NCBI GenBank assembly: GCA_029817715.1
Contig: JARUPY010000083.1
Location: forward strand, 4,154,001-4,218,000
DNA length: 64,000 bases
From: Melastoma dodecandrum
Lineage: Eukaryota; Streptophyta; Magnoliopsida; Myrtales; Melastomataceae
Reading direction: 5' to 3'
A program made the translations under genes and the position numbers. Below the pieces are notes generated by a model, which worked only from the letters and a program-made list of their open reading frames with translations, had not been told where the DNA came from and did no database searches. Below are positions 1 through 64,000 of this stretch, one piece after another. Numbering within the stretch: the stretch's first letter is position 1; each line of letters begins with the position of its first letter.

Positions 1-1685
1 CCATCCTCAGTAAATTATCGTCCTAGTAGCGAAGTAAAACCGCGGTTTACTCCGTCACCTAGCATGGATCTCATTCTAGTTGTACCTTTCGGACATGGTC
101 TTATCGGGTTGATTTTGATCTTGGTAATTTGGGCAGTTGGCAATCAAAGTCACTTCTTTTAGAAAAAGATGGACAAGTAACATATTCTTTTAAGAGGGAG
201 GGGAGGGAACAGATAGCATTGGATGCTTTCCTTCGGCCAAAAAAAAAATTAAAATTAAAAGTAGCTTTTCCAAAAGCAGATGTCTCCATTTACTACATTA
301 TATATAATGTATATACACCTAGCCTGAGAATTCGATTAATTCTCTTTTCTTTTTCTTTTGTGATGATCATGTTTAGTTCGAATACATCTGAACATGCACG
401 TTCAGATGGTTTAAGCACGACTGGCGTCCAAACCCTAGTTCGAGCGGAAGCATCTGCGAAACAAGCTAAGATTAAGACTCGTATGATTTGTGAGGGTGTA
501 ACTATTTTGTATAATGATTTCGGGATGATTTTGATCCCTTGAAGCTGATGGTTAACTAATAAAGTGATTTTGTACAGACGACTGGAAGTACACCTTTTCC
601 TTTCGCTAATCTGGTCGTATTAGGGGACAAAGATCGCGGTCAAACTCAATGATTTGTGAACTTTAACTACTTCTCCCCCCCCCCCCACCCCCACCCTAAT
701 CGGATGTTCACCACATTTTCTGATTCACAAACTTACTCAATCGATATGGAAAAGTTCCTTACGGCAACTCACGAGGGTATGATCGGTTACGCAACTTGAT
801 CGATCGAAATCTGACTTAATAGTTACATAGTAAGCTTTTGAAGAAGTTAACTAAATGTATCCTCTTCCCTTTTCTTTCTATATATATATATATGTCAATA
901 AGTGAAGAAGATGTCGGTCCAACCGATTGAATGATGAGTGCGTCGTCCATTTCAAAAATGTTGGTGGTGCTTTCGCGAGCCTTACCTCATCCATGGCATC
1001 ATGCTCTTTCCATATACATATATAGACACGGGAGAGTAGAGAAAATACAAGTGCGATTGATCCGGTTTCTTTTCTAACCACTACCTGGTGTCTATGAACA
1101 TATCACACGAAAACTTCAGACGGACGAGAGACCCGTGAAAATCGAACGTGTTATATTGTGCGATTGATCGTGCCGGCAGCTGGGAGCTGGAGACGTAAGT
1201 TATTCCTCCCGAGTGGACGCTTTCAAAACCTGACGAGCGTAAGATAGATGCCCCCGTGCATAGTAACGACATGATCGAAAAACAAAAAAAGGCAGAAGGT
1301 AGGCATGCGCCCCTCCCTCTGCCCATCATCAACCATGATTGCTACTTTCCCCGAATGAGGGAAAAAAAAAGAGAGAGCTCTTTTGTGGTTGTAATTTTCT
1401 TCCTGTTTAATTTGTTCGTCTCTCCCTGCTCTCTCTCTCTCCGACCTGGTACGAAAACAAAACAAAAACATGGATGAAGGCTTCTTTTGTAACGAAGCTC
1501 TTTGGGTTTTCTCTTGTTACATGTGAAGTGGACAGGAATGCACATCTTTTAGCTCTGATAAAATTCCAAGTTATAATGATTGCCCCACATCCTTATTTCC
1601 ACCGTTCCTTTTATTCGGAATCGGGGATCCGACCCGACCCGACCTGAATCCAGTAGTTTGGTCCATGGGCCTGGATATTTCCTTA
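1..1685. other. No recognisable gene
   Basis: I see no supported gene here. The longest open frames are short, lysine- or serine-rich and match no motif I recognise. The stretch holds a C-rich run near 676-690, a TA dinucleotide tract near 881-893, and an A-rich tract at 239-250. It ends where the PPR-like reading frame begins. Confidence 0.6.
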
Positions 1686-1834
1686 ATTGCATGTCCACAC
1701 CCGCACCAGAGGCCCACATTTTAGCTCTTCGTTTCGTCCAGCCTCATCGGTGTGTACGGCAGGTGCGGGGAGCCCCGGGACGCCCGCCTGGTATTCCACG
1801 GAATGCCCGCTCGAAACGCCGTGTGCTGGACTTC
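1686..1834 (+). pseudogene. PPR protein gene fragment (5' part), interrupted by retrotransposon
   Basis: The translation carries a pentatricopeptide-repeat (PPR) signature: a segment reading LHVHTRTRG, then after a frameshift near 1730 a segment with SSLIGVYGRCGE followed by ARLVFHGMPARN and CWTS. This matches the PLS-type PPR pattern of a 'YxxCG...A..vF..mp.rn...W' block. Such proteins bind organellar RNA. The frame runs directly into the Ty3/gypsy LTR at 1835, and the target duplication acttc (1830-1834) recurs at 7955-7959. The continuation lies at 9161-9560 beyond a second insertion. I see only about two repeats in total, so this is a relic, not a working gene. Confidence 0.7.
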
Positions 1835-2633
1835 TGTTAGCATCCTGTTACGTATGCACATTGAAGGTCGCGGCCGAGGACGGTGCAACTCGGTCGCAGC
1901 TCGTGAAGGGAGGCACGAGCAAGTGGGCGAAGAGATGGCTTCCCCACAATTCTGGACAAGGTGGCAAGAAAGTCTTCCTGGCCGCAGAGGATGATCAGGA
2001 TAGCTTGACGCGGCAGAAGATAAGCTGGCCCTGCTGACGCTAGAGAATAAGCTGACGCAACAGGATAAGCTGACCCGGCTGACGCATGGAAGATAAGCTG
2101 ACACTCAGGGATAAGCTGACGCCCAGGGATATGCTGACGCGATGGGATAAGCTGACGCTGCAGGGGATGGGCAACCCCTGGCTTCGTCTGGGCATTTGTA
2201 ATATTTGTATTCTTGCACCCACGACCCCCTCTATATATGTAAGGCTTGTAAAGGGGGCTGGGAACATAGAGATTGTATTGTTTTTCTTTGTTAGTGAAAA
2301 GAAACATCGGTGACCTTCACCGGAAAACTGAGTGTCTCCCCCTTCGTCCCCCTCTAGTCCCCCTCTGTGCCCCTGGTCCTTTGAGTAGGTCCTTGGGCGT
2401 GTTCGGCAAACGACCTCCGGGTGTGAGCGTGAGCGATACACGAGCGGAGCGTGAGCGATACACGAGCGAAGCGTGAGCGATACACGGAGCGACACTTGGG
2501 AACGTGGGCGATACCTGGGAAGGGAACGAGTGGGAGATTCTGGGATTCTGTCTGCGCGTTGCTGTTCGTGCCGTGAGGGGATACGACGCTAGCAGGTTCG
2601 AAAAATTATCGGTGTAATTGTAGACCTGTGACA
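1835..2633 (+). repeat. 5' LTR of gypsy element 1
   Basis: This 799-bp LTR begins TGTTAGCATC and ends CTGTGACA. It holds a TATA-like tatatatg near 2232-2239, in a plausible promoter position. Inside are short tandem motifs: many copies of gataagctgac between about 2010 and 2160, and a repeated gagcgatacacgagcg-like motif near 2430-2490. It is 29 bp longer than the 3' copy, mainly from loss of one gataagctgac-type unit and of a short C-rich piece near 2350 in the 3' LTR. Confidence 0.93.
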
Positions 2634-2635
2634 GT

Positions 2636-2647
2636 TGGCCTCAGAGC
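2636..2647 (+). other. Primer-binding site of gypsy element 1
   Basis: The sequence tggcctcagagc lies 2 nt after the 5' LTR. It resembles the usual initiator-tRNA-Met site TGGTATCAGAGC, with two mismatches. Confidence 0.7.
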
Positions 2648-2656
2648 GAAGGAACG

Positions 2657-4087
2657 ATGACTCGGACCAATACGGAACGTTTGGAGCGGCTGGAGCGCCT
2701 TGTAGGTGATGCTCCTACTGGTGAGCAATCTTCGATCTTTGAGATGATAGATCGTATCTCTGGTGGGCTGTTGACGGTGCAGGCTTCTCTCGATTCGTCG
2801 AGTGGGGCAGAGGTGGGAAGGCTTAAGGATTTACTTGATAGCTTGAGCCAGTCCATTGATCGGATGAGTCGCCAACAAGAGGACCTCTTGTGCGAAGTTG
2901 CAATCCTAAAGAAGTCGGTAGCTGCCCCTACTCCTCCCAGCGGGGATGGATGTTCAAAGGTTAGAGTGCCTGAACCTCAATCTTTTGATGGTTGTCGAGA
3001 TGCGAAAGCCCTGCAGAACTTTCTGTGGGACGTGGAACAATATTTCCTTACGGTGAGAGTCCCCGAGGAAGAAAAGGTGTCCATCACAACTATGTATTTG
3101 TCGGGCGATGCCAAGCTTTGGTGGCGGACCAGAGTGAAGGACGACCTAAATGCTGGGCGCCCAAAGATCGATACGTGGGAGGCTTTAAAGAAGGAGCTGA
3201 TGGATCAGTTCCTACCTTGCAACACGAGCTGGATTGCGAGGGAGGCATTGAAACGGCTTAAGCATTCTGGTACGGTCAGGGAGTATGTAAAACAATTTAC
3301 TTCCCTCATGCTTGATATCACAGATATGTCGGAAGCGGACAAGCTGTTCAACTTCCTTTCGGGGCTACAACCTTGGGCTCAGCTCGAGTTGAGGCGGCAA
3401 GGCGTGAAGGACCTTCCCTCTGCTATTGCTGCCGCTGATTCTCTTGTTGACTTTCGCTTGAGTGGGGCGACCGACCCCAAGGGTAAAAGCGTGGCAAGAG
3501 AGAAGGGACCGCATAATGAGATTCGGAAGGGAAAGAGGAATGGGAAGCAGAAGTCCAAGGGAAATCAAGGCAATGGCTCTGCTCCTGGGTCGAGTAGCGG
3601 CACGAGTGGGGAGTTCCGAAAAGACCCCAAGTCCCAGTCGGGCTGCTTCATATGTGACGGTCCTCACCGAGCGAGGGACTGTCCAAGGAAGGAGAAGCTG
3701 AATGCCATACTTTCGGAGGACGATGCTACCCCGACCCGTGTCGCCCCTCTGCAACTCTTAAGCGCCCTCAGAATGAAGAAGGAAGGTGCGGGTAAGGGAC
3801 TGATGTATGTTCATTTGTCTGTGAATCACCACCAGGTGCTGGCAATGGTGGATACTGGAGCTACACACAGCTTCGTGGCCGACCGAGTGGTGGCACGGTT
3901 GGGTCTGCAAGTGGATGGTCATCCCTACAGAATCAAGGCTGTGAACTCCAAAAGCCAACCCATTAGCGGTTTGGCCAAGGGCGTGGAAACTACCCTCGGC
4001 TTGTGGAACGGTACTATAGATTTCATGGTTGTCCCTCTTGATGATTTTGACGTTATTCTGGGGAACAACTTCTTTGTGAAAGCTTGA
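2657..4087 (+). CDS. Gag-protease polyprotein of gypsy element 1
   Basis: This 476-codon frame starts 24 nt after the LTR. Its first third is coiled-coil-like and polar, the middle is a retrotransposon gag core (around residues 100-250, with WWRTR and FLSGLQPWAQ blocks), and a CCHC zinc knuckle CFICDGPHRARDC follows near residue 330. An aspartic protease active site, DTGATHSF, sits near residue 400. The frame ends at a TGA (4085-4087), but coding potential continues in the same frame directly after it, so the stop looks acquired. In an intact relative gag and pol would form a single polyprotein. Confidence 0.9.
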   Translation: MTRTNTERLERLERLVGDAPTGEQSSIFEMIDRISGGLLTVQASLDSSSGAEVGRLKDLLDSLSQSIDRMSRQQEDLLCEVAILKKSVAAPTPPSGDGCSKVRVPEPQSFDGCRDAKALQNFLWDVEQYFLTVRVPEEEKVSITTMYLSGDAKLWWRTRVKDDLNAGRPKIDTWEALKKELMDQFLPCNTSWIAREALKRLKHSGTVREYVKQFTSLMLDITDMSEADKLFNFLSGLQPWAQLELRRQGVKDLPSAIAAADSLVDFRLSGATDPKGKSVAREKGPHNEIRKGKRNGKQKSKGNQGNGSAPGSSSGTSGEFRKDPKSQSGCFICDGPHRARDCPRKEKLNAILSEDDATPTRVAPLQLLSALRMKKEGAGKGLMYVHLSVNHHQVLAMVDTGATHSFVADRVVARLGLQVDGHPYRIKAVNSKSQPISGLAKGVETTLGLWNGTIDFMVVPLDDFDVILGNNFFVKA

Positions 4088-7000
4088 GTAGCAGTGATGC
4101 CGCATTTATGTGGGCTCTTCATCGGAGATGAGGACCAGGCATGCTTCGTGAAGGGGCAGTATGTTGAGGGGAAAGGCAGCGGGGGAAACCCTGAGCTTGT
4201 GTCGGCAATGCAGCTTGTAAAGGGATGGAAGAAGGGACAGACCACTTACCTTGCGGCGATTTTCGAAGTGGAGACGGCAGATCCCATCGATATTCCCCAA
4301 GAGGTAGTGCCGGTGCTGAACGAGTTCCAGGATGTGATGCCGCCCGAACTACCGAAGGGATTCCCTCCTAGGCGCGCGGTCGATCACAGAATTGAACTAC
4401 TTCCCGGGACCCTTCCACCCGCCAAGGCGCCCTATCGGATGTCCCCAAAGGAGCTGGCCGAACTTCGCAAGTAGTTGGGCGAGTTGCTGGAAGCGGGAAA
4501 AATCCAACCCTCGAAGGCGCCCTATGGGGCTCCCGTGCTGTTCCAGGCGAAGCATGATGGCTCACTACGGCTATGTGTCGACTACCGCGGGCTGAACAAA
4601 GTGACAGTGAAGAATAAGTACCCGGTACCCCTCGTCGTTGATTTGTTTGATCGCTTGGCTAAAGCTTCGTATTTTTCGAAACTAGATTTGCGATCTGGAT
4701 ATTGGCAAGTGTGTATTGCGGAGGGGGATGAGCCCAAAACCACAATGGTTACAAGGTACGGATCCTATGAGTTCCTGGTGATGCCCTTTGGCCTAACTAA
4801 TGCCCCGGCGACCTTTTGTAACTTGATGAACGATGTGTTCAATGAATATATCGATGAGTTTGTTGTGGTGTACTTGGATGACATTGTGATTTACTCCGAG
4901 ACGCTGGACGACCACATGACTCACCTACGGCTTGTGTTGTCAAAACTAAGGGAACACGCTCTTTATGTGAAGAAAGAGAAGTGCGAGTTTTGTGTGCAGG
5001 AAATCAATTTCCTCGGACACGTTGTGGGATGCGGCAGTGTAAGGATGGACACAAAGAAGGTACAGGTGATTCGGGAGTGGCCAGTACCTGGAATGGTTGC
5101 GGAACTGAGGAGCTTCTTGGGACTAGCTAACTACTACCGGAAGTTCGTGATGAACTATTCTCGGCAGGTGGCTCCCTTGACGGATCTACTGAAAAAGGAT
5201 CGGGCATGGTGCTGGAGTGCGGGTTGCCAGCAGGCCTTTGAAGACCTCAAAGAAGCAATGTCCACCGAACCCGTCCTAAAGCTCCCTCAATTCGACAAGC
5301 CGTTCGAGGTACATACTGATGCTTCTGACCAGGCAGTAGGAGGTGTCTTGGTGCAGGAGGGCCACCCTGTTGCCTTCGAAAGCTAGAAATTAAAAGATGC
5401 GGAGCGACGATACTCTGCCCACGAAAAGGAAATGCTGGCTGTCATCCACTGTCTGAGGGTGTGGGGGGTATACTTGCTGGGTACTACTTTTGTGGTGAAG
5501 ACGGATAATGTGGCGAACACCTTCTTCAAAACCCAGAAGAAGCTCTCCCCGCGACAGGCTCGGTGGCAGGAGTTCCTAGCCGAATATGATTTTAAGTGGG
5601 AACATCGGCCAGGACGGCATAACCTTGTGGCGGACGCACTCAGTCGCAAGACCGTTGAGATGGTTTCCGCGATTTCCACCTTTCAGGCTGATATCCTCGA
5701 TAAGGTTCGTAATCTTGCGAAAGCTGACCCTGCCTATGTAAAACTAGCCCAGCAGGTCAAGGAAGGCGCGGGACGGAGGTACTGGCTGGAGAACGAACTA
5801 TTGTATTGCGAGGGAAATCGACTTTACATCCCCGTTGGTGGTGGGCTACGACAACGGATACTACGAGAGTCTCATGACTCCCTTTGGGCTGGACATCCAG
5901 GGAGGGAACGTATGATAGCCCTGGTGAAGCGGAGCTACGTATGGCCGCGCCTAGAGGACGATTGCGTGGCATATGTGAAGACTTGTCTTGTTTGCCAGCA
6001 AGATAAACCAGAGAGGCGGAAGGAGGCCGGCTTACTCCAACCGTTGCCCATTGCCGAGAAACCGTGGGTGTCGGTTTCGATGGACTTTATCTCTGGATTT
6101 CCTAAGGTGAACGGTTTGTCATCTATCCTGGTAGTTGTCAACCGCTTCTCCAAATATGCAGTCTTTGTGGCAGCGCCTCATGCTTGTACTGCGGAAGTCA
6201 CGGCGGAGCTATTCTTCAAAAACGTGGTGAAGCATTTTGGGCTGCCCTCGGACATAGTAAGCGATCGGGATGCTCGTTTCATGGGACGTTTCTGGACACA
6301 CCTCTTTAAGCTGATGGGCTCTGAGTTGAAGTTCTCTACGGCAAATCACCCACAGACGGATGGACAGACGGAGCGGGTGAACGCGCTGCTGGAGGAATAC
6401 CTTCGTCACTACGTGACGGCCAGTCAAAAGAATTGGCTTGATTTACTTGATACTGCCCAATTCTGTTACAACTTGCACAGGTCGTCTTCGACGGGCTTTA
6501 GTCCGTTCGAGCTCGCCCTTGGCCACCAACCCCGCACGCCTCAGGACGTTGCTCTACAGAGCACTGGTGGTCCGTGCCCTGCAGCCTATCGCTTTGCACG
6601 CAACAAACAAGAGATGCTCGCGGAGGCTCGGGATAGCGTGGCCAAGGCTGCTCGACGGATGAGGAAATACGCTGATCGGCATCGGCGGGCCCTTGAATTC
6701 AACGTTGGGGACAAGGTGATGCTCAAACTCACGCCGCAAATATGGAAGAAGATTAGCAGCAAGAGCGTGCATCGTGGCTTGATACCGAGGTATGACGGGC
6801 CCTTTGAAATAGTGAAACGAGTTGGTCAGGTGGCATACCGGTTACAACTACCGGAACGGTTGAAGATCCACCCGACCTTTCATGTAAGCTTCTTGAAGCC
6901 ATTTCACGAGGACATGGCTACGGAAGGGCGTACCCAGGCGAAGCGGGCGCCTCCAACGATCCGAGAACAACATGAGATTCAGATTGAATCTATTCTCGAC

Positions 7001-7387
7001 CATCGAACTTTGGGGCAAAGTAAGAAAAATCGCAGGACAGAGTACCTCGTGCAATGGAAGGGAAAAGACCTGGCGGATGCTACGTGGGAGAAGGCAAACT
7101 CCTTGTGGCAGTTTGAGCGAGAGGTGCGGGCATACCTCGAGAAGGTGTCGACGAGGGCGTCGACTTCCTCTGGTGGGGAAGGTTTGTTAGCATGCTGTTA
7201 CGTATGCACAGTGAAGGTCGCGGCCGAGGACGGTGCAACTCGGTCGCAGCTCGTGAAGGGAGACACGAGCAAGTGGGCGAAGAGATGGCTTCCCCACAAC
7301 TCTGGACAAGGTGGCAAGAAAGTCTTCCTGGCCGCAGAGGATGATCAGGATAGCCTGACGCGGCAGAAGATAAGCTGGCCCTGCTGA
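4088..7387 (+). pseudogene. Pol (RT, RNase H, integrase, chromodomain) of gypsy element 1, with in-frame stops
   Basis: The frame continues that of gag. Visible in order are the reverse transcriptase with catalytic YLDD (near 4873), RNase H with HTDASD near 5311, an integrase zinc finger (H-H-C-C around 5870-6000), an integrase core with MDFISGF, SDRDARF and GQTERVN carrying the D, D and E residues, and a C-terminal chromodomain near 6985-7130 (YLVQWKGK, ATWE). TAG stops at 4472-4474 and 5384-5386 cut it into three open pieces. The last piece reads about 200 nt into the 3' LTR before stopping. There is no frameshift over 4.7 kb, which argues for recent decay by point mutation. Confidence 0.9.
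7172..7182 (+). other. Polypurine tract of gypsy element 1
   Basis: A purine-rich ggtggggaagg lies just before the 3' LTR, the place where plus-strand priming occurs in LTR retrotransposons. Confidence 0.65.
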
Positions 7388-7954
7388 CGCTAGAGGATAA
7401 GCTGACGCAACAGGATAAGCTGACCCGGCTGACGCATGGAAGATAAGCTGAGGCCCAGGGATATGCTGACGCGATGGGATAAGCTGACGCTGCAGGGGAT
7501 GGGCAACCCCTGGCTTCGTCTGGGCATTTGTAATATTTGTATTCTTGCACCCACGACCCCCTCTATATATGTAAGGCTTGTAAAGGGGGCTGTGAACATA
7601 GAGATTGTATTGGCTTTCTTTGTTAGTGAAAAGAAACATCGGTGACCTTCACCGGAAAACTGAGTGTCTCCCCCTTCGTCCCCCTCTGTGACCCTGGTCC
7701 TTTGAGTAGGTCCTTGGGCGTGTTCGGCAAACGACCTCCGGGTGTGAGCGTGAGCGATACACGAGCGGAGCGTGAGCGATACACGAGCGAAGCGTGAGCG
7801 ATACACGGAGCGACACTTGGGAACGTGGGCGATACCTGGGAAGGGAACGAGTGGGAGATTCTGGGATTCTGTCTGCGCGTTGCTGGTCGTGCCGTGAGCG
7901 GATACGACACTAGCAGGTTCGAAAAATTATCGGTGTAATTGTAGACCTGTGACA
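7185..7954 (+). repeat. 3' LTR of gypsy element 1
   Basis: This 770-bp copy of the LTR begins TGTTAGCATG and ends CTGTGACA. It is followed by the 5-bp target duplication acttc at 7955-7959. A TATA-like tatatatg lies near 7564. Confidence 0.93.
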
Positions 7955-7992
7955 ACTTCCATGATCAACGTTTTTTTTCCATAGGGGTAAGC

Positions 7993-9160
7993 TAGGGGTG
8001 AGCAAAAAATTAGAATTTCAAATACCAAATCCAAGTTTTAGCATTTCTGTATTTGATATTCAGTTTTTGATTCGGTTTAATTTTATGAAAAAGTTTAGTT
8101 TTTTATTCGGTTTCGGTATTTTAAGATATTTAATTCAATGCTCCAAATAAATCGAAATTTATTCAGGCTTATTTTACTTTGGGCTTTTGGCCCATGTTCC
8201 ATGCGCATCTTTTTTTTTGATAAATCCATGAGCATCTTTCAACCCACAAAAATTGTCATGAGCCTAGGGTTAGGATCCACACGATTCATATCCCTGGCTT
8301 CAGGACCCTCACGAGCTCCCCCACTTCCCTCATTCTCTTCACGGCGACCTCCACTGTGCGGTGCCCGTACGCCTTGCCCACCGTGTGGACGAACACAGCC
8401 GACGTCACCACATCGAAGTAGTTGTCCGGGAATAGCAAGCTCCTCACGTCGCCTTCTCGGCACGTCTCATATTCTTGCACTCCTGTAGTTTCATCAAGCA
8501 TCCTACAATCGATAGAGGGATTCGATTTCCTACAATCAATCGACGACGACAACTCAGCTCCAGCCTCGACGGCTCCGCTCCGGCGACCACTATGTTCTAG
8601 TCGGTCCGGTCTGGCGACACCTCCGCAGTCGATCGGGGCTCTTTTGGTAAAGGTGGATTCTTTTGTATTGTTTGTGATTTGGGTCTTGAAAGTTTCTTAC
8701 ATCTTCTATCTTTTTTTGGGGGGTGGGTCATGTTCTGAAGGTTTAATTTGTTTGTTCCTCATATGGGAGAAATTTAGGAGTATTTTCTAAGTGTTAATGA
8801 TTTAGCTGATTAATCTTTGTTCTTGTTTTCTTGCAGTGTCCATCGCTCCTGCTGCGGCCCAGGTATTAACATCATTGGTCCTCTTAAGCCTTTGTCACAT
8901 TCTTACATGCCTTTTGTGTTCAATTGATTAAGTTTCTGGTGCATGGTAGCCCCTGCTAATACATTTATCGAATCTATTTTTTGGGTCTTGATTCTTGGTC
9001 TATGAAGGTCCATTATCGGCCCAATTAAAAATTTGAAAGATCTAAATACCGAACCGAAATATCAAAATAATTTCGGTACTTAGGTACTTCGGTATTTGGA
9101 ACTTTGGAATTTGGTTCGATATTGGAGGAAAAAAAATTTTAAGCCGAATGCTCACCCCTA
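7993..9160. mobile_element. hAT-like non-autonomous transposon carrying gene fragments
   Basis: The ends are inverted repeats of at least 11 bp: left taggggtgagca, right tgctcacccct(a). Subterminal CCGAA/TTCGG motifs occur on both sides, and such 'aggggtgagc' ends are typical of plant hAT elements. Flanking 8-mers gggtaagc (7985-7992) and gggccagc (9161-9168) match at 6 of 8 positions, fitting a decayed 8-bp target duplication. No transposase is visible. The interior holds a methyltransferase-like fragment (8286-8463, minus) and a GC-rich region with splice-like sites (about 8540-8870). Removing the element brings two parts of a PPR-like frame together. Confidence 0.75.
8286..8463 (-). pseudogene. 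SAM-dependent methyltransferase gene fragment inside hAT-like element
   Basis: On the minus strand the frame reads EGDVRSLLFPDNYFDVVTSA and ends VGELVRVLKPGI. This fits motifs II to III of class I SAM-dependent methyltransferases (UbiE/COQ5-like: 'GD...LPF.D..FD.V.S' to 'E..RVLKPGG'). The SAM-binding GxGxG motif and the rest of the fold are absent, and the final Gly-Gly is lost. I infer a captured exon piece with no catalytic role. The donor gene is not in this window. Confidence 0.6.
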
Positions 9161-9600
9161 GGGCCAGCTCTACGAGGGGCTGTCGCTGTTCAGGGAATTG
9201 TTGGCCGAGGAGGATGCTTATATTGTCCTCGATCCTGTCGCTAATGGGTCGGTGATATCGGCTTCGGGAAATGTTGCCAATTATGCTCTTATGACAAGCA
9301 TTCATGCACTAGTGGTGTGGTGGGGCTTTGAGGAGGATTCTGCTGTCGAAGTGGTTATATCAACGAGACGAAAAAGCTTTTTGGCTGGATGATTGAGAAG
9401 GACAATTATTCTCTGAATGTGATGATAGCTTCGTATGAGGAGGGTGGGATGGGTGAAGGAGCTCTGGGGGTTTTCAAGGCCTTGGCAGAGGACGTAAATT
9501 GCGATTAAACTCAAGTGACACTGTCGGCTGTGCTGCTGGCGTGCACTCATTGGGATTTTTACGTGCGGGAAGGTGTGTGTCCAGTCAGGTATAAAGATAG
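9161..9600 (+). pseudogene. PPR protein gene fragment (3' part)
   Basis: Continuing the frame broken at 1834, this piece reads EGLSLFRELL, then GSVISASGNVANYALMTSIHAL, and after small frameshifts LNVMIASYEEGGMGEGAL followed by VTLSAVLLACTHW. These are the helix patterns of PPR proteins ('eaL.lF..m', 'sa...lg...g..iHal', 'n.mI..Y...G.g.eAl', 'sAvLlAC.h'). Stops and shifts (for example a TAA near 9506) show decay. It is bounded by the hAT-like element on the left and the TRIM on the right. Confidence 0.65.
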
Positions 9601-9619
9601 ACCTATCACCCTTGATGAG

Positions 9620-10068
9620 TGTTGAAAGGGTTGCCAATCCCACATCGGATAGAGAAAAAACTTCGGCCTAGTATATATAGCCTAGCGGGCTATTTCCTTT
9701 ACAGTCAATTGGTTTTAGAGAGGAACCCCTGGGCTTGTATGCTGGGCTCGGCATATGGGCTGGTCCGATATTCTAACATGATATCAGAACCCGATTAAGC
9801 CCAGTAAAGCTATGATAGACCCCCTCGCCGTGTGTGGTCCAGTTCAACCCAAAAAGGGTGCCAGCTTGTGGGCTCGTATGTGGGTCGTGTGTGGTCCGGT
9901 TCAACCCAAAAAGGGTGTCGGCTTGTGAGCCCGTATGTGGGCTAGGGTTTGAGGGGGCGTGTTGGAAGGGTTGCCATATAGCAAACCCAATCCCACATCG
10001 GATAGAGAAATGACTTCGGCCTAGTATATATAGCCTAGCGGGCTACTCCCTCTACAGCCACTGGTTTT
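9620..10068 (+). mobile_element. TRIM (miniature LTR retrotransposon), 3' end truncated
   Basis: A 159-bp LTR (9620-9778) begins TGTTG and ends TAACA. It is followed at once by tgatatcagaac, a near match to the tRNA-Met primer site. A 181-bp interior ends in a purine tract gagggggcg (9951-9959), and a second LTR copy starts TGTTG at 9960 and stops matching near 10068. The LTR contains cccacatcgg and tatatatag. The interior is mostly two 57-bp tandem copies (9829-9885 and 9886-9942). There is no coding capacity, as expected of TRIMs. The lost end of the 3' LTR removes any visible target duplication. Confidence 0.8.
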
Positions 10069-10531
10069 GCTGGTTACGCAAGAGACTCTTTCATACATTT
10101 TAATGTTTCTCTTCTCTTCCCTAATTATGATAACTGGTGTACACTGGGATAGACTATTCAAGAATTAAATGTATTACGCTATTACAGCGAACTAAACCCA
10201 TCCCGGTTAAGCAGCGGTTACACCTAAAACAATCTCAGGGAAATCGATAGTGAAAGCTCAAGTGGTCAGAAATACAATTTTGAGAAACCACCTTTTCAAA
10301 TGACATGCTGCTGGGATGCAAACTCGATGGGAATGTGCATGCTTGGCAAGCATAGTATCAATATATGTTCCCCATCTCACATCAGGCGCCCATTTTCGCC
10401 TTTTGTAAAATCTAATCTTGTTAGCATGAAGAACACATTTATTAAAAACGGTTAAAGGAGATCTTATCTCAGAAGCGCTTACTCTCTCCCGCTTCACTCC
10501 ATAAGACTCTCAAAAGCTTAATATTCATACA
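10069..10531. other. No recognisable gene
   Basis: AT-rich DNA between the TRIM and the F-box fragment. One 79-codon minus-strand frame (10258-10497) matches nothing I know. It could be the 3' untranslated region of the adjacent F-box relic. Confidence 0.5.
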
Positions 10532-10905
10532 TCACTTTTCCCGTGGAGCATTTGAAGAAGCGATGGGCTGAGAGTATATACCGACAGCAACATCAACAAC
10601 ATGAGAAACATTTGTCAGACCAATAAAAATGTCCAATCCTCCGTCCACTGAAAACAAGCGCTTGCATGAGTGTGGACCCCCACCCTGTTTCAATTCCCAT
10701 ATCGAGAACACCCTCCAAGCCCCGTCATTCTACCCCACCATCGCTTATGGGATGTTTTTGCAGGAAGCTTGCATATTGAGTATGTCTAACCTCCAGAATA
10801 AATAGGTTTCTTGATTGTAATACAGTGAACTCAAAAACAATCACACAAAGCTTTCCATTGGTAAAGGTTCTACCCAAGTAATGATAATCTCCCATCTATT
10901 AGCTT
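10532..10905 (-). pseudogene. F-box protein C-terminal region, diverged paralogue fragment
   Basis: Reading leftwards, the translation begins YHYLGRTFTNGKLCVIVF, parallel to EHHCLGRTFPDGKLCVIAF in the F-box pseudogene at 21073-21585. After a frameshift near 10730 it reads VFSIWELKQ and KRLFSVDGG, parallel to FWIWEMKQ and ERLFSVDGG in the tandem array. It ends in SSNAPREK and a stop at 10532-10534. This is the only copy here with what looks like a natural C-terminus, so it shows how the array fragment would once have continued. The N-terminal F-box is missing. Confidence 0.6.
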
Positions 10906-10993
10906 CTTCAAAGTCATCGTCGCGGTTCAATTGAACCAGTTATTTGGCCTGCCAAACCAAGTATATAATATAAGGCAAGCTAGTCAAATGATA

Positions 10994-11185
10994 AGCCAAG
11001 AATTAAGTCAAATGATATGGTCGTAACATGGTATCAGAGCGTACATCAGTTCAAACGAGCCAATAATTAAGTCAAATAATAATATTTCAAGATGGTATTA
11101 GGGTGGACATGCGTTCACACGAGTCAAGAATTAAGTCAAATATTAATGTTTCAATATGGTATCAGAGCTGACATGAGACAATCTC
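10994..11185 (+). repeat. Three 64-bp tandem repeats
   Basis: Copies start at 10994, 11058 and 11122. Each has the form agycaagaattaagtcaaat, then about 20 variable bases, then a version of tggtatcagagc. The third copy runs into the large tandem array, and its latter half forms the start of every array unit. Confidence 0.75.
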
Positions 11186-14100
11186 ACTATTACTGCAGAA
11201 GTAGAAGAACGTGCCCATATGTTCCATCCCCCCGTCCACCGAAAACAATCGCTCATATGATCCGCTCTGTTTCATTTCCCATATCCAGAACGCTCCCTCA
11301 AGCATCCATCCTTCCACAATTCCATCAATGCTTACCCCGCTACACTTGAAGGGATTCGTTGATGCAAGGAATCGGCTCAGAAACGCTGCAGCGAGGTTGA
11401 ACTTTCATTAACAAATCCAAGAACACCATTTATAGTCATAGCTCTACCGGCGACCGAAATTCAAGTATTAATGTTTCAATATGGTATCAGAGCCGACATG
11501 AGACAATCTCACTGTTACTGTGGAAGTAGTAGAACTTGCCCATATGTTCCATCCCCCCGTCCACCGAAAACAATCGCTCCCATGATCCGCTCTGTTTCAT
11601 TTCCCATATCCAAAACGCTCCCTCAAGCACCTCTCCTTCCATAATTCTATCATTGCTTACCCCGCTACACTTGAAGGGATCCGTTGATGCAAGATATCGG
11701 TTCAAAAACGCTGTAGCGAGGTTGAACTTCCATTAACAAATCCAACAACACCAATTATAGTCATAATTCTATCGGCGATCGAAACTCAAGTATTAATGTT
11801 TCAATATGGTATCAGAGCCGAAATGAGACAATCTCACTGTTACTGCAGAAGTAGCAGAACTTGCCCATATGTTCCATCCCCCGTCCACCGAAAACAATCG
11901 CTCCAATGATCCGCTCTGTTTCATTTCTCATATCCTGAACGCTCCATCAAGCATCCCTCCTTCCATAATTCCATTAATGCTTACCCCGCTATACTTGAAG
12001 GGATCCGTTGATGCAAGGAATCGGCTCAGAAACGCTGCAGCGAGGTTGAACTTCCATTAACAAATCCAACAACACCAAGTATAGTCATAGCTCTACCGGC
12101 GACCGAAACTCAAGCATTAATGTTTCAATATGATATCAGAGCCGACATGAGACAATCTCACTGTTACTGTGGAAGTAGCAGATCTTGCCCATATGTTCCA
12201 TCCCCCCGTCCACCGAAAACAATCGCTCCCATGATCCGGTCTGTTTCATTTCCCATATCCACAACGCTCCCTCAAGCACCACTCTTTCCACAATTCCATC
12301 ATTGCTTATGCCGCTACACTTGAAGGGATCCGTTGATGCAAGGAATCGGCTCAAAAATGTTGTAGCGAGGTTGAACTTCCATTAACAAATCCAACAACAC
12401 CAATTATAGTCATAACTCTATCGGCGACCGAAACTCAAGTATTAATGTTTCAATATGGTATCAGAGCCGAAATGAGACAATCTCACTGTTACTGCAGAAG
12501 TAGTAGAACTTGCCCATATGTTCCATCCCCCGTCCACCGAAAACAATCGCTCCCATGATTCGCTCTGTTTCATTTCTCATATCATGAACGCTCCCTCAAG
12601 CATCCCTCCTTCCATAATTCCATTAATGCTTACCCCGCTATACTTGAAGGGATCCGTTGATGCAAGGAATCGGCTTAGAAACGCTGCAGCGAGGTTGAAC
12701 TTCTATTAATAAATCCAACAACACCAATTATAGTCATAACTCTACCGGCGACCGAAACTCAAGTATTAATGTTTCAATATGGTATCAGAGCCGACATGAG
12801 ACAATCTCACTGTTACTGTGGAAGTAGTAGAACTTGCCCGTATGTTCCATCCCCCCGTCCACCGAAAACAATCCCTCCCATGATCCGCTCTGTTTCATTT
12901 CCCATATCCAAAACGCTCCCTCAAGCACCTCTCTTTCCATAATTCTATCATTGCTTACCCCGCTACACTTGAAGGGATCCGTTGATGCAAGGAATCGGTT
13001 CAAAAACGCTGTAGCGAGGTTGAACTTCCATTAACAAATCCAACAACACCAATTATAGTCATAATTCTATCGGGGATCGAAACTCAAGTATTAATGTTTC
13101 AATATGGTATCAGAGCCGACATGAGACAATCTCATTGTTACTGCTGAAGTAGTAGAACTTGCCCATATATTCCATCCCCCCGTCCACCGAAAACAATCGC
13201 TCCTAAGGTCCGCTCTGTTTCATTTTCCATATCCAGAACGCTCCATCAAGCACCTCTCCTTCCACAATTCCATCATTGCTTACCCCGCTACACTTAAAGG
13301 GATCCGTTGATGCAAGGAATCGGCTCAGAAACGCTGCAGTGAGGTTGAACTTCCATTAACAAATCCAACAACACCAATTATAGTCATAGCTCTACCGGCG
13401 AACGAAACTCAAGTATTAATGTTTCAATATGGTATCAGAGCCGACATGAGACAATCTCACTGTTACTGTGAAAGTAGCAGATCTTGCCCATATGTTCCAT
13501 CCCCCCGTCCACCGAAAACAATCGCTCCCATGATCCGGTCTGTTTCATTTCCCATATCCACAACGCTCCCTCAAGCACCTCTCCTTCCACAATTCCATCA
13601 TTGCTTATGCCGCTACACTTGAAGGGATCCGTTGATGCAAGGAATCGGCTCAGAAATGTTGTAGCGAGGTTGAACTTCCATTAACAAATCCAACAACACC
13701 AATTATAGTCATAACTCTATCGGCGACCGAAACTCAAGTATTAATGTTTCAATATGGTATCAGAGCCGAAATGAGACAATCTCACTGTTACTGCAGAAGT
13801 AGTAGAACTTGCCCATATGTTCCATCCCCCGTCCACCGAAAACAATCGCTCCCATGATTCGCTCTGTTTCATTTCTCATATCATGAACGCTCCCTCAAGC
13901 ATCCCTCCTTCCATAATTCCATTAATGCTTACCCCGCTATACTTGAAGGGATCCGTTGATGCAAGGAATCGGCTTAGAAACGCTGCAGCGAGGTTGAACT
14001 TTCATTAACAAATCCAACAACACCAATTATAGTCATAGCTCTACCGGCGACCGGAACTCAAGTATTAATGTTTCAATATGGTATCAGAGCCGACATGAGA

Positions 14101-15255
14101 CAATCTCACTGTTACTGCGGAAGTAGTAGAACTTGCCCATATGTTCCATCCCCCCGTCCACCGAAAACAATCGCTCCCATGATCCGCTATGTTTCATTTC
14201 CCATATCCAGAACGCTCCCTCAAGCACCTCTCCTTCCACAATTCCATCATTGCTTACCCCGCTACACTTGAAGGGATCCGTTGATGCAAGGAATCGGCTC
14301 AGAAACGCTGCAGCGAGGTTGAACTTCCATTAACAAATCCAACAACACCAATTATAGTCATAATTCTATCGGGGATCGAAACTCAAGTATTAATGTTTCA
14401 ATATGGTATCAGAGCCGACATGAGACAATCTCATTGTTACTGCTGAAGTAGTAGAACTTGCCCATATATTCCATCCCCCCGTCCACCGAAAACAATCGCT
14501 CCCATGATCCGCTATGTTTCATTTCCCATATCCAGAACGCTCCCTCAAGCACCTCTCCTTTCGCAATTCCATCATTGCTTACCCCACTACACTTGAAGGG
14601 ATCCGTTGATGCAAGGAATAGGCTCAGAAACGCTGCAGCGAGGTTGAACTTTCATTAACAAATCCAACAACACCAATTATAGTCATAGCTCTACCGGCGA
14701 CCGAAACTCAAGTATAAATGTTTCAATATGGTATCAGAGCCGACATGAGACAATCTCACTGTTACTGTGAAAGTAGCAGATCTTGCCCATATGTTCCATC
14801 CCCCCGTCCACCGAAAACAATCGCTCCCATGATCCGGTCTGTTTCATTTCCCATATCCACAACGCTCCCTCAAGCACCTCTCCTTCCACAATTCCATCAT
14901 TGCTTATGCCGCTACACTTGAAGGGATCCGTTGATGCAAGGAATCGGCTCAGAAATGCTGTAGCGAGGTTGAACTTTCATTAACAAATCCAGCAACACCA
15001 ATTATAGTCATAGCTCTACCGGCGACCGAAACTCAAGTATAAATGTTTCAATATGGTATCAGAGCCGATATGAGACAATCTCACTGTTACTACGGAAGTA
15101 GTAGAACTTGCCCATATGTTCCATCCCCCGTCCACCGAAAACAATCGCTCCAATGATCCGCTCTGTTTCATTTCTCATATCCTGAACGCTCCCTCAAGCA
15201 TCCCTCCTTCCATAATTCCATTAATGCTTACCCCGTTCTACTTGAAGGGATCCGT
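11141..15255. repeat. Tandem array of 324-325-bp LTR/F-box hybrid units (12 full, 1 partial)
   Basis: Units start (tattaatgtttcaa or variant) at 11141, 11466, 11791, 12115, 12440, 12764, 13089, 13414, 13739, 14063, 14388, 14713 and 15038. Each has about 218 bp containing tggtatcagagc and a minus-strand F-box-protein coding piece (WIWEMKQ, RLFSVDGG, ending DPFKCSG). Then come about 107 bp identical in kind to the tip of the neighbouring gypsy LTR (tgatgcaaggaatcgg through gaccgaaactcaag). The 13th unit runs into the complete LTR at 15256. Variants recur every four units. ORFs of 60-70 codons in the array are repeat shadows. Confidence 0.92.
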
Positions 15256-15821
15256 TGATGCAAGGAATCGGCTCAGAAACGCTGCAGCGAGGTTGAACTT
15301 CCATTAACAAATCCAACAACACCAATTATAGTCATAGCTCTACCGGCGACCAAAACTGGAATACAATCATCGCCCCTGAGACAGAGACCACACCACCCCA
15401 CCTCCCTTACGTACCCAACCCCACACTCTCCTTCTCACCTCTGACCGTTTCCCCGAATTTCTATCGTTTCTCTTATTCTTTTTCTTCAGTGTCGCCCCCT
15501 CTTCTTATTCCTTCCTGCTGTCAGAGCCTTCTGTTGGGGGAACGAGAATACCGTTGCCATCTTTCTTCTCTCCCTATTTTAGTCCAAACATTTCTTCTTG
15601 CTCCACATTTTCATCCTCCCTATCTTCTCCTCCCAATTCGAACCCGAGCCCAGTTGCCTGGCTCTTCAGCCCATCCATCTTCAGCGGCCCTGACCATAAA
15701 TCTAACATTAAGTTCAGAGAACGATCATTCATTCCTTCGACAGCTTCCATCCTCACTTCATCTTCACCAGCAACAGTTATTCCTTCCATGTTTGTCTCCA
15801 CTCTTGCCTCTTCCTGCATCA
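15256..15821 (-). repeat. 3' LTR of gypsy element 2
   Basis: This 566-bp copy matches 20509-21072 along its whole length, with scattered differences and small indels. Its left 107 bp are the part repeated in the adjacent tandem array. At about 15345-15358 it reads gaccaaaactgga where the other LTR and the array read gaccgaaactcaag. Confidence 0.9.
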
Positions 15822-18800
15822 ATGCCCGCCGCTCAAAATCACCCTTGTCCTCAAGGGTGATATGAGGAAAACGCTGCAGCAAATCATATAAGTATTCCCA
15901 TGTTGCTGCCCTTTTTGGCTGGTGAGACCACTTAACCAAAACTTGGGTGGCTGCTCTGGATCCTCTTTTGACCAATTTTCGTTGTAGGATATACTGAGGA
16001 ACCGAAGGAACATCAGAAGAGACGTGTAAAGTAGTAGTGATTCCTGTGTCTCCAGGAGAAGCCTTCTTCAACCGAGAAACGTGAAATGTTGGATGGATTT
16101 GAGAATGAGCAGGAAGATCAAGTCGATAGGCTAACTGACCAATCTTATCAAGGATCTTATAGGGTCAATGATACAGAGGAGATAACTTGCTGTACTGGCT
16201 ACCTTCCACTGACCCTTGTCGATAGGGTTGTAATTTGACTAATACATAATCTTCAATATTGAATTGCTTATCTGATCTTCTCATATTGGCCAACTGAGCC
16301 ATCCTATTTTGAGCTCGATGAATGTGGAACCGTAACAACTTAATCTTCTCTTCCTTATCTGAGAGTTCTTGGTCCACAAGTCTGTTAGCATTTGTCCCAT
16401 TAATGAAAGGCAAATGGATCGGAGGCTCATAACCATATAATGCAGCGAACGGGGACATGTGAATTGTAGAATGGTAAGTGGTGTTGCACCACCACTCCGC
16501 CAATGGAAGCCATTTGCACCAGAACTTTGGACAGTCCATACACATGCACCGCAAATAAGTCTCCAACACCCTATTTACCACTTCACTTTGGCCATCCATT
16601 TGTGGGTGATACGCTGTAGATAAGTGTAGATCAACTCATTGTAGCCTGAACAAAGTTTGCCAGAAATCACTGAGGAATATAGCATCTCCATCACTCACCA
16701 TAGTGCTTGGAAGACCATGTAACTTGAAGATAGAGTTAAGAAACTGTTCTGCCACTATAGCTGCTGTATAAGGATGTTTGAGAGCTATAAAATGGGCATA
16801 TTTAGTGAGACGATCAACCACAACCATGATTACCTCTTTCCCCCCAGATTTAGGCAACCCCGAGGTAAAATCCATGCTCACATTAACCCATACTGCAGTA
16901 GGAATAGGAAGCGGCTGAAGAAGTCCCGGGAAGGCAGCCTGATCATACTTGCATTTTTGGCACACATCACAACCCTTTATGAATTGCTTCACATCCTTCT
17001 CTAAACCCTTCGAATAGCAAAAACTTGCAATTCGCTTAACTGTGGCATTCACACCCGAATGACCTCCAACAGTAGAGGCATGGAATGTCTTGATAATTTG
17101 TATTCTCAATTCCTGATTATTTCCCACTACCAACTTTCCCCTCTTAAGCAACAACCCCTGTTTGATTTCAAAAGAAGAAACTTCACCTTTCTGCAGACTT
17201 TGCAAGGTGTTTTGACCATGGGGACCTGCTGTCAGCTTGTCTTGATGGCATCCAGAAGCGTCCCTTGCTGCATTTCTAACACCACTGTCATAACTTCAGA
17301 ACTTGGTATCCTTGAGAGAGCATCAGCTACAACATTGTCCTTGCCCTTCTCGTAGTTGATTTCATAGTCAAAACCCAGCAACTTGGTCAGCCATCTAAAG
17401 TGCATTTCGTTGTGCAATTTCTGTTCCAAAAGGTACTTTAAACTCTTGGGATCCGTATTGATGATAAAGTGCCTGCCCATGAGGTAGTGTCACCACTTAT
17501 CCACAGCATACACAATGGAGAGCAATTCTTTTTCATAAACAGAGTAATGCAGATGCTTAGAGGCCAGTGCTTTACTGATGAAGGCTATTGGATGTCCTTT
17601 CTGCATTAGTATAGCGCCAATACCCTGCTGACTTGTATCTGTTTCTACCACTAATTCTTGGCTGAAATCTGGTAAAGCTAATGTGGGTGAGGTAATCATG
17701 GCCTCTTTTAATTGCTCAAAAGCCAACTGTGCCTCCTGAGACCACCTGAAAGCATCTTTCTTCAAAAGTTGTGTTAATGGTTTACTCAAGATACCATACC
17801 CTCTGACGAACCTCTTATAATAGCCAGTCAATCCAAGAAATCCCCTCAGTTGCTTGATATTGACTGGTGCAGGCCAATTCTGAATGGCAGCCAGCTTCTT
17901 TGGATTCGTGGTTACACCCCCTGCTTCAATGAAATGACCTAGGTATTCGACTCTCTTCTTAGCGAACGAACATTTACTCAATTTCGCATAAAGATGATTC
18001 TTCTCCAGTAACTCCATCACAAGGACAAATGCTGCACATGATTGTGGAGAGTGGAACTGTAAACCAGAATGTCATCAAAGAAAACTAGAACAAACCTTCT
18101 CAAGTAAGGTGTAAAAACTTCATTCATAAGACTTTGAAAAGTGGATGGTGTATTAGTGAGACCAAATGGCATCACCAAGAACTCGTAATGCCCTTCATGA
18201 GTCTTGAAGGCTGTTTTAGGTATGTCATCCTCCTACACTCGTATCTGGTGATATCCTGATCGTATCTGGTGATATCCTGATCTGAGATCCAACTTAGAAA
18301 ACCAAATGACACCATGTAATTCATCCAACAACTCTTCTATCACCGGAATGGGAAACTTATCCTTGATTGTTCGCTTATTGAGCTCTCTATAATCCGTGCA
18401 GAGGCGCCAAATACTGTCTTTTTTCTTTATCAGCACAACCGGCGAAGCAAATGGACTTGTATTGTGCCTTATCACACCGGTCTGTAGCATTTCGTGCACT
18501 AATTTTTCTATAACATCCTTTTGTGTACTAGAGTATCTATACGGTCTAAGGTTCAGTCCCTACACCCCTGGCTCTAATGGGATATTGTGGTCCTGAGTTC
18601 TTCTGGGAGGTAACTCCTTTGGTTCCTCAAATATTTGATGAAACCTATTGAACTCGTCTTGAATTTCAGATGGTAAGTCCTGTTCCTGGTCACTCTCCCT
18701 CTCCTGTACTTGTTTTGGAATTAGTAGCAGACCCATGTCATCACTTTGCAAGGAGAACACTCCCGTAGTCACTCTCTCAAATTCTCCTTCACCCACCTCG

Positions 18801-19213
18801 AGCTTAACTTCCTTCCCGTTCAACAGATATTTCATATTTAAGTTGGGAAAATCCCACACAACAGTACCCAACGAATTTAACCATTCAATGCCTAAAATCA
18901 ACTCAGAACCCCTAATTGGCATTAACAACACTTCAGTACTATACTTCTGACCCTGCATAGTCCATACAAAAGATCTGACTATTGTCGAACATTGCAACTT
19001 CTCCCAATTTGCCACCATGACTCCTCTCCCTGTAATCGGCTCATATTCACATCCCATTTGTTTTTCCACCTTCAAATCCAAGAAGTTATGGGTGCTACCC
19101 GAGTCAATTAAGACTGTCAACCTCCTTCTCTTATAATAACCATCCACCTTCATAGTATGATTCTTTAAAGATAGTGCCACCCCATGTAAGGCATGCAATG
19201 ACATTATCGGCAT
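15822..19213 (-). pseudogene. Pol of gypsy element 2 (protease to integrase), broken
   Basis: Minus strand. Protease: DSGSTHNFLD near 19100. Reverse transcriptase: [11 protein letters not shown] near 18265, and a catalytic FFDD in place of the more usual YLDD near 18090. RNase H: VVETDTSQQGIGA near 17640 and a segment with DNVVADALSR near 17320. Integrase: zinc finger around 16970-17090, core MDFTSGLP near 16870, SDGDAIF near 16690, and DGQSEVVNR after a stop near 16600. A chromodomain-like tail with LVKWSHQP and ATWEYL lies near 15905. Stops or shifts occur near 18560, 18233, 18020, 17480, 17210 and 16630. A 21-bp duplication inside the RT (18240-18281) repeats SGYHQIR. Confidence 0.88.
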
Positions 19214-20516
19214 ATCTCCTTCCCCCAGTTTCTCTCTGTGGTTGTTCTTCTATGTCGAAAGGACTATTAGTAAGTGCATAAGCTGCTGGTACACCCGATT
19301 CCTTCACAATTTCCTCTTCCCGACCATACTTGTCAATTAGTTGCATATCTTCCTCATCCTCCAGCATAATAGCATACAATTTCTTGTGACTGCACTCGTG
19401 GTTGAATGTATATTTCTCGTCGCACCAAAAACATAGTCCCTTCATCTGCTTTTCCTCCATCACCGCAGGGGATAATCTTTTGTGCGGTGGTTGGCAAGGT
19501 GATGGCCTTGAATTGCCAGAAACAACTAGTTTTCCCCCTCCTTCTGTCAACATTCTGCCCATCAACCATCTAGGGACAGTTCCGTTAATTGGAATTGACC
19601 CCATTCCATGTTGACCTGTCCACTGTCCATCTCTACTAATTTTTTGCACAAACTCCCTGTTCTTACCTTGGTAACTTTCGTCCTCATTCGCCAAATTCTT
19701 CCCATAAGCGATAGCCTGATGCAAGGTTCTGGGGTTGAACATCGTAATAAGTTTTCTGTTTTCCCTCTTCATGCCGCCTACAAACAGGGTAACCCGATCT
19801 TCCTGTGACAAATCATACTTCGTCACCACAGATACAAATTCCTCAACATACTCAGAATAATTTTTTCCTTCCCTCAATTCTCTCAACGCCACTATTGGTC
19901 TCGTAAGTTCATTTGGTCCAAAACGAAGCAACATGGTAATGGAACACTCTTGCCAACTTACTGGTCTTGTGAGTTCCCTATTCCGCAGAAACACATAATG
20001 CCAATCAATCGCCGGACCCGACAGATGAATCGAAGCAATACTAACTTTTAAGTCGGCCGGAGTCTCATCAAGGTCAAAAAAACGCTCACACTTAAAAATC
20101 CATTCCTGGACTTGTGTTCCATCAAAGTGAGGAAAGTCCACCTTGGTCTGTCGAGTCACCCTTTCTTCTCTTTTATCTCCCGCATTCTATTCTAGCACTC
20201 TATCATGTCGAGAGGATTCCCTTCGCCCCAAACCCAAAACACGTTTAGGCGGTTCTTCCTTCCTGCCTTCAGAATACAAACCTCCTCCCTTCGATGACTC
20301 TCGATGTCTGCTACGACCCCTTCCTTCTATGGCGTCCATCTGCCCCCTCATCTCCACAAACTGAGACCCTAAGCCATCAACTTTCTTCAGAAGCTCCTGT
20401 AACACCTCCTTAACCGATTCCACCTCCATACTCGCCGATCTTGACCTCGTATTGTTAGCAACAGACATTACTCGTGGAATCCGAGCCTCGCGAGCTCTGA
20501 TACCAAGTTGATGCAA
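19131..20516 (-). pseudogene. Gag of gypsy element 2, broken
   Basis: Minus strand. The N-terminal part (20516-20187) has a heptad-like region (VKEVLQELLKKVDGLGSQF) and a basic stretch, then a TAG at 20187-20189. The same frame resumes at once with KVDFPHFDGTQVQEWIFKCE, a typical retrotransposon gag start, and runs through a zinc-knuckle-like CFWCDEKYTFNHEC near 19430. The frame shifts near 19220 before the protease. Confidence 0.85.
20494..20505 (-). other. Primer-binding site of gypsy element 2
   Basis: On the minus strand the sequence reads TGGTATCAGAGC, the exact plant initiator-tRNA-Met primer site, 3 nt after the end of the 5' LTR. Confidence 0.85.
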
Positions 20517-21072
20517 GGAACCGGCTTAGAAACGCTTCATCGAGATTGTACTAGCATTAACAAATCCAATAACACCAATTACAGTCATAGCTCTACCGGC
20601 GACCGAAACTCAAGGAATACTATCACCGCCCCCGAGACAGAGACCACACCACCCCACCTCCCTTACGTACACAACCTCACACTCTCCTTCTCACCTCTAA
20701 CCGTTTCCCCGAATTTCCATCGTTTCTCTTATTCTCTTTCTTCAGTGTCGCCCCCTCTTCTTATTCCTTCGTGCTGTCAAAGCCTTCTGTTGGAGGAACG
20801 AGAATACCGTTGCCATCTTTCTTCTCTCCCTCTTTTAGTCCAAACATTTCTTCTTGCTCCACATTTTCGTCCTCCCTATCTTCTCCTCCCAATTCGAACC
20901 CGAGCCCAGTTGCCTTGCTTTCAGCCCATCCATCTTCAACGGCCCTGACCATAAATCTAACATTAAGCTCAGAGAGCGCTCTTTCCTCCCTTCGATAGCT
21001 TCCATCCCCACTTCATTTTCACCAGCAACAGCTATTCCTTCCATGTCTCCACTCTTGCCTCTTCCTGCATCA
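20509..21072 (-). repeat. 5' LTR of gypsy element 2
   Basis: This 564-bp LTR is bounded by tgatgca on the plus-strand left and tgcatca on the right. Its right end abuts the F-box coding sequence in mid-codon. Confidence 0.9.
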
Positions 21073-21585
21073 TCCTTCTGCACTATACGAAGGGAATCCT
21101 TGTAAGGCTGCAACCTAAAATCATAACAAGGATCTCGAGGAAGTTTGGCCTCCAGAAGATCCACGGGCTTCTCGACTGTACTCTTCATACACCCCCGATG
21201 GAAGTCGAAGGCAATCACACAGAGCTTCCCATCAGGAAACGTTCTGCCCAAACAATGATGCTCTCCCGCCACAACACTTCGTTGTTGATTCCGTAGATAA
21301 CCAGGTCAACCCCCACGTCAACCTCTTTCCATGTCTTCAGCCCCTGATCATACAGCCGCCCCCTGCCTTTGTTATCTCGAAATAGCAGTAACACCTTCTT
21401 TCGCCAGAATAAATATGTCGCACCTTTCTTACCATCGAGCATCGGAGATGCTCTCGAACGAAGTGGGCGGATACAATGATTGCGTGCCAACGATGTGAAA
21501 CGAGGGTCAACGGAATGACAGATTCCAGTGGCAACCGGCAAAGGATTGAATGAATCGCATGATCGTTGAGTGCACAATCAAACAT
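21073..21585 (-). pseudogene. F-box protein gene (N-terminal part), disrupted by gypsy element 2
   Basis: The minus-strand frame starts at an ATG at 21585. It encodes an F-box near the N-terminus (ILCRLPLESVIPLTLVSHRW), the SKP1-binding motif of SCF ubiquitin ligases. It continues, with frameshifts near 21430 and 21260, through LLLFRDNKGRGRLYDQGLK and HHCLGRTFPDGKLCVIAF to RIVQKD, where the gypsy LTR begins. The rest of the exon survives on the other side of the element in the tandem array (DPFKCSG, WIWEMKQ, RLFSVDGG). Two frameshifts plus the insertion make this a pseudogene. I do not assign a subfamily for the C-terminal region. Confidence 0.8.
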
Positions 21586-22260
21586 CTTGCTGGTATCTTG
21601 GTGGGGGGTATCTTGGGTCTTGGGGATTTGGGGAGACTAGACGAAGAAGGTGACGGTTTTTTCCGACAAGTAAAATCTGTTTTATATTTCTAATCGAGTG
21701 TTATGGAATCCATCGAGATCATTCGGTTTTATTTATTTGAATCATATCCAATAGATGAGTATTATACGGTATTAGCTTTAGCTAAGAAAAAGTTTGCCTA
21801 AAATTTGGAATTCGGTAGATTACGGTTCTTAAATAGCTAATTGAATTACCGATTTGACTTTACGAAAGAAGTCGCCATAGCGCTGACGTTCCGCCCAGCC
21901 ACTTCATTTCATAGGGACCAATTCACATAAAATCACTACTCGAACTACTGATTTTCTTTCACTGCTTCAACTAGCCATTTTGCACTGTGAAGGTTGGACA
22001 ATTATTTTTGTATTTTTTTTCCTTAAGTGATTCGCTACTTACTACCACCAAGGAACTCACTATTTTAAGTAGCGATTTCCTTCGGCAAGGTTGGACAATC
22101 ACTTGTATATTTTTTTTAAGTATTAGAAGTTGCTAGTTCAAGGAAGTCGCTACTTGAACTAGCGACATTTTGTAGACAGGGCATGTTACATAAGCGAAAG
22201 AAGTCGATACTTGAAGTAACGATTTCTTTCGTTGCGAGTAGCGACTTTTCATAGATGGCT

Positions 22261-23462
22261 GAAAAATAATGACATACGTTTGTTGACACAAATTTTGATT
22301 TGTGTAACACATATTGAATTTTTCTGATGAGAGAATCATTTTATGGTCACCGTACAAAAGTTAATGAACAAAAGAAAGAGAAGAAAAGATAATTTACATT
22401 GAAGAACAGTGTTTTACATGAACACTTATAGTCATGACAAAAACACCACGAAAGAAGCAAAACAAACGATGCAGCAGGATGCTCCGGACGGTGTGAAGTG
22501 ACGATGACTATGACAGACTCCTATATTAGAGGCTACCTTGGTGATTAGTTGATCGGAGGTGATGAAGGTGAAAAATTTCATGACAAGGGTGGTTTTTGAA
22601 CACTTTCATACGGTAGTGGAGAGAGCAAATGCGGTTGATTAACTTAGCCAGAAATTGGACTTACGAGTTAATCGCGTCGTTTTCTTCTTTCTTTATTTTT
22701 TTCCTTTTATACTTGTAACAACGGGCAATTATGAGATCGGAATATAAGTGATATTAATCGTGCACATGATTGAATCCCTATTTTATAGGAACACGGAGAT
22801 CGTGTCTGAACGCCTGATTTGAATTTGCCACTTGTCCTCGATTTCCTACTTTGCTATGGGTTGCCTGTATCTCGAAATTGGAGTCACTATCTCAAGAAAA
22901 CTCTTACGTATTAAAGAAATCTTTCTTCCTTCACATTTTAGTGATTTGTCTTGTAATATAAAGGCTATTTTGATAGCTTGCATAACACAGAATTGATTGT
23001 GTTTATCTCAAGTATCGTTCTCGAGATGAATTACTTTGAGTCAAGGTTACTATCTCGAGATTGTTTTGACCCTTTCCTGTGACTTTTAACTCTCTCAAAA
23101 ACTCCAACGGTTTATCTCGAGATGCGACTTCCAGAACTGTCTCGAGTGTTCTCAAGAACAACTCATCTAGAGAACCTTCTTTTCTCGAGGGAATGTTTTG
23201 CTTCCTCACGTCTCCTGCCTAAGGGCTCAAATTTATTCTAGAAATGGCATTTTATATCCATGTCACTGGTGCCTATATTTGTTTGTCAACACGATTATGT
23301 TCTTTACCTGTGAAAAAGAATAACAAATGAAAACATCCAATATTAAAAAAAAAAAGTTAATTCAAACTATTCTTCGAGACATTCTTAACATTACAATGAT
23401 GTCAAAGAAAAGTTATTCAAACACACTTTGACAAAGACCTACAAAGAAAAAGTGTTTAATCA
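22261..23462. other. AT-rich MULE interior, no gene; TCTCGAG-type repeats
   Basis: I see no coding region. Between about 22860 and 23200 the motif tctcgag or tctcaag occurs about ten times, including palindromic ctcgag sites near 23020, 23075, 23117, 23141 and 23182. Confidence 0.5.
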
Positions 23463-23927
23463 TCATTTCTTTTTTGACCAACATGAGACTTTGTCCTTCG
23501 CCTGTGAGAACGGAATGGAGGTGGTGTTGGATCCATTGTGATAGGTTATTATGTGGGAAGTCATGGGAACATCATCTTCAGCTTCTAATACCCGAGGCGA
23601 TCGACGTGGCTTCTTTGTCGCCGAAGGGGTAACATGAGAGGATGAAGCAAAGAACTTCGGAGTGTAATGTGATATTTCAACCGTGATGGGAACGTAGTCC
23701 TCGTCGTCTTCGTCTTGGTTTGATTCTTCCTCATTGAACATTTTCGATTCTGGCAACTTCTTCTTCATATTGCACCTCATCTGGTTCATTGGTTTGTCCC
23801 GATTGATTGTCTTCTTCTGATTGATCGTCTTCTCCAGGTTAATCATCCGCTCCTCTACTTCAACCATATAAGCACAACAGTGAGTACTCCCATTTCTTTC
23901 TCCTCGCGTGATAGTTCCGGGACACAA
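23463..23927 (-). CDS. Acidic/basic hypothetical protein, possible tail of the PMD gene
   Basis: This 154-codon minus-strand frame is rich in Lys and Glu at its start, has an acidic stretch (NEEESNQDEDDEDYVPI) and a nuclear-localisation-like KKPRRSPR, and ends SCWSKKK. I do not recognise a family. Position and strand fit a C-terminal exon of the PMD-type gene just upstream. It could equally be a separate passenger ORF of the MULE. Confidence 0.4.
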   Translation of the reverse strand: MCPGTITRGERNGSTHCCAYMVEVEERMINLEKTINQKKTINRDKPMNQMRCNMKKKLPESKMFNEEESNQDEDDEDYVPITVEISHYTPKFFASSSHVTPSATKKPRRSPRVLEAEDDVPMTSHIITYHNGSNTTSIPFSQAKDKVSCWSKKK

Positions 23928-24684
23928 ATATGTCTTCTATGTCCCTTTTCTGGGTTTTAATGTGATACCTTGTAGGATTTTACCCTGTGAAAGATATTTG
24001 TAAGTTAAACATAAAAAATTGCCCTTTGTGTGAAATGTGAAAGACATGTATACCATGTGTGCGAAATGTGTCTCCTGTTGTGTCCTGCATACCACCTACT
24101 GATAGCGAATTAATCGCAAACCAAGGTCGCCGCAGTCGATTTAGGACACAAAACATGGAGAAAATCGAAGCGTGCCTGTTTGCGCCATGATCTCCGAAAC
24201 AATCGAGAAAGCCGAGATCCGTAGATACAATCTGCAAGAAACGTCAACAAGATGCCCTAGATCTTCTCTTCTCACACTCTTCCTCAATCTTACCATCTCA
24301 TGAATTTTTCCTTCTCACTACACATTCATACCATACCTACAACCCCATTTACATTCATAAATAGAAAATATGGGTTATTACACCTAGTGCTATTATAAAT
24401 GTGACGGACTCTTCCATCACAGGTTTACATCGATATTAGGCCTACATCGAGTTGTCGTCCAGCCCACAATAATAACAACCTGAGATGTTGTAAAAGTACA
24501 AAACAAGATCACCCAAACATCAATGGACTATCATGCATTGTCCTGTAATTAACATATAGCCCGTTTTTAAATGAACAAAATAATTAATTATAGCCCAAAA
24601 GAATTTTAAAACAAAGAAATAAACTAAAATAAAATATTTATAAAAATTTCAACACCTACGGTATTGAAAGTCATGATCATCATC

Positions 24685-26015
24685 TCAATATGAGACTCGA
24701 CCATCTTGTAATGGGACTATACTGTTCATACGTGCATCCACAAGTCGACGCCCAATTACCCATAATTTTTCTCTCAAATCAATCCTACGAAGCTTTTCAT
24801 TTGTCTTGCATTTATCTAGAACGATTTGCCGATCTTCGAATTGACGGATTACCGTACCTAGGAAATACCTCTCAATAATATGAAAATAAATAAGCGGAAC
24901 TCGGGCAAGCCAACACTCATGGTCAACTGTGGAATAATCAAGTAATCTTTGATCGGACAGAGGAATAAGGATGTCAGATAACCTAAGATAGCAATTTTTC
25001 CTTTATCAGAAGATATAACTACTAAGGAGTTATAATAAAAAAATCATTAAGAAAATAATTTACCTGTTTAGGACTTTGTCTGTCCAATGTCTCGCGATAC
25101 ACCGACAACACATGAGTAGCGATAGTATGCGCGTCAAATTTAATAGCCCACATGTAAGCAAGATGCATATCTGCCACAAGTGTCTTACGCCTAAGGGGTG
25201 AAATATAAGGAAAATCGGACCCACACCCAAATTTGAAGTAAAATTAGGGGTCTTGCAATCAGGTTGGCCTTCTTATGTGAACCAGACACAAACTAAGATA
25301 TAACCACGCCAAGCAGGCAGATCCCCAATTATCTCTACCATCCCGCTCAAACTCAGCAAGAAATTGGACCACATCAGATGTACTAAGTTATTCGATTTGT
25401 CCGTAAACAACATACCTCCTATCAGACGAATTATATAGGCACGAGTGTGCATGTGACCTTGCTCTTCTGTAGCCCACTCAGGCAAGTGATCGAAATGTTG
25501 CTTTAACCATTTTAAATTAATTATCCCAACCTCAACGTCATTCCCTCACAGGACAACTCCTAGAAGGTCAGGACATCATCCATCGACGCTGCCGCAATCC
25601 CAATGATCGCATCACTATCGACTGGTAGACCAAGCTGAATTTGCACATCTTCAAGAGGTAATAGTCATTTCCCGGTTTGGCATATGAAAGGTGTGCGTCT
25701 CAAGGCGCCATCTCTCAGCAAGTGCATAAATAAGGCCCCAATCCAACTGCATATATGGTAGCTTGGCAACACCATAAAATCTCGATTGTCGTAGGTGAGA
25801 ATCAATTTGAAATTTCTTAAAGAAATGTCCTAAACGTCGTCAATATAGTACATGATTATGCATTTATAAAATTTGTATTAAGGATGACTATAAAGATAAA
25901 TAAATATATTAAAGAAGAGTATTCTCACATACAAGTACCCTTCTTCCCACACAACCGTCGATTGATGATTGGCTTGATCGTGAAGTGTATCATCAGATCC
26001 TTGATTTAGAAACAT
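24685..26015 (-). pseudogene. Plant mobile domain (PMD, MAIN-like) gene in MULE
   Basis: Minus strand pieces follow the PMD (PF10536-type) order: DDTLHDQANHQSTVVWEEG (exon near 25935-26005), VAKLPYMQLDWGLIYALAER with a mid-domain VQIQLGLPVDSDAIIG (25560-25830), RAYIIRLIGGMLFTDKSNN (25273-25485), YRETLDRQSPKQ (near 25080), and VPLIYFHIIERYFLGTVIRQ (near 24890), ending at a stop at 24685. A one-base shift near 25665 and a TGA near 25548 break it. PMD proteins are linked to silencing and genome stability in plants, and PMD genes are known to be carried by plant transposons. Lying inside a MULE, this copy is probably a passenger. Confidence 0.72.
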
Positions 26016-26650
26016 TACATGCAAGTGATTATTCGCATTCGAAACATTAATAACGTCATAATATATAAATAACAATTAAGTAGAGCAAAATGAAGTAGCA
26101 TTACAAGACGACAATATTTTTGTGGACAACGTCGTCTATTATGTCCTTCTTTCCGGCATATGCCACTTGTTGATTTGTTAGTTTTTTCTCTTATGTCCAT
26201 CTCGTTATGTATACATGTAGATCTTGGCCTTCCCTTTGCCAACATCCGATTGTAGTTGGGGATGACCTTTGGGAATTGATAAAGTGGTCAATCTTCACGA
26301 CAATACGAAGGATTGACATTTTTCCGAGTAGATTTACAACTTCTTGCAAGTGCATATCCTCGTACTCAACCAGACGTTCTTTGCTTGATATTTTCCTTGC
26401 TTGATATTTTCCCTATGTTGTAATAACAAAGTATGATTCATCTATGTCATCATAACAACCCGAAATCGCCTACTTTTATTTGTATTTCTTGTGACACGAT
26501 CCATGTATGCTTTCATGAATCTCCTCTATTAAGTACATCATTGGCCTCATCGCGTCGATTGCTCCAATACGCTACATAATTGTAGAAAGTCTTCCGTACC
26601 AAGGCTGACACGGGTGAATTCCTTGCCCCACGTATAGCTGAATTGTAGCT
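26016..26650 (-). pseudogene. MULE transposase C-terminal part, zinc knuckle
   Basis: Minus strand: a decayed region with FYNYVAYWSNRRDEAN near 26580 and MHLQEVVNLLGKMSI near 26320, then GRPRSTCIHNEMDIRE and GICRKEGHNRRRCPQK (26100-26230). The 'GRP..t.i.nemD' plus CCHC knuckle of the form 'C..GHNRR.CP' is the usual C-terminus of MuDR-type transposases. The first Cys of the knuckle is lost. Several stops intervene. Confidence 0.6.
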
Positions 26651-27844
26651 ATAAAAGACAGCAAATTAAATTACTCTAGCAAACCTAACTATCTTGTAAG
26701 ATAAGTATAGTTCGTTCCTATATAGAATCAATAGTTCTAGCGGTCATACAATAAACTAAAGCGATGAAAAGTCAACAAAAATGAAAGGAAGATGAAATAA
26801 AAAACAAAACACAGATAAAACGATCATTCGATCAATGGCGAAAAGCTTAGGACTATCAACTTTTCCAAACAAATTAATCATTACGTTCATTCCCTTCTTC
26901 GGTTATCGACTACTTAAGTTATTAATCTAAGGTTTGATTATCCCCTTACGTCTCTTACGAGTGCTTTAAGGACATATTCCCTGTATCAAGCTAATCATTC
27001 TATTCCTAAGCAATTAACTAGCGGGAACCCATTATGCGTCAACTTAAATGTTCTTATCCTTCTCATGGATCAGCTCCATTTTCTAACGCGATGCTAGCTT
27101 ACGATATCCAATCCACAACTTAGCCTAAACAACTTTTCCAAGCCCGAATAGGTTTCCAGATCAAATTAATTGATGACTAGTCAACTAACCGCATATCAAG
27201 ATATGGATAATTAACCATATGAATTAGAATAACGCGAAGAAAGGAATTCACTCGTTAAACTAAAATATTATATTCCATTAAAGTCCTAAAAATAAAATTA
27301 GTTCATAATGAAAATAACAATCAATCCAAGTTCAAGAGAAAACGACAATGACATAGAAGATGAAGGACAAGAAGAAGAGAAATGACCTCCCGATCTTTCA
27401 ATCCGAGAAGTAGCAGCCTCGTCTAGATCTGAGCTTGAACCCTAGTCATCACCTCCTCCTCCGTCTCCTTCTCGAATATCTCCTCCATTATTCCCTTAGC
27501 TAGGATTACACTTAGAAAATATATAGTCCCTAAAAGGATTTACTTGTATTCTCCAAATCTAAATAAGATCTAAAATAATAAAATAAAATAAAGTAACCTA
27601 GAAGGAATAAATGAAGTAACTAATTGATGCCCTTTTCCCTTGAAATGAAATTTGGATGAGGTTTGAAGTGTATAGATCTAGTTTTACATAGATTGTCGAA
27701 GATCACATCCTTCCGTCAACAGATTCCCCAAAGACACGTCCTACCAATCATAAGGACGCGTCCTTCTATTCTCTGGCCTTGTTTATCCACCTTGGTTCGT
27801 TTTTGTCCAACCTCCAAGTTTTCTGTTCTCTCGCCTTGGTTATA
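26651..27844. other. AT-rich insertion of unknown type between transposase halves
   Basis: No coding region is seen. The segment interrupts the MULE transposase between its catalytic core and its C-terminal zinc knuckle, together with the adjacent RPS17-derived piece. I could not identify terminal repeats or a target duplication, so its class is open; a gene-capturing Helitron or filler DNA are possible. Confidence 0.4.
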
Positions 27845-28390
27845 CTCGATCATGTAAGCATCAATGCCTTGTCCATCTTGGTCCCGAACAGCACAGTCGA
27901 GCTACAGAGCGGCGAGACATTGGACATGGAATACCAATTTCTGGTGCATATCTTTTCCCATGCCATCGGAACATACTCGAGCAACCGTAGCTTATACGAA
28001 AGTTCCTTCTTTATATCATCCAATTCAGTCAATGAACGTGAAAGTGGGAATTTTTCGAAAATGTCATCATAGCAAAGGGAAATTCGAAGGGGGCATAAAC
28101 TGAACAATCGATAAGCCAATACAAGACTAGCGAACTTGTAACATTCTCAACATTTTTTCCTCCCAAGCAATTCTTCATTCACTTACAAAACAAAATCCCC
28201 AGAATTCCAAACGAGCCCGATCGGTCATTGCAGTGTGGCCGATTCCAACGGGACGTCCAGCCCGCCGCCATCAGCGGCGGAATCTTCTTCCTTAGGCTTG
28301 GCGGCCTTGGTCTTGCTGATGGGCCGGCACTTCTCAAGCCGGACCAAATCCCCGACCTTGAACACGTTGTCCGGGTCATGAGCCTGGTAC
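27845..28390 (-). pseudogene. Captured 3' fragment of the RPS17 gene
   Basis: This segment matches 41996-42583 closely: the last coding part of plastid ribosomal protein S17 ([16 protein letters not shown], then [10 protein letters not shown]), its stop, its 3' untranslated region and about 240 bp beyond. Twelve codons are missing between ISKTK and AAKPKEED, an in-frame 36-nt deletion. Homology stops sharply at 28390 (cctggtac) where MULE transposase sequence begins. There is no start codon or transit peptide, so it cannot make S17. The source is very likely the intact gene 14 kb away or a close allele of it. Confidence 0.85.
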
Positions 28391-29930
28391 TATCATTACA
28401 TAATGTCCATTAAACTATATTTAGTTGCTGTAAGGAATAACTTCCGCATAGCTTTACAAGCAGCAATTACTAATCGCTTCTTGCAAACAACATTTTTATA
28501 GCGAGAATTGATGTTGATGGCGATACGAAAAATACTAAATATATGATGTGCAAATGGTGGTGTTCATCCTACATCAACATCATCAACGACGGTCGTAATT
28601 CCAGAGTGTCAATTCGAAATCAAACAAATTTCACCGGTACGATCAACCACAATGTAACCCTTAAGGCATTTCAATAACCAACTCCATGAGGCGTAGCTCT
28701 TTTCATCGACAACTGCAAATGCTAATGGCACAGTATGATTCGAACCATCCATACTACAGGCTATTAAAAGCTTCTGCTTGTAATTGCTATAAAGGAACGT
28801 CCCATCAATACTAACAATCGGACGACAATGCTTAAAAGCCATAATGCTCGGTCCAAATGCCTAATACCTTTTAAAAGTGAACTGAGGATCTCTTAAAATG
28901 TACGAAGCACCCCAATCAACTATAGTGTCGTCATTTGAAGCTCTAATAACATTCAATAGGTGAGGTAGTTCATTGTATGACTCAACCAAATCACCATATT
29001 CCATTGTTATCACTCTCCGTTTTACATCCCATACGTGTCTTCTTAGTACATCATAACCAAATTTCTCTTTAATAACATTCCGCATGAAAGACACTTTCAC
29101 TTCAGGAAATTCTCTAACAAAACCCAAAAAATAAGGAGCCATGAAGTTTGAATCCAACTGCATATGATCATGACTAAGCACTGCATTTAGACAAGTGTGA
29201 GGGGCTAACAATTGTAACCTCAAATTCATCGTCACAAGCCCTTCGAGTTACTCTCAGCCTCCACATGCACACCTCATCGTATCAACACGAAAAATACTCC
29301 ATACTCCATTGTTATCACTTTCCTCTTTACATCCCATACGCGTCTTCTTGGTACATCGTAACCAAATTTCTCTTTAATAACATTCCACACGAAGGACACT
29401 TTCACTTCAGGAGATTATCTAACAAAACCCTAAAATAAGGAGCCATGAAGTTTGAATCCAACTGCATATGATCATGACTAAGCACTGCATTTAGACAAGT
29501 GTGAGGGACCAACAATTGTAACCTCAAATTCATCGTCACAAGCCCTATGAATTGCTCTCAGCCTCCACAAGCACACCTCACCATATTAAACACAAAAAAC
29601 ACACCATAATTTCTTTTCAGATTCAAGTATTTCACAGGTATAGTGATCTTTAATATGGACTAGTTAACTACATGTCGAAGATCACTTTTATCCTTGAGCC
29701 GCATCCTTTTGCGAAAGTCATTCATATCCTCCGAAACCCGCAACATTAGATCATTCTCATACTCATCAAACATTATCTTTTCATCGTTTATATTCTCAAT
29801 GTAGAATGATAGTGGCTTCTCTACTCTATAACTAGACCCTTCTCCTACATCTTCTTCATCATCTTGTACGTCAAATTCAACGTTCACATCAAATGGTTCT
29901 TCATGAGCATCTACATTATTAAACATTTCA
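28391..29930 (-). pseudogene. MULE transposase, N-terminal and catalytic core
   Basis: Minus strand. An acidic N-terminal region (29926-29660) is followed by a MuDR-type block with CLNAVLSHDHMQLDS and FGYDVLRRHVWDVKRR (28861-29235). The DDE-type transposase core follows with PIVSIDGTFLYSNYKQKLLI and PLAFAVVDEKSYASWSWLL (28609-28842), the first catalytic Asp being in SIDGTF. A continuing piece, KKRLVIAACKAMRKLF, ends at 28390. A stop near 28609 and frameshifts break it. The region 28983-29593 is duplicated in tandem. Expected family length is about 600-800 residues; this is a dead copy. Confidence 0.8.
28983..29593. repeat. 305-bp tandem duplication within the MULE transposase gene
   Basis: Sequence from about 28983 to 29287 is repeated at about 29288-29593. 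For example atacgtgtcttctt at 29031 matches atacgcgtcttctt at 29336, and both copies contain ccaactgcatatgatcatga. Identity looks above 90%, so the duplication is newer than much of the element's decay. Confidence 0.85.
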
Positions 29931-30959
29931 TCATCCCTTCCTTCTTCATTGAAATGCAGTAACGAATTCTAAAATTTATCCTTCAACGTGACGATCGACT
30001 ACAAAAACACTTGTGCCAACAACCACCTCACATATACTCCCAATTCAATAGACATTCTATGATCGCAAAATATACGCCCCAAATCAGCCGACAACTCTAC
30101 CATCAAACTGTAACTGACTATTTCAGATATCTATTTCCTCGGCACATTCACGAAGAGCATGTAATTTGTGTATATGGTTTGGTTTGAAGAGTGCCAAAGT
30201 CAAGTAATAGTTTTACATCACAATCGTCTTCTACTGGTACTAGCACGTGCTTAACTCCACTGATAAATCTCCAATCTACTGCCTTCGTGATTTTCATTAC
30301 TCAACAAACGACTCCTTCTAAATCAGCATAGAATACATGTACTTTTATTAGACTTATCTTAATAGGATCTCGATTATAATTTACGCTATCACGACCTTGA
30401 ATTACATGACCACTCCCATATATTAACAAGTTTATGAAATTCATATCAATGATCAAGATGAATACAGATGATTTCATAAAAAATCAGCAACCTGCATTTA
30501 CAAGTTATTTGACTTCAGTATAAAAAACCACTTCAATAAGATCCTAAATATCTAAAGTCGTAAATCTAACTAATATACTTTAATTTCAACAACGGCCGAT
30601 GGACACCAACGGATAAAAGCTCGGGGGACGGACGTCAGGAGTGCACCAGGTAACGGGGAATCGAGGCGTCGAGGACGGATGGGGTCAGAAGCGAACCGCA
30701 TCGCGAATGGGCGGGAATGGGGATGGTCAACGTAGGGAGGGAGTGTGGGATGGACGCCAGGGGGATTGTCGGACGGACGGAAGGCGTACCGGAACACGAT
30801 GGAAGTGCTGGATGACGAAGGGACGGGAACAGACGAAGGAGGGAGGGAGGGCCGGACAGACGCTGAAGAGAGCATCGAACGGACAGAGGTAGTGTCGGAC
30901 GACGAAGAGAGTGCTGGATGACAGAGAGAAAATTGTTTCGAACTTTTAGGGTTTACCAA
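29931..30959. other. MULE upstream region with a GC-rich purine block
   Basis: 29931-30590 is AT-rich with no gene. 30595-30930 is markedly GC- and purine-rich on the plus strand, with repeated acgga/gggacg words. It gives a Ser/Pro-rich 150-codon frame on the minus strand that I take as a composition artefact. Confidence 0.45.
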
Positions 30960-31331
30960 ATTTAGGGACAAAATGCTCAAAGGGCTATTCACAGGGGACC
31001 AGAAGTCAGTAGCGATTTTCAAGGTCAGAATTGCTAGTTAAAATCACGATTTTCTTAACGTAAAGAGAATCGCTACTTTAAATAGTAATTTTTCGTGGGT
31101 TGAGACATGAAATAGCCACTTGGGTGGAACATAATTCGCTGCTTAAAGCTGTAAACTCCTGTGTGAAATTTGCTACTTCAACTAACAATTTAAAAATCAT
31201 AATTCACCAAATTTCAAACTTTGTGCCATAATTTTTATCAGACTAACGATAATACCGTACGAAAGATATCTTCTTAGCAACTCGATCTTACACTAAGTCA
31301 TAAGACTTTGACATGGGAAATCTTTCTCCGG

Positions 31332-34011
31332 TTAACGTCCCCACCGGAAATAGCAAGCCTCAATCCACCTGGGATGAACCACAATTTTGTTCTCCCTCTG
31401 AGCCCAGCTATACTTTTCCATACTTGCAATCTCCGCAACCACGTGTGTCACTGACGACTCTAAACATATCGAGAAAGTCGCTCCCAACTGCTCTGCCATT
31501 ACCCGTATCTGTGAGAACTTGGCTGGGCACACACGGCTGAATAAAATCCTACAACCTCTCAAGATTTTCTTGCGGAAATTCCTTAAAACCTGCAAACCAT
31601 CAAACACTTTTCAATCAACTGGCCACTTAGCTCTATACAACATGTGACGCCAAGTCCTATCTATCCCTTTCAACTCTGACCCCGACTTATTGCACCTTGC
31701 GTGACAGATGATATACGGTCATACTGAAAATATGTCATCAAGCCATATCCCAAAAGAGCAAAAGAGAAAGGGAGAGAGAGAGAGAGAGAGAGATGCAGCC
31801 ACCGCGATATAGCTCCCTAGGCTTGTCAAAGTTCGTGCAGCACCCATCAAGTCGCTAACATAACAGGTTATATCTTAGCTTAGAGTTAGTATCCACAATA
31901 CTATGATGATCACATGCATCAATTGGAAAATACTAGAAAACTGTAAGGGTAAGTTCTTAAATGCTTATTCAGGGCAGAAGACACCGACCTCTCTGGTATC
32001 CCTGTCACTGAGCTCTATCTCAGACCCCTTGAAGAGACATCACCATCCAGAGAAAAAAATGAAAAGTCAGATCCCAAGCATCACACTTCATTTTTTTTCA
32101 AAAAAAAAAAAAATCTAAATTGTGCTGAAAGTAAATGAAGCAGCCATCGATATAAACCAGGTAGCAGTCCACTGAATGTACATGTAGAGGAGCGAAAGAA
32201 GGTATGTACCGCAAAGAACATTTCATGAATCTTCCTAAGAACATTAATCGTGGTGGCTAGTGCTCCTTCAGACTCGCTTTCATCGCACTCCCACTGAGAC
32301 AGTGACTTCACCTTGATTTTAAATTGCTCACCACTCGACGCAAAGAAATGGTATCTCTCCATCAGTATTAAATTGTCCTCGTGCTCTTTCCATGCCTGAT
32401 CACAGAAGTATCCAGAGTCAAACATCAAGGGGGAATAGCTAGCATCTTTTCAACAAGAAAATTGACATAGTAAATCGTGACTGACATGACAGAGATCGAA
32501 TCTTGAGCTTAGAAAAAGTAGCAGACTACAAAGAAAACAATGCAAGACAAGATGCCTCAAGAATTGACAGATGTAATAAAAGGAACCCTACAAAAAGTAA
32601 TCAGAGCAAGATTAACAAAAACTTTTTTTTTTATATCTGCGGGGTTCGTGGTGGACTTACTTTTTGCGAGCCCTCTCACGAGGTTCGGAGGCTCTTTTAC
32701 AAGCCTGCGAACCTCAGGCCCGGCCCCTCTACATCCTCTCTGGGCCCGACTTAAGGCCTGCTCCCCTGTCGGTCCAATTTCAGTTGAGGCCCAAAGGCCC
32801 AGCAGGTGGGCGGCTCCTGGGCTTTATTAGCCAATACCCAGAAGACCAACCTTAATTTTCCATTTTCCAAGTGGAGTGTGCGTGATGGGGTTCGAACCAG
32901 GGATCATCCAAACACCCACCACCCACCTTACGCCACTTGGGTGTCCTCGCAAGGACAAGATTAACAAAAACTTGTTATCCACGAGTAGGACTCAAGAGTG
33001 TTCAACTTGGACCTCTCAACACCACATACAATGCAACTATGACGTGTCATTTAATTAATCCACAGAGAAGTTTCGTATCCAAAGATTGACTCACATCCTT
33101 TGTATCGTCGAGGATCAATACTGCACTTTCCTGCCCCAGAATCACATCAAGTCCCTTTTGGTGCTCCTTGGTGCCATCTTCTCGCGAGATCATATTGACC
33201 ACCGAAGTATTTATTATCAGGGTCAAGTAACTTGGCCATTTCTAAGGCATAGCGGCAATCTCCCATTGTGTATATGTACATCTCAAACATAGCGCTGGCT
33301 TCCTTAAGAAATGACCATACAAAGGGCCTCAGCTTGGTCATCATGTGCATATGTGGCAAGATAAAAAGGTCGCAACTCGATCCATCTGCACATTTTGTAT
33401 GTGTTATTACTTAAACAGCTCCAGCAAAAAATTGAAAAAATAAAAATTCAAAAAGAGAGAAAAAAACGAATCGACGCGATCACCCGGTCTAAAAAATAAT
33501 AATAAAAAACCCCTTTTCTTCCATTCAGCGAAAGATTAAAATTCTCACTTTTTATCTATGCAGGCAGCATAAAACAAGAGGATTCATCGATAAGAAAGAA
33601 GAGGATTTATATATTTATTTATGTTTTGGGGGAAGGGGGTATAAGAACGAATATAGGGCACCTTGTGAAGAATTTGCTTGGGCCATCATATATTGCTCCC
33701 GTTGTGTCAAACCTTGTAAGGTGGTTGAATTCAAGAGAGTACGATCCAAATCAAGGATCAAGTAAAGCTTCTTTTGACATTGTACATTCTTCAAGTCTCT
33801 TACACGAATCCGATTCATTTCATGATCAGCAAGTGCCAGGCCCTGCAGCAGCCACAAACAAACTTAGCTAAGGCAAGTTGTTGATAGCTCCAACAACATA
33901 CAATCAAGCGAATGAAATCATCCTAGTCAGTCTACAACTTAAATCTGTTCACAATTTCCAGATTTGGAGGCCATTTACTGTTACACGAAATTTCTGTTAA
34001 CATGAGAAGAA

Positions 34012-34069
<58 letters not shown>

Positions 34070-36172
34070 GGGGGGGGGGGGGGGGGCGCTAAAGTCAAAC
34101 ACATAACACAATAGGATGGAAAAGGGTTGACCACTAGGATTTTCAGGCACGTTGTAAAGGTAAAAAAAAAGGCACTTGATACCCTGCTTCTGGGTCATAT
34201 TCTAGCCACAAGCGTTATCAGAAGTTCCTCACAAGACACACTACCTTCGCCTTAACAGATTAAGCATCTCCAGATTGGATGGCTTTTATTAGATCAAACG
34301 GCTTACTCATCTGGATCCTTCCGAAATTTCATACTTAATCTAGAAAGGAAAATCCAGCACACCTTAAGATGCTCTTTCACCGTCCCATCAAAGAGTAGTC
34401 TAATCACTTAAGACCGCATGAAACAGGCATACCTCACATATGTACCCCAGATCCACAAGAGAATTCTTGGGAAGGTGCTCCGCACAAATTAAGCACATGG
34501 CCCGCATAGAACCAGGATGGATGCAGACCCCTTCCTCAGAAGTATCTGCACTCCAGTAGTATGATAACGCATCAACTAGAGCCACAATACAACAGTAGCC
34601 TGGTTCCTACAATATCAGGGAGGGTGGCATTCTAGTCTACAATGCCAAAATAATCCAACGGATCTTTAGTCGTCTAGAATACCAGTTTCAAATAAAAAGA
34701 AAAGGCTTTAAATCAGATCACATGGCCAGTTAGTCATTTCCCAGAGCGAATCATCACATTCCAGAAAACTCAAACACACAAAGACAATGGCAAAATGAGG
34801 TTTCAATTGTATATCCAAGGTCATAGTTTCCGATCAATAAATCCTAACGTGACTTCTGTAAAATATTTTGCCACAGGAAGCATGTATGTGTCCCCCCACG
34901 ATAAGCTGTTTATGTGGAAGTGCAACAATAGTTGTCGACTCACCCTCGTGAATTTATGGCACTTTCTTCATGAGGGAGCGGGATATATGCAGCTATATAG
35001 CATAAACTATGATCTTCCACATAACAGGATGTGCACATTTACCACCATATAACCTATTTCCGTGTAGGGAAAAGGCTTAGCACTCCTACCAGTGAGATTG
35101 TTATCAATCTAACTTCAATAAAAGTATTGGAACTCAAAAGGGGACCTTAAGTAATGCAAGAAGGCATTAGCTACATCTGAAAATATTCACTTCAATAACA
35201 ACAGATGATCATAAAAAATTTATCCCCGCCAAGAAATGATCAACATTGTGGAAGAATAAACCATACACTCTCATAACAGATACCACCTAATGTAAAAAGT
35301 GCTTGGGTGTCATTGTATATTCTCATACCCGAGTTATGTTCCGGATCTTCAAAAGTAGAGAATGATTTCAAAGATCGTGATTTTTTGAGCCCGTCTACCT
35401 TGCATCTCTTCAGCCTGAAATTATTTAAGAAAACATATATGAAGTACGACACTTTTCAGATGATAGTTGTCAGGTTCAAATAGTACACTTAAAACGGCTT
35501 CCAAGTCTTTACTGATGTCATTAACCATTCAAGGAAGTTTGATGTAGACATCTGCCCAGAAGAAGCACAAATAGGCATGGAGATGAGGAATCCTGCTTAC
35601 ACTGTAAATGACTAGGTAAAACCAATATCCAAGTGCAAACTAATGACAGAGGACACTCAGTACAACGTCAGAGACAACATCCCAATGGTGGAACACATTT
35701 AAGAATGAAGTGGATTCCCCAATATAAGAAAGATAGTCATATGAACAAGTCTCATTCTTTCCCCTCTCATTTCCTGTTTCCAAACCATCCAAGTCTCATA
35801 ATCGTTTAACCAGCGCATCAAACAGTGGAACTCTAGGCTGATGGACAGAGAATCATGCATATGATCACTGAACCAGAAGCTCATACACCATTCCAATAGT
35901 CATCTCAATGGTGGCTCCATAATTGTAACACTATGAAGAATAAGCTACACTCGGAATATGCAAGACGGCAAGGAAAAGAAAGAGAAATCAATGAACTCTT
36001 AAGAGAAATGCTTGTATGCACCATAGTGTCATTGTTACCTTTTTGGGTCACTGCCATCTGATTCTGCCTTGGGAGAAAAATCACATGAACCAGATTCTAT
36101 TATCCATTCAAGATACATCGCAAAGTGATCGCTGCCACATGACGGATTGAGTGATGACTCCAAATGTTTCAT
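31332..36172 (-). CDS. CPL4: RNA polymerase II CTD phosphatase-like 4 (FCP1-homology plus BRCT), 8 coding exons
   Basis: Predicted Ser-phosphatase of the Pol II CTD, acting in the nucleus. Exons (high to low): 36172-36039, 35414-35329, 34545-34433, 33842-33662, 33385-33095, 32395-32210, 32027-31989, 31589-31332; all have GT-AG borders and consistent phases. Order: acidic N-terminus, a Cys/His segment (CIHPGSMRAMCLIC), the FCP1 homology domain with DLDRT (D142, D144) and TKLRPFVWSFL, a LILDDT motif, and a C-terminal BRCT domain (SVTHVV, VHPRWIEA). About 428 residues, close to plant CPL4. Oddities: one extra base in exon 5 near 33197 shifts the frame before NMISREDGT, and a TAA at 31334-31332 cuts the extreme C-terminus a few residues early. 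The ATG directly follows a good acceptor (gtgcag), so an intron in the 5' leader is likely, with a first exon near 37.2-37.5 kb. Confidence 0.87.
32625..32955 (-). mobile_element. tRNA-derived SINE in a CPL4 intron
   Basis: It is flanked by an 18-bp direct repeat, caagattaacaaaaactt, at 32607-32624 and 32956-32973. On the minus strand the element starts near 32955, has an A-box-like tggcgtaaggtgg and a perfect B box GGTTCGAACC (32889-32898), the internal promoter of RNA polymerase III. It ends in a poly-A tail (plus-strand T run at 32624-32632). The body is GC-rich in contrast to the intron. This is the architecture of a plant SINE. Confidence 0.8.
34015..34086 (+). repeat. Long G homopolymer (54 G, one T, 17 G)
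   Basis: The plus strand has G at 34015-34068, T at 34069 and G at 34070-34086, within the CPL4 intron between exons 3 and 4. On the transcribed (minus) strand this is a C tract in the pre-mRNA. Its exact length may be an assembly estimate. Confidence 0.85.
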
Positions 36173-37849
36173 CTGCACCCATGGACATGAAGTGAGTAAC
36201 TCATGCAGAAAGCCTTCCCTAGGAAAGAAGCCTGCTAAAATGTTAAGGATCTGTTCATTGTCTGACCAAGTTCACGGCATGAAACGGAAAGAAATCGTAT
36301 AAAAGATGAAACAATTGCACAAGTATTAGTAGGAAGCTGAAACAACGACATTAGTAAAATTCTCCCCAACAAAAATCTGGAGTAGTGCAAATCAGAACAT
36401 GGGCAGGCATTAGTATCAGAAGGGTTCAGAATAGTAGCCGAACTTCGCACAAAATAAGGCACACTCTTAGACTAGTTTAGAGAAGAGGCGGGAGCATTAA
36501 TAAACATTTGCGAGCAGCAACTCTCTTCTCTCAAGAAAGGAAGAATGCAAGTCTAACGCACTCATTAAAAATTGCCAGGCCAAATTTGGTTATGTTACCA
36601 GCCTGTCAGAAAAGATTCACTCATTGCATAATATCAATAACAGAAAAACTAATCCAGAATTGGAAGGATGCTTCTTCTATTTCCCGGACATAAAGCACAA
36701 TTCAGGGTGTTTCTAGAACAAAATAATCAAGAAGAGAACCAGAAATCGTCATGCCCGACAGGTCAGAAGGTCATTGGAGTGGCAAAATCAACATGAATCT
36801 TTACTGAACAAGAATAAAGATCATTTGGACGGAGAAGGAGGGGCTAAAGTAGAAGATAACGTGAAATTTGGAATCAATTTTCCTTAAACAAGGAGGATTA
36901 TCAATTTCACAAGCACCGGATCTCCATCTTCCAAATTGTCTCCCAGTATCACAATATTCTGAACTTTTTTTAGTAGCTAATGGGAATGGCTAACTGAGGC
37001 CGACAAAGCACGAATCCCAAATGAATATGAGCTGTTCGCTGGGACTTAAAAAGGAAACAACGGATCAACACAGAAGCAGAAGCAGGCCCCAGAGAGACAA
37101 TGCCATCACCAGACTGCAAGAGCAAAGAGGTTAAGAATTAAGGAGACTGCGTAGTTTATGCGGGGCTATGAAACAAGGAGATCGTCAATGCAACTCCCAA
37201 TCCGCGAAATAGAAAAGGCAAACAACAATCAAGGTCTCGTATGTCCAGAAATCTTGGCGGAACAAGTCGGTGCAATTCAAGAAGAGACTGATGACTTTCC
37301 TTAACCCAAAGTAACCCTCTGTGGATGCGACGGCCAAAACCAAAAGTCCGACGTCGAATTTCGGGGGCGAAGCGATCGCGTATTCCCGAAGATCGAGAAG
37401 GAAGGACGACGATGTGATTTCGAGATTATTCCCAAAAAGGGTGCGGCGCGTGGCGGAAGGGGAATATTTATTATTATTCATTAAATATATTTTACTCAAC
37501 GCCACAACACCAACCCGTTTTAGGCCCAACCCAATAATGGTCTCGTACAAAGCACCCCCGATGAGCTCATTTTCTTGATACAGAGTTGAGGAGCCTGAGG
37601 CCATCATTCATGCATTCACGGATAGTTCCTGGAATCCCAGCCATACGCGCAGGCAGATATCAGGGTCGCTGCTCCCGCTCACCGGTTAATCTGGTTACTG
37701 TGAGATCTGGGAAAAGCCTTGGAGAGACGGGGACGGCCGTTCGTTACTGGCTTTGGGTTAGAACCCTCCGCTTCCCTTCTTACGACAACAGGACGATGAT
37801 GTTTTTACGCAGTTCCTAGGCTCCTATGCACCGTTCGAATTCTCGTTAC
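36173..37849 (-). promoter_or_regulatory. Likely 5' leader, leader intron and promoter of the CPL4-like gene
   Basis: No independent gene is seen. A pyrimidine-rich, 5'-leader-like stretch on the minus strand lies at about 37300-37480. It fits a non-coding first exon spliced to the acceptor just before the ATG at 36172. The 140-codon minus-strand frame at 37185-37607 matches no family I know. Confidence 0.4.
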
Positions 37850-38545
37850 TGAATGGCTTGCTAACCATTCCCATATTATCCTTCGTCTATTCCGCGAAGA
37901 ATAACCTGTCAGCAAGTGCAGGATGGAGCCGGTCTCAATCTGGAGCTCCAGCAGCATCTGTATCACATCGAGCAATAGGCCTCCATTGTACGGGGCATTT
38001 CAGCTCCAATAACACGATCATCTCCGCTAGTGTCGATGGCTCCACTTCCTCCAGGTCAACACCTGGCCCGGACTCTGCCTCCATGATCCTCAAGTTCCAC
38101 TTGTCATATCCAGTCAGACCGGGTGGCACCATCTCAGCACCTTCGTGCTGCTCAACCCCTGTACTCTGCTGACCCTTGGTCTCTGTCTGCAAGTTCCTCG
38201 CCTTGTGTTTTTGGATCTTCTCCCTAAGATGCGTCGCATGCTTGATTGTATCTCATCCCGTGTCGAACTTGGTCCCGGAGCAGCAGGGTGGAATCGACCG
38301 CCTGGCACATATATATTCCCATGCAGGAGCATAATTTGAGCAGCCAAAGAACGAATGTCCAAGGAATAAACTGAACAAGCTATAAGCCAAATACAAGACC
38401 AACGAACTTGTCACAGTCAACACTTTCCTCCTAAGCAAAAATCTTCATCGACTTAAAACGAAATCCCCAGGATTCATCTGTTTGATCACTGCGGGGTGGC
38501 TGGGCGGTTCCATAGGGATGTCAGGAGTGCGCGATTGTTTTAAAC
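37850..38545 (-). pseudogene. Old diverged duplicate of the RPS17 tail and flanking sequence
   Basis: Sequence from about 38100 to 38540 aligns in the same order with 41850-42400. Shared blocks include gctgacccttgg, tttttggatcttctcc, aagccaatacaagac, cgaacttgt and the RPS17 C-terminal codons with stop (gacatcccta...cagtga). The S17 core is absent and divergence is much higher than in the 27845-28390 copy. A minus-strand frame here (REKIQKHKARNLQTETKG and on) matches no family I can name. Confidence 0.6.
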
Positions 38546-39094
38546 ACTAGAAACAGGTTTTGCGGAAAGGAGAGGCGGCGATGATATGTGCACGGGACCT
38601 CTTTAGCATTTTACTGCTGCCTAACAATAACTACAAGAAAATGTATTCATCACTTCTAAGATTTCGTCGTTATGAGTTGGACATAAAATGGTATTATTCT
38701 CGACCCGGGCATATAAATAAATACCGTAACCGCCTCAACCGGAGGAGGCGCTCAGGTCGGAATTCTTCATTCCACGCCATGCGTCGAAGAAGAAAGTAAT
38801 AACGCTGAGGAGCTCCGATGGAGAGATTTTCGAGGTGGAAGAGGCGGTGGCACTCGAGTGGCTGACCATCAAGCCGCTGGTCTAGAGTGGCTGCACTGAC
38901 GCCATCCCTCTACTCCAAGTCACTGGCAACATCCTTGCCAAGGTCATTGAGTACTGTAAGAAGCACATTGGGGCCTCCGAATCTGAGGATCGCAAAATCC
39001 TTTACGAGCTCGAGAGTTGGGATGCCAACTTCATCAAGGTTGACCAGGGCACTCTCTTTGACCTGATTTGTGTAAGTGTGATCTTTCTTCATGT

Positions 39095-41020
39095 TACACT
39101 AAGAGGGGGGGTGAATTAGTGTTAAAATCCAATTAAGGATATTTAACTCCTTTTCGATTAACCCCGCAGCGGAAGAAAGCTTCTGTGCCACAGAATCTTA
39201 GAGATAGGTTTTGCGTTGGATTGTGATTGCGATTTGTTTGAAGTACGCAAGACTTTTATAGTGGTTCGGCAAATCGCCTACTCCACTCTTCACCCAGAAA
39301 CTTGGATGGTTTCCACTCAATTGTATCTCAATACAGATTACACAATCGATAGCAAATAGAGCTGATCAGAAAGTTCTTCACTGTAGAAGTCTGAGTGGCA
39401 GAGCACAGACCAGAAGGTTCTGTACCGTAGAACTCTGAGTGAAAGATCACAGACCAGAAGGTTCTGTGTTGTAAATGTCAATCCACTATAGACCAGAAGG
39501 TTCTATGTAGGAAGTGACTTGATAAGTACAGATCGTAAGGTTCTGCACTGAAGTAGATTCACAGACCCGAAGGTTCTGCACTATAGTAGGTTGTACCAAC
39601 TCGAAGGTTCTGCACTATATTAATTCAATGCACACGTTAGTGTGACTAACAAAGTAACCAATGCGCAATCCTCTCAAGGACAACGACTTCGTGGCGTACC
39701 CTACGCAGGCACGTACCAAACCATATGCAAGCAGACAGCGACCTCTGTCCAAGGCTGGATTTTCACTCCGGCGGCTCCACACGATCTGCACGATCTCCTC
39801 GAGATAGTGACTACGTGGCGTACCCCACGCGAGCATGTAGCATACCCTACGGAAGCACGCAGTAAACCCTGCGCAAGCACGTGACAAACCCCACGCAAGC
39901 AGACGGCAACCTCCGTCCTAGGTACCTGCACACACAGAACGTTACACTACAGAAGCTGGTTAGTCCCTCACCTTCTGTGCTCCCGGGTATCTGCCCTTCT
40001 CTCCGGCCCACCGCACGTTGGCACAGGACACCTAGCCGTGCTATCCACCAACGTCTCCTGCAGCTTCCAACCGAGTCCCTCGTGGCCCCCGAGTCACTCT
40101 CCCAGAAGACTTCACCAACGATGCAACCTTCTGCAGGTAGCGTCCCTCGTGCGTGACTAACAAAACTCGAAACTTACGCTATCAGAATACAAGAAGATTC
40201 GTGGTAGTTCTGTCGTTTTTTTTTTTCTTTTTTTGAAAGCATGAACTAATGTCCTATTTATACACAAAGACAAAAACGCTAAGTGTAGAAGGTAATCTGA
40301 CGAATCAACCTTCTGCAGAACAAGAAAAGTAAAAGATTAGAATATAATACAATATTTAATTTACAAATGCGTCACACTAGGCATATATTCTTTAGGTAAA
40401 CGTATCAAATCAAATTAATAATAATTTGATGATTGTTTCCACGAATATTGCGTCACAGAAGGTTCTGGTTTGTCAGCAGCCTTCTACAAATGGAAGTAAT
40501 CAAATATTAATTTCCTTAATGATTAAAATCGATATCATTCTGTTCAAGATACTTAAGTGAATGTATCTAGACAGATGACGTGGATAAACATCCTAGATAA
40601 CGGGTCTTGGTGATCGGATGGATTCACAGAAGGTTGAAACAACCTTGCAGAATGTTACCATAAATAGAAGATTATATTTCCTCCAATGGAAATATATTAT
40701 TCTATTTTATTTCTTTGGTAATGATTTCGATCAGATAATTAACCTGATCATATTGGATAATTCCCAAGGAATATTCCCACTTAATTTTGTAATTAATTAT
40801 TAATTACAAAAATATTTCTTTACAGAAGGTTCGTGTCAGGATTGGAGAAGATTAGAATTGACTTCTGCATTGGAGAAGGTCATTGCTCATCATCAAAACA
40901 CCTCAACACTTCCTTTAGCAGCTAGGTTCGTTGTCATGTTGCTTGGCCAATCTTTGTGTAGGCTTAGGTGTCTTCTCTGCTGGAGTCTGTTCTTTGTTTT
41001 GCTTCTTCGCCATCTGTTTT
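39095..41020. mobile_element. Probable non-autonomous element filling the SKP1-like intron
   Basis: The 2-kb intron begins normally, then within 25 bp turns into tgttacactaagaggggggg with features unlike an intron: a minisatellite of agaaggttctg units (39370-39620), a GC-rich block (39640-40150) with repeated cacgcaagca motifs, and a T-rich tract near 40215. Plant SKP1 introns are usually short. No protein domain, terminal repeat or target duplication was identified, so class and borders are uncertain. Confidence 0.45.
39370..39620 (+). repeat. Degenerate minisatellite of agaaggttctg motif
   Basis: The words cagaccagaaggttctg, gatcgtaaggttctgc, cagacccgaaggttctgc and similar recur about eight times in 250 bp, spaced roughly 30-45 bp. 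Single copies also occur near 40455 and 40625. Confidence 0.7.
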
Positions 41021-41219
41021 GCGGACAAATGTCCGTTGTCTCTTTGGATGTATGACTCCATTGTCCCGGATATTGTAGGCTGCGGACTATCTGACCATCA
41101 AGACTCTCTTTGAATTCACCTGTCAGACAGCCGCAGACACGATCAAGCACAAAACCATCGAGGAGGTTCGGCATATGTTTAGTGAGAGCAATGACTTCAC
41201 CCCTGAGGAAGAGAAATAA

Positions 41220-42382
41220 ATTAGGGGAAAGAGCTGGTGGCTGCAAGGATTGTAAACCTTCACGTAAAGAACAGGTATGAAGTATTCTTCTGGATGGCAA
41301 CCTCGTGCAGCCATGGTGGTATTCTTAGTGCTGTAAGGAATCGGTTGTGTCTGGTGTTGTGTTTGACGCGTCAGTTGCTTGGAAACCAAACGATTGGGCT
41401 GAGTCGCTGCTTTGATGGGGAGCCGTGAAAAGAGGGGCCCTCTCTGAAAGGTCTCCTTCTTTAGCACCAGGACTGTCATTTAGAGCTGGCCAATGTCGCA
41501 AAGGTGTGACGCCGTTTGGGATGGTCCTGCACAAGTCGCTTTTCACCGAATACCCATATGCTGCTATTGTTGTTTCCAAACGATGATATTCATTTGTGCG
41601 TTTTGGATTTCGATTTCCATTTGCAAAACTCTCTTGCATATTGTGTCCTTTCGCTTTTGAATGCAAATATACGATCTTATCAGCACAAGGGAATAAGTTT
41701 ACAGTGGAAATTTAGAAATCATTCCTAGCATTGGGTGCAACTGTAATCTCTTTTCCCAGGGAAATCCTCCTTTGTGTGGCCTTCTCTCTTGGCGTGCCTA
41801 CCAACAGGTGAAATCTCTGTAAGCTTCGCCATCCTACATGGGTCACCACTGCAGCTTACTCCTCAAGTCCTCACCCTCAACTCGGTGCTGCTCGGGCCAA
41901 TGCAGGTTTTTCCCCGTGCTCCGCTGACCCTTGGCCTCGATCCGCCCTTTGCAGGGCCGAGTTTTTGGATCTTCTCCTATAGATTCTTCACGTACTCGAT
42001 CATGTAAGCATCAATGCCTTGTCCATCTTGGTCCCGAACGGCACAGCCGGGCTTGCGTACAGAGCGGCGAGACATTGGACATGGAATACCAATTTCTGGC
42101 GCATATCTTTTCCCATGCTTTCGGAACATAGTCGAGCAACCGTAGCTTATACAAAAGTTCCTTCTTTATTTCATCCAATTCAATCAATGAACGTGAAAGT
42201 GAGGATTTTTAGAAAAATGTCATAAGAGCAAAGGGGAAATTCGAGGGGGGGCATAAACTTACCAATCGATAAGCCAATACAAGACCAGCGAACTTGTAAC
42301 ATTCTCAACATTTTTTCCTCCCAAACAATTCTTCATTCACTTACAAAACAAAATCCCCAGAATTCGAAACGAGCCCGATCGG
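41220..42382. other. Intergenic: SKP1-like 3' side and RPS17 3' untranslated region
   Basis: No gene is supported from 41220 to about 41850. The part 41850-42382, downstream of RPS17 on its strand, is the block present in three copies in this window (also 27845-28390 and 38100-38545). On the minus strand the frame includes PAVPFGTKMDKALML and AYMIEYVKNL, which I could not assign. Confidence 0.5.
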
Positions 42383-42865
42383 TCATTGCAGCGAGGCCGA
42401 TTCCAACGGGATGTCCAGCCCGCCGCCCTCAGCGGCGGAATCCTCTTCCTTAGGCTTGGCGGCCTTGGTCTTAACCGGTACGGGGACGGCCAGGAAGGTC
42501 TTGGTCTTGCTGATGGGCCGGCACTTCTCGAGCTGGACCAAATCCCCGACCTTGAACACGTTGTCCGGGTCGTGAGCCTGGTACTTCTTCTTCTTCCTGA
42601 CCCTGCGCTTGTACTTTGGGTGCGGGACGAGCCTCGTCACCTCCACCGACACGGTCTTGTCGTTGACGTCGCGGACCACGCGTCCCTGGAGTGACTTCAT
42701 CGCCCTGATGGTGGTACATGGGAAGGTTAGGGCATGGGCATCGGCTGAGGAGGAGATTGTAGGGAGGGCGGGCTTGGGGAGGTGGAGGAAGGAGGAGTGG
42801 GCCGAGGATAGGGAGAGGGCGGAGATGGAGGGGCGGAGGGTGGCGGCGGTTACGGAGAGCGGCAT
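42383..42865 (-). CDS. RPS17: 30S ribosomal protein S17, chloroplastic
   Basis: Nuclear gene for the plastid ribosomal protein uS17, which binds 16S rRNA in the small subunit. The 160-codon single exon has a Ser/Ala/Thr-rich N-terminus (about 55 residues, MPLSVTAATLRPS) typical of a chloroplast transit peptide. Then comes the S17 OB-fold core with [49 protein letters not shown] and an acidic plant-type C-terminal tail. I chose the ATG at 42865 because the frame upstream to 43000 is Pro/Leu-rich and unlike a transit peptide; a longer start remains possible. The gene is divergent from PSAH with 410 bp between start codons. It has one close captured 3' copy at 27845 and an older one at 38100-38545. 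Confidence 0.95.
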   Translation of the reverse strand: MPLSVTAATLRPSISALSLSSAHSSFLHLPKPALPTISSSADAHALTFPCTTIRAMKSLQGRVVRDVNDKTVSVEVTRLVPHPKYKRRVRKKKKYQAHDPDNVFKVGDLVQLEKCRPISKTKTFLAVPVPVKTKAAKPKEEDSAAEGGGLDIPLESASLQ

Positions 42866-43275
42866 TGCCGCAGCTGAGCGGAGCCCCGGGGGGGGAGGGA
42901 GGGAGGAAAGGACGGAGATGGATAAGATAGATAGTGATGACAGGGTCCAACGAATGAGAAGCAAAAGGAGGGGGGGGAATGGGCCCATGATATGGTCCAT
43001 TACTGTATGGGCCTATACTGGGCTTAATCCAAGTTGGGCTCCATTGCAGGAAGGCCAGGACAGGAATCATCGGTCAATTTTTTCCGACTGGGATTTCTCC
43101 GATGGAGAGAAAGAGAATCCCGGATGGATGAGGACTCGGACATTGGTGGATAAGGCGTGCCTCCTGGTCCAATCATTTTGCCACGATCAAAGACCCAATA
43201 CCAACAAACGAAACATAAACTAATGTAAAGCAAGAGGCCTGGTCGATAGAGAGCAGGAAAGAAAGAGGAGGGGAA
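42866..43275. promoter_or_regulatory. Shared divergent promoter of RPS17 and PSAH
   Basis: The 410 bp between the two start codons must hold both promoters. Two GATAAG cores, gataaga at 42921 and gataagg at 43149, fit the I-box of light-regulated plant genes. No clear TATA box is seen on either strand. Confidence 0.55.
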
Positions 43276-43891
43276 ATGGCATCTGTCGCAACCTTTGCTG
43301 CTGTCCAGACCCCAGGAACAATCAAGGGTCTCGGGGGAAGCTCTCTATCTGGGACAAAGCTCCATGTCAAGCCCAGCCGCCAGGCCTTGAAACCCAGAGC
43401 CATCAGGTGTGCTGCCAATCCTTATGGTTGATATAGATGGGAACTGTTGAATTGTCTTGTCTGTCCTCTGAGGGTCTTTCTCTGGGGTGGCAGGAGTGGT
43501 GCTGTGGTCGCAAAGTATGGTGACAAGAGTGTCTACTTCGACTTGGAAGACCTGGGCAACACCACCGGCCAGTGGGACTTGTACGGTTCTGATGCTCCCT
43601 CCCCTTACAATTCCCTCCAGGTCCGTGTCCTTTCACTCATATCCCCATTATTCTTTTCTATGTTCGGCTTTAAACCGCGGAGTCACACGAGTGATTGCTT
43701 GCTTGTTACAGAGCAAATTCTTCGAGACATTTGCTGCTCCCTTCACTAAGAGAGGGGTGCTTCTCAAGTTCCTGATCCTCGGCGGAGGAGCTACCCTCGC
43801 TTACTTCAGCTCCACTGCCACCGGCGACATCCTTCCCATCAAGAAGGGACCTCAACTCCCACCGAAGCTGGGGCCACGTGGCAAGATCTAA
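43276..43891 (+). CDS. PSAH: Photosystem I reaction centre subunit VI (PsaH), chloroplastic, 3 exons
   Basis: PsaH is a small thylakoid membrane subunit of photosystem I at the docking site for LHCII in state transitions. Exons are 43276-43406, 43494-43620 and 43712-43891, with GT-AG borders and phases that join cleanly, giving 145 residues, the usual family length. Residues 1-50 are a Ser/Lys-rich transit peptide. The mature part starts near [15 protein letters not shown] and includes [15 protein letters not shown], one hydrophobic membrane segment around [13 protein letters not shown], and the C-terminal [13 protein letters not shown]. No lesions are seen. Its divergent neighbour RPS17 also serves the plastid. 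Confidence 0.96.
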
Positions 43892-44179
43892 TCTTCGAGT
43901 CGGCTGCCTCTGGGGCTTGTCTATGTTTGTATCATGTAAAGTTTCTCTTGGGTTTTGCACTGCCATGATCTTATTAGCAATTGCTTTGTAAATGAAAACA
44001 ATGGCTTACTTGCCAAGACAGTTTCATTTCTGTCGTCGGCCTGATTTCCCAAATTCCTTTCCATTCATAATTGAAATTGGTCACGAAAGAGTTCTCGCCT
44101 ATTATTTCTGACTAATCAACAGAGATGTGATCTGGCATCTGGATTAATCCTCCAATGAAGGCATCTTCAAAAGGTGGAA

Positions 44180-45753
44180 TCAGACTATCGGAGTTAAAAG
44201 AGGCTTGTTCAGGAAATGAGCTTCCAGGTTTCCGAGCACAAGGTCAGCCATTGCCGTGCGAGCCTCAACAGTGCCACTTCCTACATGAGGCAACAGAACC
44301 ACATTTTGAAGCGGGAAAAGCTCCTCCGGCACTTCTGGCTCCTTTTCAAATACGTCGAGTCCTGCTCCACCCAACCGGCCTTCCACCAGGGCCTTCACGA
44401 GCTCCGGTTCATCGACATGGGGGCCTCTGCCAATGTTGATGAGGACTCCCTTCGGTCCCAGCGCATCCATGACTTCGCGATTGATGATGTGACGTGTGTC
44501 CTTGTTAAGGGGGCAAGCGACGATCAGGATATGGCAGTTGGAGGCTAATTCCACGACACTCGGATAGTACTTGTATCTGCAATTGGGTTTCTCTGTTCGG
44601 GAATAGTAACTGATAGGGCAGTCAAATGCTTCTGCTCTCCTGGCTATAGCTGTTCCAATCCTCCCCAGGCCAATGATTCCAACCGTTTTTCCAGTAAACT
44701 GAAGGAATGAAATCAAACCTAAACGTTAGCAACAAAATGAAACAAGCCTTTCCATAATCACGCGCTAAATACAGATCCTGAATACCCCTCAGAGATCAGA
44801 GATGTCAAACTTCAACAACATAATCATGGGGGGAAAACCTACATTTGGCAAATTACAGAGAAAGGAAGGCGAGAGTAAAAAGAGACTTCAAATGAAATCC
44901 TCAGCAATCTATGTGGATTAGAATTAGCAACAAATCCAACAGACAACCACAACCACGACAACATAAGCCTGCTATCCCATCCGATTTATCTCCCTCATCT
45001 TCATCGACCTTCAACATGAATATATCAGCAGACTAAACCACAGACCCCACTCCTAAAACCTCAGTTTTTTTTCCACAAACCTATCACAGAACACAACCCC
45101 TCCACAATCAACTGCAACATGCCATAAGCACCCACTGTTCCATCATCAACCTCCATAGGAACTATATAAGCAGACTTGACCGTGAATCCAACTCCAAAAA
45201 AGTTCAAATTTTTAACATATAAGCCGACCACAGAACCCTCCACGATCAACCGCAACACAGCACGTGCTCCTCCTAGTCACCATTCAAGGGAAACAATACC
45301 CAAGATTTCCAGGCAAGAAAAAGGCCAAACCTTGGTTGTCAACCTGTAGTCCCCCTTCTTCCAGGCCCCGCTCCTGACATACCTATCACTCTCGCAGATC
45401 CTCCTGAGCACGGCAAGACACAACCCAATGGCCAAGTCGGCCACGTCGTCGGTCAACACGTCGGGGGTGTTGGTGACCCTAATCCCCTTCTCGCGGCACT
45501 TGGCGAGGTCGATCTTGTCGAGGCCGACGCTGAAGTTGGCAACAATCTCGAGGGCGGGGAGGGCGTCGATGAGGGCGGCGTCGGCGCTGGCGGAGGCGTT
45601 GCCGACGACTGCTCGGATGGAGGGGCCGGTATTGGAGAGGAAGAGGGGCTTGTCTGGGGCTTCCCAGAAGCGATGGAGAGTGAAACGCCTGGAAAGCTCG
45701 GTCTCGAGGTAAGGGTTCATGGGGCAAGCCATCAGCACTCCGATTGACTCCAT
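44180..45753 (-). CDS. HPR2: Glyoxylate/hydroxypyruvate reductase HPR2-like, 2 exons
   Basis: An NAD(P)H-dependent D-2-hydroxyacid dehydrogenase that reduces hydroxypyruvate and glyoxylate; HPR2 is the cytosolic photorespiratory bypass enzyme. Exons are 45753-45331 and 44698-44180, joined in phase 0 after LTTK, giving 313 residues, the size expected for HPR2. The Rossmann motif GLGRIG is at about 151-156. Catalytic residues are R232 (INIGRG), E261 (DVFEKEP) and H279 (LPHVGSGT). There is no targeting peptide. The 632-nt intron holds a diverged tandem repeat of about 141 bp. The MULE at 46178 lies 424 bp upstream of the ATG, so any regulation further upstream is displaced. Confidence 0.95.
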
Positions 45754-46168
45754 CGGAGTTGTTTCGAGGGGGTGTTGTCTTGTTGTTCTTACTACTCCCG
45801 AGTCCGTCCTCACGGTATTACTTCGCAATCGGTCACCCAGAAAATATGGAGATAAATTTGGTTCGATTATGTCTTTGACTAATCTGGCTAACATTGAAAT
45901 TGATAAAATGATTAAATAATTAAAAAATGAGGTACTGAGCATTCCCTGTAATTGTACATGCTCCCTTGTCCCCGGTATAGACCAAAATTCTCATAGTTAG
46001 ATACTTCGAGCTCGTATTGGTTATGAATTAAGAACGTGAATTAAAATAGTTTATATGAGATGGTACTGAAACAAATATTTTATGTAGTAATTACATGAAA
46101 AATGTTTATTTCATAAGACGTTCACTCGATTTTAAAAAGTTCAGAATTATGGAACAAACTTTTCTATA
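45754..46168 (-). promoter_or_regulatory. HPR2 upstream region up to MULE insertion
   Basis: About 415 bp remain between the HPR2 start codon and the MULE target duplication. It is AT-rich beyond 45880. No clear TATA motif could be assigned. Confidence 0.4.
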
Positions 46169-46177
46169 GTAATTACA

Positions 46178-46977
46178 GGAAGCGGCTAATGGTACGTGCA
46201 CGTAACGGTTACGTGCTTTACTAATTATTACTAAATTTTTTTAGTAAATTTTACTAAAAGTTGACCGTTACTAACTAAGTCAACGCAATTTTAGTAAAAA
46301 ATATAGAAAAATTTACTAAAATCTCGTCTTCTTTTAGTAAAGTCAACACATAATTAGTAAAAAAGTATGTTAAATTTACTACTTTTTTACTGTTCAAACA
46401 AGTTAAATTTTACTAATTTTTCGCTGACTTTACTAAAACTTTTCCATTAGTAAAATCAACTCAGATTTAGTAAAAAAAGTAGTAAAATTTACTAATATTT
46501 TTACTAACAATACGTTAACTTTACTAAAAGTTGTTAGTTTTTTAGTAAAGTCAACGTATTGTTAGTAAAAATATTAGTAAATTTTACTACTTTTTTTACT
46601 AAATATGAGTTGACTTTTACTAACGGAAAAGTTTTAGTAAGGTCAGTGCAAATTTACTAAAAAAGGTAGTAAAATTTACTACCTTTTACTGTGCGAAAGA
46701 AGCCGATAAATAGTAATTGTTTACTAATTCTGGTGTCCTTTTTAGTAAAAAACTCTTCCAGTTCGTAAAACTGTTAGTAAAGTCCTACTTTTTTAGTAAA
46801 TGTTTACTAATTTTGACATGTTTTTACTAAAAATATTAGTAAACTGTTACTAAAAAATGAACGTGTTTACTAATGAATTTACTAATTAGAACAGTGTTTC
46901 CGAACCTAACTCTGAACCTATTTTGGATGTGAAATTACCGGTTTACCCTGGTTACTAAACTTATTACTAATTTTACG
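46178..46977 (+). repeat. Left terminal inverted repeat of long-TIR MULE (800 bp)
   Basis: Pairs with 55170-55969 in inverted orientation along its full length. It is packed with ttagtaaa/tttactaa words on both strands, several dozen in 800 bp. The inner edge is the shared gttactaaacttattactaa. Confidence 0.93.
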
Positions 46978-48020
46978 GGTCGAAAGTTGTCATTCGTTTG
47001 GAGGACTTCTTGGCTTGCACGGCGATCATCCCGCTGCTCCTCCGCCTTCGCCGCCGCGTCTGCTGTTGTCGGCCCAAAGTCGGTGCGTGTCTTGTGGAAG
47101 TGGTGAGGACGAGATCAGGTTTGTACTCCGCTTCCGTTTTTGTCGTTGTTTTTCTGGCATTGCTTCCATAACCCTAATCGACAAATGGGTTTGTTCCGAA
47201 ACCTCAAATCCTAACGTTGGAGAAGTTTCGAAACCTGAAATCGCGACGGCGGTGGTAGTCGTTTGTGGGTTTGTGGGTATTGCGGTTTTATGGGTTTGTG
47301 GGTGTTGCGGTTTTATGGGTTTGTGGGTATTGCGGTTTATGTGGGTTTCTGGGTGTTGCGGGTTTATGGGTTTCTGGGTTTTGCGGTTTTATGGGTTGTC
47401 CGCTATAGAAACCTGAAATCGGCCGTTGTCCTCTGTTTGTTTTCGTGTGTGATTTGGGTTTGTGGGTTTTGCGCTTTTCTAGAATCTGTCTTCAACCTCG
47501 TCCTCATTTGTTTGGGTCTGGGTATTGTTAGTCGGAGGTAGGCTTCCTGAGGTGTTGTGTGTTGGTAGTCGTCCTGATTTGGCTCAACTTGGTTGGGTAA
47601 TACTTGAACTGGGTCTGTGGTGTTGTCTGTACCTTGGACTGGGAATGGTTGGGTTTGATTTTATTGGTTTGGTTTAATTTGGCGAAAGTGGGTTTGAGCT
47701 GGTTCGGTTTATGTGGTTCGCAGCTGATTTGGTTTCGCTTTGTGTTTTTGTTTTGTTATGGTTTGGATTGTGTTTGTTTTCATTTTGTTTGGTTGGAGTG
47801 GGGTCCGATCTTCATTTGGTTTGATGTTAATTTGTGATGGATTTGTGATGGATGCTCCTTGGCTCCTTGGGTTTAAGTTGGTTTTGTTTAATTTTGTTTT
47901 GTTTGAGTGGGACTGTAGGAATAAAATGAAGTTCGGTTCGTTTTAGTTATGGTTCGCAGTTTAATTAGCTTCGATTTAATAGGGTATTTCGTGTATTTGT
48001 ACTTGTTGGAAAGTGCAGAA
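46978..48020 (+). other. MULE leader region, no supported gene
   Basis: This holds the minisatellite at 47261-47400 and a G/T-rich stretch to about 47900, probably 5' leader and intron of the ULP1-like gene. The small ORFs here are low-complexity (Gly/Trp/Phe) and not supported. Confidence 0.5.
47261..47400 (+). repeat. GT-rich minisatellite of about 28 bp
   Basis: Five imperfect copies of a unit like tttgtgggtattgcggttt followed by tatggg lie just inside the left TIR, possibly in the leader of the ULP1-like gene. Confidence 0.75.
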
Positions 48021-51000
48021 ATGGAAGGGCATTTTGCAGATTTGACAGGACAGTTTTCACCCGAGGCACAAGGGGTAGACCTTCCAGAAGCTGGAATTGA
48101 AGGCAACACACCTGTTTCTTCTCAAAAGGAGAAGGCGAAGGTTCTGCGTGTCTCGAAGGTAACTCCAGAAACATCATTTGTGAGTGTTGGGAGTATTCCG
48201 CCTTTGTAGTATTGACGGTGTCGCAGATATATTGTTACAGGATTACCTTTATACAAGGTGTAGTCCGCGAAAGTTGTGGGCTGTGCTGAATACATTTAAC
48301 GATGCCAAGAGAGTTGCCCTGCGTGAGTTAGGATTTGATGGGTTACTGCATCTGGCTAGTCGGCAAGTTCATCACAAGGCTCTAAAGTGCCTTCTGAAGT
48401 TGTTCGACCCCGTTAAGAGAGTTATGGTAATTGACGGTGTGGAACACCGTATGCTCTCCTCGGATGTTGAGGCCCTGATTGGCCTTCCGGCTACGAAAGT
48501 CGGTGTCCCGTTTAGCGGACACATGGACACCGTCCGGGATGAGCTGAAACAGCATCTGAAGAAGGGTAAGATTTCTCTCAAGTCAGTTGAAAGTAGTATA
48601 CTGAGAAGAGATATTCCGGACGACGTATGGAAATTAGAAGTCGTACTATTCATATTAGGAAGCTACTTGTGCTCGACGACGGCCTTCGACATCGAGAAGG
48701 AGTACCTGCTCGCGACACGGGACGTTGCCTCCATTTTTAAGTTTGATTGGGCCACTCACGTCGTCGATACACTATGTAGTCAAGTGAGGGCCTTCAAAGG
48801 TCATCACGTGAAGTATATAGGAGGCTGCGTCCATCTATTGCTGGTGAGACCGTATGCCTTATGGTTTGTTCTGCTTACTAATTGTGTTTGGAGTTATGTT
48901 ATTCTTGTTAACATGAATTGTTAATGTGTTGGATTTGTGAAACCACCAGTTGTTTTACGCTTGCAAAACAACTATGGAGGAGACCGTGTCAACCTCGACC
49001 TGCAGGACTACGCCTTTATGCCAAGATTGGGATGATGACCGCTCGAAATCCGTATTCAGAGTTGCAAATGATGATCTTGCTGAACTTGTAGGTTTTGTCA
49101 TTGTTTTAATGCGTACTAGTGTTTTTAATACATGTCATTGGCTGAAAATCGTAGTAAGTCTATTTACAGGAATCCCGCGATGTCAAAACTAACACAGAGG
49201 AAGAAGTGGACCCTGCGAACGAATATGGGCAGATGGAAATGATGATGCGTCGGCTGAAGGTATGCTTCATTTCGTGTGCTGGTCTGTATATGTTTACAAT
49301 TTGGGTTGTTACTTTGATTTGAAATTACTTATTATATGATGTCCTTCATAACCAGACTGTGGAACTTTATGTTATGAGACTCCATGCTACTAATGAGCAC
49401 ATCATCCGGAAATTGGGATTTATTCTCAATGAAGTTAGAAGAGAAAGAGGGCGACAAGGCCATCCGGTTATGCAAAAAGAGCGTGGTAAGTCTGAGGATA
49501 AGGTGGTAGGAGACGAAAACGAAGATCATATACTAGAGGGTGTTCCGGAAGGAGTGACAGATTATATGGCTGATGTAAATCCGGCTGATAATGTGTCCGA
49601 CCATGAGTCTCCACCTACCGACGATGGTTTGCCAAACATCGGCATCAGTGTACCTATAGTTGAGGTAGGCTCCACTATGATGTCGGAGAAGAGCTTGGTT
49701 CCGTATCATCCTCCTCAGAAACAACAGAATTTGCCAGAAGGCTCTGACGATTATTCGGACCCGCGTGAGGTACAACTAGTGCGAGCTCTGAATAAACTAT
49801 CTGCATTGGTTGGTGCTGACGTGAATGAGAGTGAATCTGAGCTGAGCATGACTCCATCCGAAGAGGGCGTGAAGACGCTACTGCAAAGGAGAAAAGGAAA
49901 GGAAAAGATTTCTTATGAAGTCGCAGTGGATAAGGAAGGCAACAGCACCCCCACAGAAACAACAAAGGAGAAGGATTTGGCAGCAGAAGAATGTGTTGCA
50001 GAATTCGAGGATGTTCCTACCACTAAAGTTGACAAGGAAGTTCCGGTTCCCATGGATACGGATCCGGAAGTCGGGAAAGGTACTCAAGGGGTGACCAAGA
50101 TGGGGGAAGAGGTCGAACTGTATTTGAAGGTGAAGTTTGCAGACATTTTTGTTGTTAACTCTTTCCAAAGTGATATTGACATTTGATGGTTGCTCCACTA
50201 TTTGTGACAGGAAAGTGGATCCTCGACAACAGCCGTCTTCAATAGGAAGACCACTTGTCGTACAACCGAGAGGAAGCTGTCTTCATTTAACCGCAGTCCA
50301 TTTGTCTCGCCTAAGCCGATAACAAGGACAAGAAAGCGTGGACGGTCATCCATCCCTGAGGTATAAATGGACTGCAGCATACCCACTCGTCGTGCCTCGA
50401 CTGTCACCTTCATGAGGATTAATGGGTTTATCCATTGTTGTAATTTGTCATGGATAGGCACTGCAAAAATACTTCCCAGTGGATGTGCCCATTAGTGAGC
50501 TCAAAACATTTACACCGGCTGCATGGTGTGTTATTGAGTACGCTTGGAATGATGACCGAGACAATAGGTTAGTGTCACTGTCTTCGGATATTGGGATATT
50601 GGGATATTGTTTAAGTTCCTTGAATATTTTTTTTATGGATATTATTTGTTGCAGTGAATATCTTTGTATAACCGAGTCCGCACGCGTTAATAGGCATGCG
50701 ATGCGTTCCCTTATGCCACGAAGATGGATAGACAGTGATGTAAGATTACCTCTTTAATTACTAACCTTAAAACAGGATTAACCCATCCAAGTCGGCGACG
50801 CGACTATTCGTTATTGCATATTATAGACTTCCACGCCGTCATGCTACAAAGTAGCATGGGTCCCGAAATGAGAAAGATTTGGTACCTTCCAATTTGGTTA
50901 GGGGTAAGTGCTGATTTACATCTGATTTCCAAATCCACCAGATGTACCCTGAAGTAACCACGAACCGATTTCAGAATCTTGCATCGACGAAATATAGTGC

Positions 51001-51895
51001 AGCCAAAATGCCCGTCATAGGCAAAGCAAATGCCGCAGCCTTATATGCGCACTTCAAGTCTCACATTGGCAAGAACCACGAAGTGGAATGGGTAAGCATC
51101 CAGTCCATGTAACTGATTTGCTGCCTATCTCAAGATACTTATAATTTAGTAATTTACGACCTTTGCGAACTTCTTTGTTTCGTAAACTGAATGCTATGCC
51201 CGTTTGTAGATTTTTATTCCGCTTTGCGTCGCGGAATCACATTGGGCGCTACAGATTGTGTCATTCAGGACAGGTGAAGTCCTCATAATGGACACACTGT
51301 ACAAAAAACTGTCCAACGTCGGGGGCAGAGCAGAGCTTCATCAGCGTGTATTAAAGCTTCTACGCGTCGTTATGGAAGAGAATCGGGTCAAATCGAAGGC
51401 AAAAGGGTATCAATTACCAGATATTTGCAGCTGAAAAATAATATATCCGTCCAATGTGCCCGACCAGATGGCTGCCGGGAATGAGTACGTCTAACTACAT
51501 TACCCGATTTTCTTTTCATCTGTATGAACGTAACCAGCCGTTACACATATTATGCATTGTTGTTTCTGTAGAAGCGAATGTGAAATTTATGTCATGAAAT
51601 TCATGACATTGGCTGAACCCCCGTTTAGTGCAGAAGAAGTGGTAAGTTCATTAACTCATTCAACGTAATTATTGTCAAACACTCACAGGCTTTGTGTAGT
51701 TAGACCGTATGATCGTACCCGTGTTAGACCGTATTTGTGCGTGAATTCTGGATAGACACTTGCCTTTCTTTTCACTGACAGCTGACCCGCCAATTGATAT
51801 GTGTGTGTGTGTGTTAGACCGTAGGCATTGCTGATAGGTTGCGGCTGGTTGTTAGCATGATCAAATAGCCTGGGAATGAGGTTAAGAAAAGAATA
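48021..51895 (+). CDS. ULP1-like cysteine protease (C48-type) gene carried by MULE, multi-exon
   Basis: ULP1 proteases cut SUMO-type conjugates; transposon-borne ones have no proven substrate. A likely first coding exon starts at the ATG at 48021 (MEGHFADLTGQF). After a short intron comes a conserved N-terminal block (YTRCSPRKLWAVLNTF, SDVEALIGLP, 48236-48850) seen in many plant ULP1-transposon proteins. A long acidic linker follows (49359-50140), then basic TRTRKRGRSSIPE. The protease domain is split over several exons: RSLMPRRWIDSDV near 50700, a His in ESHWAL near 51240, an Asp in IMDTLY near 51290, and a Cys in SECEIYVMKF at 51579-51581. That order, H-D-C, is the C48 triad. Exon joins were not all resolved, and a TGA near 51434 may lie in an intron or be a lesion. 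Confidence 0.7.
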
Positions 51896-52265
51896 CAACA
51901 GAAATTAAAGATGATGCGAACAAGAGGAGTAAGAAGCCGGAGAGCAGTGATGCTTCAACATGGGATGCAAGTCGATAGACACTTGACGGACCATATGCAT
52001 CCTGTACATTCCTTGAGCAACACATGCCCAATTCCTGATTTTGACGACGTGCAGCCAACCTGCTCAATCGACCTGCTGACGACCTGATTTTGACGCCCTA
52101 CTGACGACCTGTAATAGCTGGCAACCTGCTCATTCGAAGTTGCAATTTTGGAATATGTAAATGTTGTAATAGAATAGTCGGTGTGTACATAGCGTACCTT
52201 TGGTAACTGAATGGACAGGTTTATGTTTCGTCAAAATACTGCCGTTATGCTGTCGAAATTTTAAG
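51896..52265. other. Short spacer between convergent MULE genes
   Basis: The left part may be the Lys/Arg-rich tail of the ULP1-like gene (RIQQKLKMMRTRGVRSRRA near 51885-51940). The rest shows nothing recognisable and probably holds both 3' ends. Confidence 0.4.
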
Positions 52266-54414
52266 TTATGGGTACACCTTTATCTGTCCATAAACTGAGC
52301 TATCTTCACATCGCACATCCTCTTCTATTTCAAAACAACTTTCACTACAGACGTTCGGTAGTTTCTCGTTATTGAGGCCATGATCATGAAATCGTTGAGA
52401 GGGACCCATACCAGTTTCTTCCTTGCTACCGTGAATGACATACTCTTTACGAATTTGGTCACCAATATTATACGCGACGCGATTATCAACCCCCGTTAAA
52501 CCTTCCTTCTCCACACTACTACTCTCCAACTCCAACATCAATGATTGAATTTTTTTCTGAACCATCCGAAATTCGTTGTCTGATCTTCCAGCAAGAAAAC
52601 ACATCCGCCGGCATGCAGTCATGAGAATACCCTGTCGTTGACCATTGATGTCGACACCGTATCACGGGAAGATAGAACTTCAGAACATGCACTTTTAGCT
52701 AACTTTGTCCACCTTTTATTGACCAGATGCTTTGGTATGGTCAAGAATCCTTCAACTTTCGCAACGTGGAAGAGGTGGGCACACGGAAAACCAAATGTCT
52801 CAAAATGTAAGCAGCTGCAACTGAGTTGAACATTTTGTTTGCCAGATGACACTTGCACGCATCTATGCTCACCGTCATAATACGAAAGAGTGTATACCCT
52901 CGCTATATTCCCATCAACTATATCTTCCACATAAAATCGTGCTTCCTTTTTCATTTCGGACTGAACTCTACGAAAAGAACTCAGTGTGTACAATTGACTT
53001 GTATCCTCCTCTAGTCGGCGCAACATCGTACTTGGCTTGAATGCCTTATGCATTGATTTGAAGTCCTCTTCGTATTCCTTGTGACGAAGATCAGCAACTG
53101 CGCGCTCAAAATTGTTAACGAAATCATGCAGTTTATGTTTCCTGTCGACATATCCCTTCATGTAACGGTGCATTCGTTCGCATCGTTGAGTGCTTCTAAG
53201 CTCTGCCCAGAAATGACCATGCAGATACGTTTGTCACCACATAAGTCGGCATGCATAAATTTGTTGTAGCCATCTAATGCTTATGGATCCTGTATGGCTC
53301 ATTAAAGACAACCACTCCTCTTCAACTTCTTCACTTGGTCTACTGTTGTACATGAATGACGAAATACGAGCTCGCATACCCGGGTCCTGTACACGACAAT
53401 TGATATTCCGACTAAAATGCCAAAGACATAACCTATGCCTTGAAAATGCCATATTTCTCTCACATAAGCAATCATCGCTTTGTCGGTGTCTGTGACCACG
53501 TTTAGCAGATGTTTGCCTTCCATGATCTGTGTATGAGTAGGTAGGAGCCAAGTGTAGTCCGCAATGGTTTCATAACTCATTAAGGCAGACCCAAACACAA
53601 TAGTTTGATGGTGATGATTGACACCGACGATGATCACCATTTGCATTCCATAATTGTTTGTCTTGAACGTTGAGTCCAGTGCTACGACATCGCCGAATGA
53701 TTGGTAATCAATGATTGAGGTACTGTCCGCCCAATATATGCGTGTCACTTCATTATTTTTCACATGTGATTCGAACGCCATGCCACTGTCACTGTTCCTC
53801 CTAGACAGGAGATATGCAAGGACTGAATCACAACGACCAGCCACCCCAGCAGACTCTTCCTTCAACTTCCAATTATTGAGGTCCTTAATTAGGAAACCGG
53901 CACGTGAGTATCCACCAGATGCGTGTACTACTAGTCGCATAATATCACACTGTCTAAATCCATCGTCAAGCATTCGACGGACAAAGGTCATATCTTCGTC
54001 GCAAACTTGCCGCCTTTCTCACATGAAATATGACAGACGTTCGCTCACCATGTCATGATTGTGTTCCAACTGAACTGCAACCAAATTCCACTGCCCATTA
54101 ACCTCCACTCTCGCTTTAAAGAAACACTTGCAACCGTTCTTCACAGATGCTCTAACCCGACTTCTCGCTGTCAACACAGGGACATCGGAACACTCGCCTT
54201 CCCTTGAACAAACCCACTTTCTCATGACGCATTCACCGTTTCTTAATTTCTGTAGATTGTTTTTACAAACTGAAAACCCATGAACCATTGCATACATTTT
54301 AATGAACTCTTCAACTTCTTCGGCAGTACCAAATGACATATTCAATATATGTTCTTCATTCATATCACTGACTATATTGAAGAACTGTTGAACATCTTGC
54401 TCACCTACATTCAC
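52266..54414 (-). pseudogene. FAR1-type MULE transposase, broken
   Basis: Minus strand, in order: a FAR1 DNA-binding domain (54019-54414; EEFIKMYAMVHGFSV, GCKCFFKARV, EHNHDM), the MULE transposase core (53302-53991) with DVVALDSTFKTNNYGM and TDTDKAMIAYVREI carrying acidic catalytic positions, a frameshift near 53470, LCLWHFSRNI, and a SWIM zinc finger CSCLHFETFGFPCAHLF near 52800. A TGA follows RLMW near 53236. Domain order matches FAR1/FHY3-related MULE transposases, the group from which those plant transcription factors arose. The stop and shift imply loss of autonomy. Confidence 0.88.
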
Positions 54415-54440
54415 ATTAATGATGGAAGGTTATCAATATA

Positions 54441-55169
54441 TTAGGGATGATGAATAATAATTGCAGAATCAACATCATGTTCTTCACCAAATCTTGACTT
54501 CTCCGCGTTCAATACACTTTCCATTTCTTCAGGCCAACAATGACGCAAACCCAAAACCCACCACAATCCGAACAAGATGAACCTATCCGACCACCTGCAG
54601 GGGACAAATATCAACTCGTCACTCTGCCTCCAGTCGAAGAACACTCCCCTATCGGACCAGCTGCAGCTGAAGAAGATGAGCATGAAACTCCACCTGCGGC
54701 CGAAGAGGAGGGACGATGCCGAAGACCTGGGACGTCGCCCTCCAGCCAAAGATCTCGGAGGATGACCTGCAGAATGTGGTCTGGGTTGAAGACGACTTTC
54801 TGCCCAAGATTTGGGACGAAGACTACCTGCACCAGCAAATCTGGGACGCAGCCACAAAGCCCAAGATATGGGACGATGACGGAATGTCGGCTGGGAGAAA
54901 TCAGGGACGAAGAGCAGCTGACGAATTGGAGAATCTTTGAATGACCGTCTGCAGCTTGGATTACTACCTCTGCCTACGGGAGCAACACCTCGTCAGGAAG
55001 ACCGGTGGAACGACTCCAAATAGAACTACAGACGCAAACCACCAGCCAATTAAATGCGGATGTGGGGTTAAACTTAGTAAAATTTACGTCACTAGACTTT
55101 AAAATCAGTAATTAAGTTAGTAAATTATTTACGGGGTCACTTAACACAAAGAAAATTAGTAAAATGTTT
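54441..55169. other. MULE region between transposase gene and right TIR
   Basis: The frames at 54540-54944 contain a repeated tgggac-gaagactacctgc-like motif and read as repeats of KIWDED or of Arg/Ser-rich peptides depending on frame. I treat this as low-complexity sequence, perhaps the transposase leader. Confidence 0.4.
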
Positions 55170-55969
55170 CGTAAATTAGTAATAAGTTTAGTAACCAGGG
55201 TAACCCGGTAATTTCACATCCAAAATAGGTTCGGAGTTAGGTTCGAAAACACTGTTCTAATTAGTAAATTCGTTAGTAAACACGTTCATTTTTTAGTAAC
55301 AGTTTACTAATATTTTTAGTAAAAACATATCAAAATTAGTAAACATTTACTAAAAACGTAGGACTTTACTAACAGTTTTACTAATTGGAAGACTTTTTTA
55401 CTAAAAAAGACACCATAATTTGTAAACAATTACTAATTTTCGGCTTCTTTCGCACATTAAAAAGTAGTAAATTTTACTACTTTTTTTAATAAATTTGCGC
55501 TGACCTTACTAAAACTTTTCCGTTAGTAAAAGTCAACTCAAATTTAGTAAAAAAAATAGTAAAATTTACTAATATTTTTACTATCTGTACGTTGACTTTA
55601 CTAAAAAACTAACAACTTTTAGTAAAGTCAACGTACAATTAGTAAAAAAGCTAGTAAATTTTACTACTTTTTTTACTAATTCTGAGTTGATTTTACTAAC
55701 GGAAAAGTTTTAGTAAAGTCAGCGAAAAATTAGTAAAATTTAACTTGTTTGATCAGTAAAAAAGTATTAAATTTTACATACTTTTTTACTAAATCTGTGT
55801 TGACTTTACTAAAAGAATACCGGATTTTATTTAAATTTTACTACATTTTTTACTAAAATCGCGTTGACTTAGTTAGTAACGGTCAACTTTTAGTAAAATT
55901 TACTAAAAAAATTTAGTAGTAATTAGTAAAGCACGTAATCGTTACGTGCACGTACCGTTAGCCGCTTCC
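55170..55969 (-). repeat. Right terminal inverted repeat of long-TIR MULE (800 bp)
   Basis: This is the inverted partner of 46178-46977. It ends ttagccgcttcc and is followed immediately by the target duplication gtaattaca. Confidence 0.93.
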
Positions 55970-56070
55970 GTAATTACACGATAGGTTAATTCTACTCAGA
56001 GTTTTGTTTAGAAAAATTCGTACGATAAGATTTTGGAACGAACAAATGGAGGTCAATTATATTACTGGTG

Positions 56071-56418
56071 CCGTTCTATTTTTGTACTTCTTTCCCTCGT
56101 TTTGTCTATCGAAATACAACAACTACTGGTTGTTTTATTTAATGCCTTTAAGATTTAGAAAAATAAAAAACACCAAGGCCGGCCGTTCTATTTTTTTACT
56201 TCTTTCACTCGTTTTGTCTACTGAAATACAACAACTCCTGGTTGTTTTATTTAATGCCTTTAAGATTAAAAGGAAAAAAAAAAAAAACACCGAGGCCGGC
56301 CGTTCTATTTTTGTACTTCTTTCCCTCGTTTTGTCTATCGAAAAACAACAACTACTGCTTGTTTCATTTTATGCCTTTTAGATTAAAACAAAAGATAAAA
56401 AACACCGAGGCCGGCCAA
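56071..56418 (+). repeat. Three tandem 112-116-bp repeats
   Basis: Copies begin with ccgttctatttttg-type sequence at 56072, 56183 and about 56299. Each contains ctcgttttgtcta, tacaacaactact and ggccggcc-type words. A fourth partial ends at gaggccggcc near 56415. Confidence 0.8.
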
Positions 56419-56499
56419 ACCCATATGCTTTAGAGGAAAAGATTTGACTTACCCATATCAAAAAACATGTAGTACATCATCATCATCTTCTCCTTTCTA

Positions 56500-58060
56500 G
56501 ATTTGTGACCAAATACTTCGTGGAACCATTCATTTGGACATGGATATTGTTTAAACCATGTAAAGTTATTTTGGGATTCAATGATGGCGATGCCTATCAC
56601 TACGGATTGGTCAAAGGACCGTTTGGTCGAAGTTTAGGGATGTCGAAGTACGACTCGTCGAAGTTAGGTGCGTCGAAGTACGACAAGGCCAAGGTCGATC
56701 GAGATGTTTCAACACTTAGTCAATTTTCGGCGAAAACTTCATCAGGATGTAGTCAAAATAGGTAGTGTACGGTTAGTATAAATAAGACGTGTGCCAAATG
56801 TGTATGACCGTTATGTTAGCAATTACAATTAACGATTTTATTAGCAGTTATCGTTTAGATAGAATTAGATTTCAGTATAAATATGCAGTCGGTCTTGTGT
56901 AAAAAATAATGACAATCATTCAAAGACCCCGAATGGCTACTTGATTGTCTTACTGTATTTTTCTCTCCAGAAATTGAAGTAAGTGTTATTGTTAACACAA
57001 TCTTTTCTCCGTTCTGTTTATCACAGTGTTTCTAAAAGACTTGGTGACCACATTCTTTAAACACTGTTTAGTCCCATAACAATGCCCGACGTGTTTAGTC
57101 GGCACGAATCCGATCTTTTCAGCGTGACACGTTTTTGGCAACCACAGTGGGAGCCGGAAACAAGTTTCGTATGAAAACGCGGAATGCCAAGAACGCGGAG
57201 CATAGCGAGAATGACTGCGAATCGTAGTGATTTTAAAACAAACACCGAGGGTGGTCAAATCAACCATGTTGGTAATTCTCAGCCTGGGCATCTGCAGAAT
57301 CCTCTTTCACCACGGTCTGACCATTAGAATTCTCAAGGAACCGTCAATATTGATGCGATTATGAGAATGCAGATACGGATCCAGGAAAATCTGTTGGATA
57401 TGCAAAGACAATTCTGGGGCTTGACTGAAAGGATTGATGAATACTTTCCGGCTACTTTGGCCAGAAGAGCATCAATTTTGGAGGGAAAGCGTAGAATTAG
57501 TTGCGGTCCTAACTTGGATCAAGAAAATTTTCAACCAAGTGATGAGTATCATGTTGGAACGAGTAGGCCTAGGGTCACACAGGACGTTAGAGGACCCTAT
57601 ACTCCTGTTTGTGGTCAGCACTTGGGACAGAACTTCGATGGTGATGATGAGGGTGAATATGGGCCAACTGCTTATGCGCCATCCAATCGTGGAGTCTTTA
57701 TACTCGATCTGCAGTCGAAGACCCTGAGAGAATTCCTCCTGTAGATATTCTAATGAGAATGAACCTTTTCGAAGAAATTCCTAAGGAACGTCCTGCTACT
57801 GATGGGGAAAGGCAAACTTTTGATATGGAACGACCTCAAATAGAGAGAGAGAGAGAGGTCCTTCGAAAGAGGTATTCTTAGGGCCCCCGCGAGGCATCTC
57901 GAAACTGCAGATGCCAGAGATTTGGTTACTCGATTGGTCGAGCATATGGTCCCTGATGCGGCGCGAAGAGAAGAGTTGAACTTTTACAAAACGCCTTACC
58001 AGATTACATCGACGGAGATTACGATTACCCAGATTACAAAATTCCGGACTTTACTGAGTT
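56500..58060 (+). mobile_element. Ty3/gypsy remnant: LTR end, primer site and partial gag
   Basis: A retroelement LTR-like stretch with tataaata near 56875 is followed by tttttggcaaccacagtggg near 57130. That has the form of the non-Met primer region seen in Athila/Ogre-type gypsy elements. A gag-like frame begins at 57361 (MRMQIRIQENLLDMQRQF). Near 57985-58060 a second frame reads DGDYDYPDYKIPDFTEFS, resembling the 'P.gyKvPdF..F.G' start of the gag core in that group. The element is cut off soon after and no second LTR or pol is present. Confidence 0.5.
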
Positions 58061-58635
58061 CTCTATTTGAGGGGTTTTGCTTCTTCTGGTATTTTTGTTC
58101 TCGTTAATTCACTGTGGAGTTGATTTGGGAGATTTTGCTTCTTTTCCCATCCATGTAACGAACTTTTTGGTGAGAAGTAGTTTACTTAATATTTAGGGTT
58201 TGCATTTTCCACCACCACCCCCATCCCCTTAACCCAATTCTCGGACAAATGTCCCCCGGCAACATTTATTACAATAGTAAGTTTAGTTTTAATTCAGAAT
58301 CTAACTAAGCTGACAACAAAAGCGACAATACTTTTCGCTTCGGTATTAACGAGAACGCGAGCCTAAATAAACACTTTCAACCCAACATTGTAATCTTGGA
58401 CCCAAAAAAATATTTTAGTCAAAATCATTTTTCCCGAAATATTTACAACATGACTAATAAATTAGATATTTGATGTCATTATTTAATTTTTTATAATTTT
58501 GAAAATCGTATATATAACCACCCAATTAACCCCGGTCTCCTTGCACCTCCCCCTCTTCATTCTTCTTACATCCGCGTCTTAAACTCACCCTCTCCGTTCC
58601 ATTCCTAACAGTGTACAGTACAGTTGAAGGGTCCG
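58061..58635 (+). promoter_or_regulatory. Promoter region of the ABCG transporter, with TATA box
   Basis: A TATA box, tatatataa, lies at 58509-58517, about 120 bp before the ATG. It is followed by a CT-rich leader typical of plant 5' untranslated regions. No other gene is seen. Confidence 0.65.
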
Positions 58636-61600
58636 ATGGAGGGATTCGAGAGGGTCAGGTCCGGCAGGAGGATGATGTCAGCGGCCGAGAGCATAACCCG
58701 GAGCTTCAGCACGAGTAGCTGGGGTATGGACGTGAGGCAGAATGCGGACGAGGAGGAGGAAGCGTTGATGTGGGCCGCGATCGAGAGGCTCCCCACCTAC
58801 GACAGGCTCAGGACGAGCATCATGCGATCCGTGGTCGAGAAGGATGAGAAGGTGGTTGTGAACCAGGAGGTCAACGTGAGGAAGCTTGACGTGAACGACC
58901 GGCTCGAGTTCATCAACAGGATGTTCAAGGTCGCCGAGGACGACAACGAGAAGTTCCTCGTCAAGTTCCGTCAACGCCTTGACAAGTAAGTTCGAGGCTT
59001 CCCGTGCTGGCCCCGGAACACAAACATCTCACTGACTAAGATCGTGCGATGTATTTCGAACAACGTAGGGTTGGGATTAAGCTTCCGGCGGTAGAGGTAA
59101 GGTTTGAAAACCTGACCATCGAAGCGGACTGCTATGTCGGGAGCAGGGCGCTCCCGACTCTCCCTAACGCGGCCCAAAACATCGCGGAATCAGCACTCGG
59201 GCTGCTCGGAATCCGATGGGCGAAAAGGAAGAAGCTCACCATCCTCAAGAATGTCTCGGGCATTGTCAAACCATCTAGGTGATATAATTTTCCCACACTA
59301 AATAAAGTATCTCGTAAACCTTAATTTCTAGTGGCCAGATTTGGACATTAATTACGAGCTCATGATCAATTAATCTCTAAATAAATGTGGCTTAAAAGGA
59401 TGGGTTTGCTGCTGGGACCACCTTCCTCGGGGAAGACGACTCTTTTGCTAGCTTTGGCCGGGAGATTAGACCCCACCCTTGAGGTACTCCATCATCATTA
59501 GCGATTCTCGTAAAATATTTTTTGATGAAAGCGTGAAATACAATATATTTGTTTTCAACAGGTTCAAGGCGATATCACTTACAATGGATACAAACTGGAT
59601 GAGTTCGTGCCGCGAAAGACCTCCGCGTACATAAGTCAGCACGATGTTCACGTTGCGGAGATGACTGTCAAGGAAACATTCGATTTCTCCGCAAGGTGCC
59701 AGGGGGTCGGAACTCGATACGGTAAGCGCCCTGATCGAAATTAAACCCGAACTTGTAAATCCTTCAAATCAATGGAAGTGAAAAGAGGAAGCCTATAAAT
59801 TTGGGTTGCAGAGCTGCTGAGTGAGCTAGCAAGAAGGGAGAAGCAAGCTGGAATATTCCCCGAACCAGAAGTCGATCTCTTCATGAAGGTAAAAGAAAAG
59901 ACTAAAAAAATGAGACTTACAGTTTTGATATTAATCAATCGTACGTACTCATTGATCATGAACTTTGGATTTAACGTTGTTTCTTTCTTTTTGGTTGGGT
60001 GGGTAATAACAGGCAACTGCAATGAAAGGAATGGAGAACAGCCTTATTACAGACTACACACTCAAAGTACGTTCTTACACTCAGACATCAAACTCCCCTC
60101 ATCCATTTTTGCTTTGGTAATGGTAGTTTTATTCACTTGTGGATCAAGATGAACGAAAACCCAGAATCAAAGTCAAACAACTACTATGTTTTTATTAGAC
60201 TTTTTCCACCAACTTTGTTATTTCTGTCTTTGAACATCCTGGGCCCCCAACCACACCCTTTGGCCTGATCATTTTCAGACTACGTAGCCGGTGAACGAAA
60301 CTTGCCGTTTTATAACCAACTCTTTGATGATCGTGTTTGTTTTTTCCCCCGGTTTGAACAGATATTAGGCCTCGACATATGTCGGGACACGATCGTCGGC
60401 AACGAGATGCTGCGAGGGATATCTGGCGGACAGAAGAAAAGGGTCACCACAGGTCACTATCTCGGCTTAGCTAGCAACTATTTTGGAAAAACTAATTCGG
60501 GTTACGTAGTCTAATGTATGATTCATCTTAAATACGATGCTTGAGACGTGCAGGGGAGATGATTGTGGGTCCCACCAAGACGCTGCTGATGGACGAGATA
60601 TCGACAGGGCTGGACAGCTCGACGACGTTTCAGATAGTGAAATGCTTGCAACAGATCGCGCACCTCACCGACGCCACCATCCTCATGTCATTGCTGCAAC
60701 CGGCCCCTGAGACGTTCGAGCTGTTCGACGATGTCATACTCCTGTCCGAGGGGCTGATCGTGTACGAGGGTCCGAGGGAGCACGTCCTCGAGTTCTTCCA
60801 GAGGTGCGGGTTCTCTTGTCCCGACAGGAAGGGCACTGCCGACTTCTTGCAAGAGGTAACCACTGAACATATTAATACTCTTCATTCAAGCGATTGGGCC
60901 TTCACGGCCCATTTGTCCGAATCGTTGGGCCCAATGGTTTCGGCCCATCGGGTCCATCCAGTGGGCCCAAAGCGTTTTAATGGGCCTAAGGAATTATGTT
61001 TTCGACAGGTTACTTCCAGGAAGGACCAAGAGCAGTACTGGACCGATAGGTCCAAGCCGTACAGATACGTAACAGTGGCCGAGTTCGCACAGAAGTTCAA
61101 GCACTTCCATGTCGGGATGCGCCTCGATAATGAGCTGTCCGTCCCCTTCGATAAAAGCCTGAGCCACAGGGCGGCCCTCGTGTTCTCCAAGTATTCATTA
61201 CCGACGACGGAGCTTCTCAAGGCCTGTTTTGACAAGGAATGGCTGCTCATCAAGAAGAACGCCTTCGTCTACATCTTCCGGTTCGTGCAGATCATACTCA
61301 TAGCCGTGGTCACGGCCACTGTTTACATAAGGAGCAGGATGCATACGAGGAACGAGGAGGATGGGGCGCTTTATATGGGCGCACTCATATTTACTCTCAT
61401 CATAAACATGTTCAACGGTTTCGCCGAGCTGTCGTTGACGCTGATGAGATTGCCGGTTCTTTACAAGCACAGAGACCTGTTTCATCCCGCCTGGACTTTC
61501 ACGCTTCCGAACTTTGTACTAAAGATTCCGATCTCGGCTGTCGAATCGCTGGTCTGGATGGTGTTCACATATTACAGCATCGGTTACGCTCCCGAAGCCA

Positions 61601-64000
61601 GCAGGTTCAACATCTTACTCTGCAATATCGATTTCATGAAATTTGCAGAAATCCTGCGGAAAATGTTTTTGGCATGGTCGGGTTTATGGAGTTCTGGTTT
61701 TCAGGTTCTTCAAGCAGCTGCTGTTGGTATTCCTGATCCAACAGATGGCATCCGGGCTGTTCAGGTTCATTGCTGGGGTATGCAAAACGGAGATTGTCTC
61801 AAGCAGTGGAGGATCTCTCTTGCTGCTCCTTGTTTTAATGCTGGGGGGATTCATTCTTCCAAGAGGTAAACCGGTTGCTGTCTTCCGATACACCATCTCC
61901 TCTTGTACTCTGAGATGCAGGCTGAGTCTGAACTTCTGTTTTGTGGCAGAACAAATTCCAAAATGGTGGAAATGGGGATACTGGGCGTCTCCTTTAAGCT
62001 ACGGTTACAATGCAATTGCTGTCAATGAGATGTTTGCGCCTCGATGGATGAATGAAAAGGTAGGTCTTGCTCCTCCGTTTTCTTCGTTATAGCATAATCT
62101 AGAGGAAGATTCATTACATGCATATCCTCGCAGGCATCGGATAACATTACAAGCTTAGGAATCCAGGTGCTCAAGAACTTTGATGTCTTCCAAGATAGAG
62201 ACTGGTATTGGATCGGCGCGGCAAGCCTGATGGGGTTCACAGTCTTCTTCAATTTGCTCTTCACCTTTGCGCTCACGTACTTCAGCCGTAAGCAACAATC
62301 GAGTAACGAAAAGTTGCCTGAAAACATCAAAATTTTTTGCTGATTGCTGTTTGTTGCAGCTCCTGGAAAACCACAAGCCATAATCTCCGAAGATTCTGCA
62401 GAAGAGGGTCACAGTCAAGGCGAGCTTGCAAGGGATCACCTCCTTGGGGTTGGTAAAAGAGGACAAGGTAAAGAATCCTAAGAATGTGATGTTACCACAT
62501 GTTTCTTCTATCAATCGAAACTTGATGTCTCGAGTTCCTGCAAATCACTAGGAGAAATGGAACTTTCAAGGGAAGCTGGACAAGTGACTAGCAATGCCTC
62601 GGGGATCTCTCCAAAGAGAGGAATGGTTCTGCCTTTCACGCCGCTAGCAATGTCCTTCGATGACGTGAATTACTACGTGGACATGCCGGCAGTGAGTTGC
62701 ATGAGCCATATTCATATCTCTTGAAATCACGCACATGTTTTTTTTCACACTGAAGCGAGTTTTTCATGGAGCGAAGGAAATGAAAGAGCAAGGGGTTCCC
62801 AAAGACAAGCTGAAGCTTCTGCAAGGAGTGACAGGCGCATTTAGGCCTGGTGTCCTTACCGCACTAATGGGAGTCAGTGGGGCTGGAAAGACAACCTTAA
62901 TGGATGTTTTGGCCGGAAGGAAGACCAGTGGATATGTTGAAGGTGATATTAGAATATCAGGTTTTCCGAAGAAGCAGGAAACTTTTGCTAGAATATCCGG
63001 ATACTGCGAACAGAACGATATCCACTCCCCGCAGGTCACTGTGAACGAATCCCTCATATTCTCAGCTTTTCTCCGGCTACCAAACGATGTCACCGACACG
63101 GAGAAAATGGTAAGAATATCCTCACAAGACGGGTTAGGCAAAGAACTGCTGCAAAGGCATAACTCCGTGGGGCTCTCTTTTCTTTAACAGATGTTTGTGG
63201 ATGAGGTGATGGAGCTGGTAGAGTTAGATACCCTCAAGGATGCCATAGTTGGACTCCCAGGTGTTACCGGGTTGTCGACCGAGCAAAGAAAACGGTTGAC
63301 TATCGCTGTGGAGCTCGTTTCGAATCCTTCGATCATATTCATGGATGAACCGACATCTGGACTCGATGCTAGAGCTGCCGCCATCGTTATGAGGACTGTG
63401 AGGAATACAGTGAACACCGGAAGAACTGTTGTTTGCACGATTCACCAGCCTAGCATTGACATATTTGAAGCTTTTGATGAGGTACTAGTCCGAAATTAGC
63501 ATCATTGAAGCAGATCATTTGCTGGTAACATTTTTTAGGGAACTAAATTCCGTTTACCTGAAAAAAAATCAGCTTTTGCTCATGAAAAGAGGAGGGCAGG
63601 TGATATACGCAGGCCCTTTGGGCAGGAACTCGCAAAAGGTCATCGAATACTTTGAGGTAATATCTCTTCTTCTTCTTTTTCTTCTTCTTTTCGGAAGTAA
63701 AATGCAGTCGCTTAAAAGTTTTTACTCGACTTCAGGCCATTCCAGGGGTCCCAAAAATTAAGGATAAGTACAACCCGGCAACATGGATGCTCGAGGTAAG
63801 CTCATTGGCAGCCGAAGTACGGATGGGGATTGACTTCGCTGAGAACTACAGATCGACGAGCTTATATCAGTAAGTCAGAGTTTTCCGGCAACGAAAGCAA
63901 TTTGTAGCTATTGTTTCGCCATGTCAGGGAAGATGATGTGTCTGCATTGGTGGCAGGAGAAACAAGGACTTAGTAAAGGAGCTCAGGACATCACCCCCGG
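58636..64000 (+). CDS. PDR-type (full-size) ABCG transporter, ABCG29/35/36 clade, 3' end beyond window
   Basis: Plasma-membrane ATP-driven exporter of the pleiotropic drug resistance type. Nineteen exons are visible: 58636-58985, 59069-59278, 59399-59483, 59562-59721, 59812-59888, 60013-60066, 60362-60452, 60554-60855, 61019-61604, 61705-61865, 61950-62059, 62134-62287, 62360-62467, 62552-62691, 62777-63109, 63191-63481, 63573-63656, 63736-63869 and 63957 onward. They join in frame with no stop over about 1158 residues (family about 1450). NBD1: GPPSSGKTT near 191, SGGQKKR near 335, TLLMDE near 352. Membrane segments run about 500-790 ([23 protein letters not shown]). NBD2: GVSGAGKTT near 895, [25 protein letters not shown]. 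The asymmetric NBD order is usual for PDR proteins. The gene looks intact as far as it is visible. Confidence 0.95.

Follow-up and report, generated by a model that had tools for sequence, protein, structure and literature searches.

The retrotransposon and its surroundings

The window, which is the whole stretch of 64 kb from Melastoma dodecandrum that was analysed, harbours a Ty3/gypsy element on the minus strand, with a left LTR of 566 bp (15256–15821, minus strand) that is the 3' LTR of the element and a right LTR of 564 bp (20509–21072, minus strand) that is its 5' LTR. Over 561 aligned bases the two LTRs show 36 mismatches, with three indels in addition (K2P 0.067). The internal part (15822–20508, minus strand) is spread over several ORFs, and when six ORF pieces were searched with Pfam profiles five gave matches in the order gag, protease, RNase H, integrase and chromodomain, which is that of a Ty3/gypsy chromovirus; the class rests on this domain order, the RT core lying outside the set of pieces. 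The matches above the cut-off were gag, RVP_2, RT_RNaseH, Integrase_H2C2, SH3_Tf2-1 and Chromo, and rve fell below its cut-off. Adjoining the right LTR is a primer-binding-site-like sequence of 12 bases, TGGTATCAGAGC (20494–20505, minus strand), which we take to be a match to the initiator-Met tRNA.

Several other features are found in the same window. Direct repeats at 1835–2633 and 7185–7954, 94.6% alike, surround long gag-pol-like ORFs on the plus strand and probably represent a second gypsy element, the LTRs of which contain short tandem repeats. An inverted pair of ~800 bp (46169–46973 and 55173–55977, 93.8% alike) contains internal 95-bp repeats and encloses ORFs that, judged by eye, are presumably Mutator-type transposase-like, while another local duplication, a tandem one of 304 bp with two copies 91% alike, is situated at 28992–29608. 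The ORF at ~42.4–43.0 kb encodes plastid ribosomal protein S17, with which a Melastoma candidum protein aligns at 94% over 100% of the query and with 319 bits; among the best 120 of 455 proteins the next match by E-value has 167 bits (68% over 81%). Rfam at gathering thresholds gave no matches in the entire window.

The interrupted gene and its target site

The 5' part of the host gene (21073–21636, minus strand) has a broken frame, and an N-terminal F-box domain (PF00646) was identified in the ORF at 21337–21636 on the minus strand (E 8e-06, 26 bits against a cut-off of 20.5). Five other pieces were searched as well, of which four had no Pfam match and one resembled an unrelated family below the threshold. 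The gene is disrupted by frame changes, and when its F-box protein was used as query in a protein search, 267 candidates were obtained, none of them at E ≤ 0.001.

On both sides of the element a 5-bp target-site duplication can be seen, the left copy reading TCCGT on the plus strand (15251–15255) and the right copy TCCTT (21073–21077, plus strand), thus differing at one of five positions. The two host flanks were rejoined into an empty site with drops of 0, 3, 4, 5 and 6 bp when the left target copy was kept and of 4, 5 and 6 bp when the right one was kept, and only the 5-bp drop puts the gene piece into the upstream reading register, a result that concerns register only and that a 2-bp drop would also give. 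The gene piece directly at the element, which belongs to unit 13 of the array described below, contains two stop codons in the upstream frame; in some other units, for example at 14084–14329, the same frame is open across the gene piece.

A degenerate paralogue of the host gene that lacks the 5.8-kb element is located at 10532–10895 (minus strand) and matches both flanks in order, with 136 and 104 aligned bases at 66% and 69% identity at the DNA level. The insertion point is located in the gap that separates the two matching stretches, a gap of 100 bp in the joined host and of 43 bp in the paralogue. The second LTR, the target duplication with its one mismatch and the gene register at the rejoined site all agree, and the LTR boundary is real.

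Layout and higher-order structure of the array

Next to the left LTR lies a tandem array of 13 head-to-tail units of 324–325 bp (~11137–15358, plus strand, with edges that are uncertain by a few bases). Tandem Repeats Finder reported it at 11136–15357 with a period of 325, 13.0 copies and 92% matches; for alignment the units were cut at 11143–15362, the repeated sequence proper stopping at ~15358. The string at the host/LTR junction, when searched for in the whole window with up to 3 mismatches, occurs 13 times on the plus strand and not at all on the minus strand, always within the array, and the 12 spacings between these junctions are 325 bp in eight cases and 324 bp in four. With unit 13 as query, BLAST against the window recovered all 12 remaining units, the right LTR tip and, weakly, the paralogue. 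The array is a single 4.2-kb locus of 13 units within the 64 kb, whereas a satellite DNA family usually has many copies or long arrays, mostly at more than one locus, and the satellite birth of the original prediction is accordingly a candidate one. The original prediction had given a unit of 324–325 bp with the junction repeated 13 times and a last copy running into a complete LTR, and on these points the repeat finder, the junction counts and the continuation of unit 13 into the full left LTR bear it out; the span that it gave, 11141–15821, is right for the array up to ~15358, the remainder up to 15821 being LTR sequence that occurs there once.

Unit 1 (11143–11466, plus strand) is continuous with a minisatellite on its left, and units 2–13 (11467–15362, plus strand) form three higher-order 4-mers (u2–5, u6–9 and u10–13) that are 95–97% identical (97.1, 96.4 and 95.2% in the three comparisons). 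Identity between pairs of units averages 93.2% (range 89.8–98.5%, 78 pairs), corresponding to a mean divergence of 6.8% and a maximum of 10.2%, and 78 of the 325 alignment columns are variable, with 37 of these varying in just a single unit. Units one to eight places apart (lags 1–8) have mean identities of 92.3, 93.8, 92.2, 96.3, 91.95, 93.7, 91.8 and 94.9%, and in 20000 shuffles of the unit order the lag-4 value was never reached at lag 4, and four shuffles attained it when all lags between 1 and 7 were allowed. The array thus has a higher-order structure, a trait of the satellite type, with a period of four units. By unit type it reads A-B-C-B in units 2–5 and A-D-C-B in both units 6–9 and units 10–13, and the tree groups u2, u6 and u10 (support 64), u4, u8 and u12 (99), u7 and u11 (87) and u3, u5, u9 and u13 (97), with u1 standing apart. 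Unit 10, judged by eye, is partly mosaic across the variable sites. The period points to later unequal exchange, which would have proceeded in steps of four units.

An assembly in which one or a few genuine units had been strung together over and over could also show a tandem array, and a suspicious run of 72 G (34015–34086, 97% matches), possibly a sequencing or assembly artefact itself, is present in the same window. The many variable columns, nearly half of them private to single units, and the orderly four-unit period speak against such an error, which we regard as very unlikely, although the exact copy number may still be off.

Composition of the unit and its joints

Each unit draws on three sources, ~37 bp of minisatellite, ~182 bp from the 3' end of the F-box-type gene and ~106 bp of LTR tip. 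In unit 13 these are the minisatellite-derived part at 15039–15074 (plus strand), the 3' end of the broken gene at 15075–15255 (minus strand) and, at 15256–15358 (minus strand), the LTR tip that is repeated in the array and that forms the outer end of the left LTR. A unit of two parts had been proposed, ~218 bp with an F-box coding fragment and ~107 bp of LTR end. The LTR part agrees well with this, and the first part has about the proposed length but is itself a fusion of minisatellite and gene, the minisatellite having been overlooked as a third source. The F-box domain itself is not in the unit: the gene part is a 3' end without Pfam match, and the domain lies across the element.

No Pfam match was obtained for the gene piece of the array, and no sign of coding constraint was seen in it, the variable sites being spread over the codon positions as 16/14/13 (no formal test) and the silent changes amounting to 8 of 48 against 21% expected. 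A protein search with one hybrid ORF on the plus strand of the array returned no candidate in annotated genomes, a weak result as such ORFs would rarely be annotated.

On its left side the unit derives from a 64-bp minisatellite with ~2.9 copies (10994–11177, plus strand), the last copy of which continues into unit 1. The array is accordingly bordered by minisatellite on the left and by the full LTR on the right, so that both single-copy parents adjoin it. A new joint between LTR and minisatellite occurs 12 times on the plus strand and never on the minus strand (up to 2 mismatches, whole window), all within the array, and all 12 joints have one and the same breakpoint, reading TCAAG, with scattered substitutions around it. 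Parental edges with one recurring joint between them are what is expected from the tandem duplication of a single segment.

At the breakpoint TCAA is common to the LTR (about position 101–105) and the minisatellite, while the following G agrees with the LTR, the minisatellite having A there. Sharing of at least 4 bp was found at random LTR/minisatellite joints in 1.3% of 100000 draws, and the 4-bp microhomology is by itself slight evidence. The left LTR lacks 3 bp, CAA, exactly at the breakpoint of the array (15357–15358), bases that are present in the right LTR and in all 12 internal joints; this gap is one of the three indels in the LTR pair and may be there by chance, a repair scar being an attractive but unproven possibility.

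A uniform joint and two parental edges would equally be expected if a small extrachromosomal circle had been amplified by rolling-circle replication and had then recombined homologously back into its original site, and the four-unit blocks could then be circle multimers. This route requires more steps, and neighbouring units differ by 4–9% (lag-1 identity 91.0–96.0%), so that a single burst from one circle leaves the monomers unexplained; we consider it unlikely.

The part of the minisatellite at 11030–11177 bears the 12-mer TGGTATCAGAGC on the plus strand, identical to the primer-site-like sequence that the element has on the minus strand. Since the left LTR is the 3' LTR in the sense of the element, it could be imagined that the repeats arose while a read-through RNA with U5, the gene end and the minisatellite was being reverse-transcribed. 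The array, however, is not part of the element but occupies the host side of the LTR boundary, a position that a cDNA product would not take, and the orientation of the 12-mer is wrong for priming on a sense transcript, which leaves this origin hardly credible.

Divergence of the array and of the LTRs

The original prediction called the amplification datable, and the LTR pair does provide a distance. At a plant substitution rate of 1.3e-8 per site per year the LTR pair would be ~2.6 million years old. The array follows this less well, as its LTR tips differ more from the right LTR (10–19 of 100 bases) than the remainder of the LTR does (25 of 454). When the first 100 bases of each tip were compared with this remainder, 8 of the 13 units gave values under 0.05 (4.5e-5 to 0.026) and five gave 0.069 to 0.11, p-values that are uncorrected and come from units that are not independent. 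A faster change of the left LTR's own tip was not significant (11 of 107 against 25 of 454, Fisher p 0.08). With tips diverged beyond the LTR remainder the array seems to be off the clock of the LTR, and it is datable only loosely.

Nine differences from the right LTR within the first 100 bases are common to all 13 unit tips, in keeping with a descent of the units from the left LTR, the direction of the changes not being set; at tip position 19 units 5 and 9 carry the base of the right LTR and not that of the left one. Divergence among the units (mean 6.8%) is on a par with that between the LTRs (6.4%), and a simple clock therefore does not clearly put the amplification after the insertion. 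Such a deep divergence would also suit an older, dispersed satellite of 325 bp, which may have copies elsewhere in the genome and one copy of which had picked up the LTR tip or had been hit by the chromovirus. Every unit, however, contains the outer end of this very LTR as far as the boundary of integration, the right LTR goes on beyond its tip as LTR and not as unit, and the left edge of the array is minisatellite, which together make an older satellite highly improbable.

Changes of C>T or G>A account for 45 of the 83 minor alleles in the array, at 7 of 30 CG, 13 of 27 CHG and 25 of 96 CHH sites, their direction being set by the majority base only. They are in keeping with the array being methylated, silent DNA.

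Origin of the array and comparison with known tandem repeats

Amplification of the element's own insertion junction, the central claim of the original prediction, is well supported by the LTR pair, the target duplication, the reading register, the colinear paralogue and both edges of the array. We consider it probable that a chromovirus insertion was followed by tandem duplication of the junction segment and by expansion to 13 units, with four-unit steps. The Ty3/gypsy chromovirus would have inserted into the F-box-type gene in the same orientation, both being on the minus strand, creating the 5-bp target duplication. Later a segment of 325 bp, extending over the minisatellite, the 3' end of the gene and the LTR tip, would have duplicated in tandem, perhaps by break repair or by slippage at the TCAA common to LTR and minisatellite, and misaligned exchange or slippage between units may then have raised the number of copies to 13, afterwards in steps of four. 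The insertion and the present structure are read directly from the locus; the break-repair step, the unequal exchange and the order of the events are what we infer from them.

Tandem repeats derived from retrotransposons are already well known, and this locus is a clean variant and not a new kind. In the available parts of the accounts cited here, the maize repeats CRM1TR and CRM4TR have units made of part of a retrotransposon LTR and adjoining sequence, CRM1TR being present at two loci and locally homogenised (PMC3648361). The Melastoma unit likewise consists of part of an LTR plus neighbouring sequence, but where the maize units combine the parent LTR with UTR, here the LTR tip is combined with flanking host DNA, so that the unit crosses the boundary of integration. 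In Lathyrus sativus satellites derive from the 3'UTR of Ogre elements, and short retrotransposon-linked arrays are described as satellite seeds (PMC7004042). Those arrays are situated inside the elements, whereas the Melastoma array is at the outer edge of its element, with which, as we infer, it would not travel.

For the rye repeats pSc200 and pSc250 LTR ends are found directly at tandem arrays, as in Melastoma, and the title of the report speaks of a co-amplification of arrays and adjacent elements (PMC4857426). In rye, according to that report, it is old satellites that border on LTR ends, at many sites, while here the LTR end is within the unit and the array occurs at one element. Sobo of Solanum bulbocastanum, which comes from the LTR of Sore1 and is presented in a table with further cases (PMC9659126), resembles the Melastoma array in being an LTR-derived tandem repeat; the LTR is the sole source that the table names for it, and the Melastoma unit has gene and minisatellite sequence in addition. 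In the maize, Lathyrus, rye and Sobo cases, as far as these accounts describe them, the units come from within an element or LTR ends adjoin an array, whereas here the boundary is crossed and both parents are still in place. An array spanning a host/LTR junction was not named in the titles and opening parts of abstracts in the literature searched, a weak absence as subscription papers are mostly uncovered by it.

Models for the beginning of tandem repeats include duplication that results at transposable elements from recombination or from the repair of breaks (PMC9659126) and amplification between short repeated sequences (PMC8831618). Both are compatible with a first duplication by short direct repeats or break repair and an expansion by unequal exchange, as proposed here, but they are general, and their accounts, in the parts available, contain no unit that spans a junction between host and LTR. 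One review is sceptical that satellites with larger units could begin through slippage or unequal exchange at short repeats, but cites maize as a case for which this had been proposed (PMC6947457), and the Melastoma locus therefore bears on an open point.

A further-reaching reading, that a nascent satellite family is seen at its birthplace, with its parents, its first breakpoint and its first higher-order step still readable, and that the array outpaces the LTR with amplification itself speeding divergence, is offered tentatively and appears doubtful to us. The beginnings of satellites are usually hidden, because old arrays have neither edges nor source left. In this array the parents flank the repeats, and models for the first duplication and for the expansion can be tested by a comparison of relatives; the locus also illustrates that the insertion of a retrotransposon can be the starting point of a tandem repeat into which sequence of a host gene is incorporated.
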